Assembly (NCBI GenBank): GCA_009843735.1
Contig: VYCW01000102.1
Location: 1 to 54,606, forward strand
Length of the DNA stretch: 54,606 nucleotides
Origin: Acidimicrobiaceae bacterium
Lineage (GTDB): Bacteria > Actinomycetota > Acidimicrobiia > Acidimicrobiales > Aldehydirespiratoraceae
Reading direction: 5' to 3'
The notes below the pieces were generated by a model that ran no database searches, was not told where the DNA came from, and saw nothing but the letters and a program-made list of their open reading frames with translations. Each line of letters begins with the position of its first letter. Within the stretch, counting starts at the first letter, position 1. This document shows positions 1 through 54,606 of this stretch, piece by piece. Both the position numbers and the translations under genes were made by a program.

Positions 1-320
1 CCGTCGTTGATGGCTTTGAGCAGGACCATCATGTCGGCGCGGGTGAAGTCGTCTGATTGTTCTGCTGTGAGGATCTCGTCGTAGTAGCGCTCCATGAACA
101 CCACGGCGTGGCTCTTGCTGAGTGGCTGTTGGGGTTTGAAGGTGCCGTCGCCATAGCCGGCGGTCACCCCGGACTCGGCCGCCCACTCCACGGCCTCGAA
201 GGCGTAATGGGCCGGCGGCACGTCCGGGAAGCGTTGGCTCTGAGCGATCGCGGTCGAGCCCGGCACTACCACGACGGCAGCCACCACGCACGCGATGACT
301 GCGACGGCCCGCTTCTTCAT
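1..320 (-). CDS. SLH-domain surface protein, N-terminal part (runs off left edge)
   Basis: The minus strand opens at ATG 320 and reads in frame through base 1, so the C-terminus lies outside the window. The product begins MKKRAVAVIACVVAAVVVVP, a basic start and hydrophobic core typical of a secretion signal, followed by a likely cleavage region near TAIAQS. Next comes an S-layer-homology repeat: FPDVPPAHYAFEAVEWAAESG, then VTAGYGDGTFKPQQPLSKSHAV and a second start at DDFTRADMMVLL. SLH repeats usually bind secondary cell-wall polymer in single-membrane bacteria, so this is probably an exported wall-attached protein. What follows the SLH segment is unknown. Two other SLH proteins lie at the far end of the window. 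Confidence 0.85.
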   Translation of the reverse strand, partial: MKKRAVAVIACVVAAVVVVPGSTAIAQSQRFPDVPPAHYAFEAVEWAAESGVTAGYGDGTFKPQQPLSKSHAVVFMERYYDEILTAEQSDDFTRADMMVLLKAIND

Positions 321-515
321 ATAGCGACTCCCCTAACTGATTTGAGAGCACTTATGGATTCGGTCACTTTATTGTTGCTGACTGGCTCGGGCCCGGCAGT
401 GTCGGCGCGGGCTGCTCCCACGGCTGGTCGGGCTGGCTCCCCCAGCTCAACACCGATCCGGGATCGCCCAGTGCTTGGCTTGGGGGCCGGAATGTGGTTG
501 ACTGGCGTTACCAAG

Positions 516-534
516 GAAAGGAGGTGGTCCAGCT
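516..534 (+). promoter_or_regulatory. Extended Shine-Dalgarno-like element complementary to 16S rRNA 3' end
   Basis: The stretch GAAAGGAGGTGGTCCAGC matches the reverse complement of the usual actinobacterial 16S rRNA 3' terminus at all but one position, and that difference still permits a G-U pair. This is far longer than an ordinary ribosome binding site. The sequence after it does not continue to match rRNA, so it is not a fragment of an rRNA gene. Downstream possible starts are GTG 537 (stops after five codons), ATG 544 (33 codons) and GTG 551 (eight codons). It could be the leader of a tiny peptide or part of a small RNA. Confidence 0.4.
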
Positions 535-543
535 GAGTGCTTT

Positions 544-645
544 ATGCGTTGTGACCTTGGAGGTGGCTGGCCGCTAGCTACGGCAAGCTGGACCGACTGG
601 CGAATCCCCGCCAGCTCCACCCCCGATCAGAGTCGCCGGACCTAG
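544..645 (+). CDS. Possible 33-residue peptide after the rRNA-complementary element
   Basis: ATG 544 opens a 33-codon frame ending at TAG 643-645. The peptide starts MRCDLGGGWPLATASW, continues TDWRIPASS and is rich in Trp and Gly. The strong purine-rich element at 516-534 is about 19 bases upstream of the ATG, longer than normal ribosome-binding spacing, which weakens the case. I recognise no family. An untranslated structured RNA is an equally good explanation. Confidence 0.2.
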   Translation: MRCDLGGGWPLATASWTDWRIPASSTPDQSRRT

Positions 646-772
646 TCACATCCGGCGCGGCGCCTGCGGCTCCTGCCGCGGTGCCACACGGCTCGACCGG
701 GATTTCCAGCAGAAATCGATGCGTGGGGCGGGTCTCTGAGGCCCGCCCCACCTCGCGCCCGCACACGGTACG

Positions 773-1591
773 GTGACCCGGATGGAGGGCCGGTTCACCG
801 TCGATTCGAACACGCTGACCGCCCATCTGGCCCGCCCGGCACGGGCCCCCGCGGTGCAGCCGGCGGCGGTGATTGTCCACGGCTTCCCCACCGAGGCGGG
901 AGGCGGGATCAACTCCACCATGACCATGCCCGCCCTCGCCGACCTGATCGCGGCCGAGACCGGGTTCGCGGCCCTGACCTACGCGTCGAGGGGAGTGGCC
1001 GGATCCGCAGGCGACTTCTCGCTCGACGGCTGGCGGCGCGACCTCGCCGGCGCGGTCGACTTTCTCGCCTCGGAGGTGAGCTGCGACGGGATCTGGCTCA
1101 TCGGCTTCGGAACCGGCGGCGCTCTGGCCGTGGTGGTGGCCAGCACCGACGAGCGGGTTCGGGGCGTGGCCGCGGTGGCCGCGCCGGCCGACTTCGAGGA
1201 CTGGGCCCGCAACCCCCGCAAGCTCCTGGTGTATGCCAGGGAGGTGGGGGTCGTGAGCGACCCCGAGTTCCCCGAGCGGTTCGATCGATGGGCTGCGGAG
1301 ATCCGGTCGGTGCGGGCCGTCGAGGCCGCCGAGTCGCTGGAGGACCGGTCGCTGCTGGTGCTCCACGGCAGCGACGACGAGACCGTGCCCGTCTTCGACG
1401 CCCGGGTGCTGGCCGATGCCCATCCGGGCGCTGACCTGAGGATTATCAGCGGTGCCGGCCACCACCTCCGACACGATCCCCGAGCGGTGGCCGTGCTGCT
1501 CGGATGGCTCGAGCGCCAGCGCCAGTCGCTACTGGCCACGGTTGACGCTACCAGGAACATCGAAGGCGAAGAACGGATACAGTCCGCTTGA
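773..1591 (+). CDS. Alpha/beta-hydrolase-fold protein lacking the nucleophilic serine
   Basis: A 272-residue protein with a complete alpha/beta-hydrolase layout: the oxyanion-side motif VIVHGFPTEAGG near residues 33-44, the elbow strand IWLIGFGTGGALAVV near 107-121, the acid loop LLVLHGSDDETVPV near 200-213, and the histidine loop SGAGHHLRHDP near 230. The elbow normally reads GxSxG; here it is G-F-G-T-G, so the catalytic Ser position is Gly. Acid and His are kept. The protein may therefore be a non-catalytic binding or scaffolding member, or use another residue such as Thr114. GTG 773 is taken as the start, with ATG 782 as an in-frame alternative. It is transcribed convergently with the AT-rich ATPase island downstream. 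Confidence 0.85.
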   Translation: MTRMEGRFTVDSNTLTAHLARPARAPAVQPAAVIVHGFPTEAGGGINSTMTMPALADLIAAETGFAALTYASRGVAGSAGDFSLDGWRRDLAGAVDFLASEVSCDGIWLIGFGTGGALAVVVASTDERVRGVAAVAAPADFEDWARNPRKLLVYAREVGVVSDPEFPERFDRWAAEIRSVRAVEAAESLEDRSLLVLHGSDDETVPVFDARVLADAHPGADLRIISGAGHHLRHDPRAVAVLLGWLERQRQSLLATVDATRNIEGEERIQSA

Positions 1592-1673
1592 CCATCAAGA
1601 ATGCAGGGCATACGATTTTCGCCTTCAACGAGCCAGGATGGATAGGTGACGGCGTCTACTATCGTGCGTTCCC

Positions 1674-2948
1674 TTACGGGAAGACATGAATGCCCTTACT
1701 CCACGCATCCAACGTCCTTCGACTCGCATTGAAGTCGATTGCAGCGTCTGTCTCGTTGCCTGCACCTCTCTGACCGATGACGGTGGTCGCTGGTGGCAAG
1801 CTGAACGCATCACGGCGCTTCTCCAGAACTAGTTGCCGTTGGTGCAAGTGACTACTACGAACTGAGCGAGGATGTAGACGCCACTCAAGTCTTGGCACGA
1901 GTTCATCAGGTAAGTTTGCCAGTTGACTTGCAATTCGTTGTGGGTTAATCGGTTGCCCAGCCACGGCGTTAGATGAGAGTATCCGAAGCGACGACAAATG
2001 ACCGGAGTTTGAGGCAATCATCCCTAAGAAGTGTATCAGTTGCTTGAAATCCAACGAGTCTTGATCCGATAAGAAACTGTCTGCCCACAGCGGAGTAGGA
2101 TCATTGCCACATCGGGCGCAGAACCGACGAGCTGCCGCAGACAGATCACGGTCAGGCCATGGTGCACCCACGAGCAATTCACCCAGGCTCGCTTTCTCGA
2201 TGCAACTCACTATTGAGCATCGCACAGGACTATGAGCTGCCTTCGGAACAACGAGGGGCGACAGTAGCGCGTCCGAGTCTTCTTCGTCCCAGAGGGTCTT
2301 TCCTCTAAGGATCATAGAGATCCGATTCTGTTGTCGAACGCGAAGCTGTCCGACCCAGCGCGGCAGTAGCTTATGCGCGGTTGTCTTGAGATTACCGCGC
2401 CGTTGATTGGGATTGATTCCGCCAACTTGTAACAGGTGATTGTTGCAACCCGTGAGCAATAACATTTCTTCGTCGGTGGCACAACCAAAGCGGCTCATCT
2501 GATGCTCTGAGATTGGACGATGAGGGGAATGTACAAGCTTCGCCCTGTCACGAATACAAGATCCATCTGTAACGATTTCATTGTCACGTGGATGAGTAAC
2601 TATGACACACCGAAGACTCCAACGATCATCAGGATAAACTTGATTGACTCGGAAGAACAGTAGTTGATCTAGCCATAGCCCATCATCCGTCACAAGAAAT
2701 GCACCGAAGTCATCGATAAAGAGCACCGGGATCTTGTCGGGGTGTGACAAATTGTCGAGATGATAGTTGACTTCAGTTCTTCGCATTCGATGCAGATCAG
2801 AGAGACGCCAATGGAGTACTAGCCAGTCAGAGTCTAGTTCATCGATGATGTTGTGAAGCTCTGTCGAGCGACCTGAACCGTCCAGTCCGACAATATTGAG
2901 AGAGTCACCGTCGATCAAGTGATCGACACATCTTTCCGTCCAATTCAC
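1674..2948 (-). CDS. P-loop ATPase with atypical Walker A, possible defence protein
   Basis: A 424-residue protein whose nucleotide-binding motifs lie at the extreme N-terminus: a Walker-A-like GLDGSGRST at residues 21-29, with Arg in place of the usual Lys, and a Walker-B-like PVLFIDDFGAF near 74-84. After the ATPase region (to about 250) comes a helical segment and a C-terminal part containing HQRQLVLEKRRDAF and TTVIGQRGAGNETDAAI. The spacing vaguely recalls degenerate phospholipase-D-like tails attached to some bacterial conflict ATPases, but I would not assign that family without a profile search. It lies 51 bases downstream of the 577-residue ATPase gene in the same direction, and both share the foreign base composition, so they probably act together. 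Function is not recognised. Confidence 0.75.
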   Translation of the reverse strand: MNWTERCVDHLIDGDSLNIVGLDGSGRSTELHNIIDELDSDWLVLHWRLSDLHRMRRTEVNYHLDNLSHPDKIPVLFIDDFGAFLVTDDGLWLDQLLFFRVNQVYPDDRWSLRCVIVTHPRDNEIVTDGSCIRDRAKLVHSPHRPISEHQMSRFGCATDEEMLLLTGCNNHLLQVGGINPNQRRGNLKTTAHKLLPRWVGQLRVRQQNRISMILRGKTLWDEEDSDALLSPLVVPKAAHSPVRCSIVSCIEKASLGELLVGAPWPDRDLSAAARRFCARCGNDPTPLWADSFLSDQDSLDFKQLIHFLGMIASNSGHLSSLRILSSNAVAGQPINPQRIASQLANLPDELVPRLEWRLHPRSVRSSHLHQRQLVLEKRRDAFSLPPATTVIGQRGAGNETDAAIDFNASRRTLDAWSKGIHVFP

Positions 2949-2999
2949 GGGGACAGGCTACAGGATGCAACAGACGACATAGTATAGCTACACGTACGG

Positions 3000-4733
3000 C
3001 TAGTCATACTCGGGACTCCACCGCAGGAGGGCTCGTTGGCGTATCCGCCCGTCTGGGTGACAAATCCCCAAGTCAATCGCATGAGGAATCTCGCCTGGCC
3101 GTGCCGCCACTCCGCTGGTAATCGTATGTCGAACACGCCGCGCTTCAGATGGATACCAGCGTGCGAAGCTACGAAATGTCTGTTGCACGGCATCGCTCGG
3201 GCTTCCCTCCGCTGTGGATTCGTACACACGTTGCAGATCTTCGAGCGAGACCTGGTATGGGACTTCAGCTACTTGACGATCGACCTGATCCGCGACGCGC
3301 GCGCAGGCTTGGCGAGTCAAATGCGGATGTCCACCGTACTCTTCGTATAGGCTATCAAAGAGAGCCTCATCCTCTAACCGCAACCCGCTTCTCTTACCGA
3401 GAACCCGCACCATGTGAGTCATCTCATTGTGTGACATGGGTCCAAGGAAGCGTGCCTTGGCGAAGCCGTACAATTGGTTGTCTCTACTGAATCGCTCAGA
3501 CCTCGTAAAGACTGTAGCCGCAACACCCGCGGCAAGTATGGAGAGACTTCGTTTTCCCCTCTCGCCCCGAATCTGTATGATGCCTCTAAGTTGTTGTAGT
3601 ACCCAGTTCATATCGCTACGCGCATCCATACTTGATCGAGGATTCACGGAGACACTCGAACCGGTTGGCGATACCTGATGAGGAACCCTAGGCAGATCCT
3701 GATTACTGCTAACTCGGCTTTCATCATCGTTATCTGGGGAAAGTTCGTTGGCAAGATCTATCTCATCTAGCACGATGACTACATCGCGATCGATCTTATC
3801 CAGAAGCCAGTTTATCTCATAGATCCATCGTCGTTGTGTCACCCATCTACGATGAGCTTCTTCGGTTTCTATGAACTCTCTATATGATTTCTCGTTCCTG
3901 TATGTGCGCTCGATCTTCCGAATCGAAAAATCTGGATTGAGCATGTCGGTTCCCTTCTTGGGAAGGTGCATACCGAGCCTCTTCGCGATTTGCGCCGTAG
4001 CAACAACCAGAGACTCTCGAAAATCATCGGCGTCGGTGATCGAGTTCAACTGAACATATATTGATTCAATTTGGTTTTCGTTAGTTGTCTCTCGGAGAGA
4101 GTTTCGAACTTGATACATGAGTGAAGTCTTGCCAGCGCGCCGCAATCCGAAAATGCCGACACTTTCGCCGGTTGAAACGAGATCAGTAAGTACCTTTAAC
4201 TCACCGATACGACCAAAAAAGTCTGCAGCGTAGTGTATTTCTCCGCTGTGATCGAAATGATTAATTGATCGCATGAGACGTGCAACCTCAGAACTGATGG
4301 TTGAGTCGTCATATTCCTTTGCTGCTAACTTGTCTGCCAACATGACGAGAATGGGATATGAGAATCGACTCCGATCGCGAACGTAGCTTTGAGCGCGAGA
4401 GCTGGCAGCAATGAGGATCGCTATGTCTTTATCTGCGGACGGACTCTTGCGAAGTTCAGTATGATCTTCTAGTTGACGCAAGACGCGTGGTTGCAGGTTC
4501 TCGTGGGTGGCGACCAATACTGGAATCTCAAGGGTAATGCCGAACTGATCGGCGATCTGTTTTGATGGACGAACACGTAACACGGTACGATTGTCAGTTT
4601 CCCACCTTGCGAAGCAGATTTGTGAGCCGTCTCGTTCAAGTAATGAAAGGAGCGATTCCCCGAAATCAGGATGCTTTTCAACGATCTTGGCTTTGGCATG
4701 TTCAAGCCTGGCTCGATTGACAGTGAGTGCCAT
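3000..4733 (-). CDS. STAND/AAA-like ATPase with N-terminal unknown domain and C-terminal winged-helix-like tail
   Basis: A 577-residue protein. Residues 1-165 are an unrecognised N-terminal domain. FFGRIGELKVLTDLVSTGE at 172-190 leads into Walker A GLRRAGKTS (196-204), and Walker B VVIVLDEID is at 318-326. This FxGRxxEL-GLRRxGKTSL arrangement is typical of STAND/AAA-like signal-transducing ATPases. YGGHPHLTRQACARVADQ follows in the helical lid region, then a tail that could be a winged helix. Such ATPases often sense invaders or stress and drive an effector. The likely partner is the next gene, 51 bases downstream. The start ATG is preceded by CAGGA. Codon use is unlike the neighbouring phosphate genes. 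Confidence 0.8.
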   Translation of the reverse strand: MALTVNRARLEHAKAKIVEKHPDFGESLLSLLERDGSQICFARWETDNRTVLRVRPSKQIADQFGITLEIPVLVATHENLQPRVLRQLEDHTELRKSPSADKDIAILIAASSRAQSYVRDRSRFSYPILVMLADKLAAKEYDDSTISSEVARLMRSINHFDHSGEIHYAADFFGRIGELKVLTDLVSTGESVGIFGLRRAGKTSLMYQVRNSLRETTNENQIESIYVQLNSITDADDFRESLVVATAQIAKRLGMHLPKKGTDMLNPDFSIRKIERTYRNEKSYREFIETEEAHRRWVTQRRWIYEINWLLDKIDRDVVIVLDEIDLANELSPDNDDESRVSSNQDLPRVPHQVSPTGSSVSVNPRSSMDARSDMNWVLQQLRGIIQIRGERGKRSLSILAAGVAATVFTRSERFSRDNQLYGFAKARFLGPMSHNEMTHMVRVLGKRSGLRLEDEALFDSLYEEYGGHPHLTRQACARVADQVDRQVAEVPYQVSLEDLQRVYESTAEGSPSDAVQQTFRSFARWYPSEARRVRHTITSGVAARPGEIPHAIDLGICHPDGRIRQRALLRWSPEYD

Positions 4734-5134
4734 TTATCCTGCCCCTAAGTGACTGTGTGGATCGAATGGATAGTTATCATCAGATATGGATTCTCAGTAG
4801 AGTGGCTGTATAGTACGGAAGTCGAGAATCGTGGTTAGGTGTTCGGTTAACGTGGCGAAAATGGATTTGCGGGAATTTGGTTTTAGCAGGCATCCTGGTT
4901 CTATCTGAACGTTACCTGGGCAGCCGATGGCTGGTACGAACGATACAGGACATGAGAATCGAGTCACGCTCCGCTTGGTCGGGGAAGGGGAGTTGTGTCG
5001 CAACTGTACGTCTGTCAGTAGCCAGAGGCAAGGGTACGTTTGAATGATGGTCTGTGGAAGGGAATGCGGATCCGGTTTGAGCGCCTTGACCGTGGCGTGT
5101 TGGGTTGGCGACGTCTGAATGTGATTGGGGTGGT
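4734..5134. other. AT-rich noncoding stretch upstream of the ATPase pair
   Basis: About 400 bases between the start of the 577-residue ATPase gene and the end of senX3. A 69-codon frame on the minus strand (5003-4794) has no recognisable features and no good ribosome binding site, so I do not call it. The promoter of the ATPase pair should lie here, near 4740-4830, where AT-rich blocks such as TATACA and GATAACTAT occur on the minus strand, but no confident -35/-10 pair can be picked. Confidence 0.4.
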
Positions 5135-6343
5135 CTAGACGGCGCTGTCGATCGGCAGGGTGATGGTGAACTGCGAGCCGTAGCCCTCCCGCGAGGTCAC
5201 GTTCACGTCTCCGCCGTGGTTGAGGGCCACGTGCCTCACGATTGACAGACCAAGACCGGTGCCCCCTGTGTTGCGGCTCCGGGCCCGGTCGACCCGGTAG
5301 AACCGCTCGAAGATCCGGGACTGCTCCGAGGACGGGATGCCGATGCCGTCGTCGGCGACCGACACCTTCAGGTCCCGGTCATGGGTCTCGACCACGACGT
5401 CGACCCGGCCGCCGGGCTCGCTGAACTTCACGGCGTTGTCGAGCAGGTTGAACACCGCCGACTCGAGCTGCCGCCGGGCGCCTCGGATCGGGGAGACGTC
5501 CTGGTCTCCCGAGACGATCACCTTGATGTCCCGCTGCTCGGCTGGCTGGCTGATCCGGTCGGCGGCGGCCGCGACGACCGCACCGATGTCGACCTGCTCG
5601 TCGGACCGGCCGCTCTCGTCCTCCAGCATCGCCAGCGTCAGCAGGTCGTCGATGGTGTCGGCCACCCGCCGGATCTCGATCTGCATACGGGCCGAGAGGC
5701 GGGCGGCGACCTCCGGGGTGGCGTCGGTCGCCAGCGAGTCGGCCAGCAGGCTCAGCGCGCCGATCGGTGTCTTGAGCTCGTGGCTCACGTTGGCGACGAA
5801 GTCGCGCCGGACGGAGTCGATGCGGTGGTGCTCGGTGATGTCGTACACCAGCGCGACCGCCCCGAGCGTCTCGGAGTCGCGCTCGATCGGGCCGGCCTCC
5901 ACCTCGTAGCTGCGGCGGGGCTCGGTGTGAAGCTGGACGGTGGTCGTCACCCGCTCGCCGGCCCGGGCCCGCTCGAGCAGCTCCTTGATCTCCCGGCCGA
6001 CCAGAGCCTCGCCGTGGCGGGCCATCAGGAACTGCTTCGCGGCCGCATTCTGGGCCACCACGCTCCCGCTGCGGTCGCACACCACCAGCCCCGACTGGAG
6101 CCCGTCCAGGCTCGCCTCGAGCCGGCGGGCCGCGGTCTCGGCCGAGACGAGGCCGGCCTCGGCGAGGTCCCCGCGCCGCTGAGCGGCTTCGATGAACCCA
6201 CGAGCCGACCGAGGCGCGTCAGGGCCCGACCGGCCCAGCGGCGACAGGCGCCGGAGCCAGCGGCGCAGCCGGACCCGGTCCAGCGCGATGCCCACGACGG
6301 CGCCGCCCACCACCAGCAGAACAGCGACGATGAGCGTCGTCAT
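5135..6343 (-). CDS. senX3: Phosphate-responsive sensor histidine kinase, SenX3/PhoR type
   Basis: A 402-residue kinase with one N-terminal membrane segment (residues about 3-22), a PAS-like sensor region (about 75-180, SGLVVCDRSGSVVAQN), and the dimerisation/phosphoacceptor motif FVANVSHELKTPIGALSLL. The catalytic ATPase has N-box FNLLDNAVKFSEPGG, G1 VADDGIGIP, F-box IFERFYRVDRARS and G2 GGTGLGLSIV. A single membrane span with no large extracellular loop matches SenX3, which senses phosphate through the Pst transporter and PhoU. It starts 12 bases after the phoU stop, so it is in the pst operon. The cognate response regulator, usually the next gene, is not here; an AT-rich ATPase island occupies that place. 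Confidence 0.9.
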   Translation of the reverse strand: MTTLIVAVLLVVGGAVVGIALDRVRLRRWLRRLSPLGRSGPDAPRSARGFIEAAQRRGDLAEAGLVSAETAARRLEASLDGLQSGLVVCDRSGSVVAQNAAAKQFLMARHGEALVGREIKELLERARAGERVTTTVQLHTEPRRSYEVEAGPIERDSETLGAVALVYDITEHHRIDSVRRDFVANVSHELKTPIGALSLLADSLATDATPEVAARLSARMQIEIRRVADTIDDLLTLAMLEDESGRSDEQVDIGAVVAAAADRISQPAEQRDIKVIVSGDQDVSPIRGARRQLESAVFNLLDNAVKFSEPGGRVDVVVETHDRDLKVSVADDGIGIPSSEQSRIFERFYRVDRARSRNTGGTGLGLSIVRHVALNHGGDVNVTSREGYGSQFTITLPIDSAV

Positions 6344-6355
6344 AAGTGCAGGGCC

Positions 6356-7117
6356 CTAGTCGGCCTTGTCCTCACCGTTGGGGGACATCTCGGCCGGGCC
6401 GGGAGGGAGATCCTGGACGACGGACTCCTCCCGGGTCGGGTGCCTGGTCATCTTGTCCCGCCACGGCATGACGCCGGACACCATGTAGCGGACCCGGTCG
6501 CTGACGTTGACGGCGTGGTCGCCGATGCGCTCGTAGTAGCGGGCGATCAGCGCCAGTTGCATCGCGGGCTGCACGTCCAGGTCCTTGGACCGGCTCACCT
6601 CCAAGAGGTTCCGCACGAACACGCGGTGGAGGCTGTCGAGCCGGTCGTCGATGTCGTCGAGGGCGCTGGCCAGGCCGGCGTCGCGCTCGGAGTAGGAGTC
6701 CACCGACAGCCGGATGAGGCGGATCGCCTCCTCGCTCATCTCCGAGATCAGGCCTCTCAGCTTGGGGGGCAGCTCGGCCGGGAACATCCGGCGGGCTCCC
6801 TTGCAGATGTTGCAGGCCAGCCCGCCAGTCCGCTCCAACTCGGCGGTGATCCACATCGCGGCCAGGATCTGGCGGAGGTCGCCGGCCATGGGCTGCTGGA
6901 GGGCCAGGAGGCTCTGGCACCTCTCCTCGACCTCCAGGGCGGCCACGTCGATGGCATCGTCGTCGTCGATGATCTGCTGGGCCTCCATCAGGTCATACCT
7001 CAAGAGCGCTTCGGTGGCCCTGGCGACGGCGTCACCGGCTCGAGCCGCGAGCTGCACGATCAGGTCGCTGATCTCGTCGATCTCAGCGTGGAATGACTTG
7101 CGGGTCTGCTCGCTCAT
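6356..7117 (-). CDS. phoU: Phosphate signalling protein PhoU
   Basis: ATG 7117 gives 253 residues starting MSEQTRKSFHAEIDEISDLI, the usual PhoU opening; the longer frame to 7276 is an artefact overlapping pstB. Two three-helix repeats are visible, each with the metal-binding-type helix: MAGDLRQILAAMWITAELERTGGLACNICKGAR in the first and LQLALIARYYERIGDHAVNVSDRV-like sequence (AMQLALIARYYERIGDHAVN) in the second. PhoU links the state of the PstSCAB transporter to the sensor kinase and represses the Pho response when phosphate is plentiful. It lies 10 bases after pstB and 12 before senX3. Repeat residues are intact, so it should be functional. Confidence 0.93.
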   Translation of the reverse strand: MSEQTRKSFHAEIDEISDLIVQLAARAGDAVARATEALLRYDLMEAQQIIDDDDAIDVAALEVEERCQSLLALQQPMAGDLRQILAAMWITAELERTGGLACNICKGARRMFPAELPPKLRGLISEMSEEAIRLIRLSVDSYSERDAGLASALDDIDDRLDSLHRVFVRNLLEVSRSKDLDVQPAMQLALIARYYERIGDHAVNVSDRVRYMVSGVMPWRDKMTRHPTREESVVQDLPPGPAEMSPNGEDKAD

Positions 7118-7127
7118 GTTCGAAGCC

Positions 7128-8003
7128 TCAGCCGAACCGTCCGGTGACGTAGTTCTCGGTGCGCTCGTCGGACGGGTTGGAGAAGATCTTCTGGGTGGTG
7201 TCCACCTCCACCAGGATGCCGGTGCGGGTGTCGCTCTCGGAGTGGATGTCGGCGGTGAAGAAGGCGGTTGTGTCACTGACGCGGGCGGCCTGCTGCATGT
7301 TGTGGGTCACGATCATGATGGTGTAGTCCTGCTTGATCTCCTGCATCAGGTCCTCGATGCGGGCGGTGGCGATCGGGTCCAGCGCCGAGCAGGGCTCGTC
7401 CATCAACAGCACGTCGGGGCCCACCGCGATGGCCCGGGCGATGCAGAGTCTCTGCTGCTGGCCGCCTGAGAGGCCCAGCGCCGAGTCCTTGAGGCGATCG
7501 CTGACCTCCTCCCACAGGGCCGCCTTGCGCAGCGAGTTCTCCACGATGTCGTCGAGGCCCTTCTTCTGACCGGCCACCCGGGGGCCGTAGGCGACGTTGT
7601 CGTAGATCGACTTAGGAAACGGGTTGGGCTTCTGGAACACCATGCCGATGCGGCGTCGCACCTCGACCGGGTCCACCCGCTCGTCGTAGAGGTTCGTGCC
7701 CCGGTAGGTGATGGTCCCGGTCACCCGGGCGTCCTTGATGAGGTCGTTCATCCGGTTGTAGCAGCGCAGCACGGTCGACTTGCCGCATCCCGAGGGGCCG
7801 ATCAGGGCCATGATCTGGTTCCTAGGCACATCGAAGCTGACGTCCCGCACCGCCCGGAAGCTGCCGTAGTAGACGTTCACGTCCTCGGAGCGGAACACGA
7901 CGCCGTTGTCGGTCGCCTCCGAGGGCATTCCCGGTGCCGCGCTGGGATCGCCGGCGGCGACCGGACGCTCGATCAAGCGGGGAGCCTCATCGGTCATCGA
8001 CAC
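7128..8003 (-). CDS. pstB: Phosphate ABC transporter ATP-binding protein PstB
   Basis: A 291-residue ATPase with Walker [11 protein letters not shown]-loop [21 protein letters not shown], signature LSGGQQQRL, Walker [14 protein letters not shown] and the H-loop [15 protein letters not shown]. The [11 protein letters not shown] stretch and [12 protein letters not shown] are characteristic of PstB. It energises phosphate import through PstCA. GTG 8003 begins one base after the pstA stop; ATG 7997 is an in-frame alternative. Residues 1-40 form a non-conserved acidic leader longer than in most PstB proteins. Confidence 0.95.
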
Positions 8004-8004
8004 T

Positions 8005-8967
8005 TCAGCCTCTCTTCTTCTCGAACCGGTTCCGTAGCAGGATCGCGGCGGAGTTCATCATTAGCACGAACACGAGCAGCACGACGATGGCGGCGGCCGC
8101 GGCCGCGGTGAAGCCCACGTCCCGGCCCGACTGCACGGTCCAGCTGGTGATGACGATGGGCAGGGCGGTGAATTGATCGGTGAGGGCGCTGATGTCGAAG
8201 AGCCCCGGATTGTCTCCAAGCCGCCCGGAGATGGCGCCCACGAGGATCAGCGGTGCGGCCTCGCCCACCGCACGGGCCATCGACAGCAGCGTGCCGGTGA
8301 GGATGCCGGGCGCGGCGTAGGGCAGCACCTGGGTCCGGATCATCTCCCACCTGGTGGCCCCTACGCCGTAGGCGCCCTCCCGCAGCTCGGTGGGCACCGC
8401 CCGGAAGGCCTCGCCGGAGGTGATCACCACTATCGGCAGCACCAGGATGGCCAGCGTGATCCCGCCCGACAGGGCCGAGCTCCCGCCGGTGAGGCGGTCG
8501 AGGCCGAAGATCTGGCCGTTCAGCAGCAGTGCCAGCCCGAGCAGGCCGTACACCACCGACGGCACGCCGGCCAGGTTGCGGATGTTGACCTCGATGAAGG
8601 CGGTGAAGCGATTCCGGGGCGCGTACTCCTCGAGGTACACCGCCGCGCCGATCCCTATGGGGAAGGCGAGCACGGCCACGATGATGGCGATCCACAGGGA
8701 GCCGTACATGCCCTGGTGGATGCCGAGCCGCTCGTCGCTGGACCGGGACCGCAGCGTGCCCTGGAGGAAGTCCCACAGCCGGGTGCCGAGCTGATCGGTG
8801 CTGTCCAAGGCGACAGTGATCAGCAGCACGGCGAGCAGGGCCAGCGTGATCAGCAGGCATGACTGGAGCACTGTCTTGAACAGCAGGCCCCGGGTGTCGA
8901 CCCGGCGCCTCTCGATCGAGGCGGCGATGGCGGCCCGGGACTTGTCATCGGAGAGGCGGCTGATCAT
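8005..8967 (-). CDS. pstA: Phosphate ABC transporter permease PstA
   Basis: A 320-residue inner-membrane permease. After a polar N-terminus (about 30 residues) there is a first membrane span ([21 protein letters not shown]), then the conserved binding-protein-dependent permease core, beginning [32 protein letters not shown] and including the EAA-like loop [29 protein letters not shown], which docks on PstB. The C-terminal arginine/lysine end is RNRFEKKRG. It forms the channel with PstC. It lies between pstC (48-base gap) and pstB (1-base gap). Confidence 0.94.
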
Positions 8968-9015
8968 TCTGCGGCCTCGCAGGTCAGTGCCTTGCTGATC
9001 ATCGGTCCGGCTCCA

Positions 9016-10167
9016 TTAGTAGACCTCCCGGACCTTCGACACGAAGCGCGACGCGATGATGTTGAGGCTCAAGGTGGTCAAGAACAGGAGCAGGCCCACG
9101 AAGTAGAGGCTCTGGAAGGTGAGGCCCTCGCCCACGACGCTGTCGGTGCCCGAGGCCAGAGATGCCATGGCCGCGGTCATGGTCAGGCCTCCTTCGAATG
9201 GGTTGTCCGTCCACCGGGCCGCGTCGGCCGCGCCGGCGGCCATGAAGACCACCATCGTCTCACCGATGGCTCGCGAGACGGCCACGATGAAGGCGGCCAC
9301 GATGCCGGAGATGGCCGCGGGCAGCACGACCGTCGTGGCCGTAGTCCTCTTGCGGGCCCCGAGCCCCGCTGAGGCCTGGCGTAGCGAGTCGGGCACCGCG
9401 GCCATGGCGTCCTCGGAGATCGAGGCCACCAGCGGGATGGTGAGGATGCCCACACCGATGCCTGCTGCGGTCAGCGAGCCGGCGTTGTTGGGCGCGAACT
9501 CCAGCCACACATTGAGTATCCAGGCCAGGGCAAGCGCGAAGACGACGACCAGCGTTGCTATCGACGCCACCGCGCCGATGCGGGCCGAGGGATCGGTCGT
9601 TCCCTCCCGGTACTGCTTGATCTTGGATCGTGCTATCACCGCGGATATCGCCGCGTAGCCGATCAGGATCACCGCGCCCAGCACCAGGAAGGTGGTCTTC
9701 CCGATACGCCCCACGATGTTGGGCGCGATCCATGTGAGTGCGAAGAATCCCAGGACTACCGACGGGATTCCAGCCAGGATCTCCAGCGCGGGCTTCAGCC
9801 AGGAGCGGACCCTCCGGTTGGCGTACTCCGACAGGTACACCGCGGCTCCCAGACCCAGCGGTCCGGCCACCACCATTGCGATGCCGGTGACGATCAGGGA
9901 GGCCACGACGATGGTGGGAATGTCGTACAGGCCCCGCCGGGGGAACCATCCCGGCTGACCCCACGTGTCGGCCCACACCACACCGGTGATGAAGGTCCAC
10001 GCCTCGCGCACCAGGCTCCACACGATCAGCGTGCTGACCAGGACCGATACGAGTGCCGTTACCAGAAGGATGTACCTGATGATCACCTCGCGGTGCCTGC
10101 GGGCAGGCGTGATCTGGAGCTGATCGACGGTGAGGAGCTCTTGGTGTACGACGCTCGTGTCGGTCAT
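9016..10167 (-). CDS. pstC: Phosphate ABC transporter permease PstC
   Basis: A 383-residue permease with a cytoplasmic N-terminus (about 28 residues), first span YILLVTALVSVLVSTLIVW, and core beginning IVVASLIVTGIAMVVAGPLGLGAAVYLSEYANRR. The ATPase-docking loop SEDAMAAVPDSLRQASAGLGARKRTT precedes ISGIVAAFIVAVSRAIGET, typical of PstC. It is longer than many PstC proteins because of a polar insertion (around SKIKQYREGTTDPSAR, residues about 190-205) plus a following hydrophobic stretch between core helices. It pairs with PstA. Confidence 0.94.
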   Translation of the reverse strand: MTDTSVVHQELLTVDQLQITPARRHREVIIRYILLVTALVSVLVSTLIVWSLVREAWTFITGVVWADTWGQPGWFPRRGLYDIPTIVVASLIVTGIAMVVAGPLGLGAAVYLSEYANRRVRSWLKPALEILAGIPSVVLGFFALTWIAPNIVGRIGKTTFLVLGAVILIGYAAISAVIARSKIKQYREGTTDPSARIGAVASIATLVVVFALALAWILNVWLEFAPNNAGSLTAAGIGVGILTIPLVASISEDAMAAVPDSLRQASAGLGARKRTTATTVVLPAAISGIVAAFIVAVSRAIGETMVVFMAAGAADAARWTDNPFEGGLTMTAAMASLASGTDSVVGEGLTFQSLYFVGLLLFLTTLSLNIIASRFVSKVREVY

Positions 10168-10216
10168 TCGGCGGAAGGAGTTTCCTGGTCGGATCCGGAC
10201 CTGGCCGGCCGGTGTT

Positions 10217-11200
10217 CTAGCTGATGAGGGTGCGGTTGTGCCAGCGGTCTGCGGTCTCGGTGTGGGCTGCGTCGCTGAGGGGCACGTAGCCGACCTCGCT
10301 GACGGCCTGGGTGAGGGCGTCGGAGACGTAGAAGTCGAGGTAGGCGTCGATCGCGGGGTTGGCTGCGGCCTTGTCCGCGTTGACGTAGATCCACAGGTCC
10401 CGGCTGACCGGGTACTCGTTGGAGGCGATGGCGGCTTCGGTGGGCTCGACGCATCCGTTGCCGCCGTCGACCTCGAGCAGCTTCACGCCCGAGGCGTTGA
10501 CGGCGAAGGCGAAGCCGACCCAGCCCAAGCTGGTGTCGCTGGACTGGATGCCCTGCAGGATGACGTTGTCGTCGCCGGAGGGGCTGTAGTCGGTGCGGGT
10601 GGTGGCGTCGGTGCCGGCCTCCTCGGCGAGGTCCTCGAGGACGATCTCGACGAAGGAGTCGAAGGTGCCTGATTCCTCGCCGGGCCCGAAGATGTCCAGC
10701 GGCGCGTCGGGCAGGCCGTCGGAGGCCTCGGCCCAGGTGCTGGTGCCCTCGCCGTTGGGTCCGATGAGGTCGAAGAGCTGGTGGAAGCTCAAGCACTGGA
10801 CGGCGTCGTTGCCGGCGTTGGTCATCACCGCGATGCCGTCGATGGCCACCTTGAGCTCGACGATGTTGGTGATGCCGGTCTCGAAGCAGTCCTCCTTCTC
10901 GGCGTCCTTGATCTGGCGGGAGGCGTCGGAGATGTCGGTGGCGCCCTCGCAGAACAGCTTGAAGCCGTCGCCGGTGCCGGGACCGTCCACGGTCACCGAG
11001 ACGTCCGGGGCCACGTCCTCGAACAGCTCCGCCACCCGGATCGAGATCGGCTCGACCGTCGACGAACCCGAGATGCTCACCTCGCCGGAGACCGTGGGGG
11101 TCTCCTCTTCGACGTTGTCGCCACCGCATGCTGCGGCCACCAGCGACAGCGTTACGAGAATCACCGGCAGCCACAGCAGCCGGCGCCTTGATCTGCGCAC
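10217..11200 (-). CDS. pstS: Phosphate-binding lipoprotein PstS
   Basis: A 327-residue periplasm-facing binding protein. MRRSRRRLLWLPVILVTLSL then VAAACGG forms a lipoprotein signal, with the lipidated Cys near residue 25. The phosphate-binding loops are visible: ISGSSTVEPISIRVAELF, DGPGTGDGFKLFCEGATDIS and GEESGTFDSFVEIV, all PstS hallmarks. GTG 11200 is supported by AAGGAGG at 11211-11217 on the minus strand, about 10 bases upstream. It is the first gene of the pst-phoU-senX3 operon, and the PHO box about 90 bases upstream implies strong induction when phosphate is scarce. Confidence 0.95.
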   Translation of the reverse strand: MRRSRRRLLWLPVILVTLSLVAAACGGDNVEEETPTVSGEVSISGSSTVEPISIRVAELFEDVAPDVSVTVDGPGTGDGFKLFCEGATDISDASRQIKDAEKEDCFETGITNIVELKVAIDGIAVMTNAGNDAVQCLSFHQLFDLIGPNGEGTSTWAEASDGLPDAPLDIFGPGEESGTFDSFVEIVLEDLAEEAGTDATTRTDYSPSGDDNVILQGIQSSDTSLGWVGFAFAVNASGVKLLEVDGGNGCVEPTEAAIASNEYPVSRDLWIYVNADKAAANPAIDAYLDFYVSDALTQAVSEVGYVPLSDAAHTETADRWHNRTLIS

Positions 11201-11291
11201 TTAGTCATCCCTCCTTGGGAAGCGGCTGGCGAGAGCCCGCGCCGCGCGAGCCGCAGGCAAGTTAGAGGGGGGCAGGTTTCAGACGGAGAGT

Positions 11292-11335
11292 GTGACCGTG
11301 AACCGGAAGTGAACGCCGGTGAACGGAAGGTGAAC
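11292..11335 (-). promoter_or_regulatory. PHO box (four GTTCAC direct-repeat units) for the pst operon
   Basis: On the minus strand the unit GTTCAC occurs at 11335-11330, 11324-11319, 11314-11309 and 11303-11298, a spacing of 11, 10 and 11 bases, followed by a weaker GGTCAC at 11297-11292. Tandem GTTCAC-type units about 11 bases apart are the known binding site of PhoP/RegX3-family regulators in actinobacteria. The array lies about 90 bases before the pstS start and begins three bases after the stop codon of the preceding gene. A possible -10, TCTAAC, is at 11266-11261. Confidence 0.85.
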
Positions 11336-11338
11336 TAT

Positions 11339-12466
11339 CTAGCCGAGGGAGTCCAGGGCGTCTTGGAGGCGGCCGGCGTTGAACTGGCCGACCCTCTCGA
11401 CCTGGGTCACGCCTGCGCCGTCGAGCAGTATCAGGTTGGGGTTCCCGGCGCGGTAGTGGCGCCACGAGACCGGGAAGCTCTCCCACAACATGTTGGGCGG
11501 ACCCCCGTAGGCGGCCAGGAAGCTCTCGGCCTGGGCGAGGCTGTCTGTACCGCCCACCCCTATGACGATGACCTTGCCTTCGTTGTCTCGAGCGAACTGC
11601 TCGACCGACGGTGCTTCCCGCCGGCAGGTCGGTCAATGGGGCGCCCAGAACCACAGAAGCAACGGCGTGGAGCCGTCCACGAAGTCCCGGAGATTGACGG
11701 TCGCGCTGGTGCGCACGTCGATCAGCTCGTCATCGGGCACGTCGGTCGCGAGGATCGCGGGGGCGGCGGTGGTGGTCGTGGTGGGTGCCGCCGTGGTGGT
11801 CGGTGCGGCGGTGCTGGTGGGGGCGGTGGTGGTCGTGGTGGGTGCGGCCGTCGTCGTGGTTTCGGCTGCGGCTACGGCCGCCGCTTCGGCTTCGGCGGCG
11901 GCCTGGGCGGCTGCCTCCGCGGCGGCTTGGGCTTCGGCTTCGGCTGCGGCTCGGGCGGCGGCTTCGGCTTCGGCGGCGGCCTGGGCTGCCGCGGCCGCGG
12001 CTGCCTCGGCTGCGGCGGCTGTGGCCGCGGCTTCGGCTTCGGCGGCTGCTTGGGCGGCGGCTTCGGCTTCGGCGGCTGCTTGGGCGGCTGCCTCCGCGGC
12101 TGCTTGGGCGGCTGCCTCCGCTAAGGCGGCTTCGGCTTCGGCCTCGGCGGCTTGGGCTTCGGCTTCGGCTGCGGCTTGGGCGGCGGCCTCGGCCTCAGCC
12201 GCGGCGGCTTCAGCGGCGGCCTCGGCTTCAGCCGCGGCGGCTTCAGCCTCGGCCTCGGCTTCAGCCGCGGCGGCTTCAGCCTCGGCCTCGGCTTCAGCCG
12301 CTTGGGCCTCGGCGAGGTCGGTGTCGACCGCGGCGCTGGTCGTGGGCGTCACGGCACCGGCGTCCGGGCTGTCTGGACCCGGCTCCCCGTCGGTGCCGCA
12401 GGCTGAGGCCAGCAGGGCCGCAGCGGAGAGCGCCACGGCAACTCGGAATCGGTGCGGCACTGTCAT
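11339..12466 (-). CDS. Candidate selenoprotein: UxxC thioredoxin-fold lipoprotein with Ala/Glu-rich stalk
   Basis: ATG 12466 to TAG 11339 reads as 375 codons with one in-frame UGA at codon 278 (11635-11633). Upstream of the UGA is LLLWFWAPH, downstream PTCRREAPSVEQFARDN, so the UGA replaces the first Cys of a CPTC thioredoxin motif, giving U-P-T-C. The rest of the fold continues with VIVIGVGG and a proline loop GNPNLILLD. Domains: lipoprotein-like signal with LLASAC (Cys 23), acidic linker, Ala/Glu-rich helix (51-202), Thr/Ala/Pro linker (203-236), redox domain (about 243-375). It resembles secreted MPT53/TlpA-type thiol oxidoreductases. The frame starts three bases after the preceding paralogue. 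UGA is an ordinary stop elsewhere in the window. Selenocysteine is inferred, not proven; a nonsense-mutated pseudogene is the alternative. Confidence 0.82.
11603..11634 (-). promoter_or_regulatory. Candidate bacterial SECIS hairpin, first redox gene
   Basis: Starting at the second base of the UGA, GACCGAC (11634-11628) is perfectly complementary to GTCGGTC (11609-11603). Inside, TGC (11626-11624) can pair with GCA (11614-11612), leaving a nine-base apical loop rich in G. A stem that includes the UGA base and a loop carrying G residues is the general form of bacterial selenocysteine insertion elements. The loop begins nine bases after the UGA, somewhat closer than in the Escherichia coli formate dehydrogenase element. 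No folding program was run. Confidence 0.5.
11759..11860 (-). repeat. Thr/Ala/Pro-rich linker coding repeat
   Basis: Residues 203-236 of the candidate selenoprotein consist of runs of Thr separated by AAP or TAP. This is a typical extended, probably flexible and possibly glycosylated linker in exported actinobacterial proteins. It joins the helical stalk to the redox domain. Confidence 0.75.
11861..12316 (-). repeat. Ala/Glu-rich low-complexity stalk-coding repeat
   Basis: Residues 51-202 are almost only Ala and Glu with occasional Gln, in patterns such as EAEAAAQAAAEAEA. This has very high helix propensity and no heptad of larger hydrophobics, suggesting an isolated rod rather than a classical coiled coil. 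At the normal rise of an alpha helix, about 150 residues would span roughly 23 nm. The DNA is correspondingly repetitive (GCCGAAGCCGAGGCC-type units), so length may vary between strains. Confidence 0.8.
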
Positions 12467-12469
12467 CGC

Positions 12470-13081
12470 TCAGGTCAGGGTGGCCAGCTGCTCGATGAGG
12501 CTGTCCGGGTCATAGCTGCCGGCGCTGCCCTCCACGACGTTGCCGCCGCGGTCGAGCAGCATCACGGTGGAGTTGCGGCGCACACCGAAGTGGCGCCACG
12601 ACTCGTTGGAGTCGCTCCACAGCATGGTGAAGGTGGTGCCGGTCCGCTCGACGAAGCTCTGGGCGTAGGCGAGATCGTCCTGGGCGCCGATGCCCACCAC
12701 CTTCACTGTGTCTGGGTTCTCCTGAGCGAACTGCTCAAGCTCAGGGCCCTCGGCCCTGCAGGTCGGTCAATGGGGCGCCCAGAACCAGAACAGCAGGGGA
12801 GTGGACCCGTCGACGACCGCTTGGAGGCTGACGGCCTCGTCGGTGTGCACGTCGATCATCTGGAGGTCCGGGACATCGCCCGGCCCCGCAGCCACGGCGC
12901 TGCCGGTGCCGGCCGTCTCCGACTGGTCAGTGACCGCCGAGGTGGCGGGCGACTCCTCCCGCTCTACCGGGGCTTCCGGATCGGTGGTCTCGATGACGGT
13001 GATCGGATCGTCGGAGCCGCAGGCCGCGGCAAACATGGCCAGGGCGATGGCCGCGGCGAAGGTGACGGGTCGGAACCTCAT
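12470..13081 (-). CDS. Candidate selenoprotein: UxxC thioredoxin-fold lipoprotein (short paralogue)
   Basis: ATG 13081 to TGA 12470 reads as 203 residues with one in-frame UGA at codon 105 (12769-12767). Flanks are LLFWFWAPH and PTCRAEGPELEQFAQEN, giving U-P-T-C exactly as in the neighbouring gene. The N-terminus MRFRPVTFAAAIALAMFAAAC is a lipoprotein-like signal (Cys 21), followed by a short acidic, unstructured linker (about 22-75) and the redox domain. Where the paralogue has the NPNL proline loop, this one has NSTVMLLD, so the cis-Pro typical of thioredoxins is missing. ATG 13081 overlaps the preceding gene's stop (ATGA) and the stop lies three bases before the next start, so the genes are coupled. 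Selenocysteine is inferred from position, duplication and continued homology. Confidence 0.82.
12721..12768 (-). promoter_or_regulatory. Candidate bacterial SECIS region, second redox gene
   Basis: Two mutually exclusive perfect seven-base-pair stems follow the UGA. CAGGGCC (12758-12752) pairs with GGCCCTG (12748-12742) around a GAG loop. CCTGAGC (12745-12739) pairs with GCTCAGG (12727-12721) around an eleven-base loop containing G residues. Their loops begin 15 and 28 bases after the UGA, within the range described for bacterial SECIS elements. Which one forms, if either, cannot be decided by eye. Confidence 0.45.
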
Positions 13082-13668
13082 TCGTCCTTCTTCTTGCCGC
13101 GAGCCTTCTGGGCTTTCTTCCAGGCTCGAACCCGCTGGAGCGCCTCGGGTCCGTCGATGTCGGCCACCGATCGGGGCTGATCGTCCGAGAACGCTCCCGC
13201 CTGCTGGTGCCAACCCTCCGGACGCACACCGAAGCGCTTGGCCAGCACGGCGGTCAGGATCCGGGCCTTCTCGTCGCCGTAGCCGGGCAGGTCCCGCAGT
13301 CGCCCGAAGAGTTCTTCGCCGGTGCCGGCATCGGCCCAGATGGCGCCCGCGTCCCCGCCATAGCAGTCCGCGACGTGCCGGCACAGGGCCTGCATCCGCT
13401 GGGCCATCGACCCGGGGAACCGGTGCAGGGCCGGCTTGGCCCTCACCAGCGCCGCGAAGGCCTCCGGGTCACGCCCGGAGATGTCGCAGGCGTCCAACTC
13501 CGAACCGAGCCGTTCGGCCAGACGGTGAGGGCCCATGAACGCCCACTCCATGGGGATCTGCTGGTCGAGCAGCATCCCCAGCACCAGCGCCAGCGGGTCG
13601 TTGTTCACCAGCCGGTCGGCGGCCTCGTCTCCCGTGACCGCCAGAGTTCCTGTCGGGGTCGGGGTCAT
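13078..13668 (-). CDS. HhH-GPD-type base-excision DNA repair protein
   Basis: About 196 residues from ATG 13668 (ATG 13680 is an in-frame alternative). Recognisable features are LVNNDPLALVLGMLLDQQIPMEWAF near the N-terminus and the helix-hairpin-helix LRDLPGYGDEKARILTAVLAKRFG, as in the actinobacterial uncharacterised HhH-GPD family related to DNA glycosylases. The Cys-rich iron-sulfur tail of MutY/Nth is absent. The C-terminus is strongly basic (ARGKKKDE). The start overlaps the aceE stop (ATGA) and the stop overlaps the next gene's ATG, so it sits inside a coupled chain with two candidate selenoproteins. Confidence 0.85.
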   Translation of the reverse strand: MTPTPTGTLAVTGDEAADRLVNNDPLALVLGMLLDQQIPMEWAFMGPHRLAERLGSELDACDISGRDPEAFAALVRAKPALHRFPGSMAQRMQALCRHVADCYGGDAGAIWADAGTGEELFGRLRDLPGYGDEKARILTAVLAKRFGVRPEGWHQQAGAFSDDQPRSVADIDGPEALQRVRAWKKAQKARGKKKDE

Positions 13669-16406
13669 CGATCGGAGCATAATCTCGCGCCGGTGTCGGG
13701 ATGGCCCGGATCGTCGCGTTCCGCCTCGATGCCGTATCGCTCCATTGCCGCGGCCACCTCGTCCGGCTCGGCCTCGCCCGAGGCCACCAGGGCTGACAGC
13801 ACGGCCACCACGATGTGGTCGGCGTCCACCTCGAAGAATCGCCGGAGCGCCTCGCGGGTGTCCGAGCGGCCGAACCCGTCGGTGCCCAGCACGTGCAGGG
13901 GCCTGGGCGTGAAGCGGGCGATCTGGTCGGGGACCAGGGTCATGTAGTCGGTCACGGCCACGATCGGGCCGTCGGAGTCCGACAGCCGCCGGGTGACGAG
14001 AGGGACGGCCGGATCGCTTCCGGGGTTCAGGCGGCTCCTGCGCTCGACGTCGAGGGCCTCCCGGCGCAGGCGCTGGTAGGAGGTGGCGCTCCACAGTTCG
14101 GCCGAGACGTCATGGTCGGCGGCCAGCCGCGCTTGGGCTTCGAGCGCGGCGCCCACCGATGCGCCCGAGAACAGGATGGTGGCGCAGCGACCGCGCCCGC
14201 CTGGCCCGTCGTCGAACTTGTAGAGTCCGCTGCAGATGTCCTCGTCGCTCACGTGGTCGGGCCGGGGCGGCTGCTCGTAGTTCTCGTTGTAGATCGTGAT
14301 GTAGTAGAAGACGTCGGTTCCGTCGCCGGCGTCGGGCGGGCACATCCGGCGCACGCCGTCGTCGATGATGGCCCCCAGCTCGTAGGCGAAGGCCGGGTCG
14401 TAGGCCTCGCAGGAGGGGACGGTCGACGCCAGCACATGGCTGTGACCGTCCTGATGCTGCAGTCCTTCGCCGGGCAGCGTCGTGCGCCCCGCGGTGGCGC
14501 CGATGAGGAAGCCTCTCGCCCGGGCGTCGGCCGCCGCCCAGATGGAGTCGCCCACCCGCTGGAAGCCGAACATCGAGTAGAACGCGTAGAAGGGCACCAT
14601 CGGAACGCCGAGGTTGGCGTAGGACGTGGCCGCGGCCAGCCAGCTCGCCAGCGAGCCGCACTCGGTGATGCCCTCCTCGAGGATCTGGCCGTCCGAGGAC
14701 TCGCTGTAGCTCAGCAGCAGGTCGTGGTCGACCGGTTCGTAGAGCTGGCCGTGGGGCGCGTAGATCTTGAACTCCCGGAACAGCGAGTCCATGCCGAAGG
14801 TCCGGGCCTCGTCGGGAACGATGGGCACGACGCGGGGTCCGAAGTTCAGGTCGCGCAGCAGGTCGCGCAGCAGGCCGGTGAAGGCCATGGTGGTAGACAC
14901 CTTCCGCCCGCCGGAGCCCTTGCGCACGTCCAGGAAGGGACCGTCGGCGGGAGGCACGATGGGTCGGCGGTCCCGGACCACCCGGCGGGGCACCGCGCCG
15001 TCGAGGGCCCGGCGGCGATCCATCATGTACCGGATCTCCTCGGAGTCGGGAGCCGGCCGGTAGTACGGGGGGATGCCGTCGGCGAGGTCCTCCTCGGCGA
15101 TCTCGTTCTCCATGTGCAGCCGGGACCGAAGTTCCATCAGCTGCGAAGTGGTCATCTTCTTGATCTGGTGGGTGGCGTTGCGGCCCTCGAAGCCCTGTCC
15201 CAGGGTCCATCCCTTGATCGTCTTGGCCAGGATGACAGTGGGCTGGTCCTTGACCTCGACGGCCGCCTTGAACGCGGCGTAGACCTTCTGGTAGTCGTGG
15301 CCGCCTCTCGGCAGGACGCGCAGGTCCTCGTCGGAGAGGTGGTCGACGAGCTTTCGCAGCCGAGGATCGGGGCCGAAGAAGTGCTCCCGGATGTAGGCGC
15401 CGGTCTCCACCGCGTAGCGCTGGTACTCGCCGTCGACGGTGGTCGCCATCTTGTTGAGCAGGGCCCCGTCGGTGTCGCGCATCAGCAGCTCGTCCCACCG
15501 GGTGCCCCAGATCACCTTGATCACGTTCCAGCCCGCGCCCCGGAACACGCCCTCGAGCTCCTGGATGATCTTGCCGTTGCCCCGCACCGGGCCGTCGAGG
15601 CGCTGGAGGTTGCAGTTGACCACCCACTTCAGGTTGTCGAGGTCGCTGCGTCCGGCCAGCGCGATGGCCCCCAGGGTCTCGGGCTCGTCGCACTCGCCGT
15701 CGCCCAGGAAGCACCACACCGTGCTGCCGGACGTGTCGTCGATGCGTCGGTGGTGCATGTACCGGTTGAAGCGGGCGTGGTAGATGGAGTTGATCGGCCC
15801 CAGCCCCATCGACACCGTCGGGTACTCCCAGAAGTCGGGCATAAGCCGCGGGTGGGGGTAGCCCGACAGGCCGTTGCCGCCGACCTCCATCCGGAAGTTG
15901 TCGAGCTCCCGCTCGCTCAAGCGGCCCTCCAGGTAGGCCCGGGCGTACACGCCGGGAGCGGCGTGGCCCTGGAAGTAGATGTGGTCGCCGACCAGGCCGT
16001 CGTCCTTGCCCTTGAAGAAGTGGTTGAAGCCCACCTCGTACAGCGAGGCCGACGAGGCGAAGGTGGACAGGTGGCCGCCGATCCCGTCGGCGGTCTTGTT
16101 GGCCCTGATCACCATGGCTGCCGCGTTCCACCGGATGAAGCGTCGGATGCGGCGCTCGACCTGCTCGTTGCCGGGGAAGAAGGGCTGCTCGGAGGCTGGG
16201 ATGGTGTTGATGTAGGGCGTGTAGGTGGTGGGCGGGACGCCCAGTTGCTGCTCGTTGGACCGCTCGAGCAGCTTGGCCACGATGTAGCGGGCCCTCTCCC
16301 GCCCGCCGGCGGCCACCACGGCGTCGAGCGAGTCGATCCACTCCTGGGTCTCGGCCGAGTCGGTGTCGGGCAGCTGGCGCAGGAAATTGTCGGCCATGGT
16401 TTCCAT
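13665..16406 (-). CDS. aceE: Pyruvate dehydrogenase E1 component, homodimeric type
   Basis: A 913-residue thiamine-diphosphate enzyme, within the normal size of AceE. The N-terminal region has RRIRRFIRWNAAAMVIRANK and GIGGHLSTFASSASLYEVGFNHFF (active-site His region). The ThDP-magnesium motif GDGECDEPETLGAIALAGRSDLDNLKWVVNCN is intact. The central transketolase-like domain contains GITECGSLASWLAAATSYAN, and the C-terminal domain is present (LHVLGTDGFGRSDTREALR). It decarboxylates pyruvate and reductively acetylates the lipoyl group of E2. The E3, E2 and lipoate genes lie on the other strand 2-7 kb away. ATG 16406 is used, with ATG 16397 (MADNFL) possible. Confidence 0.95.
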   Translation of the reverse strand: METMADNFLRQLPDTDSAETQEWIDSLDAVVAAGGRERARYIVAKLLERSNEQQLGVPPTTYTPYINTIPASEQPFFPGNEQVERRIRRFIRWNAAAMVIRANKTADGIGGHLSTFASSASLYEVGFNHFFKGKDDGLVGDHIYFQGHAAPGVYARAYLEGRLSERELDNFRMEVGGNGLSGYPHPRLMPDFWEYPTVSMGLGPINSIYHARFNRYMHHRRIDDTSGSTVWCFLGDGECDEPETLGAIALAGRSDLDNLKWVVNCNLQRLDGPVRGNGKIIQELEGVFRGAGWNVIKVIWGTRWDELLMRDTDGALLNKMATTVDGEYQRYAVETGAYIREHFFGPDPRLRKLVDHLSDEDLRVLPRGGHDYQKVYAAFKAAVEVKDQPTVILAKTIKGWTLGQGFEGRNATHQIKKMTTSQLMELRSRLHMENEIAEEDLADGIPPYYRPAPDSEEIRYMMDRRRALDGAVPRRVVRDRRPIVPPADGPFLDVRKGSGGRKVSTTMAFTGLLRDLLRDLNFGPRVVPIVPDEARTFGMDSLFREFKIYAPHGQLYEPVDHDLLLSYSESSDGQILEEGITECGSLASWLAAATSYANLGVPMVPFYAFYSMFGFQRVGDSIWAAADARARGFLIGATAGRTTLPGEGLQHQDGHSHVLASTVPSCEAYDPAFAYELGAIIDDGVRRMCPPDAGDGTDVFYYITIYNENYEQPPRPDHVSDEDICSGLYKFDDGPGGRGRCATILFSGASVGAALEAQARLAADHDVSAELWSATSYQRLRREALDVERRSRLNPGSDPAVPLVTRRLSDSDGPIVAVTDYMTLVPDQIARFTPRPLHVLGTDGFGRSDTREALRRFFEVDADHIVVAVLSALVASGEAEPDEVAAAMERYGIEAERDDPGHPDTGARLCSDR

Positions 16407-16508
16407 GATCGTACCGACGCAACCGGTCGCCAGAAACGATGCGCGCCCACGGTCGGCTGGTGCGCGAGTATCACGAAGATGCCCGCCGAAGCGACCACCG
16501 AGTCAACC

Positions 16509-16952
16509 ATGGAGGCAACCGTGGTGTACACCGACGGCGCCTGCCTGGGGAATCCCGGGCCGGGCGGCTGGGGCTGGGCCGTTCCCGGCGGCGTATGGGC
16601 TTGCGGCGCGGAGCCCCACACCACCAACCAGCGCATGGAACTGCAGGCCGTGCTGGAGGCACTCCAGGAGCTGAATGGGCCGGTCGTGGTGGTGTCGGAC
16701 TCGACCTACGTCGTCAACTGCTTCCGCGACCGGTGGTATGACGGCTGGAAGCGGCGGAACTGGCGGAACTCCAACCGCAAGCCGGTGGCCAACCAAGACC
16801 TGTGGAAGCCGCTGATCGAGCTCTATCTGCCCCGCAAGGATGAGATCTTTTTTCGGTGGGTGAAGGGCCACTCCGGTGACGAGTGGAACGAGATCGTGGA
16901 CCAGCTCGCTGTAGGCGCGGCCACCGACCAACGCCCCCGCCGCGGCCCCTAG
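16509..16952 (+). CDS. rnhA: Ribonuclease HI
   Basis: A 147-residue protein beginning MEATVVYTDGACLGNPGPGG, the canonical RNase HI start; ATG 16479 would add ten residues. All catalytic acids are visible: Asp in YTDGACLG, Glu in NQRMELQAV, Asp in VVSDSTYVV, and Asp in WNEIVDQLA, with the accessory His in VKGHSGDEWN. The basic handle segment WYDGWKRRNWRNSNRKPVAN is present. It removes RNA from RNA-DNA hybrids in the cytoplasm. It diverges from aceE across about 100 bases. The much longer open frame in this strand is antisense to aceE and is not coding. Confidence 0.94.
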   Translation: MEATVVYTDGACLGNPGPGGWGWAVPGGVWACGAEPHTTNQRMELQAVLEALQELNGPVVVVSDSTYVVNCFRDRWYDGWKRRNWRNSNRKPVANQDLWKPLIELYLPRKDEIFFRWVKGHSGDEWNEIVDQLAVGAATDQRPRRGP

Positions 16953-16982
16953 TCCCCCAGCACCGCGGAGTTCCTATTCGGG

Positions 16983-17903
16983 CTAGCGGGAGAGCACGGC
17001 CTCCAGGCCGGTGGCGATGTCGGGGTGGGCGAAGGTGAAGCCGCGGCGCTGCAGCACCGAGGGGGCCACCCGGGCACTGCTGTAGAGCAGGGCCTCGGTG
17101 AGTTCGCGGCCCAGCTTGGCCCACAGAGCGGGCTTGGGGGTGGGCAGCACCGCGGGCCGGCGCAGCGCCCGTCCGAGTGCCGCGGTCAGCTCCCGGTTGG
17201 TGACCGGCTCGGGGGCGGTGAGGTTGACGGGGCCCTCCACATCGGCCTCCAGCAGCCAGACAAGGGCCTCGACCTCGTCGTGCAGGCTGATCCAGCTCAT
17301 CCACTGGCTGCCGCCGCCGATCCGCCCGCCGATGCCGAGCCTGAAGAACGGCAGCATCTCGGCCAGGGCGCCGCCGGAGCGGCTGAGGACGACACCGGTG
17401 CGGGGATGGGCTACCCGGATGCCTGCGGCCCGGGCCGGCTCCGCGGCGGACTCCCAGTCGCGGCACACGCCGGCCAGGAAGTCGTTGCCGCCGCTGGACG
17501 ACTCGTCGAGGAGTTCGTCGCCGCGGTCCCCGTAGTACCCGATGGCCGACGCGGAGACCAGCACCGCGGGTGGCGCGTCGAGCCGAGCCAGCGTCTCGGC
17601 CAGCAGCGCCGTTCCCTGCGCCCGGCTCCGGGCGATGCGCTCCTTCTGCTCTGGCGACCAGCGCCGCGCCGCTATCGGCTCGCCGGCGAGGTGGACCACC
17701 GCGTCGAGTCCCTCCAGCCCCGCAGCTTCGATCCGGGACGTGGTCGGGTTCCATGCCACCGACATCGAGGGAGCCAGCATGTCCGAGCTTCCCGGCCGGA
17801 CAACCCGCACAACCTGGTGCCCGCCGGCCTCCAGCCGTTCGACCATTGCCCGCCCGATCAGGCCGGTCGACCCGGTGACTGCGACTCGCATCCGGTTCGC
17901 CAT
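16983..17903 (-). CDS. NAD(P)-dependent epimerase family protein (TIGR01777/YfcH type)
   Basis: A 306-residue extended short-chain dehydrogenase. Its Rossmann motif VAVTGSTGLIGRAMVERLEAGGH is at the N-terminus, with LDAVVHLAGEPIAARRW and LVSASAIGYYGDRGDELLDE following as in YfcH/SDR39U1. The C-terminal DUF1731-like part has NLTAPEPVTNRELTAALGRAL and GFTFAHPDIATGLEAVL. The usual YxxxK catalytic pair is not obvious, as in this family generally. The substrate is unknown. ATG 17903 is taken, with ATG 17891 as alternative. It converges with rnhA across 30 bases. Confidence 0.9.
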   Translation of the reverse strand: MANRMRVAVTGSTGLIGRAMVERLEAGGHQVVRVVRPGSSDMLAPSMSVAWNPTTSRIEAAGLEGLDAVVHLAGEPIAARRWSPEQKERIARSRAQGTALLAETLARLDAPPAVLVSASAIGYYGDRGDELLDESSSGGNDFLAGVCRDWESAAEPARAAGIRVAHPRTGVVLSRSGGALAEMLPFFRLGIGGRIGGGSQWMSWISLHDEVEALVWLLEADVEGPVNLTAPEPVTNRELTAALGRALRRPAVLPTPKPALWAKLGRELTEALLYSSARVAPSVLQRRGFTFAHPDIATGLEAVLSR

Positions 17904-17989
17904 GACTGTGGTCTACCATCGCAGGCGTGGTTGGGGACCCCCGCTGTCCCCCACATCGGCGAACCAGCCCTCCAGATGGGGGAAGCGCA

Positions 17990-18256
17990 GTGAACGAAGA
18001 GCCCAGGACGCCGGAGGCCAAGCCCGGCGGCGAGAACAAGAAGCTGTCCATCCCGCCGGGACTGGTGGCGGCGGTGCTGCTGGTGGTGGCCCTGATCTTC
18101 TTCGTGGTCCAGAACGGCGACAGTGTGGCCTTCGAATGGCTGGTCTTCGACATGACCGGCCCTCTCTGGGTGGTGATTCTCGTGGCCGCGGCCGCGGGCG
18201 CGGTCCTCAACGAGGTGTTCGGATTCGTGCGGCGGAGGCGTCGCCGCCGCCGCTGA
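17990..18256 (+). CDS. LapA/DUF1049-like small membrane protein
   Basis: GTG 17990 is preceded by GGGGGAAG at a good distance and gives 88 residues. After a polar, proline-rich N-terminus come two membrane segments, LVAAVLLVVALIFFVVQNG and PLWVVILVAAAAGAVLNEVF, separated by DSVAFEWLVFDMTG, and an arginine-rich C-terminus (RRRRRRRR). The QN...V.F..L....PLW pattern is the lipopolysaccharide-assembly-protein-A-like domain that is also widespread in actinobacteria, where its role is unclear. Confidence 0.8.
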   Translation: MNEEPRTPEAKPGGENKKLSIPPGLVAAVLLVVALIFFVVQNGDSVAFEWLVFDMTGPLWVVILVAAAAGAVLNEVFGFVRRRRRRRR

Positions 18257-18304
18257 TCCCATGGAATCCCGGTCGGTTCTGGACCTGGTCGCGGGTCGCG
18301 AACG

Positions 18305-18394
18305 GTGAGCACTCGCGCGCTGATCCTCACTGCGCTGGTGTGCGGTCTGGTCATCCTGCTGGCCTTCACCGTGCAGGTACTCCTGGCCACCTGA
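18305..18394 (+). CDS. 29-residue single-span membrane peptide
   Basis: GTG 18305 to TGA 18394 encodes 29 residues: MSTRA followed by a continuous hydrophobic helix (LILTALVCGLVILLAFTVQV) and a short end. It lies between the LapA-like gene and lpdA, leaving only 34 bases before the lpdA start. No strong ribosome binding site is visible. The sequence is clearly able to span a membrane once, but expression is unproven. Confidence 0.4.
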   Translation: MSTRALILTALVCGLVILLAFTVQVLLAT

Positions 18395-18428
18395 CCCGGT
18401 AGGGTCACCGGACGATCAGGGAGGCTGT

Positions 18429-19841
18429 GTGAGTGACGCAACCCACGACGTAATCGTCATCGGAGGAGGACCCGGCGGCTACGCCGCGGCCCTGCGCGGC
18501 GCGGGTGCCGGCCTCGACGTGGCCGTCGTTGAGAACAACAAGGTCGGGGGAACCTGTCTCCATGTCGGCTGCATCCCGGCCAAAGAACTGCTTGAGGCCG
18601 CCTCCGTGTACCGCACCGTCGCAGCCGCAGCCGAGTTCGGGATCACCGCGTCGGTGCCGGGCATCGACTGGCCGACGGTGCTCGGCCGCAAGCAGCGGGT
18701 CATCGATCAGCTCACCGCGGGGCTCTCCGGGCTGCTGGGCCACCGCAAGGTCACCGTCTACTCCGGTTCCGGCACCCTGAGCGAGCCCGGGACGGTTGAG
18801 GTGACTCCCGCCGGCGGGGAGACCCCCATGGCGGTGACGGCACCGTCGATCATCCTGGCCACGGGTTCGATCCCCCGAACGATCGGCGGCTTCGAGGTGG
18901 ACGGCCGCGTCGTGGTCACATCCGACGAGCTGTTCTTCCTGGACCGCCTGCCCACCTCGGCCGCGGTCATCGGCGGGGGTGCCATCGGTTGCGAGTTCGC
19001 ATCGATGATGGGCGACCTCGGCGTCGACGTGACCGTGCTGGAGGCGCTGCCCAGCATCCTCGCCGGATGCGATGTCGACGTGGCCAAGGTCGTGCGCCGC
19101 TCCTTCCGCAAGCGGGGCATCGCGGTGCACACCGGCGTGACCGTGCACGGCCACGAGCCGCAGGCCGGCGGCGCCGGCACGGTGGTCTCCTTCGGCGAGG
19201 GCAAGCAGGTCGAAGTCGACCTGGTGGTGGTGGCGGTGGGACGGCGGCCCCGCACCGAGGGCCTGGGGCTGGAGGCCGCCGGAGTAGCGGTCGACAGCCG
19301 GGGATTCGTCGAGGTCGACGCCCGATGCCGCACCAGCGCGCCGGGCGTGTGGGCCGTGGGCGACGTGGTCGACACCCCCCAGCTCGCCCACACCGCCTTC
19401 GCCGAGGGGATGCTCGCCATCTCCGACATCTGCGGCGAGGATCCTGACCCGCTCGACTACCACGGCACGCCGTGGTGCATCTACAGCCATCCCGAGGTGG
19501 CCTTCGCTGGACACACCGAGCAGAGCGCGGTGGACGCAGGATTCGAGGTGGTCACGTCCACCCACCGGTTCATGGGCAACGGCCGCGCCCAGATCCTCGG
19601 CGAGACCGACGGCCTAGTCAAGGTGATCGCCGAGAGGCTCGCCGACGGCACCGGCGGGCGGATCCTGGGTGTCCACATGGCCGGCCCGTGGGTCACGGAA
19701 CAGCTCGGGCAGGCCTATCTGGCGGTCAACTGGGAGGCGACCGCCGCCGACGTCGCCGGCCTGATCCAGCCCCACCCCACTATGAGCGAACTGTTCGGCG
19801 AGGCCGCCCTGTCCCTGACGGGCCGCTCGCTGCACGGTTAG
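18429..19841 (+). CDS. lpdA: Dihydrolipoamide dehydrogenase (E3)
   Basis: A 470-residue flavoprotein disulfide reductase. FAD motif VIVIGGGPGGYAAALRGAGAG, redox-active disulfide GGTCLHVGCIPAKELL, NAD motif AAVIGGGAIGCEFASMMGDLG, second FAD motif GVWAVGDVVDTPQLAH, and the C-terminal His-Pro active site LIQPHPTMSELFGEAAL are all present. It reoxidises the dihydrolipoyl group of E2 using NAD. GTG 18429 is the start. The E2 gene follows after 13 bases with a GAGGAGG ribosome binding site, so the two are cotranscribed. Confidence 0.95.
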   Translation: MSDATHDVIVIGGGPGGYAAALRGAGAGLDVAVVENNKVGGTCLHVGCIPAKELLEAASVYRTVAAAAEFGITASVPGIDWPTVLGRKQRVIDQLTAGLSGLLGHRKVTVYSGSGTLSEPGTVEVTPAGGETPMAVTAPSIILATGSIPRTIGGFEVDGRVVVTSDELFFLDRLPTSAAVIGGGAIGCEFASMMGDLGVDVTVLEALPSILAGCDVDVAKVVRRSFRKRGIAVHTGVTVHGHEPQAGGAGTVVSFGEGKQVEVDLVVVAVGRRPRTEGLGLEAAGVAVDSRGFVEVDARCRTSAPGVWAVGDVVDTPQLAHTAFAEGMLAISDICGEDPDPLDYHGTPWCIYSHPEVAFAGHTEQSAVDAGFEVVTSTHRFMGNGRAQILGETDGLVKVIAERLADGTGGRILGVHMAGPWVTEQLGQAYLAVNWEATAADVAGLIQPHPTMSELFGEAALSLTGRSLHG

Positions 19842-19854
19842 AGGAGGGGCTCAC

Positions 19855-21315
19855 ATGGCCGACATCGTGATGCCTCAACTGGGAGAGACGGTCACCGAGG
19901 GAACCGTCACGCGGTGGTTCAAGCAGGTGGGCGACGAGGTCGCCCTGGACGAGGCGCTGTTCGAGGTGTCCACCGACAAGGTCGACACCGAGGTGCCGTC
20001 GCCGGTGGCTGGAGTGCTCTCGGAGATCCTGGCCAACGAAGGGGACGTGGTGGAGGTGGGCCAGGTGCTGGCCCGCGTCGGCTCCGAGGCCGCCGTCCCG
20101 GCACCCGCCGAGCCCCCTGCGCCTGAGCCTCCGCCGTCCGCTCTCGAGCCGGAGCCCGAACCGCCCGCACCGGCGCCCTCTCCTGAGTCGGAGCCCGCAC
20201 CGGAGCCCCAGGCCGCCGCGCCTGAGCCGGAGCCCGAACCGCCTGCTCCGGAGCCGCCTCCCGCCGCAGCCGCGCCACCGGTGAGGGAGACGGCCAAGTC
20301 GGCGGGCAAGGGACTGGTGCTCTCTCCGGTGGTTCGCCGGTTGATCTCGGAGAGCGGGATCGACCCGGCCACCATCACCGGCACCGGGCGGGGAGGCCGC
20401 ATCACCCGATCCGATGTGGAGCAGGCCATCCGCGCTCGTGGGAGCGCGCCGGCCGGCGACGCGGCCGCGGCGCCTGGAGATCCAGCGGCTGAGACGCCCC
20501 CAGCCGAGCCTCCCTGGGCCGAGCCTCCACCGGAACCTGAACCGCCCGGACCTGCACCCTCGCAGCAGGCGCCGGCCGTGCCGGCCGTGGTCGCCCGCAG
20601 CGGCGACAGTGTCGTGCCGCTCAACAGGATCCGGCGCCGCACGGCCGATCACATGGTGATGTCGAAGCAGACATCCCCGCACGTGCTCACCGCCATCGAG
20701 GTCGACTACGAGGGAGTGGAGACCGTCAGGCGGGCGTCGAAGCAGGCCTGGAAGGCGGCCGAGGGCTTCAGCCTGACCTACCTGCCGTTCATCGCCCGGG
20801 CGGTAGTAGACGCGCTGCGCGACTACCCGCACCTCAATGCCAGCTTCGGCGACGACGAGCTCATCGTGCACTCCAACGTCAACCTGGCCATCGCGGTCGA
20901 CATCGACTTCCAGGGGCTGCTGGCGCCGGTCATCCAGGGAGCCGACGGTAAGCGCCTTCGCCAGATCGCCCGCGACATCGTCGATCTCGCCAACCGCGCC
21001 CGGAGCCGCAAGCTGTCGCCCGACGACCTGTCCGGCGGCACGTTCACGCTCACCAACGCCGGGCAGTACGGCACGATGATGCAGTTCCCGATCATCAACC
21101 AGCCGCAGGTCGCCATCCTCAGCACCGACGGCGTCACCCGCAAGCCGGTGGTGGTCACCGACTCGTTCGGCAACGAGTCCATCGCCATCCACTCGGTGGG
21201 CGTGCTGGCCATGGCCTGGGACCACCGGGCGTTCGACGGCGCGTACGCGGCCGCATTCCTTCACCGGGTCAAAGAGCTCATCGAGACCCGCGACTGGGAG
21301 TCGGAGATCCGCTGA
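19855..21315 (+). CDS. Dihydrolipoamide acyltransferase (E2), one lipoyl domain
   Basis: A 486-residue protein: lipoyl domain 1-80 with the lipoylated Lys in FEVSTDKVDTEVPS; a long Pro/Glu/Ala linker (about 82-145); the peripheral-subunit-binding domain SPVVRRLISESGIDPATITGTGRGGRITRSDVEQAI; a second Pro-rich linker; and the catalytic domain ending AMAWDHRAFDGAYAAAFL with the HRxxDG motif. Whether it serves pyruvate or 2-oxoglutarate dehydrogenase cannot be told from sequence alone, though E1p (aceE), E3 and lipoate synthesis genes beside it favour pyruvate. The stop codon touches the probable start of the lipB-lipA fusion. Confidence 0.92.
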   Translation: MADIVMPQLGETVTEGTVTRWFKQVGDEVALDEALFEVSTDKVDTEVPSPVAGVLSEILANEGDVVEVGQVLARVGSEAAVPAPAEPPAPEPPPSALEPEPEPPAPAPSPESEPAPEPQAAAPEPEPEPPAPEPPPAAAAPPVRETAKSAGKGLVLSPVVRRLISESGIDPATITGTGRGGRITRSDVEQAIRARGSAPAGDAAAAPGDPAAETPPAEPPWAEPPPEPEPPGPAPSQQAPAVPAVVARSGDSVVPLNRIRRRTADHMVMSKQTSPHVLTAIEVDYEGVETVRRASKQAWKAAEGFSLTYLPFIARAVVDALRDYPHLNASFGDDELIVHSNVNLAIAVDIDFQGLLAPVIQGADGKRLRQIARDIVDLANRARSRKLSPDDLSGGTFTLTNAGQYGTMMQFPIINQPQVAILSTDGVTRKPVVVTDSFGNESIAIHSVGVLAMAWDHRAFDGAYAAAFLHRVKELIETRDWESEIR

Positions 21316-21392
21316 GCGCCGCCCCGGACTCCTCGGGCGGTCCGACCCTCCGGATCCGCTGGCTCGGCCGGGTCGCCTACGACGACGCCCTG

Positions 21393-23072
21393 GTGCTCCA
21401 GCGCCGCCTCCACACCCACTCCGACGACGACCATCTCCTGCTGCTGGAGCACCCCCACGTAGTGACATTGGGACGGCGAGGGCGCCGCGAGCACCTGCTG
21501 GTCGACGTCGAGGCCTTGGGCGGCACCGTGGTGGAGACCGATCGGGGCGGCGAGGTGACCTATCACGGCCCTGGGCAGCTCGTCGGCTATCCCATCCTGA
21601 CCGTGCCGGGAAGGCGGGGCGGCGGAATGGCCGACACCGCGGCCTACGTGTCCGGGGTGGAGCAGCTCCTGATCGACGTGCTGGGTGATCTGGGGCTCGC
21701 CGCGGGCCGCCTGGATCGCCACACCGGCGTGTGGGTGGATCCCGACGGCGTGCGGCCCCGCAAGATCGCGGCCATAGGAGTGAGGCTGTCCAGGGCCCGG
21801 TCCATGCACGGGTTTGCTCTCAACGTCGATCCCGATCTCGGCTGGTTCGGTCGGATCGTGCCCTGCGGCATCACCGGCCTCGGAGTCACGTCGCTGGCCG
21901 AGGAGGGCATCGACGCTTCGATGCGCGAGGTCGTGGACATCGCGGCCCGGCGGGCCGCCGAGCGTTGGGCACCCCACGGCCGCGTCGATCGGGCCGATGT
22001 CGCCCACCGGGTCGCTCCGGACGACATGGCCCAGTTCACCAGGGAGGCCGCCAACGGCGCCGGCGCCGGGGCGGTGCCGGATGGTGATGCGCCCGGAGCC
22101 GCCGCCGAGGGGGTGTCGCCCCGATTGCTGGGACGCCTGTCGTCAGCCCGGCTCGAAGGCGACCGCCGCGAGCCCGTGCCGCTGCGGTCGCGCAAGCCGG
22201 AATGGATGCGGGTCCCGCTGAGCACCGGTCCCACATTCCACAAGATCCGCTCCACCCTGCGGGATCTCGACCTGGTGACGGTGTGCGAGGAGGCGGGCTG
22301 CCCCAATATCTCGGAGTGCTGGAACGACGGCACGGCCACCTTCATGATCCTGGGGGAGCGCTGCACCCGGGCGTGCGGCTTCTGCATGGTGGACACCCGC
22401 CGCCCCGTGGCCGCTGATCCCGAGGAGCCGGCCCGGGTGGCCGAGGCCGCGGCCCGCATGGGCCTCGAGCACGTGGTGGTGACGATGGTGGCCCGCGACG
22501 ACCTCGGTGACGGCGGCGCGGCCGCGGTGGCCGCCACGGTGGCTGCTCTCCGGCACCGGTTGCCCCATGCCCGGGTGGAGACCCTGATCAGCGACCTGGG
22601 CGGGGATCCCGACTCCCTTCAGACCGTGTTCGACGCCCGCCCGGATGTGCTGAACCACAACATCGAGACGGTGGCCCGCCTGCAGCGAGCGGTCCGCCCG
22701 TCAGCCGGCTACGCCCGCAGCCTGTCGGTGCTGGCCAGGGCCGCCGGTGCCGGTCTGACCACCAAGTCGTCGATCATCGCCGGCATGGGCGAGACCCACG
22801 ACGAGGTGGTGCAGACCCTCGCCGACCTGCACTCGGCAGGGACCGGCATAGTGACCATCGGGCAGTACCTGCGTCCCTCCGCCCGCCACTTGCCGGTCGA
22901 CCGCTGGTGGCCGCCGGAGGCCTTCGAGCGGTGGAAGGAGATCGGCGAGGCGATGGGCATCAGCCATGTGGAGTCCTCGCCGCTGACCCGCTCCAGCTAC
23001 CACGCCCGCCAGGCCGCCGACGCGGCCGCCGGGACTGTGGAGGCCATCGAGGCGGGCACAGTTCGTATCTAG
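21393..23072 (+). CDS. lipB-lipA: Fused octanoyltransferase-lipoyl synthase (LipB-LipA)
   Basis: One uninterrupted frame encodes two lipoate-assembly enzymes. LipB part (about 1-225): TDRGGEVTYHGPGQLVGYPI, catalytic Lys in RPRKIAAIGVRLSR and Cys in GRIVPCGITGLGVTS. After a Gly/Ala linker, LipA (about 265-559): auxiliary cluster CEEAGCPNISECWN, radical-SAM CTRACGFC, and C-terminal SSYHARQ. LipB moves octanoate from carrier protein to E2, and LipA inserts two sulfurs. LipB-like sequence (RIRWLGRVAYDDALVLQRR) begins before GTG 21393 in the same frame, and the only candidate start there is CTG 21312, overlapping the E2 stop as CTGA with GGAG upstream. The true start is probably 21312. Confidence 0.93.
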   Translation: MLQRRLHTHSDDDHLLLLEHPHVVTLGRRGRREHLLVDVEALGGTVVETDRGGEVTYHGPGQLVGYPILTVPGRRGGGMADTAAYVSGVEQLLIDVLGDLGLAAGRLDRHTGVWVDPDGVRPRKIAAIGVRLSRARSMHGFALNVDPDLGWFGRIVPCGITGLGVTSLAEEGIDASMREVVDIAARRAAERWAPHGRVDRADVAHRVAPDDMAQFTREAANGAGAGAVPDGDAPGAAAEGVSPRLLGRLSSARLEGDRREPVPLRSRKPEWMRVPLSTGPTFHKIRSTLRDLDLVTVCEEAGCPNISECWNDGTATFMILGERCTRACGFCMVDTRRPVAADPEEPARVAEAAARMGLEHVVVTMVARDDLGDGGAAAVAATVAALRHRLPHARVETLISDLGGDPDSLQTVFDARPDVLNHNIETVARLQRAVRPSAGYARSLSVLARAAGAGLTTKSSIIAGMGETHDEVVQTLADLHSAGTGIVTIGQYLRPSARHLPVDRWWPPEAFERWKEIGEAMGISHVESSPLTRSSYHARQAADAAAGTVEAIEAGTVRI

Positions 23073-23082
23073 GCTTGCGGGC

Positions 23083-24186
23083 ATGTTCGTCGAGCGTCTC
23101 GACAAGGCCAGGAGCCTGATGGCCACCCACGGCGTGGACGTGCTGATGCTGTCGGTGGGGGCCGACCTGCCGTACTTCTGCGGCTATGAGGCCATGCCGC
23201 TGGAGCGCCTCACCATGCTGGTGGTGCCCCGCGACGGCGGGGCGACGCTGGTGGTGCCCCGCATGGAGGCTCCCCGGGTGACCGAGCGGCCCGACGTGTT
23301 CGGGATGCGCCCCTGGGATGAGACCGACGATCCGGTGGCCATCGTGGCCGGCCTGGCCGGAGCGGCGGAGGTGGCCGCAGTGGGCGACCACATGTGGTCC
23401 CGGTTCCTGGTCGATCTGATGGGGCTAATGCCCGGCGCGGAGTGGCGGCGGGCATCGGAGGTGACCGCGCCGATCCGGTCGGTGAAGGCCGCCGACGAGG
23501 TCGAGCGTCTGCGGGCCGCGGGCGCGGCCGTGGACCGGATCGCGGGCCGGCTCCAGCGGGGCGAGATCGAGCTGGTGGGGCGGACCGAGGCCGAGGTGTC
23601 GGCCGAGCTCGGCCGCCAGATCCTCGCCGAGGGCCATGACCGGGTGAACTTCGCCATCGTCGCCGCCGGCGCCAATGCGGCCAGCCCCCACCACGAGGCC
23701 GGCGGGCGCGTGATCGCCGAGGGGGAGGTGGTGCTGTGCGACTTCGGGGGCACCATGGTCGGCGACGACGGGGTGGGGTACTGCTCCGACATCACCCGCT
23801 GCGTCTACACAGGCGAACCACCGGCCGAGTTCAACGAGCTCTACGACGTGCTGTTCGAGGCCCAGGCCGCGGGAGTGGCCGCAGCCGCGGTGGGTACCCC
23901 AGCCCAGGATGTGGACCGGGCCGCCCGCTCGCTCATCGCATCGGCCGGCTACGGCGATTACTTCGTGCACCGCACCGGCCATGGCATCGGCACCGAGGAG
24001 CATGAGGACCCCTACATCGTGGAGGGCAACCGCGAGCCGCTGGTCGCAGGCAACGCCTTCTCGGTGGAGCCCGGCATCTACGTGCCCGGCCGCTGGGGGG
24101 CCCGCATCGAGGACATCGTGGTGGCATCGCCCGACGGTCCCGACCCGCTCAACCGCGTCGATCACCGCCTGGCCGCCGTCGCCTGA
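23083..24186 (+). CDS. M24-family metallopeptidase (Xaa-Pro aminopeptidase-like)
   Basis: A 367-residue protein with an N-terminal creatinase-like domain (to about 135) and a C-terminal pita-bread domain. All five metal ligands are present: Asp in LCDFGGTMVG, Asp in GYCSDITRC, His in FVHRTGHGIGTEEHE, Glu in FSVEPGIYVPG, and Glu in GARIEDIVV. Such enzymes release N-terminal residues preceding proline in the cytoplasm. ATG 23083 follows the lipB-lipA stop by 10 bases. No signal peptide is visible. Confidence 0.9.
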   Translation: MFVERLDKARSLMATHGVDVLMLSVGADLPYFCGYEAMPLERLTMLVVPRDGGATLVVPRMEAPRVTERPDVFGMRPWDETDDPVAIVAGLAGAAEVAAVGDHMWSRFLVDLMGLMPGAEWRRASEVTAPIRSVKAADEVERLRAAGAAVDRIAGRLQRGEIELVGRTEAEVSAELGRQILAEGHDRVNFAIVAAGANAASPHHEAGGRVIAEGEVVLCDFGGTMVGDDGVGYCSDITRCVYTGEPPAEFNELYDVLFEAQAAGVAAAAVGTPAQDVDRAARSLIASAGYGDYFVHRTGHGIGTEEHEDPYIVEGNREPLVAGNAFSVEPGIYVPGRWGARIEDIVVASPDGPDPLNRVDHRLAAVA

Positions 24187-24203
24187 GAGCCGGCCCTCCC
24201 GCC

Positions 24204-25058
24204 ATGATCGAACTCCAGGCGGCCACCCTTCTGGTGGGCTGGGCCGCGGGCGGCTGGTTCTTCCTTTGGGTCACCACCCGCCGGCGCGAGGTCGGGCTCG
24301 GCTACGGCTGGCTGATGCGGGGGATCTTCCTCGCACTGGCTGCGGGCTCGCTGGTGGCGGCCTTCGCCACCGAACCGGCATGGTCCCGGGAAGCGGCAAC
24401 GCTGGCCTTCGTCGTCGCCGGCCTGGTCGCAGGGGCGGTGTCGGTGGTCCGCAAGTCGGCCGGCACCAGCGGTCAACGGGCCGAGGTCGAGCGCCGGTCG
24501 GCCCGGGTGGCCGGGATGACCGGCATCGATCGGGCCGAGGCTCGCTTCGACGCCTCGGCGCCGGAGTTCCCTCCCGTTCTCGACCTGGTGGCGGCGGCGG
24601 TGGGCCTGCTGGCGACCCTGGCGGGCGCGATCGTCGCCGAGGGCCCGACCGGGCTGGCGGTGGCCCGCACGCTGGTCGGGGCCCTGTTCACCGGGGCGGT
24701 GCTCAGCGCCATGCTGCTCGGCCACTGGTACCTCGTGCAGCCCGGCCTCGCGCGCGGCCCGCTGCTGCAGATGGTGCGGGCCGCGGGGTTGCTGTGGCTG
24801 CCCGAGACCGTCGTGCTGCTGTGGCCCACCGGGATGGTGTCGGTGCTCAACGGGACCATCGACGACGGCTACAACGGCCTCCTCGGCTGGTTCTGGGTCG
24901 GCTGCGCGGCCATGACGCTGCTGCTGGTGGTGGTGGCCAGGGCCGCGCTGCGTGAGCGCCAGTACTCGGCGGTGATGGCCGCCACCGGGCTGGTGTACCT
25001 GGCCATCGTCACCGCCTTCGGCCAGGACCTGGTGGCCCGCATACTCCTCACGCCATAA
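24204..25058 (+). CDS. Multispan membrane protein of unknown function
   Basis: A 284-residue hydrophobic protein with about seven predicted membrane spans, e.g. ATLLVGWAAGGWFFLWVTT, IFLALAAGSLVAAFA, AATLAFVVAGLVAGAVSVV, then a polar cytoplasmic-type loop with basic residues (RKSAGTSGQRAEVERRSARV), followed by four more spans. Notable residues are a conserved-looking GHWYLVQPGL and LWLPETVVLLWPTGM. I do not recognise a family. It starts 17 bases after the M24 peptidase gene and is probably cotranscribed. Confidence 0.75.
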   Translation: MIELQAATLLVGWAAGGWFFLWVTTRRREVGLGYGWLMRGIFLALAAGSLVAAFATEPAWSREAATLAFVVAGLVAGAVSVVRKSAGTSGQRAEVERRSARVAGMTGIDRAEARFDASAPEFPPVLDLVAAAVGLLATLAGAIVAEGPTGLAVARTLVGALFTGAVLSAMLLGHWYLVQPGLARGPLLQMVRAAGLLWLPETVVLLWPTGMVSVLNGTIDDGYNGLLGWFWVGCAAMTLLLVVVARAALRERQYSAVMAATGLVYLAIVTAFGQDLVARILLTP

Positions 25059-25132
25059 ACTTGTGATGGCGGTGCGGAGGCCTGCGTGCCGAGACCTGGC
25101 TTGACCAGGCTCGCGCTGATGCGAGGAGGCCA

Positions 25133-26014
25133 GTGGTGCCGAGAGTGATCTGGAAGGGATCGATCAGCTTCGGATTGGTGACGATCCCCGTGCAGCTGTT
25201 CAGCGCGGTGAGCCGCAAGACGGTGCGCTTCAACCAGCTCGACGCCGAGACCGGAGCCAGGGTGCGCTACAAGAAGGTGTCGTCGGCCGACGACTCGGAG
25301 CTGCCGTCCGAGCGGATCGTGAAGGGCTACGAGCTGCCCTCGGGCGACTACGTGACCGTCACCGAGGCCGAGTTCGAGCAGCTGGCTCCCGTCGCGGCCC
25401 GCACCATCGACATCGACGCGTTCATCGATCTCTCCGACATAGATCCCGTGTTCTTCGACAGCGCATACCACCTGGTGCCCGACGAGACCACCGCCAAGCC
25501 CTACAAGCTGCTGGCTGAGGCCATGGGCGAGGCCAACAAGGTGGGCATCTGCCACTTCGTGATGCGCTCCAAGCAGCACCTGGCCGCCATCCGCCTGGTC
25601 GACGGCCGGCTGATGCTGTCGACGATGGTCTACGCCGACGAGCTGGTGGCCCCCGACGAGCTCGGCGGCTTCGACTCCCTGGGCGACATTGAGGTGGACG
25701 AGCGGGAGACGGCCATGGCCCGCCAGCTCATCGCCGCCCTCGAATCCGACTTCGAGCCGGGCCGTTACACCGACTCCTACCGGGAGGCCCTGCTGGAGCT
25801 CATCGAGCGCAAGGCCTCCGGCGACACCACCGCCACGGTGGCCTCGCCCGCGCCGTCGTCCGACACTGTCGTGGACCTGATGGCTGCGCTGGAGGCCTCG
25901 GTGGCGGCGGCCAAGGAGGCCCGAAAGCGCCATCCGACCGCCGGCAGCGACAGCGCCCCCGCCGCCGAAGAGGCGTCCGAGGCCGAAACCGAGCAGGTCC
26001 GCCGGTCGGCCTGA
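25133..26014 (+). CDS. ku: Ku protein (non-homologous end joining)
   Basis: A 293-residue bacterial Ku. It begins VPRVIWKGSISFGLVTIPVQLFSAV, the standard Ku opening, and continues YVTVTEAEFEQLAP and HLAAIRLVDGRLMLSTMVYADE. The Ku core ends near residue 230, followed by a low-complexity Ala/Ser/Glu tail (about 240-293). Some bacterial Ku proteins use a basic tail for DNA binding; this tail is mainly acidic with a short basic patch KEARKRHP. GTG 25133 (or GTG 25136) is preceded by GAGGAGG at the right spacing. The LigD polymerase gene follows immediately. Confidence 0.95.
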   Translation: MVPRVIWKGSISFGLVTIPVQLFSAVSRKTVRFNQLDAETGARVRYKKVSSADDSELPSERIVKGYELPSGDYVTVTEAEFEQLAPVAARTIDIDAFIDLSDIDPVFFDSAYHLVPDETTAKPYKLLAEAMGEANKVGICHFVMRSKQHLAAIRLVDGRLMLSTMVYADELVAPDELGGFDSLGDIEVDERETAMARQLIAALESDFEPGRYTDSYREALLELIERKASGDTTATVASPAPSSDTVVDLMAALEASVAAAKEARKRHPTAGSDSAPAAEEASEAETEQVRRSA

Positions 26015-26019
26015 CGGCC

Positions 26020-26955
26020 GTGACGAATCCAAGAAGGCGAGCAGCAGTGAGCGCACCCGAGCGTGTGGCGGTCACCGTGGGTGGCCGGCAGCTGTCGGTG
26101 AGCAACCTCGACAAGGTGATGTACCCGCTGGTCGGCTTCAGCAAGGCGCAGGTCATCGACTACTACGTGAGGGTCGCGCCGGTGATGCTGGCCCACATCG
26201 GCGACCGGGGGATCACTCTGAGGCGCTGGCCCGACGGCGTGACCGCTGAGTCGTTCTTCGAGAAGCGGTGCCCGAGCCACCGCCCGGAGTGGGTTCCAAC
26301 GTGCCCCGGGCCCGGCGACCGGGGAGGGCAGATCAACTACTGCCGGCTGGACACGGTGGCCGCGCTGGCGTGGTCGGCCAACCTGGCCGCGCTGGAGATC
26401 CACGCCCCCATGGCCCGGTGCGGCGACATCGACTCGCCCACCATGGCGGTGTTCGACCTCGACCCGGGCAAGCCGGCCACGATCGTCGAGTGCTGCCGGG
26501 TGGCGCTGCACATCCGGGAGGTCCTGGAAGCGGTGGGTCTGGAGGCGTGGGCGAAGACCTCGGGCAGCAAGGGGCTGCAGCTGTACGTGCCCCTCAACCG
26601 GCCCCACACCTATGACCATGCGGCCGGCTTCGCCCGGGCGGTGGCCCAACTGCTGGAGCAGCGGATGCCGGCCCAGGTGGTGTCGATCATGAAGCGGAGC
26701 CTGCGCCCCAACAAGGTGTTCATCGACTGGGGTCAGAACGCCCGCTTCAAGACTACCATCGCGCCCTACTCGCTGAGGGGGAGGGACCGCCCGACGGCGT
26801 CGACCCCGATCACCTGGGACGAGGTGTCCGACGGCGCCGACGGCGAGCCGCTCACCTTCACCGCGGCCGAGGTGCTGGAGCGGCTCGACGAGCTCGGCGA
26901 TCTCTTTGCGTCCACGCTCACGCTCGAGCAGGACCTCCCCGCCCCGTCGCAGTAG
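26020..26955 (+). CDS. Stand-alone LigD-type NHEJ polymerase/primase
   Basis: About 311 residues forming only the polymerase domain of LigD. Features are VSNLDKVMYPLVGFSKAQVIDYYVRV, GITLRRWPDG, the two metal-binding acids in AVFDLDPG, the nucleotide-binding KTSGSKGLQLYVP and the third acid in KVFIDWGQN. ATP-dependent ligase and 3'-phosphoesterase modules are absent. In mycobacteria these are fused in one protein, so here the ligase must be encoded elsewhere. The start may be GTG 26020 or GTG 26047 (GAAGG upstream of the latter). It forms an operon with ku. Confidence 0.93.
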   Translation: MTNPRRRAAVSAPERVAVTVGGRQLSVSNLDKVMYPLVGFSKAQVIDYYVRVAPVMLAHIGDRGITLRRWPDGVTAESFFEKRCPSHRPEWVPTCPGPGDRGGQINYCRLDTVAALAWSANLAALEIHAPMARCGDIDSPTMAVFDLDPGKPATIVECCRVALHIREVLEAVGLEAWAKTSGSKGLQLYVPLNRPHTYDHAAGFARAVAQLLEQRMPAQVVSIMKRSLRPNKVFIDWGQNARFKTTIAPYSLRGRDRPTASTPITWDEVSDGADGEPLTFTAAEVLERLDELGDLFASTLTLEQDLPAPSQ

Positions 26956-26999
26956 CCCGCGCCGGAATTGGCGGCGATCCGGACCGTTAGCCTGACCGG

Positions 27000-28466
27000 A
27001 TGCCGATCACCGTTCATGCAGTCCGCTCGGTCCCCAAGGCGGCCACAGCCAGCATCGCCATGGTCACCTCAGAGGCCGCCTCCTCCGGCGTTGACGGCTT
27101 CGACGCAGCCGTCCTGGACATGGCCGGATTCGAGGGCAAGGCGGACCAAGTCCACCTCCAGCCGGCCGAGGGCGGCTTCGCCGGGCTGATCGGGTTGGGC
27201 CCGGCCGCGAAAGTGACCGCGGCCACTGTCCGGCGAGCGGCTGCGGTGCTGGCCCGCTCGTGCTCCCGCCACGCCCGGGTGGCGGTCCGCCTGGCCGCAG
27301 GAACCGATCTGGACACTGGCGCAGCCCGCCAGGCGCTGGCCGAGGGTGCCGTCCTCGGCGCCTACCGCTACACCGAGTACAAGTCGGGCGCAGCCGACAC
27401 CGACGGCGACGGCGGCCAGCCCAAGCTGACCCGTGTCGACGTGGTTGGCAGCACCTCGACCGCGGCCAAGGAGGCGCTGGAGCGCGGCGCCGCCATCGCC
27501 GGGGCGGTGTGCCTGGCCCGCGACCTTGCCAACGAGCCGGGAGGCTCGCTCACCGCGCCGGCCTTCGCCGACAAGGCGGCTGAGGTCGCCCGGGACGCCG
27601 GCTTGGAGGTCAAGGTCTGGACCGAGGCGGAGATCAGGGCGGAACGACTCGGCGGAGTGCTCGGCGTCAACCGGGGCAGCACCCAGCCGCCCCGCTTCGT
27701 CGAGGTGACCTACGAGCCCGAAGGAGACCCCGCCGCGGTGCTCGCCTACGTGGGCAAGGGAATCACCTTCGACGCCGGGGGCCTGTCCATCAAGACCGCC
27801 CAGGGAATGATGGCCATGAAGATGGACATGTGCGGGGCCGCCGCCATCATCGGGGCCATGTCGGTGCTCCCCGCGGTGGGCGCACCGGTAAGGGTCAAGG
27901 GGTACCTGCCCATGACCGACAACATGCTCGGCGGCGACGCCACCCGGCCCGGCGATGTTCTCACAATCCGCAACGGCAAGACCATCGAGGTGCTCAACAC
28001 CGACGCCGAGGGCCGGCTGATCCTGGCCGACGCCCTGTCGCTGGCCTGCGAGGACGAGCCTGATGCCATTGTCGACCTGGCCACGCTGACCGGCGCCTGC
28101 ATGGTGGCTCTGGGACCGTCCATCGCCGGGCTAATGGGCAACGACGAATCGCTGATCGATGAGATCCGGGCCGCCGCGGACCGCGCCGGGGAGCGGGTGT
28201 GGCCGCTGCCCCTGCCGGCCGACTACGCCAAGCAGTTCGAGTCGAACGTGGCCGACATGAAGAACATCGGCGGCACCCACGGCGGTGCGCTGACCGCGGG
28301 GCTGATCCTCCAGCAGTTCGTGGCGGACGGCATCTGTTGGGCCCACCTCGACATCGCCGGTCCGGCCCGGGCCGAGTCGGACGACGGCGAGATCTCCAAG
28401 GGCGGCACCGGCTTCGGCGTGCGCACCCTGGTCGAGCTGGCCCGGTCGTACGCCCCGAGCGGCTAG
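27000..28466 (+). CDS. pepA: Leucyl aminopeptidase, M17 family
   Basis: A 488-residue cytosolic aminopeptidase. The C-terminal catalytic domain has GKGITFDAGGLSIKTA, MKMDMCGAAAIIGAM, the signature NTDAEGRLILADAL and MADMKN-type metal-site sequence (here NVADMKNIGG). The metal ligands Lys, Asp and Glu of the two-zinc site are all present. The N-terminal domain (1-160) is divergent, as usual. It ends 15 bases from the convergent kinase-like gene. Confidence 0.94.
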   Translation: MPITVHAVRSVPKAATASIAMVTSEAASSGVDGFDAAVLDMAGFEGKADQVHLQPAEGGFAGLIGLGPAAKVTAATVRRAAAVLARSCSRHARVAVRLAAGTDLDTGAARQALAEGAVLGAYRYTEYKSGAADTDGDGGQPKLTRVDVVGSTSTAAKEALERGAAIAGAVCLARDLANEPGGSLTAPAFADKAAEVARDAGLEVKVWTEAEIRAERLGGVLGVNRGSTQPPRFVEVTYEPEGDPAAVLAYVGKGITFDAGGLSIKTAQGMMAMKMDMCGAAAIIGAMSVLPAVGAPVRVKGYLPMTDNMLGGDATRPGDVLTIRNGKTIEVLNTDAEGRLILADALSLACEDEPDAIVDLATLTGACMVALGPSIAGLMGNDESLIDEIRAAADRAGERVWPLPLPADYAKQFESNVADMKNIGGTHGGALTAGLILQQFVADGICWAHLDIAGPARAESDDGEISKGGTGFGVRTLVELARSYAPSG

Positions 28467-28481
28467 CGGCGGCCTCGCCGC

Positions 28482-29534
28482 TCAGAGCAGGTCGGGCAGG
28501 CTCAGCTCGTCGGCGGCCCGCTCGAAGCGCTCGAAGGTGGCCGCCAGCAGTCCCCGCTGGCGCTCGTCGGTGAGGTCCATGCCCGCGCCCGCGATCATCG
28601 GGTAACACACGCAGAACAGCACCGCACCCCGGTAGATGTCCCACATCCCGCCGGTCTCGGACTCGGGCACGCCCTCGGCCACCAGCGCTCGCAGCCAACG
28701 CTCATAGAGGCCGGGCTCGATCTCCGAGGCGGTGGCGGGTGAGAGGCTCCCGGTGACGAAGTAGGCCAGGTCGCCCACCGGCACGGACTCCCCGATGACC
28801 TGGAAGTCGAGCAGCACGACCCGGCCGTCGTCGTCGAAGAACATGTTGTCGGCCCGGTAGTCGCCGTGCACCAGGGTGCTCTGCGCCGTGCCCAGCGACC
28901 CCAGCATCTCGGGCAGGGCCTCCACCCAGCCGTCGGCCACCGTCTCCACCGCCGGGGGGACGCTCATGGCCCCCCGGACCTTGGCCCAGCCGTCGGAGAA
29001 CACCGGCGGCAGCAGCATCGGGTAGATGGGATCGTGGATGGCCATCGCGGTGCCCCGCTCCACGATCGGGTCGGCCTTGCCCCACCAGTGGGCGTGCCAG
29101 GCGGCCAGCTCGTCCACGGCCTGCTCGGCGTCGGCCCGGCCCATGCCCTCGATCTGGCTCACGGCCCGGTACGAGCCCACGTCCTCCAGCACCAGCACGA
29201 ACTGGTGAGTGTCGGGGTCGACGGCGCCGAAGTGGCAGTGGGGGACCCGGATGGGGCTCTCGGCGGCCAGCTCCCGGTAGAAGCCGACCTCGCGGATGTT
29301 GAGGCGCAGGATCTGGGCCGTGAAACGGGCCGTCTCGTCGAGGCCGGGCAGCTTGATCACCACGGTGTCGGGGCAGTCGCCCTCCAGCGTGGCCCGGTAA
29401 ATGGCGCCGATCATCCCGACCCCGGTGCCGATGTCCTCCATGTTGACGATCCGCACGGGCGTGTCCATGGCCCGAGAGAGCCAGTCGTCGTCGATCCCCT
29501 CGATGCCGTCGGGTATTGCCGGCTCCATGTCCAC
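28482..29534 (-). CDS. Aminoglycoside-phosphotransferase/ecdysteroid-kinase-like protein
   Basis: A 350-residue kinase-fold protein: ATP-site Lys in TVVIKLPGLDETARF, catalytic loop LVHGDYRADNMFFDDDG and metal site VVLLDFQVIGESVPVGDL. The HGDYRxDN catalytic loop and DFQ (instead of DFG) are typical of the APH/EcK-like family that phosphorylates small hydroxylated molecules. The family is large in actinobacteria and the substrate cannot be inferred; antibiotic resistance should not be assumed. The gene is monocistronic, convergent with pepA. Confidence 0.87.
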   Translation of the reverse strand: MDMEPAIPDGIEGIDDDWLSRAMDTPVRIVNMEDIGTGVGMIGAIYRATLEGDCPDTVVIKLPGLDETARFTAQILRLNIREVGFYRELAAESPIRVPHCHFGAVDPDTHQFVLVLEDVGSYRAVSQIEGMGRADAEQAVDELAAWHAHWWGKADPIVERGTAMAIHDPIYPMLLPPVFSDGWAKVRGAMSVPPAVETVADGWVEALPEMLGSLGTAQSTLVHGDYRADNMFFDDDGRVVLLDFQVIGESVPVGDLAYFVTGSLSPATASEIEPGLYERWLRALVAEGVPESETGGMWDIYRGAVLFCVCYPMIAGAGMDLTDERQRGLLAATFERFERAADELSLPDLL

Positions 29535-29577
29535 CCCCTGGTCGGAGCCCGACGCTACTTCATCATCGCGTGTCTTC

Positions 29578-30204
29578 TCAGGCCGCCTCTGGCGGCACCC
29601 GGCCGTGATGAAGGCTCCATGCCCAGCGAACGGCGTCGGCCGCGATGGCCGGATGGAACTTGAGCCTGCTCAACTGCCGTTCGGTCTCGTCGATGTTGTC
29701 GCCGCACTCCACCATGCTCAGGGCCAGCCGGCGGGCACGCAGTTGCTGCTGCCTGACGCCGTCGGCCCCTCCGGCCGCGGCGACGTACTCCTGGTGGCAC
29801 TGCTGGACTGAGGCGGGAAGGCGCTGCAGCTGGCGGTGGCTGAGCTGGGGCAGGCGCAGGCGCACCGCCAGCGTCGTGGCGCCCACCGCTCGGGCCGCCC
29901 GGAAGCGGCAGGCGCGAGCGACGGTCTTGACCATCGCGCTCCGGGAGCCGCCTTCGAAGCCGATGCCCAGGGCGCAGGCCGTCTCCCGCAGGTTGACGGT
30001 CGCATCGTCGGCGTCCTCGAGCACGGCCGCGCAGTGTCGCAGGAACCAGGTAGTGGAGGGCCCGAGCGTTCCCAGCCAGAACTGCTCGACGTAGGCCGAC
30101 CTGAGGTCGTGGCCGAACACGTCCTTGCGGTGATCCGTCCAGGGAATGAGCCTGACCACGTCGATTTCGATGATGGTCGCAGGATGCTTGCTGGTAATGG
30201 TCAT
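29578..30204 (-). CDS. Hypothetical protein, 208 residues
   Basis: ATG 30204 with GGAG eight bases upstream encodes MTITSKHPATIIEIDVVRLI and a mostly helical basic protein: WFLRHCAAVLEDADDATVNLRETACALGIGFEGGSRSAM resembles a winged-helix or helix-turn-helix core (residues 50-95), and a second helical block with QLSHRQLQRLPASVQQCHQEYV follows. Dense Arg content supports nucleic-acid binding, but I recognise no family. It has its own AT-rich upstream region and stands alone between oppositely oriented neighbours. Confidence 0.7.
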   Translation of the reverse strand: MTITSKHPATIIEIDVVRLIPWTDHRKDVFGHDLRSAYVEQFWLGTLGPSTTWFLRHCAAVLEDADDATVNLRETACALGIGFEGGSRSAMVKTVARACRFRAARAVGATTLAVRLRLPQLSHRQLQRLPASVQQCHQEYVAAAGGADGVRQQQLRARRLALSMVECGDNIDETERQLSRLKFHPAIAADAVRWAWSLHHGRVPPEAA

Positions 30205-30273
30205 GGGAGTATCTCCGAAAGTAGAGCGCGCCAGAGCGCGGATATTGCAACTGAAGGGGGAAGTCTTGTCGAA

Positions 30274-30304
30274 ATACTATTCACAACCGACATGCATAAG
30301 TCAA
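30274..30304 (-). promoter_or_regulatory. Possible promoter of the 208-residue gene
   Basis: In a locally AT-rich block, TTGACT (30304-30299) and TAGTAT (30279-30274) lie 19 bases apart on the minus strand; shifting the -10 to AATAGT gives a spacing of 17. The gene starts about 70 bases further on. No experimental start is known. Confidence 0.35.
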
Positions 30305-30397
30305 ACTGTAGTTTCTGTGTAGTTCTGCTGATGGATGTGTTGCAGGCGTCGCTTATGGCCAGCCGAGCGGTCTCACCCCTGCCGCTACGCTGGCTCG

Positions 30398-31180
30398 ATG
30401 CTCAACGGTGCCGCCGACGCGGTGGCCGCGGCCGGCCGGCTGGTCGACGTCGCCGAGCGGGTGACGGTGCTGACCGGGGCCGGAATCTCCACCGATAGCG
30501 GCCTGCCCGACTTCAGGGGGCCCAAGGGCTTGTGGACTAAGGACCCCGCCGCTGAGCGGGCCTCGAACATCAACGTCTACGTATCGGACCCGGAGGTCCG
30601 TCGCAGCAACTGGGCCCGCCGGGCCTCGGGCGCGCTGTGGGCCGATGTCGAGCCCAACCGGGGCCACAAGGCGCTGGTGCATCTGGAGCAGCGGGGCAAG
30701 CTCCATCTTCTGATCACCCAGAACGTGGACGAGCTCCATCAGAGGGCCGGCAGCGACCCCGAGCGTGTGGTGGAGATCCACGGCACCACCCGCAAGGTGC
30801 AGTGCCTGGCATGCGACTACCGCGACGACATCGAGGTGGTCCTGGAGCGGGTGAGGGCCGGTGAGGAGGATCCCGAGTGCCCGGTGTGCGGCTGGATTCT
30901 TAAGTCGGCCACGGTGTCGTTCGGGCAGAGCCTCAATCCCGTGGACCTAGACCGGGCTGAGCGGGCCTCGACCGAGTGCGACCTGTTCCTGGCGGTGGGC
31001 ACCACTCTGGCTGTGTCGCCCATCAACCGGACTGCGGCGATCGCGGTGCACTCCGGGGCCCGGCTGGTGATCGTGAATGGCGAGCCCACCGAGTTCGACT
31101 CCCTGGCCGACGTACTGGTCAACGCCTCCATCAGTGATGTCCTGCCCATGATCTGCGGCATGGAGGGCTCGGGTGGCTAA
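30398..31180 (+). CDS. cobB: NAD-dependent protein deacylase, SIR2 family
   Basis: ATG 30398 gives 260 residues. NAD-binding motifs VLTGAGISTDSGLPDFRGPKGLW and LLITQNVDELHQRAG, catalytic His in VVEIHGTTRKVQC, and the zinc site CLACD with CPVCG are all intact. GTTLAVSPIN and IVNGEPTEFD complete the Rossmann site. Sirtuins remove acyl groups from lysines and commonly control acetyl-CoA-handling enzymes. The longer upstream frame to 30335 lacks the family start and is not used. Confidence 0.92.
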   Translation: MLNGAADAVAAAGRLVDVAERVTVLTGAGISTDSGLPDFRGPKGLWTKDPAAERASNINVYVSDPEVRRSNWARRASGALWADVEPNRGHKALVHLEQRGKLHLLITQNVDELHQRAGSDPERVVEIHGTTRKVQCLACDYRDDIEVVLERVRAGEEDPECPVCGWILKSATVSFGQSLNPVDLDRAERASTECDLFLAVGTTLAVSPINRTAAIAVHSGARLVIVNGEPTEFDSLADVLVNASISDVLPMICGMEGSGG

Positions 31181-31204
31181 ATCCTGACAAGACAGGTAGG
31201 GTTT
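31181..31204 (+). promoter_or_regulatory. Possible operator and -10 element before the rhodanese-MoeB gene
   Basis: CCTGACAAGACAGG (31183-31196) has CCTG and CAGG arms, and TAGGGT follows at 31197. Two short GC-rich hairpins (GGCC-GAGCTTGCGA-GGCC and GGGCC-CGAGC-GGCCC) lie between it and the start at 31277. This suggests a regulated promoter of the sulfur-transfer gene, but no regulator family can be named. Confidence 0.25.
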
Positions 31205-31276
31205 AAGCCCAGAGGCCGAGCTTGCGAGGCCGGGGCCCGAGCGGCCCGTGAGCGGAGCGAACAGGAGCGGGAATCA

Positions 31277-32437
31277 GTGGCGAGTTTTAGAGAACTACTT
31301 CAGCAGGCGAAGTCCGAGATCCGCGAGATCGACACCGCGGCCGGCGAGCAACTGCTGGCCGAGGGCTGGACCCTCCTCGACGTGCGCGAGCCCGACGAGT
31401 ACGAGCAGGGCGCCATCGCCGGCTCGGTGCACATCCCCCGGGGCCAGCTCGAGTCGAGCATCGAGAACCGGATCGCCGACCGTTCCACCCCGGTGGTGGC
31501 CATGTGCGCCGGCGGGGTGCGCTCCGCCTTCGCCGCGATCACGCTCGAGCAGATGGGCTACACCGACGTGGTGTCGATGGACGGCGGCTTCAACAAGTGG
31601 AAGGACGAGGGGCGGGCCTGGGAGCGTCCCCGGACCCTGACCCCGGACCAGCGCAACCGCTACCAGCGCCATCTGCTGGTGCCCGAGGTGGGCGAGGAGG
31701 GGCAGCTCAAGCTGCTCGATGCCAAGGTCCTGCTGCTCGGCGCGGGCGGGCTCGGCTCCCCGGCGGCGCTGTACCTCGCCGCCGCGGGTGTGGGCACGAT
31801 CGGCGTCATCGACATGGATGTGGTGGACGAGTCCAACCTGCAGCGTCAGATCCTTCACAACGTCGACCGGGTGGGGGACCGCAAGGTGGACTCGGCCAAG
31901 AAGACCCTGACCGCGCTGAACCCCGACGTCAACGTGGTCACCTACGACACCCGGCTCGGTGCCGACAACGTGATGGAGATCCTCGACGGCTACGACGTGG
32001 TGGTCGACGGGGCCGACAACTTCCCGAGCCGCTACCTGCTCAACGACGCCTCGGTGAAGCTCGGCATCCCGGTGGTGCATGGGTCGATCTTCCGCTTCGA
32101 GGGCCAGGTCACGGTGTTCGATCCCCGCAACGGGCCCACCTACCGCGACATGCTGCCCGAGCCGCCGCCGCCGGAGATGGCCCCGAGCTGCGCCGAGGCC
32201 GGGGTTCTGGGCGTGCTGCCCGGCATCGTCGGCAGTGTGCAGGCCCTGGAGGCCCTCAAGCTGATCCTTGGGGTCGGGGACTCGCTGCGGGGCCGCCTGG
32301 TCGCCTTCGATGCGCTGGAGATGAGCTTCCGCGAGTTCAAGCTGCGGGTCGATCCCTCCAACGAGGTCACCTACGACAACCGCGACCGTATCCAGGTGGG
32401 CGAACTCGACGGCCTCTGCATGCCGACGCTGTCCTAG
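31277..32437 (+). CDS. Rhodanese-MoeB/ThiF fusion (sulfur-carrier adenylyltransferase)
   Basis: A 386-residue protein. A rhodanese domain (about 1-115) with active-site loop VVAMCAGGVRSAF comes first, followed by an E1-like MoeB domain: RYQRHLLVPEVGEEGQ, nucleotide motif VLLLGAGGLGSPAALYLAAAG, DESNLQRQILHN, VVDGADNFPSRYLLND, and the thioester-type Cys in SCAEAGVLGVLPGIVGS. It adenylates and sulfurates small sulfur carriers in molybdenum-cofactor or thiamine/cysteine pathways. In mycobacterial MoeZ the rhodanese is at the C-terminus; here the order is reversed. The zinc CxxC pairs of E. coli MoeB are missing, as in MoeZ. GTG 31277 is preceded by AGGAG. Confidence 0.9.
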   Translation: MASFRELLQQAKSEIREIDTAAGEQLLAEGWTLLDVREPDEYEQGAIAGSVHIPRGQLESSIENRIADRSTPVVAMCAGGVRSAFAAITLEQMGYTDVVSMDGGFNKWKDEGRAWERPRTLTPDQRNRYQRHLLVPEVGEEGQLKLLDAKVLLLGAGGLGSPAALYLAAAGVGTIGVIDMDVVDESNLQRQILHNVDRVGDRKVDSAKKTLTALNPDVNVVTYDTRLGADNVMEILDGYDVVVDGADNFPSRYLLNDASVKLGIPVVHGSIFRFEGQVTVFDPRNGPTYRDMLPEPPPPEMAPSCAEAGVLGVLPGIVGSVQALEALKLILGVGDSLRGRLVAFDALEMSFREFKLRVDPSNEVTYDNRDRIQVGELDGLCMPTLS

Positions 32438-32623
32438 CGCGAGGCACCCAGAATCCTCAACGCAATCTAGACTCCGGGCGGTCTGTCGCCTGGAAGGACG
32501 AGCTCCATCGGCCATTCTCTCAAGGATCTCCGGGCGCGTCTGCTGAACCTGCTGCCCCTCGGTACCTCGGGGATCTTCTGGGGTCTCGTCGTCAACGGGC
32601 TCACGACCTACGGGTACCTAGTT

Positions 32624-33787
32624 GTGGCCGGGCACGCCCTGGGCGACGAGGGCTACGGAGGTCTGGCCGTGCTGTGGGCTCTCGTCAACATCGGCGGCTT
32701 CGGCCTGTTCCAGCCCCTGGAGCAGGAGGTGGCCCGGGCCACCGCCGACCGGGCCAGCCGGGGAGTGGGAAGCGCCCCGGTGCTGCGCCGGGCCGGGGTG
32801 CTCGGAGCGGTGCAGTTCATGCTGGTAACCGCCGGGTTGCTGGTGGCCTGGCCGCTGGGGCTCGACGGCCTTCTCGACGGCCGGCCCGAACTGCTGGTCG
32901 CTCTGGTGCTGGCCCTGGGGGCCTTCGCGGGCACCCAGCTAGTGCGGGGAATCCTCGGCGGGCGCCATCTCTTCGACCGGTACGCCTGGTACTTCATGGT
33001 GGAGGGCGGGTCCCGCATGGCCGTGGCCGTGGCCCTGGCCTTGGCCGGCGTGGCCGCAGTGGGCGCTTACGGCCTGGCCATCGCCTTCGCGCTGGTCGCC
33101 GCCGCGGTGGTGGCCGCCGGTCCCCGGCCCTTCGTGCGTCCGGGGCCGCCGGCCTCGTACCGGGAGCTCACACCGGCCATGGGGTTCCTGCTGATCGCCA
33201 GCATCGGCGAGGCGTTCATACTCAACGTCGGGCCGGTGGCGGTCGACATCGCCGGCGGTGACGAGCTGGGGCCCGAGGCTCCCGGCGTGTTCCTCAACGG
33301 CATGCTCATCGCCCGGATCCCGCTGTTCTTCTTCCAGGCGGTGAAGGCGAGCCTGCTGCCCAGCCTGGCCACCCTGGCCGGCCACGGTGACCTGGTGGGG
33401 TTCCGCAACATGCAGATCAAGATCGTGGCCGCGGTCGGGGCCGCGGCCGCGGCGACGACCGTGGTGGCCGCAGCCGTCGGACCGTTCGTGGTGCGGATCG
33501 TGTTCGGCGACGAGCTGAGCCGCACGGACATGGCCCTGCTGGCCGCCAGCGGCGGGGGCCTGATGCTGATGCTGTCGCTGACGCTTGGACTGGTCGCGTT
33601 GGGTCACACCCGGCTGGCGGTGGCCGGATGGGTCGCGGGGATCGCCGCCTTCGCCGTCATGGTCAGCTTCGATCTGGAGCCGTTCCTGCGGGTGGAGCTC
33701 GGGTTGGTGGCCGCAGTGCTGGCCGGCTCGCTGGTGGCGGGCGGGCTGCTCAATCTGGAGTACGCCGCCCACCGCCGGGAGGCCTGA
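32624..33787 (+). CDS. Polysaccharide flippase-like membrane protein
   Basis: At least 387 residues with about ten to twelve membrane segments, for example LGAVQFMLVTAGLLVAWPLG, MAVAVALALAGVAAVGAYGL and IVAAVGAAAAATTVVAAAVG. GDELGPEAPGVFLNGMLIARIPLFFFQAVKASLLP resembles Wzx/MATE-type lipid-linked sugar flippases. Coding potential continues upstream of GTG 32624 in the same frame (LLNLLPLGTSGIFWGLVVNG), forming a likely first membrane helix, but no ATG, GTG or TTG exists back to the in-frame stop at 32468. GGAAGGA at 32492-32498 precedes an in-frame ATC (32507), a possible noncanonical start. It converges with the polysaccharide gene cluster. Confidence 0.82.
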   Translation: MAGHALGDEGYGGLAVLWALVNIGGFGLFQPLEQEVARATADRASRGVGSAPVLRRAGVLGAVQFMLVTAGLLVAWPLGLDGLLDGRPELLVALVLALGAFAGTQLVRGILGGRHLFDRYAWYFMVEGGSRMAVAVALALAGVAAVGAYGLAIAFALVAAAVVAAGPRPFVRPGPPASYRELTPAMGFLLIASIGEAFILNVGPVAVDIAGGDELGPEAPGVFLNGMLIARIPLFFFQAVKASLLPSLATLAGHGDLVGFRNMQIKIVAAVGAAAAATTVVAAAVGPFVVRIVFGDELSRTDMALLAASGGGLMLMLSLTLGLVALGHTRLAVAGWVAGIAAFAVMVSFDLEPFLRVELGLVAAVLAGSLVAGGLLNLEYAAHRREA

Positions 33788-33795
33788 GGCGGGGT

Positions 33796-36700
33796 TCAGC
33801 GATCAGGCGACCCCAGCGGCGTGATCCCGGCGAAGGCAAGATCGCATCCTGAGCGGGTCTCGTTGGCCTGGGCCAGGAAGTAGTCGTCTTCGGCCTGCCA
33901 CGTGTGGCCCTCGCCGTGGCGCACCAGCACGTAGCCCATGCCGTGGGTGCGGTAGGCGCGGTGACCCCCGCCCACCACGTCGGCGATCAGGGCCTGGTCG
34001 ACACTGCGTGGAACCGGTCGCCAGCCGAGCACGTCATCGAAGCAGTGCCTGGTGACCATCAGAGCACCGCCGGCGATGCTCTGGGTGGTGATGTAGCGCT
34101 CGCCCCCGCCCCGGAAGCGGTGCAGGGTGACATCGGAGCCCTCGAGGTAGACGAACTCCGCCCCCTTGCCCACCAGCGGGGCCCGGGAGTACTCGTGGGC
34201 GAGGACGAGGTCCCAGAGGTGCTCGGGCCCGTAGAGGTCGTCGTCGTCGAACTTGGTCAGCAGTGACCCCGATGCCTCGGCGGCGGCCGCGTTGAGCACC
34301 GCGCCCAGCGGGAGGTGCCTGGGCGCCTCGACGACCCGGGCGGGATGGTCCAGATCGTGCAGCCTGCGATCGATCCCGTCGCGGTCGAATCCGTCACCGT
34401 GGAGCGCGAGCATCAGCTCGAATCGGGGATAGGTCTGACCGGCCACCGCGTCGATGGCCGCCTCCACCCGATCGGGGCGTCTGGTGGCGAGCAGGATCGA
34501 GACGGCCGGCAGCGGTGGGCCGCACAGGCCGGTCGGGGCCAGCAGCTGGCGGACCCGGGCCCGCAGCGAGTGGTCACGCAGCGCGACGCGGCGCATGGCG
34601 ACGCTGAACGCCTCCCGCTGGTGGGGGTCCGCGGTGAGGGTGCCGTCGTCGGCCATGAGGGCGTAGAGCTCCGAACCCAAGGCGTGATGCAGCTCGGCGT
34701 CTCCGTCGATGATGTGCACGACCGCGCCGGTGGCGGCCAGCGCGGCCAGCGTTCCAGCCCTGCTCAGCGAGTCGTGGTGGTAGGCGGACGCATCCACCAC
34801 ATGGTGAGCGCGCTGACACACGGTTCGTTTGTCGGGTCCCACCGCGTGGGGGGGTCTCTTCTCCCTCGGCACCCGTTCGGGCGGGCCCAGAGCGACGCCG
34901 TGCCCGCTGTGATCCACCGGCCATTGCAGGGGGTTCAGGCTCTCCGCGTCGAACGCGGCGACCGAGGCTCGTGGATCCGATTCCGAGAGGGCCACCACGA
35001 CCGGGGGCGTGCCGGGATCGGCTCCGCGGGCGTGCTCGGGCGTGTCGACGATCAGGGCCTCCGTGTCGAACCCGACCTCGCTGGTGACGCGGCCTGAAGC
35101 GGCTAGGACGGTCTCAGCACGGGGTCCCACCGCAGCCATCTCCGGGCCGAGCCGGTATTGGGCCGGCTGCAACTCGTCGTCTTGGTGGGCCGGCGGTCGC
35201 CGCGGCTTCATCGCCTTCTTGGCTGTCCGGTACACGAGACGCTTGGTGGCGAGCCGTCGCTTGCGAGCCGTCCTCAGTAGCCTTCCCGTGAGTCTGCGAA
35301 TCCTCCAGCGTGCGGCGTCCGCCAGCAACGTCCACAGTGAGCGGACCACGTTGAGGGCGTCGGCTGGGCTGCGAACCCTCCTGGCGTCGCGGCCGGCACC
35401 CGCGATGATGCGGCCGAGCTTGCCGAGGCTCCGGGGGGTGGCGGCTGGCCGGTCCTGGGCGAACAGCTGGGTGTAGTCCTCCAGGCTCATGCCGAGACGG
35501 GCGGCCCGGTGCAGGTGACGGGTCCGCACGATCTGGGCCGTTTCTCCGCCGGACAGCGTCCTAGTCGCCCGGACAGCGTGCCCCAGCTCCCGGCGCAAGC
35601 GTTCGACCAAGGTCGAGTCGAGGGTCGCACCGGCCGGAACCGACACGCGGAACGGCGCGGCAGGGATGGCCTCGACCGCCTGTTGGGCCGGACCGGACCG
35701 CACCCTGGGGTCGCCGGCGAGAAAGCGGCGAAGCTGCTCACGGTCCGGGTCGTCGGCCGTGCCGTCCGGTTCGGCGATCCACACGACGACGTCGTGGACC
35801 TTGCCGGCGAGCACCTGCTCCGCGGTGGATCGCTGCGCGTCGGGATCACCCGGTTCGACGGTGACCACGAATCGGGGAACGGTGAAGCTCCGCCCCGGGA
35901 CCGAGTACCTGAAGCCCTCCGTCGCGATGATCTGGGACAGCTTGGCCTGCTGGAGTTCCAGACTGGCGGACTCGGTGTCACTCGGCTTTGCCCCGGCACC
36001 CTGGTGCCAGCACATGGCTTCGGGGACCGGTACCAGCAGGCCCCCCCGGACGAAGGCCCGGTAGCCGAACTCGGTGTCCTCGCCGCCCCATTGGGTGAAC
36101 GACTCGTCGTAGGCGCCCGCGTCCTCGAAGAAAGAGCGCGAGACACCCAGGTTCCCGCCCGTCACCATCCGGAAGAGGTCGTCGTCGTCGGAGGTGAGGG
36201 CGCCGGTCCTGGTCATGTGGTACTCGATCCAGGCCGGGCGGTCACTGGGGCGGTCGGCGAAGAGGTCGGCGAGCGAACCGGCTCGCGTCCGCACGGCGTT
36301 GGCCTCGATCCCGTCGACCTCGACGTGGGTCCGAAAGCCCAGTGTGAGCGCGTCGCAAGCGGCATGGTGCCAGCGGGCGTGCTCGGACAGCCAGCCTGCC
36401 TCCGGCATCATGTCGCAGTCCAGGAAGACGAGGATCTCGTGGGCGGCGGCACGGGCGCCGGTGTTGCGGGACCGGGCGAGGCCGAAGCCCCGGTCCTCCT
36501 GGTGCACCACCCGGACCTCCAGGGGGCTGTCGGCCGGCGCGACCAGAGGCTCGCGGGACCCGTCGTCGACGATCACCACCTCGAACAGCTCCCGCGGGTA
36601 GGTCTGTCCCTCGAGAGCGGCCAGCGTGAGCTCCAGCGCCTCAGGTGCCTCGTAGTAGGCGACGACGACAGACACCGGCAGCTCCGGCTCGAAGCGGTCC

Positions 36701-36825
36701 GGAGCTGCCACTGACAGCTCGCGCCAGTCGTTGCCCCGCACACCGGCCGGAGGCACGCGGCTGTGGTCCATATGCCGCGCGAGCCTACGGGGCCCTGCGG
36801 ACTGGGTCGGGTCGGAGCCGGTCAC
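33796..36825 (-). CDS. Large two-domain GT-A glycosyltransferase
   Basis: About 1009 residues from GTG 36825, which overlaps the upstream stop as GTGA (ATG 36771 is possible). The N-terminal GT2/GT27-type domain has SVVVAYYEAPEALELTLAALEGQ, DDGSREP, a DxD in LVFLDCDMMPEAGW and the acceptor-side motif WGGEDTEFGYRAF. A long middle region (about 350-700) lacks a clear family and is Arg-rich. The C-terminal second GT-A domain has SILLATRRPDRVEAAIDAVA, TKFDDDDLYGPEHLWDLVLAHEYS and GVGYVLVRHGEGHTW-like sequence. Two glycosyltransferase active sites in one chain suggest a polymerising or repeat-building enzyme for a surface glycan. It is a full-length paralogue of the gene at 42402-45380. Confidence 0.87.
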   Translation of the reverse strand: MTGSDPTQSAGPRRLARHMDHSRVPPAGVRGNDWRELSVAAPDRFEPELPVSVVVAYYEAPEALELTLAALEGQTYPRELFEVVIVDDGSREPLVAPADSPLEVRVVHQEDRGFGLARSRNTGARAAAHEILVFLDCDMMPEAGWLSEHARWHHAACDALTLGFRTHVEVDGIEANAVRTRAGSLADLFADRPSDRPAWIEYHMTRTGALTSDDDDLFRMVTGGNLGVSRSFFEDAGAYDESFTQWGGEDTEFGYRAFVRGGLLVPVPEAMCWHQGAGAKPSDTESASLELQQAKLSQIIATEGFRYSVPGRSFTVPRFVVTVEPGDPDAQRSTAEQVLAGKVHDVVVWIAEPDGTADDPDREQLRRFLAGDPRVRSGPAQQAVEAIPAAPFRVSVPAGATLDSTLVERLRRELGHAVRATRTLSGGETAQIVRTRHLHRAARLGMSLEDYTQLFAQDRPAATPRSLGKLGRIIAGAGRDARRVRSPADALNVVRSLWTLLADAARWRIRRLTGRLLRTARKRRLATKRLVYRTAKKAMKPRRPPAHQDDELQPAQYRLGPEMAAVGPRAETVLAASGRVTSEVGFDTEALIVDTPEHARGADPGTPPVVVALSESDPRASVAAFDAESLNPLQWPVDHSGHGVALGPPERVPREKRPPHAVGPDKRTVCQRAHHVVDASAYHHDSLSRAGTLAALAATGAVVHIIDGDAELHHALGSELYALMADDGTLTADPHQREAFSVAMRRVALRDHSLRARVRQLLAPTGLCGPPLPAVSILLATRRPDRVEAAIDAVAGQTYPRFELMLALHGDGFDRDGIDRRLHDLDHPARVVEAPRHLPLGAVLNAAAAEASGSLLTKFDDDDLYGPEHLWDLVLAHEYSRAPLVGKGAEFVYLEGSDVTLHRFRGGGERYITTQSIAGGALMVTRHCFDDVLGWRPVPRSVDQALIADVVGGGHRAYRTHGMGYVLVRHGEGHTWQAEDDYFLAQANETRSGCDLAFAGITPLGSPDR

Positions 36826-38420
36826 GGCGACAGGGCCGCAGCCGTGATCACCCGGAAGTCGCCGGCCGAGGCCAGCGGATCCTCCAGGGCATCGTCGGGA
36901 AGGAACCCGGGAACCATGCTGGCTCGGAGGATCACGAGGTCCGAGTCCTCCAGTTCGCCGAGACGGCTCTCGTCGAGGGTCCACACCGGCACGTCCAGGT
37001 AGTACGAGGCCCACCTGGGAGTGGGGAGTCCCGGACCCGTCCATGCCAGCTCGGCCCGGTGGGCCTGCGAAGTGTCGGCCGCCTGCTCGAGAGCTGTCCC
37101 GAGGTGAGCGGGGTCCGACAGGTACCGGTCCCGCGTGTCGCCCAGCACCACCGCGGCAATCGTCGCTGCGATCACCGCGGCGGCCGCAGCCGCGGCGGGC
37201 GCCCGCACACGGTCGGGAGCGACCCGGCGGGCGGCGTCGAGCAGGGACGCAAGGCCGATGGTCACCGGCGCCAGCCACGGGAAGTTCCACAGCCGGTGGG
37301 TCCAGGCGCCCTGCTGGAGGCCGAACGTCAATGCGGCCGCCATGGCCAGCGTGATCGCGGTGGCCACACGAGTGCGGCGGTCGATCAAGCCGGCCAGCAA
37401 GGCCGGCGCCAGCAGTACTCGCAGCCATGGCGGGACCATCAGCGCGTCGGTGGCGAAGTCCCACTGCCTCGACAGGAACTCGCCGAACCCGACCGGCCGA
37501 CCGCCCGCCGCCTCGTCGAGGCCGGTCCTAACCGAGACCTGGTCGCTGAGCTCCGCGATGCCGCTGCCGTTGAGCATCCAGGCTGCGGCCATGATCCCGC
37601 CCGCGACAGAGCCCACCACCAGTGCCGTCAGGGCCGGGGACCAGCCACTCGCCAGCCATCGGCGCGGCCCTCGAAGCTGTTCTCCCGCCAATACCGGGCC
37701 CGGGCCGGCGGAGCGCGAAGCGCGGCCGGCGAAGAGCCAGAGCGCTAGCAGCGGGAGCGCGGCCATCGCAATCCAGGACTGCATCGCGGCCATTGCCGCC
37801 AGTACGGCGGTGCCCAGCAGGGCCCAGCGCGGCGGTCGCTCGGTGTTGCGCAGCCAGGCCACCGCGGCTGCCGAGGCCACCAGCAGCGAGAAGCCGACCC
37901 CGATACGCCCGTAGACATAGAAGAAGCCCGTGGAGGCCATGGCGCCGGCAGCCAGCAGGATGGGCCCCCAGGTAAGGCCGCAGCCGCGCAGCAGCGCGGC
38001 CATGAAGACGATCGTGGCCGATCCGATGAGAAAGGCGGCAATGCGCAGCGCGGCCAGGCTGTCGCCCAGGATCCCCACCGACGCAGCCGCGACGAAGGTC
38101 GTCAGCGGCGGATGGTGCGCATAGGACACGGCCGCTACCGGGGGGTCAGCGCGGGGCTCTGCTCCGAATCCGGGCCTGACGTAGGGGTCGATGCGGGTCC
38201 CGAAGTCCGATTCCAGGGGACCGAGCTCCCAGAAGTTGCGGCCCTGGAGGCCGACCAGGCCCACCTGCCGCCCGTCGTCGCTGTTGCCGAGCGGCAGGTC
38301 CAGGTCGGGCAGCCACAGGACCAGGACCGCCAAGCACACCAGCACCACCCCGGTCCAGCCCGACCAAGCCCGGGCCAGCAGGGGCCGGAGGCCGGCTGGG
38401 ATCCATCGGGGTCCCGTCAC
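36822..38420 (-). CDS. GT39/ArnT-like polytopic membrane glycosyltransferase
   Basis: GTG 38420 gives 532 residues with about eleven membrane spans. After the first span (GVVLVCLAVLVLWLPDL) comes the acidic loop DLPLGNSDDGRQVGLV, and later SYAHHPPLTTFVAAA, as in polyprenyl-phosphate-sugar-dependent membrane transferases. A C-terminal soluble part (about 430-532) follows. Such enzymes attach a sugar from a lipid carrier to an extracellular acceptor. It lies 13 bases after the PP-loop gene and overlaps the next by GTGA. Confidence 0.75.
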   Translation of the reverse strand: MTGPRWIPAGLRPLLARAWSGWTGVVLVCLAVLVLWLPDLDLPLGNSDDGRQVGLVGLQGRNFWELGPLESDFGTRIDPYVRPGFGAEPRADPPVAAVSYAHHPPLTTFVAAASVGILGDSLAALRIAAFLIGSATIVFMAALLRGCGLTWGPILLAAGAMASTGFFYVYGRIGVGFSLLVASAAAVAWLRNTERPPRWALLGTAVLAAMAAMQSWIAMAALPLLALWLFAGRASRSAGPGPVLAGEQLRGPRRWLASGWSPALTALVVGSVAGGIMAAAWMLNGSGIAELSDQVSVRTGLDEAAGGRPVGFGEFLSRQWDFATDALMVPPWLRVLLAPALLAGLIDRRTRVATAITLAMAAALTFGLQQGAWTHRLWNFPWLAPVTIGLASLLDAARRVAPDRVRAPAAAAAAAVIAATIAAVVLGDTRDRYLSDPAHLGTALEQAADTSQAHRAELAWTGPGLPTPRWASYYLDVPVWTLDESRLGELEDSDLVILRASMVPGFLPDDALEDPLASAGDFRVITAAALSP

Positions 38421-38433
38421 CAGCTGGATCCCG

Positions 38434-39699
38434 TCATGCGGCCCTGCGTAGCATCCGGGCGAATCGGCCCGCACCGAGGCCCCGGGCCTGCCGCGCCCCG
38501 TTCCACGTCTCGAGTTCGGCGATTTCGGTGGGCCCCATCGGGTCAAGGTGCTCCAGCACGCGCTGTGAGATCGCGGGTCGCCAGCGGTCGTCGCAGAAGT
38601 CGAGCGTGCCTGCGTGGACTCTCATCGGCCAGTCCGAACGGATCTTCTGTAGGCCCTTGAGACTCGACCGTATGAACCTGGGAAGTCCATCGACTCTGGG
38701 TCGCGCGTACGAGAGGAGGTGGCCCTGGCTCTGGGGATCCTGACTCAGGTAGGCGTGTACGGCCTGATTGTCATAGGGCGCCCACTGCGGGCGGTGCCCG
38801 GGGTCGACGACCGCTCGGATGATGTCCCTGCGGCAACACTTCGGGCATTGGTGGCATGCATGCCCGCCCTGCTCGGTGCAGTAGAACACCTCTCCGGACC
38901 GGATCAGGTCCAGCGATAGCCCCATAGTCAGGAAGGCGCTGGCCCCGCAGACGGGAGAGAACACCGGAATCCCGACCGCGTTGAACGCGGACTGCCAGAA
39001 GTTCCCGGTGACCCCGTGCCAGCCCCTCGCCCTGAACCGGTCGAAGTACCCGGTTCCCGCCTTGAGGAGCGTGCCCCCCAGCGGTGTGCCCATCAGGATG
39101 ATGCCGAAGTCGTGGTCCGTGGCCAGCAGGAGCGCCGTGGCGAGCGAGCAGGTCCACCCGTGCCAGCCTCCCGGCTTGGACACGTAGCGCTGGTTGGTCG
39201 CCACGACCCGTCCGCGGTCCAGTCCCATGTCGTTGACGACCCGGTGCGTGCCCGCCGGCACCAGCCGGCCCTCGCGCCAGTGCGCCTCGTGGACGACATA
39301 CGCCTCGGGGAACATCGTGCGGACGGCGCTGGAGTCGATCCCCCCGCCGAACGCCAGGGCCATGCTCGATCCCGAGTACGCCTCGATGCTGGAGTCGACG
39401 TTGTCGAAGGAGAACTGTCGCTTGAAGTTGGGGTTGCGGAAGGCCTCCTCCAACCGGGGCGACACCGGCACCGGGAACACGACCCGGTCACCGACGAACG
39501 GGTAGAAGATGATCAGGCAGAGCAGGCCCAGCAGGTCGGGATGGACGGCCGTCACGCCGTAGTCGAACTCGATGTCGTCGCCCGAGTAGACGATGGTCGT
39601 GCCGGCGCCCTCGGCTCTCTGTCCCTCGGTCCGGTCGCCCTCCTCGAAGACGGCGCGGAGGACGGTCCGGTTCTCGCTGGAGGCGAACTCGAACCTCAA
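38434..39699 (-). CDS. PP-loop ATP-pyrophosphatase-like protein (DUF6395-like)
   Basis: A TTG start at 39699 overlapping the upstream stop (TTGA, with GAGG nearby) gives 421 residues. MALAFGGGIDSSAVRTMFP is a PP-loop (SGGxDS-type) motif, and CHQCPKCCRRDI downstream is a Cys cluster like the zinc site of QueC-type enzymes. Other marks are IILMGTPLGGTLLKAGTGYF and FWQSAFNAVGIPVFSPVCGASAF. The protein probably activates a carboxylate or amide with ATP. In this location it may modify a sugar or aglycone of the surface polymer; that role is inferred only from context. Confidence 0.8.
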   Translation of the reverse strand: MRFEFASSENRTVLRAVFEEGDRTEGQRAEGAGTTIVYSGDDIEFDYGVTAVHPDLLGLLCLIIFYPFVGDRVVFPVPVSPRLEEAFRNPNFKRQFSFDNVDSSIEAYSGSSMALAFGGGIDSSAVRTMFPEAYVVHEAHWREGRLVPAGTHRVVNDMGLDRGRVVATNQRYVSKPGGWHGWTCSLATALLLATDHDFGIILMGTPLGGTLLKAGTGYFDRFRARGWHGVTGNFWQSAFNAVGIPVFSPVCGASAFLTMGLSLDLIRSGEVFYCTEQGGHACHQCPKCCRRDIIRAVVDPGHRPQWAPYDNQAVHAYLSQDPQSQGHLLSYARPRVDGLPRFIRSSLKGLQKIRSDWPMRVHAGTLDFCDDRWRPAISQRVLEHLDPMGPTEIAELETWNGARQARGLGAGRFARMLRRAA

Positions 39700-41003
39700 A
39701 CGCCGAACCTCGAGCCTGGGTCCGGGGGCGCATGGGCCTCGCCGTCGGCATCGACGGCGTCCACAGCTGTATGGCTGAGCCCGCCGGACGGGAGCCGTCG
39801 CAGAGCGGAGGCCATGAGCAGCACCCACGCGTAGGAGAACCACAGCACGAAGCTCTCGGTGACGTTCTCCACGAGCACGAAGCCTACGACCGCGGCCCAC
39901 ATCCAGGAGTCGGCGTCACCGCCGCGCCACAGGTGCAGACCCGCGTTGCGGGCCGCCAGCACCACGATCACCAGGAACGGCACAGTGCCGACCAGACCGA
40001 GGCCCAGGGCCACCTCCATCAGGCTGTTGTGGGCGCTGCCCCTGCGCAGAAGGGCATGGTCGAGCAGCTCGATCTCCTCCCAGAACGCGTAGAACCCGTA
40101 GCCGCCGAGCGGCCGTTGGGACACTCGATCCCAGACCAGGCTCCACATCGTGCGGCGCTGGCTGAAGGTCGGGTCGTCCCACAGCGCGGCCAGCGCCGCC
40201 AGGGCGCCGCTGGCCCCCAGAGCAGCGGCTGCGGCCAGGGAGGCTCCGGCCGCAGCCGGGCCCCAGCGGCTCCGGATCCAGTGGAAGCTCACTGCACCGG
40301 TCGCGGCCGCCGACGCGATCAGCAGCGCGATCCATGCCGTGCGGCTGCCGGCGCCGGCCATGGCGCCCACCGATATCGCCGCGAGGGCGGCGCCGCCGGC
40401 GCGGCTCCATCGCCCACCGGTCGCCAGGTAGCGGATCCCGACCAGCACGCCGATCGCGGCCACCGGCGCCAGCGAGTTGCGGTTGGTGTAGAGCCCCTCC
40501 CAGTTGCCGTTGGAGTCGAGGCCCAGGTCGGGCCGCAGCACCACCAGCACGGCGCTGCCGACCACCGCCGCTCCAGCAACGCTGAACAGCACCGCGGCCA
40601 GGTCGTCGGGCTCGAGCCGGGCCACGACCCAGGCCAGCAACCCCAGGCCCACATACACCGCGGCCCGCCACGCCGTGGCGAAGGGATGGACGCTCCACAG
40701 AGCTGAGGCCACCGCCACCAGCGAGTAGACGGCGACGGCGGCGGCGGCCGCCTTCTGCGATCCGGTCAGGGGTTCGGCGGGGGAGCGGCCGGTGATTGCC
40801 AGCACCGCGGACGCCACCGCCGCGGCCACGAAGAAGGGCCACACCGCCGGATCCTCCCAGTCGCCGGAACGGTCCACGACGCTCTTGGAGAACAGGAAGA
40901 CGGGCCCGTTGGTCAAGACGATGACCACAGCCGCGATCGGTGCCACGCGCAGCAGGCGTGTGACCGGTTCGGGCAGCGGCCACACCATCTGCGGGCGCCT
41001 CAT
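39696..41003 (-). CDS. O-antigen ligase/polymerase-like membrane protein
   Basis: ATG 41003 gives 435 residues with about eleven spans. The periplasmic loop contains NGNWEGLYTNRNSLAP and the domain-defining AGSRTAWIALLIA and RGSAHNSLMEVALGLGLVG, matching the Wzy_C/O-antigen-ligase family, which links or polymerises lipid-carried glycans. The C-terminal soluble tail is short and acidic. It starts 11 bases after the previous gene and its stop overlaps the next start, so it is in the same operon. Confidence 0.88.
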   Translation of the reverse strand: MRRPQMVWPLPEPVTRLLRVAPIAAVVIVLTNGPVFLFSKSVVDRSGDWEDPAVWPFFVAAAVASAVLAITGRSPAEPLTGSQKAAAAAVAVYSLVAVASALWSVHPFATAWRAAVYVGLGLLAWVVARLEPDDLAAVLFSVAGAAVVGSAVLVVLRPDLGLDSNGNWEGLYTNRNSLAPVAAIGVLVGIRYLATGGRWSRAGGAALAAISVGAMAGAGSRTAWIALLIASAAATGAVSFHWIRSRWGPAAAGASLAAAAALGASGALAALAALWDDPTFSQRRTMWSLVWDRVSQRPLGGYGFYAFWEEIELLDHALLRRGSAHNSLMEVALGLGLVGTVPFLVIVVLAARNAGLHLWRGGDADSWMWAAVVGFVLVENVTESFVLWFSYAWVLLMASALRRLPSGGLSHTAVDAVDADGEAHAPPDPGSRFGV

Positions 41004-41014
41004 CGTGAGGACGG

Positions 41015-42427
41015 CTAGACGATGCCGGCGAAGGCCAGGTCCAGACCCTCGCGGGTGTCCGCGGCCCGGCCTGTGAAGTGCGACTCGTCCATGTCCCAGG
41101 TGTGGTCGTCGCCGTGCCGCACCCGCAGGTAGCCGCGACCGTGGGTGCGGTAGATCCTCCCGCCGATGTAGGTGACGTCGCGGGCCAGTTCGGTGTCCAC
41201 GTGCCGGGGCACCCGGCGCCACCCGCCGGCCCGGGCCAGGTCGTGGCGGGAGATGAGCATGGCCCCCCCGCTCACCCCGGGATAGCCGAGGTAGCGCTCC
41301 CCGCGGCGCCCGAACATCCGTATCGTGCGGTCCTGGCCGGCCACATAGACGTACTCGGCGCCCTTGGCCACCAGCTCCGCCTGGGAGTACTCGTGAGCCA
41401 GAACCAGGTCCCAGAGATGGTTCGGGCTGTAGTGGTCGTCGTCGTCGAACTTGGCGAGAAGGTCGCCGGCGGAGGCGGCGACCGCGGCGTTGAGCACCGC
41501 CCCCAGCGGCTCGGCGGCGGCCACCGGTGCGAGCCGCACCGGCAGACCGGCCTCCTCGACGGCCCGGACGAGGGCGCCGTCGGAGAAGCCGTCGCCGTGG
41601 GGTGCCAGCACCAACTCGGTGTTGGGATACGTCTGGGCCGCTACCGAGGCCACCGCCGCCTCCAGTCGCTCGGGCCGGTTGGTGGCCAGCAGGACCGACA
41701 CCGCCGGCGGGGACGCCTGCCGGCCGGCTGCGGCCATGACCTGCCGGGCTCGGGCCCGCAAGGAGTGGTCGCGCAGCGCACAGCGGCGCATGTCGATGCT
41801 GATCGCCTCGCGGCCGTGGGCGTCGGCGCCGGCGATGCGCTCGCCGTCGGCCATGAGGTCGTGCAGTTCGGGACCCAGCAGGGGTCTCATCTCATGCTCG
41901 TCGCTTCGGATGCGCACCACCGCGCCGGTCGCGGCCCTCGCCGCCAGCGCCGCGGCTCGCAGGGCGGGATCGGACTCTCCGGTCACGTCCGACGCGAGCA
42001 CGGGCTCGGCGCTCTGGGGCTTCCAACCGATCGGGTTGACCGACAGGGGATCGAGCGCCGGCACCGAGAGCTGCCCGCCGGCCGACGCCAGCTCCACGAC
42101 GGTGGCACCGGCTGGGAGGGTCCTGCCGGCGACGGGACCGTCGGCGACCACAACATCGGCGTGCTCTTGCGGGGATGCGGGGGCCACCCGCCCCGAGGCG
42201 GCGAACACGGCCGCGGCCCGGGGACCGTCGGTGGCGATCTGCGCACCGAGCGGGTACGGGGCTCGGCGGTGGCGGCCCGCGGCCCGGTCCCGGGCGAGAC
42301 CGGCCAGACGCCGGGTCCGGAGCCAGAGGGCCCTGGCCAGCCACCGGGCCAGCGGGCGGGCCTGGCCGGGGTTCCGCGCCACCCTCCGGGCCCCGGTGGG
42401 TCTAGAACCCGGCGAACTCGAAGTCAC
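41015..42427 (-). CDS. GT-A glycosyltransferase, C-terminal-half paralogue
   Basis: A 470-residue protein equivalent to the C-terminal half of the two large paralogues: basic N-terminal segment, PYPLGAQIATDGPRAAAVFAASGRV, ALRDHSLRARARQVM, then a GT-A domain SVLLATNRPERLEAAVASVAAQTYP with AKFDDDDHYSPNHLWDLVLAHEYS. The first GT domain is absent. GTG 42427 overlaps the preceding gene by 26 bases. Domain loss from a duplicated large gene, or the ancestral half before fusion, are both possible. Confidence 0.85.
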   Translation of the reverse strand: MTSSSPGSRPTGARRVARNPGQARPLARWLARALWLRTRRLAGLARDRAAGRHRRAPYPLGAQIATDGPRAAAVFAASGRVAPASPQEHADVVVADGPVAGRTLPAGATVVELASAGGQLSVPALDPLSVNPIGWKPQSAEPVLASDVTGESDPALRAAALAARAATGAVVRIRSDEHEMRPLLGPELHDLMADGERIAGADAHGREAISIDMRRCALRDHSLRARARQVMAAAGRQASPPAVSVLLATNRPERLEAAVASVAAQTYPNTELVLAPHGDGFSDGALVRAVEEAGLPVRLAPVAAAEPLGAVLNAAVAASAGDLLAKFDDDDHYSPNHLWDLVLAHEYSQAELVAKGAEYVYVAGQDRTIRMFGRRGERYLGYPGVSGGAMLISRHDLARAGGWRRVPRHVDTELARDVTYIGGRIYRTHGRGYLRVRHGDDHTWDMDESHFTGRAADTREGLDLAFAGIV

Positions 42428-45380
42428 GGCCCGGCCGCATGTCGTCGGAGCGGCCCAGGAAGAAGTCGTCGTCGATGGTCCACGTGTGCTCGTCGCCGTG
42501 CCGCACCCGCAGGTAGCCCGTTCCGTGAGTCCAGTAGATGTCGCCGCCCACCTGCACCACGTCCCGAGCCAGTGAGATGTCGACGCTGCGGGGCACCCGG
42601 CGCCAACCGCCGGCCGCGTCGAGGTCCTGACGGGAGATCATGAGCACCCCACCGGAGACCACAGGGTGGGGGACGAAGCGCTCCCTCATCTTGGAGACCC
42701 GCACCGTCCGGTCGAGACGCGACAGGTAGACGTACTCGGCCGCCTTGGCCACGAGGGTGGCGCCCGAGTACTGGCGGGCCAGCAGCAGGTCCCAGATGTG
42801 GTCGGCGCCGTAGTAGTCGTCGTCGTCGAACTTGGTCAGCAGGGTTCCCGATGAGGCGGCCACCGCGGCGTTGAGCACCTCACCTAGGTTCTTGTCCGCG
42901 GTCACCCTCACCACCCGCACGTCGCAGCCCAACGGCTCCGTCAGCGCGTCCAGCCGGGCGTCGGACTCGAACCCGTCGCCGTGCAGTGCCAGCACCAGCT
43001 CGAGCCGCGGGTAGTTCTGCACCCGCACCGCGTCGAGAGCGGCCCCGAGAAGCTCTGGACGGCGGGTCGGCAGCAGCACCGACACCAGCGGATGGGGCGC
43101 CTCGAGGCCCCGCATCTCGAGGAGTTGGCGGGCCCGGGCCCGCAGCGAGTGGTCCCGAAGAGCCAGCCTGCGCATGGCGATGCTGAGCTGCTCGCGTGCA
43201 TGGTTTTGGACGCCGGTCACGGAGTCCGACGTCATGAGGGTGTGAAGCTCCGCCCCGAGGCAGGCTTCGAGGGCGGCATCGGAGTCGGTGACGTGTACCA
43301 GCACGCCGGCCGCGGCCAGCGCAGTCAGCACACCGGCCCGCTGGGCGGTGTCACCGAGACCGGTGCCGGAGTCCTCGACGTGGTGGAGTCGCCTCAGCGA
43401 GTCGATCACGTCCCGGTTCAGGTACAGCGACGCGGGCCCGGTCGACGGAGGCTGCCACCGCGATTCCAGCGGAGCTGACTCCTGGTCGTGGTCGGGTGTC
43501 CAGTCGACGGGATTGACGGCGCTCGTGTCGAAGGCGGGCACCGACAGGCGCGGGTGCAGCTCGTCGAGCACGGCGACCGCCGGACTCGATGGTCCGGTTG
43601 CGTCCGGCTCAAGGGCACGGCGCGCCGTGTCGGTGTCCACGAGGACGAGGTCCAGATGCCGGTCACCCGCCGGAGCGCCGACACGGGCCGACGCCGCCAG
43701 CACCGCCGAGGCCCGGTCGCCGGCTGCCGCGATCTCGGCCCCCAGCGGGTACCGGGCCAGCGTGGAGAGATCGATGCCGGCAGGCGGCTGCATGGCGCGG
43801 CGGACTCTGGTCCGCCGCCGGACCGCCTGCACCAGCCAGGTCAGCAGCCGCCAGACGTCCCGGGGGCTGCGAACCCGGGCCGCCCGGCCGAGCAGCGCCC
43901 GCGCGTAGCGCACCGACCTGGCTCCAAGCGCCGCAACCCGTGACCCTCTCGGGCTGCCGGCCGAAGCGGCGGCGCTCGGAGCCGAGGGCTGAGGGGTCGC
44001 TTCGAGGATCCAGCCGTCGATGTCGATCACGTCGCCCAGATCCTCGACCCGCACGCCGCATCGCAGGGCGCGCTGCAGAGCCCACGAGCGGGTGATCGTC
44101 ACCCGGTGGCCGGACTTGAGCAGGGCCCGCCCTGCCGCGGCCGAACCGAGCTGGGTTCGTAGGCGTCCGACCATGAACGAGCCGACGGGCGCGCCCGCTG
44201 GAATCGTGATGTGGAAGCGGGCCGCCCTGAATGCGGCCGCGGCGCCGCCCACCGGACCGAAGCGCACCCTGTGGTCCGGGTCGAGATGGTTGTGGAGCCA
44301 CTCCAGCCCTCCGCCGGGGTGCTCCTCGACCCACACGACCAGGTCGCCCGTCTTGCTGGCCAGGACTTGATGCACCGTCTCGAGGGTTTCCTGCTGGTCG
44401 GCTCCCGATGAGGTGACGCTCACCGCGAACCGGGGCACGGTAAAGGATCGCCCTCCGGTGGCCTCCCGGGGCCGTCCGTGGGGGATGAGGTTCATCAGCT
44501 TGCCCTGCATCTGGGCGAGGCTGAGCCTTTCGGCGTCGCTTATCCGGGCGCCGGGCCCCTGGTGCCAACACAATGCGTCCCGGTCGGGGACGAGGACGGC
44601 ACCGAGGGCGAAAGCGCGGTACCCGAACTCCTGGTCCTCGGCTCCCCACTGATTGAAGGTCTCGTCGAAGCCGCCCGCGGCCGCGAAGAACTCGGCCGAC
44701 ACTCCGAGATTGCCGCTGGTGACGGCCCTGAAGATGTCCTCGTCCCCGGTGGTGAGCAGGTCGGTTCGGGCCATCCGGCTCTCCAGCCACTGAGGCTCCT
44801 CAGTCTGCCGTCCCTCGAACAGCTCTCCCAGCGATCCGGTCCTTGCTCGTACCGCGTCAGCGCTGATCCCGTCCACGCTGACGTGCTTGCGGAAGCCGAG
44901 AGTCAGGACATCGCTGGCCGCGTGGTGCCAACGAGCGTGGGCCCTCAGCCACCCGGCCTCGGGGACCATGTCGCAGTCCAGGAAGACCAGGATCTCGCCC
45001 GCGGCGGCCCGGGCCCCGTTGTTGCGGGCCCGGGCTGCGCCGAAGCCCTCGTCGGGTTGATGGATGACCTTCACCCTCAGCGGCGTGGCTGCGTCCAGGT
45101 GCAGCGGGGTCGACGACCCGTCGTCCACCACGATCACGTCGAACAACTCCTGCGGGTATCTCTGGAGCTGCAGGCCGGCCAGGGTCAGGGCCAGCGCCTC
45201 GGGGGCTTCGTAGTAGGGAACTATGACGCTGACGGACCGCGACGGCTCGAATTCCTCGGCGGGCGGCACCGGCAGCGAGCGCCAGTCGTTTCCCCGCACG
45301 CAGGCGGGCGGGGGCTCCGCCCGGACGGCCGCGCCGGCTTCCGGGCCTGCCGATGGGTCTGCCTGGCGCGGGCGCAACAC
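42402..45380 (-). CDS. Large two-domain GT-A glycosyltransferase (paralogue)
   Basis: GTG 45380 gives 992 residues; the open frame to 45992 beyond it is antisense to the ABC permease. CVRGNDWRSLPVPP leads into the first GT-A domain SVSVIVPYYEAPEALALTLAG, VVDDGSSTP, FLDCDMVPEAGWL and WGAEDQEFGYRAF. The arginine-rich middle contains RYPLGAEIAAAGDRASAVLAASARV, and the second GT-A domain has SVLLPTRRPELLGAALDAV and TKFDDDDYYGADHIWDLLLARQYS. Order and spacing match the protein at 33796-36825, so a duplication is clear. It is the first gene of the minus-strand glycan operon and diverges from the exporter genes over 15 bases. Confidence 0.87.
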   Translation of the reverse strand: MLRPRQADPSAGPEAGAAVRAEPPPACVRGNDWRSLPVPPAEEFEPSRSVSVIVPYYEAPEALALTLAGLQLQRYPQELFDVIVVDDGSSTPLHLDAATPLRVKVIHQPDEGFGAARARNNGARAAAGEILVFLDCDMVPEAGWLRAHARWHHAASDVLTLGFRKHVSVDGISADAVRARTGSLGELFEGRQTEEPQWLESRMARTDLLTTGDEDIFRAVTSGNLGVSAEFFAAAGGFDETFNQWGAEDQEFGYRAFALGAVLVPDRDALCWHQGPGARISDAERLSLAQMQGKLMNLIPHGRPREATGGRSFTVPRFAVSVTSSGADQQETLETVHQVLASKTGDLVVWVEEHPGGGLEWLHNHLDPDHRVRFGPVGGAAAAFRAARFHITIPAGAPVGSFMVGRLRTQLGSAAAGRALLKSGHRVTITRSWALQRALRCGVRVEDLGDVIDIDGWILEATPQPSAPSAAASAGSPRGSRVAALGARSVRYARALLGRAARVRSPRDVWRLLTWLVQAVRRRTRVRRAMQPPAGIDLSTLARYPLGAEIAAAGDRASAVLAASARVGAPAGDRHLDLVLVDTDTARRALEPDATGPSSPAVAVLDELHPRLSVPAFDTSAVNPVDWTPDHDQESAPLESRWQPPSTGPASLYLNRDVIDSLRRLHHVEDSGTGLGDTAQRAGVLTALAAAGVLVHVTDSDAALEACLGAELHTLMTSDSVTGVQNHAREQLSIAMRRLALRDHSLRARARQLLEMRGLEAPHPLVSVLLPTRRPELLGAALDAVRVQNYPRLELVLALHGDGFESDARLDALTEPLGCDVRVVRVTADKNLGEVLNAAVAASSGTLLTKFDDDDYYGADHIWDLLLARQYSGATLVAKAAEYVYLSRLDRTVRVSKMRERFVPHPVVSGGVLMISRQDLDAAGGWRRVPRSVDISLARDVVQVGGDIYWTHGTGYLRVRHGDEHTWTIDDDFFLGRSDDMRPGRDFEFAGF

Positions 45381-45395
45381 GCCGACAATCGTAGG

Positions 45396-46238
45396 ATGAC
45401 TGCCGTGGACGACGCGACCTCCGCCCGCCGGCTCGTCGACCTGACCGCCCCGCCCTCGACCGGCGCCTACCTGCGGGAGGTGTGGCGCCGGCGCGAATTC
45501 GCGGTGGTGGTGCCGGCTCAGGACCTCCGGGCCCAGAACATGGACACCGCGCTTGGTCAGCTGTGGCACTTGCTGAACCCGGCGCTGCTGGTGGGCGTCT
45601 ACTTCTTCATCTTCGGAGTCCTGCTCGACACTCGCCGGGGTGTGGACAACTTCTTGGGCTTCCTGATCGTGGGGATCGTGCTGTTTCATCTGACCCAGCG
45701 GGTGGTTCAGGATGCGGCCGTGTGCATGGTGCGCAACATGGGCCTGATCCGCTCCATCCAGTTTCCCCGCATCCTGCTTCCATTGGCCACCGTCAACGGC
45801 CAGACCCTGGCCTTCCTGCCCGCGCTGGCGGTGGCGCTGCTGGCCATTCTGGCCACCGGCGAGCGACCGTCGCTGCGTTGGCTGCTGGTGCTGGCCGTGC
45901 TGGCCGCGGTGTACGTGTTCAATGTCGGCGCTGCGCTGCTGGTCGCCCGGATCGGGGCATCGGTGCGGGATCTCGAGCGGCTGCTGCCCCACTTGATGCG
46001 GCTGCTCTTCTACGGCTCGGGAGTGATCTTCAGCGTCGAGGCCTTCGTGACCAGCGAGGCATGGCGACGGGTCTTCGCCCTCAACCCCGTGTACGACCTC
46101 ATCACATGCGCCCGCTGGTGCCTGCTGGGCACCGGGGTCGACCGGTCGGTGGTGATCGGACTTGTGGCCTGGTGTGCGGTGCTGCCCGTCGCCGGCTTCA
46201 TCGCCTTCCGCAGCGCGGAGAGGAGATTCGGATCGTGA
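45396..46238 (+). CDS. Polysaccharide ABC-2 exporter permease
   Basis: ATG 45396 gives 280 residues with six membrane segments. The opening REVWRRREFAVVVPAQDLRAQNMDTALGQLWHLLNPALLVGVYFFIF is the classic ABC-2 polysaccharide permease entry helix and first spans. IRSIQFPRILLPLATV and LMRLLFYGSGVIFSVEAF follow. With the ATPase gene, which it overlaps by GTGA, it would export a lipid-linked or free glycan across the membrane. It is divergent from the glycosyltransferase operon. Confidence 0.9.
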   Translation: MTAVDDATSARRLVDLTAPPSTGAYLREVWRRREFAVVVPAQDLRAQNMDTALGQLWHLLNPALLVGVYFFIFGVLLDTRRGVDNFLGFLIVGIVLFHLTQRVVQDAAVCMVRNMGLIRSIQFPRILLPLATVNGQTLAFLPALAVALLAILATGERPSLRWLLVLAVLAAVYVFNVGAALLVARIGASVRDLERLLPHLMRLLFYGSGVIFSVEAFVTSEAWRRVFALNPVYDLITCARWCLLGTGVDRSVVIGLVAWCAVLPVAGFIAFRSAERRFGS

Positions 46239-47002
46239 CCGGGCCGCCGACGGATGTCACCGTGCGGGTTGAGGACGTTCACGTCTACTACAGGGTGTAT
46301 GAGGATCCGAGAGCGGGCTTGAAGCAGAACTTCTCGCAGGGGCGGGTGCGCCGGCAGTTCAGCATCATCGAGGCCGTGCGGGGCGTGACCCTCGACCTCC
46401 ACGAATCGGAGACGCTGGGCCTGATCGGGGCCAATGGCTCGGGGAAGTCGACTCTGTTGGCGGCCATGACCGGTCTGCTTCCCCTGAAGTCGGGCACCAT
46501 CCGGGGACGGTCCCGACCCAGCCTGCTGGGCGTGTCGTCGGCTCTGCGCCCCGCGCTCTCGGGGCGTCGGAACATCCTGATCGGCGGTCTGGCCCTGGGC
46601 TTCACCCGCGCCGAGATCGAGGGCCGGATGGACGAGATCATCGACTTCGCGGGCCTGCGGGACGCCATCGACCGTCCCATGCGGACCTACTCGTCGGGAA
46701 TGCGGGCCCGACTCAACTTCGCCATCGCGACGGCACGCATACCCGAGATCCTGCTGATCGACGAGGCCCTCGCGGTCGGCGATGAGGACTTCCGGGTACG
46801 CAGTGCCAAGCGCATCGACGAAGTTCGGGCCGCAGCGGGCTCGGTTGTCCTGGTCTCCCACAACATGGCCGAGATCGAGCGCTCCTGCCACCGGGCTGCC
46901 TGGCTCGACGACGGTGTGCTGAGAGCCGTGGGTGAGCCGGGTGAGGTCGTGCCGGCCTACCTGGCCTCCTATTCCTCGGGCCGCTCTCGCTCGTCGGGCT
47001 GA
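46235..47002 (+). CDS. Polysaccharide ABC exporter ATPase
   Basis: GTG 46235, overlapping the permease stop, gives 255 residues: Walker A LIGANGSGKSTLLAAMTG, signature-region TYSSGMRARLNFAIATAR, Walker B ILLIDEALAVGDEDFRVRS and H-loop VLVSHNMAEIE, as in Wzt/TagH ATPases. No C-terminal carbohydrate-binding domain is present, so glycan recognition is not by a Wzt-type tail. Its last 34 bases overlap the convergent glycosyltransferase gene. Confidence 0.91.
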   Translation: MTGPPTDVTVRVEDVHVYYRVYEDPRAGLKQNFSQGRVRRQFSIIEAVRGVTLDLHESETLGLIGANGSGKSTLLAAMTGLLPLKSGTIRGRSRPSLLGVSSALRPALSGRRNILIGGLALGFTRAEIEGRMDEIIDFAGLRDAIDRPMRTYSSGMRARLNFAIATARIPEILLIDEALAVGDEDFRVRSAKRIDEVRAAAGSVVLVSHNMAEIERSCHRAAWLDDGVLRAVGEPGEVVPAYLASYSSGRSRSSG

Positions 47003-47988
47003 GGGCGGGGGGCCCGGCCAGCCAGGAAGCCCGCGCCCCAGCACAGGTGCATCACCATGAAGGCGCCTGCCGCTCGCATCCGGTCGCTCCAGCCGGACAG
47101 ACCGCGGCCCAGCCGGCCTGCGGCGATGGCGCAGGCCGCCAGGTAGAGGGCGGGCACCGCCGCTCCCCGCAGGCGTCCCCGGGCCAACTCGACCGCGGAG
47201 GCGGCCAGGCCAGCCACCAGCGCGGGGGCGGCCAGCTGGCGGAGCTGGAGCGATCGCCGGTGGCGCATCAGCATCTTCCGCTTCCAGGTCCCGTAGGAGA
47301 AGTACTGGCGGGCCAGTCCCGCGTAGTCGGCGCGGGGCACGTAGTCCACTACGAGGCTCGGATCGAGCCACACCGTATGGCCCTGCCGGCGCAGACGCCA
47401 GTTGAGCTCGTAGTCCTGGTTGCGCTCGAGGGTCTCGTCGAAGCCTCCGACCGACTCCAGCGCATCACGGTCGAACACCCCGAGGTACACGGTGTCGGCC
47501 GGACCGGCCCGATGGCCCCGGCGGAAGGCGGCCGGTCCGCCTCCGAAGGGCGACGCCATCGCGGCCGCGATCGCACCCTGCAGGCCGCCGGAGCTCACCG
47601 GGCGCTGCACGCCGCCCACATTGGCGGCGCCGGTGCTGGCCAGGGTGCGCACGGCCCTGTCGATGTAGTCGGGCGGCACCCGCGACTGCGCGTCCACGCG
47701 GGCGACGATCTCGCCCTTCGAGGCGGCCACCGCGAGGTTGAGGCCCGCCGGGGTGGTTCCCGAGGGGTTGTCGACGACCTGCAGCGGCATCTCCAGGGAG
47801 GTCGCGGCCAGCACCTGCCGGGTGCCGTCGCGGCTCGGCGCCACCGCCACCGTCACATCCATCGGGCCGCGGTAGGTCTGCGCGCCGATCGCACTGAGGC
47901 AGTCCCCGAGTACCTCCGCGCAATCCCGGGCGGGCACCACCACCGACACGTGGGGCTGGCCATCGCGGCCGCCGGGCGGACTGTTCAT
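46969..47988 (-). CDS. Family 2 glycosyltransferase with C-terminal membrane segments
   Basis: ATG 47988 gives 339 residues. The GT-A core has VSVVVPARDCAEVLGDCLSAIG, NPSGTTPAGLNLAVAASKGEIVARVDAQSRVPPDYIDRA and FDETLERNQDYELNWRLRRQGH (the acceptor-binding ED-type motif). After about residue 250 two or three hydrophobic segments anchor it to the membrane (AAPALVAGLAASAVELARG and AGAFMVMHLCWGAGFLAG). The start overlaps the sugar-transferase stop by ATGA, so the pair probably makes successive steps of the same repeat unit. Confidence 0.89.
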   Translation of the reverse strand: MNSPPGGRDGQPHVSVVVPARDCAEVLGDCLSAIGAQTYRGPMDVTVAVAPSRDGTRQVLAATSLEMPLQVVDNPSGTTPAGLNLAVAASKGEIVARVDAQSRVPPDYIDRAVRTLASTGAANVGGVQRPVSSGGLQGAIAAAMASPFGGGPAAFRRGHRAGPADTVYLGVFDRDALESVGGFDETLERNQDYELNWRLRRQGHTVWLDPSLVVDYVPRADYAGLARQYFSYGTWKRKMLMRHRRSLQLRQLAAPALVAGLAASAVELARGRLRGAAVPALYLAACAIAAGRLGRGLSGWSDRMRAAGAFMVMHLCWGAGFLAGRAPRPQPDERERPEE

Positions 47989-49325
47989 CGGCCCGATCGG
48001 CGGGCCATCACCAGGACGCTCTTGACCATGATCTCCCAGTCGAGCACCGGCGACCAGTTCACGACGTACTGCAGGTCGTGGCCCAGCTTGTAGGCGGCGT
48101 CGGTCTGGTAGTGGCCCTCCGTTTGGGCGAGCCCGGTGATTCCGGGAGGGATGTCGTGGCGCCGTCCGTATCCCGCGATCTTCTCCTCGAGTATGGAGAC
48201 CAGCTCCGGTCGCTCCGGCCGGGGGCCGACCAGCGACATCTCGCCGGCGAGGATGTTCCACAGTTGCGGGAGCTCGTCGAGCCGCGTCCGGCGCAGCCAG
48301 CCCATGCCGTCGATCACCCTCGGGTCCTCGGCGGCGGCCAACTCCGGCCCGGAACGCTCCGCGCCGGGCTCCATGGTCCGGAACTTGAGCATCGTGAAGG
48401 CTCGACCTCTCCTGCCGATGCGTTCCTGGCGGTAGAGCACGCCGCCACCGGCCCGGACCCTCACATACAGGGCGACAACCGCGCCGAGCGGCACTGCGAT
48501 CGGGGCCAGCACCAGCAGGTAGACCAGATCGAGGAGGCGCTTGAAACGCAGCCGGCAGGTCGGCAGGGCGTGCGCTCTCAGCGCCACGAAGGGCATCCCG
48601 CCGATCTGGCGGGTCCGCTGCAGCCCCAGCAGGGTGTCCGAGGGCGTGATGCGCCGGTAGACGCCGACGCGGCGGCCCTCCAGATGACCGAGAGGCTCCG
48701 GGTAGATCGTGTCGAGAGGCTGGCCCGAGAGCAGCAGCAGATCGGTCGCCCCGGTGCGGTTGACCTCCGCAACGATGTCGGAGGGATCCTCGGACACTCC
48801 CGCGATCGCAGCGGCCGGCTCCGAGTCTCCCAGATGGCGCCGGGCAGCCTGGACGTCGTCAGGCTCTCCCATGAGAAGGACGCGGGGTTTCCCGAATCGG
48901 CGCGTCCTCACGCTGCGGGCCAGCCAGCGGTTGAACGACACGACGAGGCTCGCGGCCACGGCGAGGATCACCAGGTTTCCTCGAGGCATCAGGTACCGGC
49001 CGGTGAGCAGGGTCACGGTGGCGTCGGCCCCTACCGCCAGGAGGGTGAGCAGCGTCGCCCTCGGCAGCCAGGGGGGCCGGCCGAGCCGCTGCTCGTACTC
49101 GTACATCCCTCCGAAGTAGTAGATGCCCATGTGCAGCCCGGTGGCGATGGCGAATCCCACCGCGTAGTGCGACAGGGGATAGGTGGGCCAATCCAGCCCG
49201 AAGCGCACCGTGGTGATCGCGGCCATCAGCCCGAGCAGCGTGGCCGCGTCGATCACATACAGATAGCGGAATCCCAGCCTTCGCAGGATCGGGGTTGCAG
49301 GTCTCGTGTCGCCGGCGATCCTCAC
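47985..49325 (-). CDS. Polyprenyl-phosphate sugar-1-phosphate transferase (WbaP/WcaJ type)
   Basis: A 446-residue initiating enzyme. The N-terminal half has four or five membrane spans and a CoA-binding-like region (PRVLLMGEPDDVQAARRHL). A further span (LLDLVYLLVLAPIAVPLGAVVAL) leads into the catalytic domain: LYRQERIGRRGRAFTMLKFRTMEPGAE and RRTRLDELPQLWNILAGEMSLVGPRPERPEL, the bacterial sugar-transferase signature. It loads the first sugar onto undecaprenyl phosphate. GTG 49325 overlaps the upstream stop by GTGA. Confidence 0.93.
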   Translation of the reverse strand: MRIAGDTRPATPILRRLGFRYLYVIDAATLLGLMAAITTVRFGLDWPTYPLSHYAVGFAIATGLHMGIYYFGGMYEYEQRLGRPPWLPRATLLTLLAVGADATVTLLTGRYLMPRGNLVILAVAASLVVSFNRWLARSVRTRRFGKPRVLLMGEPDDVQAARRHLGDSEPAAAIAGVSEDPSDIVAEVNRTGATDLLLLSGQPLDTIYPEPLGHLEGRRVGVYRRITPSDTLLGLQRTRQIGGMPFVALRAHALPTCRLRFKRLLDLVYLLVLAPIAVPLGAVVALYVRVRAGGGVLYRQERIGRRGRAFTMLKFRTMEPGAERSGPELAAAEDPRVIDGMGWLRRTRLDELPQLWNILAGEMSLVGPRPERPELVSILEEKIAGYGRRHDIPPGITGLAQTEGHYQTDAAYKLGHDLQYVVNWSPVLDWEIMVKSVLVMARRSGR

Positions 49326-51298
49326 GATCGCATCAACGGCGGCAGGTCCACATCGGTGTCGAACGCACCCGGCGCGTCCGCGAGCTGCCAGATGAGCACC
49401 GCTATCCGGGCCCGCGTCACGGTGTCGTACGGGCCGAAGTTCGCCGGGTCGCGGGGCGGGTTGAAGTCCGCCTCAACCCAGAGACGGTGCTCCACCATCC
49501 AGCGGGCGGCCTCCAGGTAGTAGGCGTTGATCCCGATGTCGGTGAAGGGCACGGGATAGTTGCTGTAGGCGCGTCCCGCGAAGTTCCACAGGAACGTAGC
49601 CACCTGCGATGTGCTGAGCGGCTCGTTCGGGCAGAACCGCACCACCGGGGTCGTGCTGCATCCGATGGTGATGTTCCGGTCGACCATCCATCCCACCGCC
49701 TCCGAGTAGTAGCTCTCCGGCTCGACGTCGCTGAAGGTCAAGGAGCCGTCCACGGCCTCGGGTTCACCCGCGAACCGCCACAGGAACGTGGCGAACTCGG
49801 CTCGCGTGAGCGACTGCTCCGGTGAGAACGTAGTGGGCGTCGTGCCCGTCGTGAGTTCGTTGTTGAGCATCCACGAGACTGCCTCCGCGTAGGGCGCGTT
49901 CGAGGCGACGTCGGTGAAGGGGAGAGTGTGGACGTTGTAGCCGTCGCCGGTGTGGGAGCCCTGGAGCATGAACTTGGTGGACAGCGGGGGCCGGCAGCCC
50001 GGCGTGTTCCGGCACCCCAGTACCAGCGCGTAGTAGAAGCGGTAGCCGTAGGGCTCGTCGTTGTCGTTGCGCACTTCGATCGTGCGATCGGTTCCCACCA
50101 GCGTCACCAGGGCATCGTCGATGCGGCCCGACGGTCCGGGTCTGGCGATGTAGATCTCGACGATGTCGCCCACATCGAGGTCGGCGAAGGGATAGTCGGC
50201 CAGCCACTGGCTGATCTGATCGGTGGTGTAGGTGCGCTCCCAGGAGTGGGTGGCGTTCTGGGGGTCGCCGTTGGCGTCCGGTGCGGCGTCGAAGGGGTCG
50301 GGCTTGGCCAGCAGGTACGGCACGAAGTCCCGGCGGGGTTCCTCGTTGGCGGCAGTGTGGCCTCCGTTGGAGGAGCTGTAGTAGCCGACGATCACCTCGG
50401 GCGGGTCCTCGTTGGTGGCCTGATGGGTGAGCACCGTGTCGTCGGTGGCGTCCACCTGGTCCGTCCAGGCGTCGTGGCCGGCCTCCCGCTCGTAGTCCCA
50501 GGCCTTGTACTCCTGGTCTCGAGTCGAGGCGTACAGATCGAACGGGGCGGCCCAGCCGGAGCGCTCCCGCATGATGGCCGCGGCGAAGCTGCGAGCCGCC
50601 ACCGCCTGGGCCTTGAGCGCCTCGGCCGGCCAGGAGTGCGGCATCTCGTCGAGGCCGTAGAGGTACTGCTGCATGGTCAGCTCGCCGATCACCAGGCAGT
50701 ACTGGTTGGAGCCCTGGCTGCCGCAGTTGGCCACGCCTCCGGCCGCCGGAGTCAGCTGGAACTGGCCGTGGGCGTAGCGCTCGGTGCCGTTGATCGTGTT
50801 GGACACCCTCACGGGCTCGCCGTCGTCGAAGTCCACCGTGAGCACCGTTCCGCTGCAGAAGCCCCGGCACCAGTCGATGTTGCTGGAGTTGATGTGCCAG
50901 CCGCCGTTGCCGCGGCGCACGGTCAGGGTGTTGACGGTGGTGTCCAGGAACCGGCCGTCCATGGACACCGTCAGCAGCCCGGTGGGTCTGAAGACGGTGG
51001 TGCTGTGGATCGCGATGCGCACGTCGACATCGTCGGGCACCAGGCTGGGATCGGTGGTCAGGGTGGTGCCGTCGTAGTAGAAGGCGAGGATCTCGTCGTA
51101 GGTGTGCCCGGCTTCGGCCCGGCCCAGGGCGCCGTACTGGCTCAATCCGGTCCCGTGCCCCCATCCGCCGCCGATGAAGGTGTAGTCGTCGTCGGTCGGT
51201 CCGTGGGGATGAGCCGATGCCGGCACGGCGGCAACCGAGAGCAAAACCGCCGCGGCCGAGATCACGCCGAGCAGCAAACGAATGGGATGGGAAGGCAT
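49322..51298 (-). CDS. SpoIID/LytB-domain surface protein with three SLH repeats
   Basis: ATG 51298 gives 658 residues with a signal peptide (LLLGVISAAAVLLSVAAVPASAHP-type). FIGGGWGHGTGLSQYGALG and YDEILAFYYDGTTL are SpoIID/LytB motifs, and MPHSWPAEALKAQAVAARSFA is the conserved core of this peptidoglycan-associated domain. Three SLH repeats close the protein: FTDVASNAPYAEAVSWML, FSDVEPESYYSEAVGWMV and FTDIGINAYYLEAARWMV, each with a TRAEFATFLW-type end. SpoIID proteins cleave or bind denuded wall glycan. The protein should sit in the wall, held by SLH contacts to the secondary polymer whose genes surround it. Confidence 0.91.
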   Translation of the reverse strand: MPSHPIRLLLGVISAAAVLLSVAAVPASAHPHGPTDDDYTFIGGGWGHGTGLSQYGALGRAEAGHTYDEILAFYYDGTTLTTDPSLVPDDVDVRIAIHSTTVFRPTGLLTVSMDGRFLDTTVNTLTVRRGNGGWHINSSNIDWCRGFCSGTVLTVDFDDGEPVRVSNTINGTERYAHGQFQLTPAAGGVANCGSQGSNQYCLVIGELTMQQYLYGLDEMPHSWPAEALKAQAVAARSFAAAIMRERSGWAAPFDLYASTRDQEYKAWDYEREAGHDAWTDQVDATDDTVLTHQATNEDPPEVIVGYYSSSNGGHTAANEEPRRDFVPYLLAKPDPFDAAPDANGDPQNATHSWERTYTTDQISQWLADYPFADLDVGDIVEIYIARPGPSGRIDDALVTLVGTDRTIEVRNDNDEPYGYRFYYALVLGCRNTPGCRPPLSTKFMLQGSHTGDGYNVHTLPFTDVASNAPYAEAVSWMLNNELTTGTTPTTFSPEQSLTRAEFATFLWRFAGEPEAVDGSLTFSDVEPESYYSEAVGWMVDRNITIGCSTTPVVRFCPNEPLSTSQVATFLWNFAGRAYSNYPVPFTDIGINAYYLEAARWMVEHRLWVEADFNPPRDPANFGPYDTVTRARIAVLIWQLADAPGAFDTDVDLPPLMRS

Positions 51299-51351
51299 CG
51301 AGGCACCCCGCGTCCTGTTGACCGCCCGCCGGGCCGGGAGCCTAGCGTCCA

Positions 51352-52110
51352 TCAAGTGGGTTCGGTTGCATGGACGAGGTAGGCGTCGACCACCTCGTCG
51401 GGGTCTCCCACGGAGCGGAGGTGCCCGCCGTCCAGCCAGCCGACGTGATCGCACAGATCCCGCACCAGTGCGGTGTCGTGGGAGACCAGCACGATGGTCG
51501 TCCCGCCCGAGCGGAGGCGCTCCATGTGCTGCAGGCAGCGCTGCTGGAACTCCTCGTCGCCCACCGCGATGACCTCGTCCACCAGCAGGATCTCAGGTTC
51601 GACGTTCACGGCCACCGAGAAGCCGAGACGCATGTACATACCGCTGGAGTAGATCTTCACGGGGGCGTCGATCTGGTCGCCGACCCCGCTGAACTCGATG
51701 ATGTCGTTCATGGCGCTGGCCATCTGGCGCCGGCTGAGTCCGAGCATGGCGCCGTTGAGGAACACGTTCTCACGTCCGGTCAACTCGGGATGGAAGCCCG
51801 AGCCGAGTTCGAGCAGGGCCGAGACCCGGCCCCGGGCCGTGATCCGGCCGCTGGTGGGGCGGTGGATTCCGGCCATGAGCCGCAGCAGCGTGGACTTGCC
51901 GCTTCCGTTGTGCCCGACGAGGCCGAAGAACGAGCCCTTCTCGATGGTCAGCGACACGTCGCGCAGCGCCCACAGGTGCCGCACGTCGCGGCGGCCGAAG
52001 CTGAGCACCGCCTCCTTGACCGAGGTCGGGCGGTTGAGCTCCAGGCGGAAGCGCTTCGAGACGTCGGACACCTCGACGGCCTGCACCGGGGCTCGGGCCG
52101 GCTCGTTCAC
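51352..52110 (-). CDS. Second polysaccharide ABC exporter ATPase
   Basis: GTG 52110, overlapping the permease stop by GTGA, gives 252 residues. It has Walker A LVGHNGSGKSTLLRLMAG, ELGSGFHPELTGRENVFLNGAMLGLSR, signature IYSSGMYMRLGFSVA and Walker B ILLVDEVIAVGDEEFQQRC, a TagH/RfbB-type ATPase. It is distinct from the ATPase at 46235-47002 and has no C-terminal glycan-binding domain either. Confidence 0.92.
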   Translation of the reverse strand: MNEPARAPVQAVEVSDVSKRFRLELNRPTSVKEAVLSFGRRDVRHLWALRDVSLTIEKGSFFGLVGHNGSGKSTLLRLMAGIHRPTSGRITARGRVSALLELGSGFHPELTGRENVFLNGAMLGLSRRQMASAMNDIIEFSGVGDQIDAPVKIYSSGMYMRLGFSVAVNVEPEILLVDEVIAVGDEEFQQRCLQHMERLRSGGTTIVLVSHDTALVRDLCDHVGWLDGGHLRSVGDPDEVVDAYLVHATEPT

Positions 52111-52952
52111 GGCTCCTCGCTTATGGCCATCGACCGGCGGCGGAAGAAGGCCAGGCCGACCGCGAAAGTGCCGATCGCCCACGCCGCGGCGGTGGCCAGG
52201 TCGGCGACATCGGGCGTCTCCAGGAAGTAGACCGCGTCGCGTGCGACCGCGATGACCGAGTTGAGGGGGTTCAGCTCGACGATCCGGGCCACGGGAAGGC
52301 CGTATGCCCTGTCGGGCACGATGTCGGGCGTGTAGACGATCGGCACCATGAAGAACCCGACGCTCAACACGATGGTGGTGAGGTGCTGGATGTCGCGGTA
52401 GCGGGCGTTGACGATGGCGGCCGCGAAGCCGAGCCCGAGGGCGAACAGGGCGGCCAGCAGCATGGCCACCGGCAGGAAGACCACGGTCCAGGACACGTTG
52501 ACCAGCACGGCCATGATCAACACCAGCACCAGGGCCTCGAGGCTGCTCTGCAGCAGGGTGGCGGCCGCGCCTCCGACGAGGGCCGTCTCGGTGGGGAAGT
52601 AGATCTTCTTGCGCAGCTCGCTCACGCCGTCCATCCAGCGCATCGAGCCGTTGACGATGGTGGAGAAGACGTTCCACACCACCAGCCCGGAGAACAGGTA
52701 GAGGGCGAACACCTCGGCCTGGCCGTTGGCGGTGGGCGGCGCGGTGGCCCGGTAGATCACGCCGAACACGAGGCTGTAGACCGCCACCGTCGTCAACGGC
52801 TTGAGGAGCGACCAGAGCCAGCCCAGCAGGTTGCGCTTGTAGAGCGCCTTGGTCTCGCGCTCCGCGAAGCTGCGAACCAGCCTCGCACCGGTGCGGGCCG
52901 CGGGCGACAGCCGCAGGGGCCGAGCGGAGGGGTCGGTGTGGTTGACCGCCAT
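52107..52952 (-). CDS. Second polysaccharide ABC-2 exporter permease
   Basis: A 281-residue permease with six spans. RETKALYKRNLLGWLWSLLKPLTTVAVYSLVFGVIY is the conserved ABC-2 entry region of TagG/Wzm, followed by FALYLFSGLVVWNVFSTIVNGSMRWM and ELRKKIYFPTETALVGG, and near the end PDRAYGLPVARIVELNPLNSVIAVARDAVYF. It partners the adjoining ATPase. Confidence 0.93.
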   Translation of the reverse strand: MAVNHTDPSARPLRLSPAARTGARLVRSFAERETKALYKRNLLGWLWSLLKPLTTVAVYSLVFGVIYRATAPPTANGQAEVFALYLFSGLVVWNVFSTIVNGSMRWMDGVSELRKKIYFPTETALVGGAAATLLQSSLEALVLVLIMAVLVNVSWTVVFLPVAMLLAALFALGLGFAAAIVNARYRDIQHLTTIVLSVGFFMVPIVYTPDIVPDRAYGLPVARIVELNPLNSVIAVARDAVYFLETPDVADLATAAAWAIGTFAVGLAFFRRRSMAISEEP

Positions 52953-53022
52953 AGTCGCTGTGGATCATAGGATGCGGCGCGGACCGACCATGCCGGCTAG
53001 CGGTGTGTGCTCCGGTGCGCGC

Positions 53023-54606
53023 TCAGGGTGTCTCGCAGCCCTGCCCGGGTCCGGGAACGCTCGTGCCCGCCGGGGGACGGCACTCGTAGACCCTCATGTA
53101 GTCCACCACGAATTCGGCCGGGAACACAGTGGTGTCGGGGACCTGGTTGCCGGGCCAGGTCTCGAGGGCCCAGTTGCCGACGGTGTTGTTGATGACGATG
53201 AAGAACGGCTGATCGAACGGCGCGTACGGCTCGTCCACCGGCTCCTCGTCGTCTCTGGGATGCGAGAACCAGTCGCTCTGCGGCACGGTCAGGACCCGCT
53301 TGTCGTCCACGTAGAACCGGATCGATGCGGTGTCCCACTCGACTGCGTACAAGTGGAACGACTCGGCCGGGTTGACCGGCAGGTTGGTCAGTTCGTACGG
53401 GTTGGTGAAGGGGTACCCCATGTGGACGACGTGGTGGACGCCCCATCCGTCCCCCGGCAGCTGGGCGTCGATCTGGCCCCGGCGGTTGCCGCCCCGGCCG
53501 ATGTTGGCCCCCTCGGCGATGTCGATCTCGCCGCCGGCCGCGTCGTTGCCGTAGGGCGAGTTGCGGGGCCGCATCCAGAATGCGAAGAACGTCCCGTGCC
53601 CCTGCGGCAGTTTGCCGAGGAGCTCGAACCGGCCGTAGGTGAAGTTCCGGGTGCTGTCCACCCGTCCGGCGGTGAAGTCCCTCTGAAGGAATTCCCCCTC
53701 GGTGAAACTCGTCAGCGGACCGAACTGGCTGCCACTGCCCTTCCAGTTGTTGCGGCCGACGTAGGGCTCGCGCAGCGATCGCAGATGAAGCATGCCGTCG
53801 GAGACGTCCACGTTCTCGGGACGGTCGGTGTCGCAGGCGAGGTATACGGGCGGGCAGTTGTTGATCGCTCTCCACTTGGAGGCGTCTAGCGAGGTGCCGC
53901 CGAACTCGTCCGACCACACAAGCTCCCAGTCGTTCCCGCGGTGGATGCCCCTCGTGCTCAAGGGCCAGCTGATGAGCACCTCGTCGCTCGCGACGCTGCG
54001 GTCCTCGGCCAACACGACCTTGGCCAGGTCGAACGGGCCGTGCACCGGGGCCGTGTGCGTAAAGGTGGCAGTACCGCCGTCGTCGGTTGGGGCTCGCCCG
54101 GCGAGCGTGCCGTCGATGCGGAGCTCCACCGTCCGACCCGCCATCGGGGTCGTGCCGTCGACCACCTGCGCCGTGATGGTCCGCGCCTTGCCCGAGTGCG
54201 ACGAGTCGGGGCTCACCGAGATGGTGATGCGGCGTGACTCGTCCGGCTGCCAGAAGACGCCGGTCGGGCGCGACACGACATCGGTGGTCGCGACCTGCAC
54301 CTGGATGGAGTCGTAGCCGCCCTCGTTGGCCGGGCCGGTCGGCCTGTTCAGGGTGAAGGTCGCCCGCCCGTCGCCGTCCGCGACCGCGATGTCGCGAAGT
54401 TGGCCGTCGACGACGAGCTCCAGCCTCGCGCCCGGCAATGGGGTGCCGTCGATGTCGGTGACCGCGACGGCGATGCCGGTGGGGTCGCCGACCGTCGGTC
54501 TCTTGTCGCCCACATCGACCGTCACCACGGGCGTGATGTCGCTCAGATCGATCGTGGGGACGAATGCGCTTGCCAGGAAGGTCGCCATCTCTGCCCGGGT
54601 GACGGG
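53023..54606 (-). CDS. GH16 glycoside hydrolase with SLH segment and two Ig-like domains (N-terminus cut off)
   Basis: The frame is open to base 54606, so the start lies outside. The visible N-terminus, PVTRAEMATFLASAFVP, is the end of an SLH repeat. Two Ig-like/Big domains follow (about TDIDGTPLPGARLELVVDGQ and VVDGTTPMAGRTVELRIDG). The GH16 domain starts near ELVWSDEFGGTSLDASKW and carries the catalytic GGEIDIAEGANIG (ExDxxE with both acidic residues), plus HLYAVEWDTASIRFYVDDK. GH16 enzymes hydrolyse or transglycosylate beta-1,3/1,4-glucans. An SLH-anchored version may trim the cell's own surface glycan or degrade food glucan. Confidence 0.9.
   Translation of the reverse strand, partial: PVTRAEMATFLASAFVPTIDLSDITPVVTVDVGDKRPTVGDPTGIAVAVTDIDGTPLPGARLELVVDGQLRDIAVADGDGRATFTLNRPTGPANEGGYDSIQVQVATTDVVSRPTGVFWQPDESRRITISVSPDSSHSGKARTITAQVVDGTTPMAGRTVELRIDGTLAGRAPTDDGGTATFTHTAPVHGPFDLAKVVLAEDRSVASDEVLISWPLSTRGIHRGNDWELVWSDEFGGTSLDASKWRAINNCPPVYLACDTDRPENVDVSDGMLHLRSLREPYVGRNNWKGSGSQFGPLTSFTEGEFLQRDFTAGRVDSTRNFTYGRFELLGKLPQGHGTFFAFWMRPRNSPYGNDAAGGEIDIAEGANIGRGGNRRGQIDAQLPGDGWGVHHVVHMGYPFTNPYELTNLPVNPAESFHLYAVEWDTASIRFYVDDKRVLTVPQSDWFSHPRDDEEPVDEPYAPFDQPFFIVINNTVGNWALETWPGNQVPDTTVFPAEFVVDYMRVYECRPPAGTSVPGPGQGCETP

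Follow-up and report, generated by a model that had tools for sequence, protein, structure and literature searches.

Paired short- and long-tether redoxin lipoproteins with a predicted selenocysteine active site in an Acidimicrobiaceae genome

Two adjacent genes in a 54,606-nucleotide stretch of an Acidimicrobiaceae draft genome (the window, which is the whole of the DNA analysed) each contain a single in-frame UGA where a thioredoxin CxxC motif would have its first Cys. We read them as a pair of membrane-anchored thiol-disulfide enzymes that use selenocysteine (Sec), and give this overall explanation a probability of about 0.9. Sequence comparison makes it close to certain that both genes encode genuine selenoproteins, and highly probable that their products act outside the cytoplasm as thiol-disulfide enzymes, which may be oxidases or reductases.

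Two adjacent genes with UGA in the active-site motif

Gene A adjoins gene B and lies upstream of it on the same strand (Table 1). The initial annotation had described a UGA at the same site of both genes, which we confirm: each has one, within the common motif WFWAPH-U-PTCR. It had also noted about 97 preserved codons downstream, and we count 98 codons of open frame past the UGA in gene A and 97 in gene B, each run ending in a stop. Third-position GC remains high across the UGA in both genes (0.88 and 0.92 on its two sides in gene A, 0.76 and 0.88 in gene B). Both products match the Redoxin domain PF08534 of Pfam above its cut-off of 26.6 bits (gene A, 5.4e-16, 59.2 bits; gene B, 4.2e-7, 30.3 bits) and therefore combine the two marks of a redoxin-family UxxC selenoprotein, the domain and the motif; AhpC-TSA and Thioredoxin match more weakly, and the Pfam domains span the UGA. 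A relative from another metagenome-assembled genome (MAG; L052), 91% identical to gene A, has the UGA too. In a plain list of open reading frames both genes stop at this codon (11633-12466 and 12767-13384). Standard gene callers would accordingly truncate the surface enzymes of this entire lineage at their active site.

Table 1 Features of the two genes and their neighbours in the window
Feature	Position	Strand	Remarks
Gene A, short-tether candidate selenoredoxin lipoprotein	12470..13081	(-)	203 aa, TGA stop
Gene B, long-tether candidate selenoredoxin lipoprotein	11339..12466	(-)	375 aa, TAG stop
UGA, predicted Sec codon 105 of gene A (UxxC)	12767..12769	(-)	Alignment with family
UGA, predicted Sec codon 278 of gene B (UxxC)	11633..11635	(-)	Alignment with family
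Putative lipobox Cys, codon 21 of gene A (FAAAC)	13019..13021	(-)	Own lipobox pattern
Putative lipobox Cys, codon 23 of gene B (LASAC)	12398..12400	(-)	Own lipobox pattern
Short tether of gene A	12890..13018	(-)	43 aa; coordinates by arithmetic
Long tether of gene B	11756..12397	(-)	214 aa: 118 Ala, 44 Glu+Gln, 37 Thr+Pro+Ser; coordinates by arithmetic
Predicted SECIS hairpin of gene A	12721..12739	(-)	7 bp, loop AGUUC, UGA-to-loop 34 nt; coordinates by arithmetic
Predicted SECIS hairpin of gene B	11588..11604	(-)	6 bp, loop AGUUC; coordinates by arithmetic
HhH-GPD family protein	13078..13677	(-)	26.8 bits vs cut-off 26.2; stop overlaps gene A start
PstS-like substrate-binding protein, downstream	10217..11200	(-)	pst genes and phoU follow

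Both proteins have a signal peptide with a lipobox cysteine, as called by a custom pattern that follows the general lipobox rule rather than by a trained predictor. Because of these signal peptides and lipoboxes, the products are probably exported and lipid-anchored, in keeping with the extracytoplasmic membrane anchoring proposed for them earlier.

Tandem pairs with UGAs 0.6-1.8 kb apart were found in 17 rows of loci, several of which are second copies of one genome. The two tethers measure 43/214 residues in the window, 25/218 in G388 and 25/238 in G380 (family f1); 43/152 in G252, 45/161 in G320 and 31/157 in G383 (f14, Thr/Pro/Ser-rich); and 36/131 in G157 (f2). The f50 pairs of G137, G327 and G369 place a lipoprotein with a 71-, 138- or 127-residue tether, respectively, beside a protein with SLH domains. 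Every tabulated tandem pair is unequal in tether, with starts that were chosen by rule and are in some cases uncertain. On the tree, the pairs of f14, f50 and f2 belong to different clades, which suggests repeated origins for the combination of a short and a long tether, a pattern noticed post hoc in a small sample. When nine relatives were submitted to Pfam, SLH domains appeared in six and FKBP in one; this isomerase fusion is a single case from a draft genome (G379), where our search found no SelA.

The neighbourhoods of 21 regions were compared and neighbours were annotated in sets of two, ten, eight (window genes) and three; no clear redox or operon partner was found beside genes A and B among these annotated neighbours. 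A pyridine nucleotide-disulphide oxidoreductase occurs in five of the 21 regions (window, L167, L168, L156 and L166) but 1-7 kb off, in L156 as another subtype (Reductase_C), and was rejected as a partner. A search of 28 regions recovered the upstream HhH-GPD gene in 10, all of which belong to the named relatives L052-L059 or to L167 and L168 of the same genus. Relatives in the genus also keep an aceE-like gene and the pst genes, and the f14 genomes have a different neighbourhood in common; gene context is conserved within these two groups only and otherwise differs. A pyruvate dehydrogenase E1 gene lies next door to genes A and B, and this enzyme may point to aerobic life.

Hairpin, decoding machinery and spread of the family

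For 86 distinct Sec sequences, the 60 bases from the UGA were aligned without gaps, and RNAalifold predicted a single hairpin (columns 32-37/43-48, loop AGUUN) about 30 bases past the UGA. All six pairs form in 77 of the 86 sequences and five of six in 9, with the stem variants UCGAGC/GCUCGA, UUGAGC/GCUCAA, UCGGGC/GCCCGA and UUGCAC/GUGCAA. In a seven-pair version 89.4% of the cells are paired, the outermost pair being unpaired in 55 of the 86. Changes on both sides occur in four pairs, a number reached by 4/500 shuffles. Doubly changed cells number 39, where shuffles give 14.2 and 0/500 come as high; kin sequences may beat shuffles without any structure, which slid registers of the same alignment, pairing in 20-44%, did not. 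Position 2 of the five-nucleotide loop is G in every one of the 86 distinct sequences, and in 85 of them the next base is U.

This hairpin accompanies UGA and not Cys. Twenty Cys homologues reach at most four of the six pairs, with the loop G in 9/20, and in a larger set one of 25 rows reaches five. This row is L061, an unrelated thioredoxin that lacks the loop G and was found via a peptide pattern of gene A; it was omitted from the 20-row set and included in the 25-row set. Among Sec rows, 86/95 use GCT for the Ala of the stem, compared with 62/617 other Ala codons downstream.

In the window, the hairpins have a spacing of 34 nt, a stem of 6-7 bp and local energies of -9.8 and -8.8 kcal/mol. 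Loop G, spacing and stem lie within the limits of the bacterial SECIS consensus, for which section 5 of a 2026 review gives a UGA-to-loop spacing of 16-37 nt (PMC13188914); the family differs from that consensus in an additional variable hairpin, predicted in many members, between the UGA and the SECIS. The stretches 11590-11640 and 12710-12770, where the initial annotation had suggested looking for a SECIS, do contain the covarying hairpins, within them or at their edge.

The host genome (G000) is a draft with a completeness of 84.6%, its 3.43 Mb spread over 140 contigs. A search of it for the same SECIS, in which 150 of 6845 candidates were scored, gave the two window sites strongly (8.2e-16 and 2.2e-13) and three weak ones (0.0185 to 0.665, again among the 150/6845 scored). 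We take the weak sites as chance matches and not as further selenoproteins, because the open frames around their UGAs are short, extending no more than 68 codons upstream and 44 downstream. Since the model also captures coding conservation, and SelD was not among its matches, SECIS elements of other types would escape it.

The genes for Sec synthesis and insertion, whose presence the earlier reading had made a check of its proposal, are largely there. SelA (1.8e-91) adjoins SelB (8.9e-82), and SelD, above its cut-off, has an in-frame UGA of its own at GAG-U-GCK, which we take to be the usual Sec site of this protein. The result for selC is partial: no tRNA-Sec above the cut-off was found in G000 (150/736 candidates scored; genome 84.6% complete), while a DNA search with the tRNA-Sec region of the same genus located the last 51 nt (3') of the gene at the end of contig C45, the anticodon falling outside the fragment. 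These 51 nt are identical in the same-genus genomes G388 and G380, whose aligned tRNA-Sec have a UCA anticodon loop and which each have a second match barely above the cut-off. A full tRNA-Sec is present in 10/10 chosen relatives, all of the UGA form, at 58-67 bits against the Rfam cut-off of 47, which is unspecific alone (5/14 control genomes lie above it).

Across the family, 117 domain rows (duplicate genome copies included; the 86 distinct Sec sequences are counted over the first 60 bases) have UGA in 96 and Cys in 21 at one and the same column, so a chance origin of the UGA is excluded; the 96:21 ratio itself has no meaning, as 20 Cys loci were fetched deliberately. The comparison with cysteine homologues proposed at the outset therefore turned out as expected, their Cys falling at the UGA column. 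An in-frame TGA occurs once, and only once, in every Sec row, in stretches pre-cut at TAA/TAG, and the domain stays open for 111-141 residues in all rows but one, which is cut by the end of its locus. One relative (L187, genome G043) has an extra TAG and looks decayed. On a tree of 118 rows there are five changes between Sec and Cys, at least two of them forced by well-supported branches.

The Sec loci were retrieved with a window protein as query, and the HMM was built from UGA forms. Among 395 genomes of the class, 191 match at E <= 1e-8, ordinary redoxins included; at E <= 1e-20, 56 have the UGA form and 6 the Cys form only. SelA is present in 53/56 of the former and 1/6 of the latter (Fisher p 5e-5, uncorrected for kinship); only family matches at E <= 1e-20 were used for this count, and eight genomes with a weak SelA that were omitted belong to neither set and leave the counts unaffected. 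In the remaining three UGA-form genomes, which are 79, 96 and 82% complete, the search found no SelA. The named relatives are mostly Acidimicrobiia MAGs; of the 10 loci found in them, 8 share 53% identity or more with gene A in the best segment, over no fewer than 150 residues. When 396 genomes sampled from the phylum were searched with the family profile, 48 gave a match at E <= 1e-20. Outside the class, 15 genomes have a match carrying one in-frame UGA, and in the four whose column was checked (L182, L190, L191 and L193) the UGA and a pairing hairpin were found in 4/4.

Enzyme direction and other readings of the UGA

The solved structures nearest to the profile are DsbF (3ios, 2.2e-26) and MPT53/DsbE (1lu4, 4.3e-24), and a single-sequence search gave the same two. 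These proteins of Mycobacterium tuberculosis, DsbF (Rv1677) and DsbE/MPT53 (Rv2878c), are described in the relevant passages of PMC3853704 as oxidants that fold hirudin. The window proteins resemble them in having an extracytoplasmic actinobacterial thioredoxin fold and differ in the active site, Cys in DsbF and DsbE and UxxC here, in the long tethers of some members and in the frequent replacement of cis-Pro. Both fall short of the DsbE family TIGR00385 of NCBIfam (43.5 and 34.6 bits vs 123.15), and neither matched PHROGs. The single FKBP fusion hints at protein folding, and we see about an even chance that the role lies in folding rather than being purely reductive or antioxidant, with folding slightly ahead of reduction.

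Our preferred mechanism is as follows. SelA, SelB, SelD and tRNA-Sec would decode one UGA per gene as selenocysteine, with insertion directed by the hairpin whose loop lies 34 nt downstream, as the sequence and its covariation indicate. The redoxin domain with its Sec nucleophile would be kept near the membrane in gene A, on a tether of ~43 residues, and held further out in gene B by an Ala/Glu/Gln-rich tether of ~214 residues, so that the two arms may serve different depths of the cell wall. Both enzymes would carry out thiol-disulfide (selenenylsulfide) exchange on proteins of the envelope, in a manner like that of mycobacterial DsbF/DsbE. The early description of the pair as selenium-dependent thiol enzymes is hence supported as regards selenium; the catalysis may be that of an oxidase, a reductase or a peroxidase.

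The pair could instead be a surface reductive antioxidant system like Etrx1/Etrx2, in which electrons from CcdA would go to methionine sulfoxide reductase or to peroxides; we consider this possible, with the odds somewhat against it. Selenocysteine favours reduction and resists over-oxidation, which counts for such a system; CcdA is present in G000, and VKOR was not found in this 84.6% complete genome. The Etrx structures 2yp6, 4hqz and 4hqs are among the matches, and passages of PMC3914529 present Etrx1 and Etrx2 as two surface thioredoxin lipoproteins supplied by CcdA. In those passages, however, the Etrx genes adjoin ccdA, whereas neither ccdA nor msr is among the annotated neighbours here; moreover, the CcdA of G000 is already paired with a Cys redoxin of its own in the adjoining gene, and the nearest solved relatives are the oxidants DsbF and DsbE.

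The cis-Pro site varies within the family. Ser or His replaces cis-Pro in 45/94 Sec forms vs 1/24 Cys forms (Fisher p 3.6e-5; three gapped rows omitted), and the site is replaced in gene A (NST), not in gene B. According to passages of a thioredoxin-fold atlas, conservation between groups is stronger for cis-Pro than for the CxxC pair, this proline may prevent metal binding, and peroxiredoxins have Arg at this position (PMC2757866). On the tree the loss of cis-Pro amounts to five changes in a few clades, and a test of independent pairs gave no support for an association with Sec (2 pairs on well-supported branches, p 1); because of these two results, we do not claim that Sec caused the loss, and regard the replacement as a lead rather than a result.

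That the UGA is read as another amino acid, for example Cys or Trp, by reassignment or suppression is very improbable. The Cys that homologues carry at the aligned residue would suit such a reading, but UGA also terminates gene A and 50/95 Sec rows with a readable end (window genes and duplicates included), and we reject an alternative code for this reason; the initial annotation was right that UGA serves as an ordinary stop elsewhere. The presence in G000 of SelA, SelB, SelD and the tRNA-Sec fragment, the UGA within SelD itself and the restriction of the hairpin to UGA forms likewise speak against it. A pseudogene pair or an assembly error, for which one could cite the origin of the data in a MAG and the decayed-looking L187, is the least probable reading and is rejected at the family level, since 96 domain rows share this one UGA across many assemblies, among them the one-contig genomes G322, G002, G157 and G027, and purifying selection persists downstream of it (dN < dS in 10/10 chosen pairs, which are partly non-independent).

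Relation to known systems

Two probable Sec-dependent thiol-disulfide enzymes anchored at the surface touch on two wider observations. Section 10 of the 2026 review states that aerobic bacteria seldom keep selenoproteins (PMC13188914); Sec outside the cytoplasm, encoded next door to pyruvate dehydrogenase E1, would go against this view. A 2017 sponge study found SelA and SelB together in most symbiont bins and absent from most close references, in a passage that names no selenoprotein (PMC5649159), and for a single class the present family supplies a candidate selenoprotein for this pattern, together with a SECIS model that can be applied directly. More speculatively, and in our opinion doubtful as a whole, Acidimicrobiia may possess a surface selenium relay, in which tandem short- and long-reach (or S-layer-bound) pairs, seemingly acquired independently in four families, span the monoderm wall, and in which the Sec site lacking cis-Pro (Ser/His) in several lineages may bind metal or act on peroxides; such a relay could explain the enrichment of SelA/SelB in sponge symbionts.

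We found no description of the paired, tethered design in the open-licence PMC literature. Word searches of the deep-Sep and Actinospongicola papers returned none of the terms looked for, the words redoxin, thioredoxin and Acidimicrob are absent from a survey of 5200 organisms, and 'Actino' is absent from PMC13188914. The passages on selenium in a paper on UBA5794 actinobacteria concern the reduction of selenate and selenite, not selenoproteins.

Etrx1 and Etrx2 of Streptococcus pneumoniae are likewise two paralogous surface lipoproteins of thioredoxin fold; as described in passages of PMC3914529, they differ in being Cys enzymes without Sec, encoded in two separate ccdA operons and not in tandem. 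By domain and motif the closest entries are the predicted redoxin selenoproteins of published tables: a 'Redoxin family protein' with PF08534 and UxxC in Table 1 of the 2026 review (PMC13188914), the same name with no domain given in a 2022 review (PMC9312934), and 'Prx-like 3', a distant pfam08534 protein with UxxC, in Table 2 of the GOS paper (PMC2398784). The listed PF08534 proteins (representative HEU0032618.1) share the Pfam domain and UxxC with genes A and B, and the tables, with which we compared by description only, mention no tether, tandem arrangement, SLH domain or FKBP. Since redoxin UxxC selenoproteins already stand in these tables, the kind is a known one, and its tethered, paired architecture is the newer part.

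Selenocysteine machinery and Cys forms

In the genome that encodes genes A and B, SelD is interrupted by UGA and is itself a candidate selenoprotein. The tRNA-Sec family search gave no match over its cut-off in this genome among the 150 of 736 candidates scored, because an assembly break leaves the 3' half only. The Cys versions of the redoxin in family f8 form no more than three of the six hairpin pairs, and SelA was found in one of their six genomes (G087). A further relative, in G043, looks like a copy in decay.

Features compared with the tandem redoxins
Feature	Genome or family	Location	Strand	Remark
SelD	G000	L011, C15:8228-9142	-	UGA at GAG-U-GCK
tRNA-Sec, 3' half	G000	L154:1-51, end of contig C45		truncated by assembly break
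Cys redoxins	f8; G087, G342, G177, G229, G095, G291	L074-L080
Redoxin relative	G043	L187, C79		additional TAG stop within hairpin region
CcdA-like gene	G000	L195, C25:61311-61976		immediately 3' of canonical Cys redoxin (NFFASWCPPC)
Pyridine nucleotide-disulphide oxidoreductase	window	18429-19841	+
Sec redoxin fused to C-terminal FKBP peptidyl-prolyl isomerase	G379	L041:1441-2415
Sec redoxins carrying S-layer homology domains at the N-terminus	f50	L037:2053-3138
	f50	L123:1431-2561
	f50	L101:1965-3083
	f50	L106:1269-2453
	f50	L124:1905-3224
	f50	L042:213-1349

Possible redox neighbours

The CcdA-like gene and its adjoining Cys redoxin form a separate pair of their own. Relatives of the window's pyridine nucleotide-disulphide oxidoreductase occur in 5 of the 21 Sec-redoxin regions, at a distance of 1-7 kb, but they belong to two subtypes, and the recurrence is therefore perhaps due to chance.

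Variation among the Sec redoxins

Roughly one in two Sec forms carries Ser or His at the position of the thioredoxin cis-proline (alignment A2, window 12473-12907 with relatives); the proline is replaced in gene A and retained in gene B. One Sec redoxin is fused to an FKBP domain, and SelA was not found in the draft genome that carries it. Six others, of family f50, have N-terminal S-layer homology domains, and are therefore probably attached to the wall rather than to lipid.
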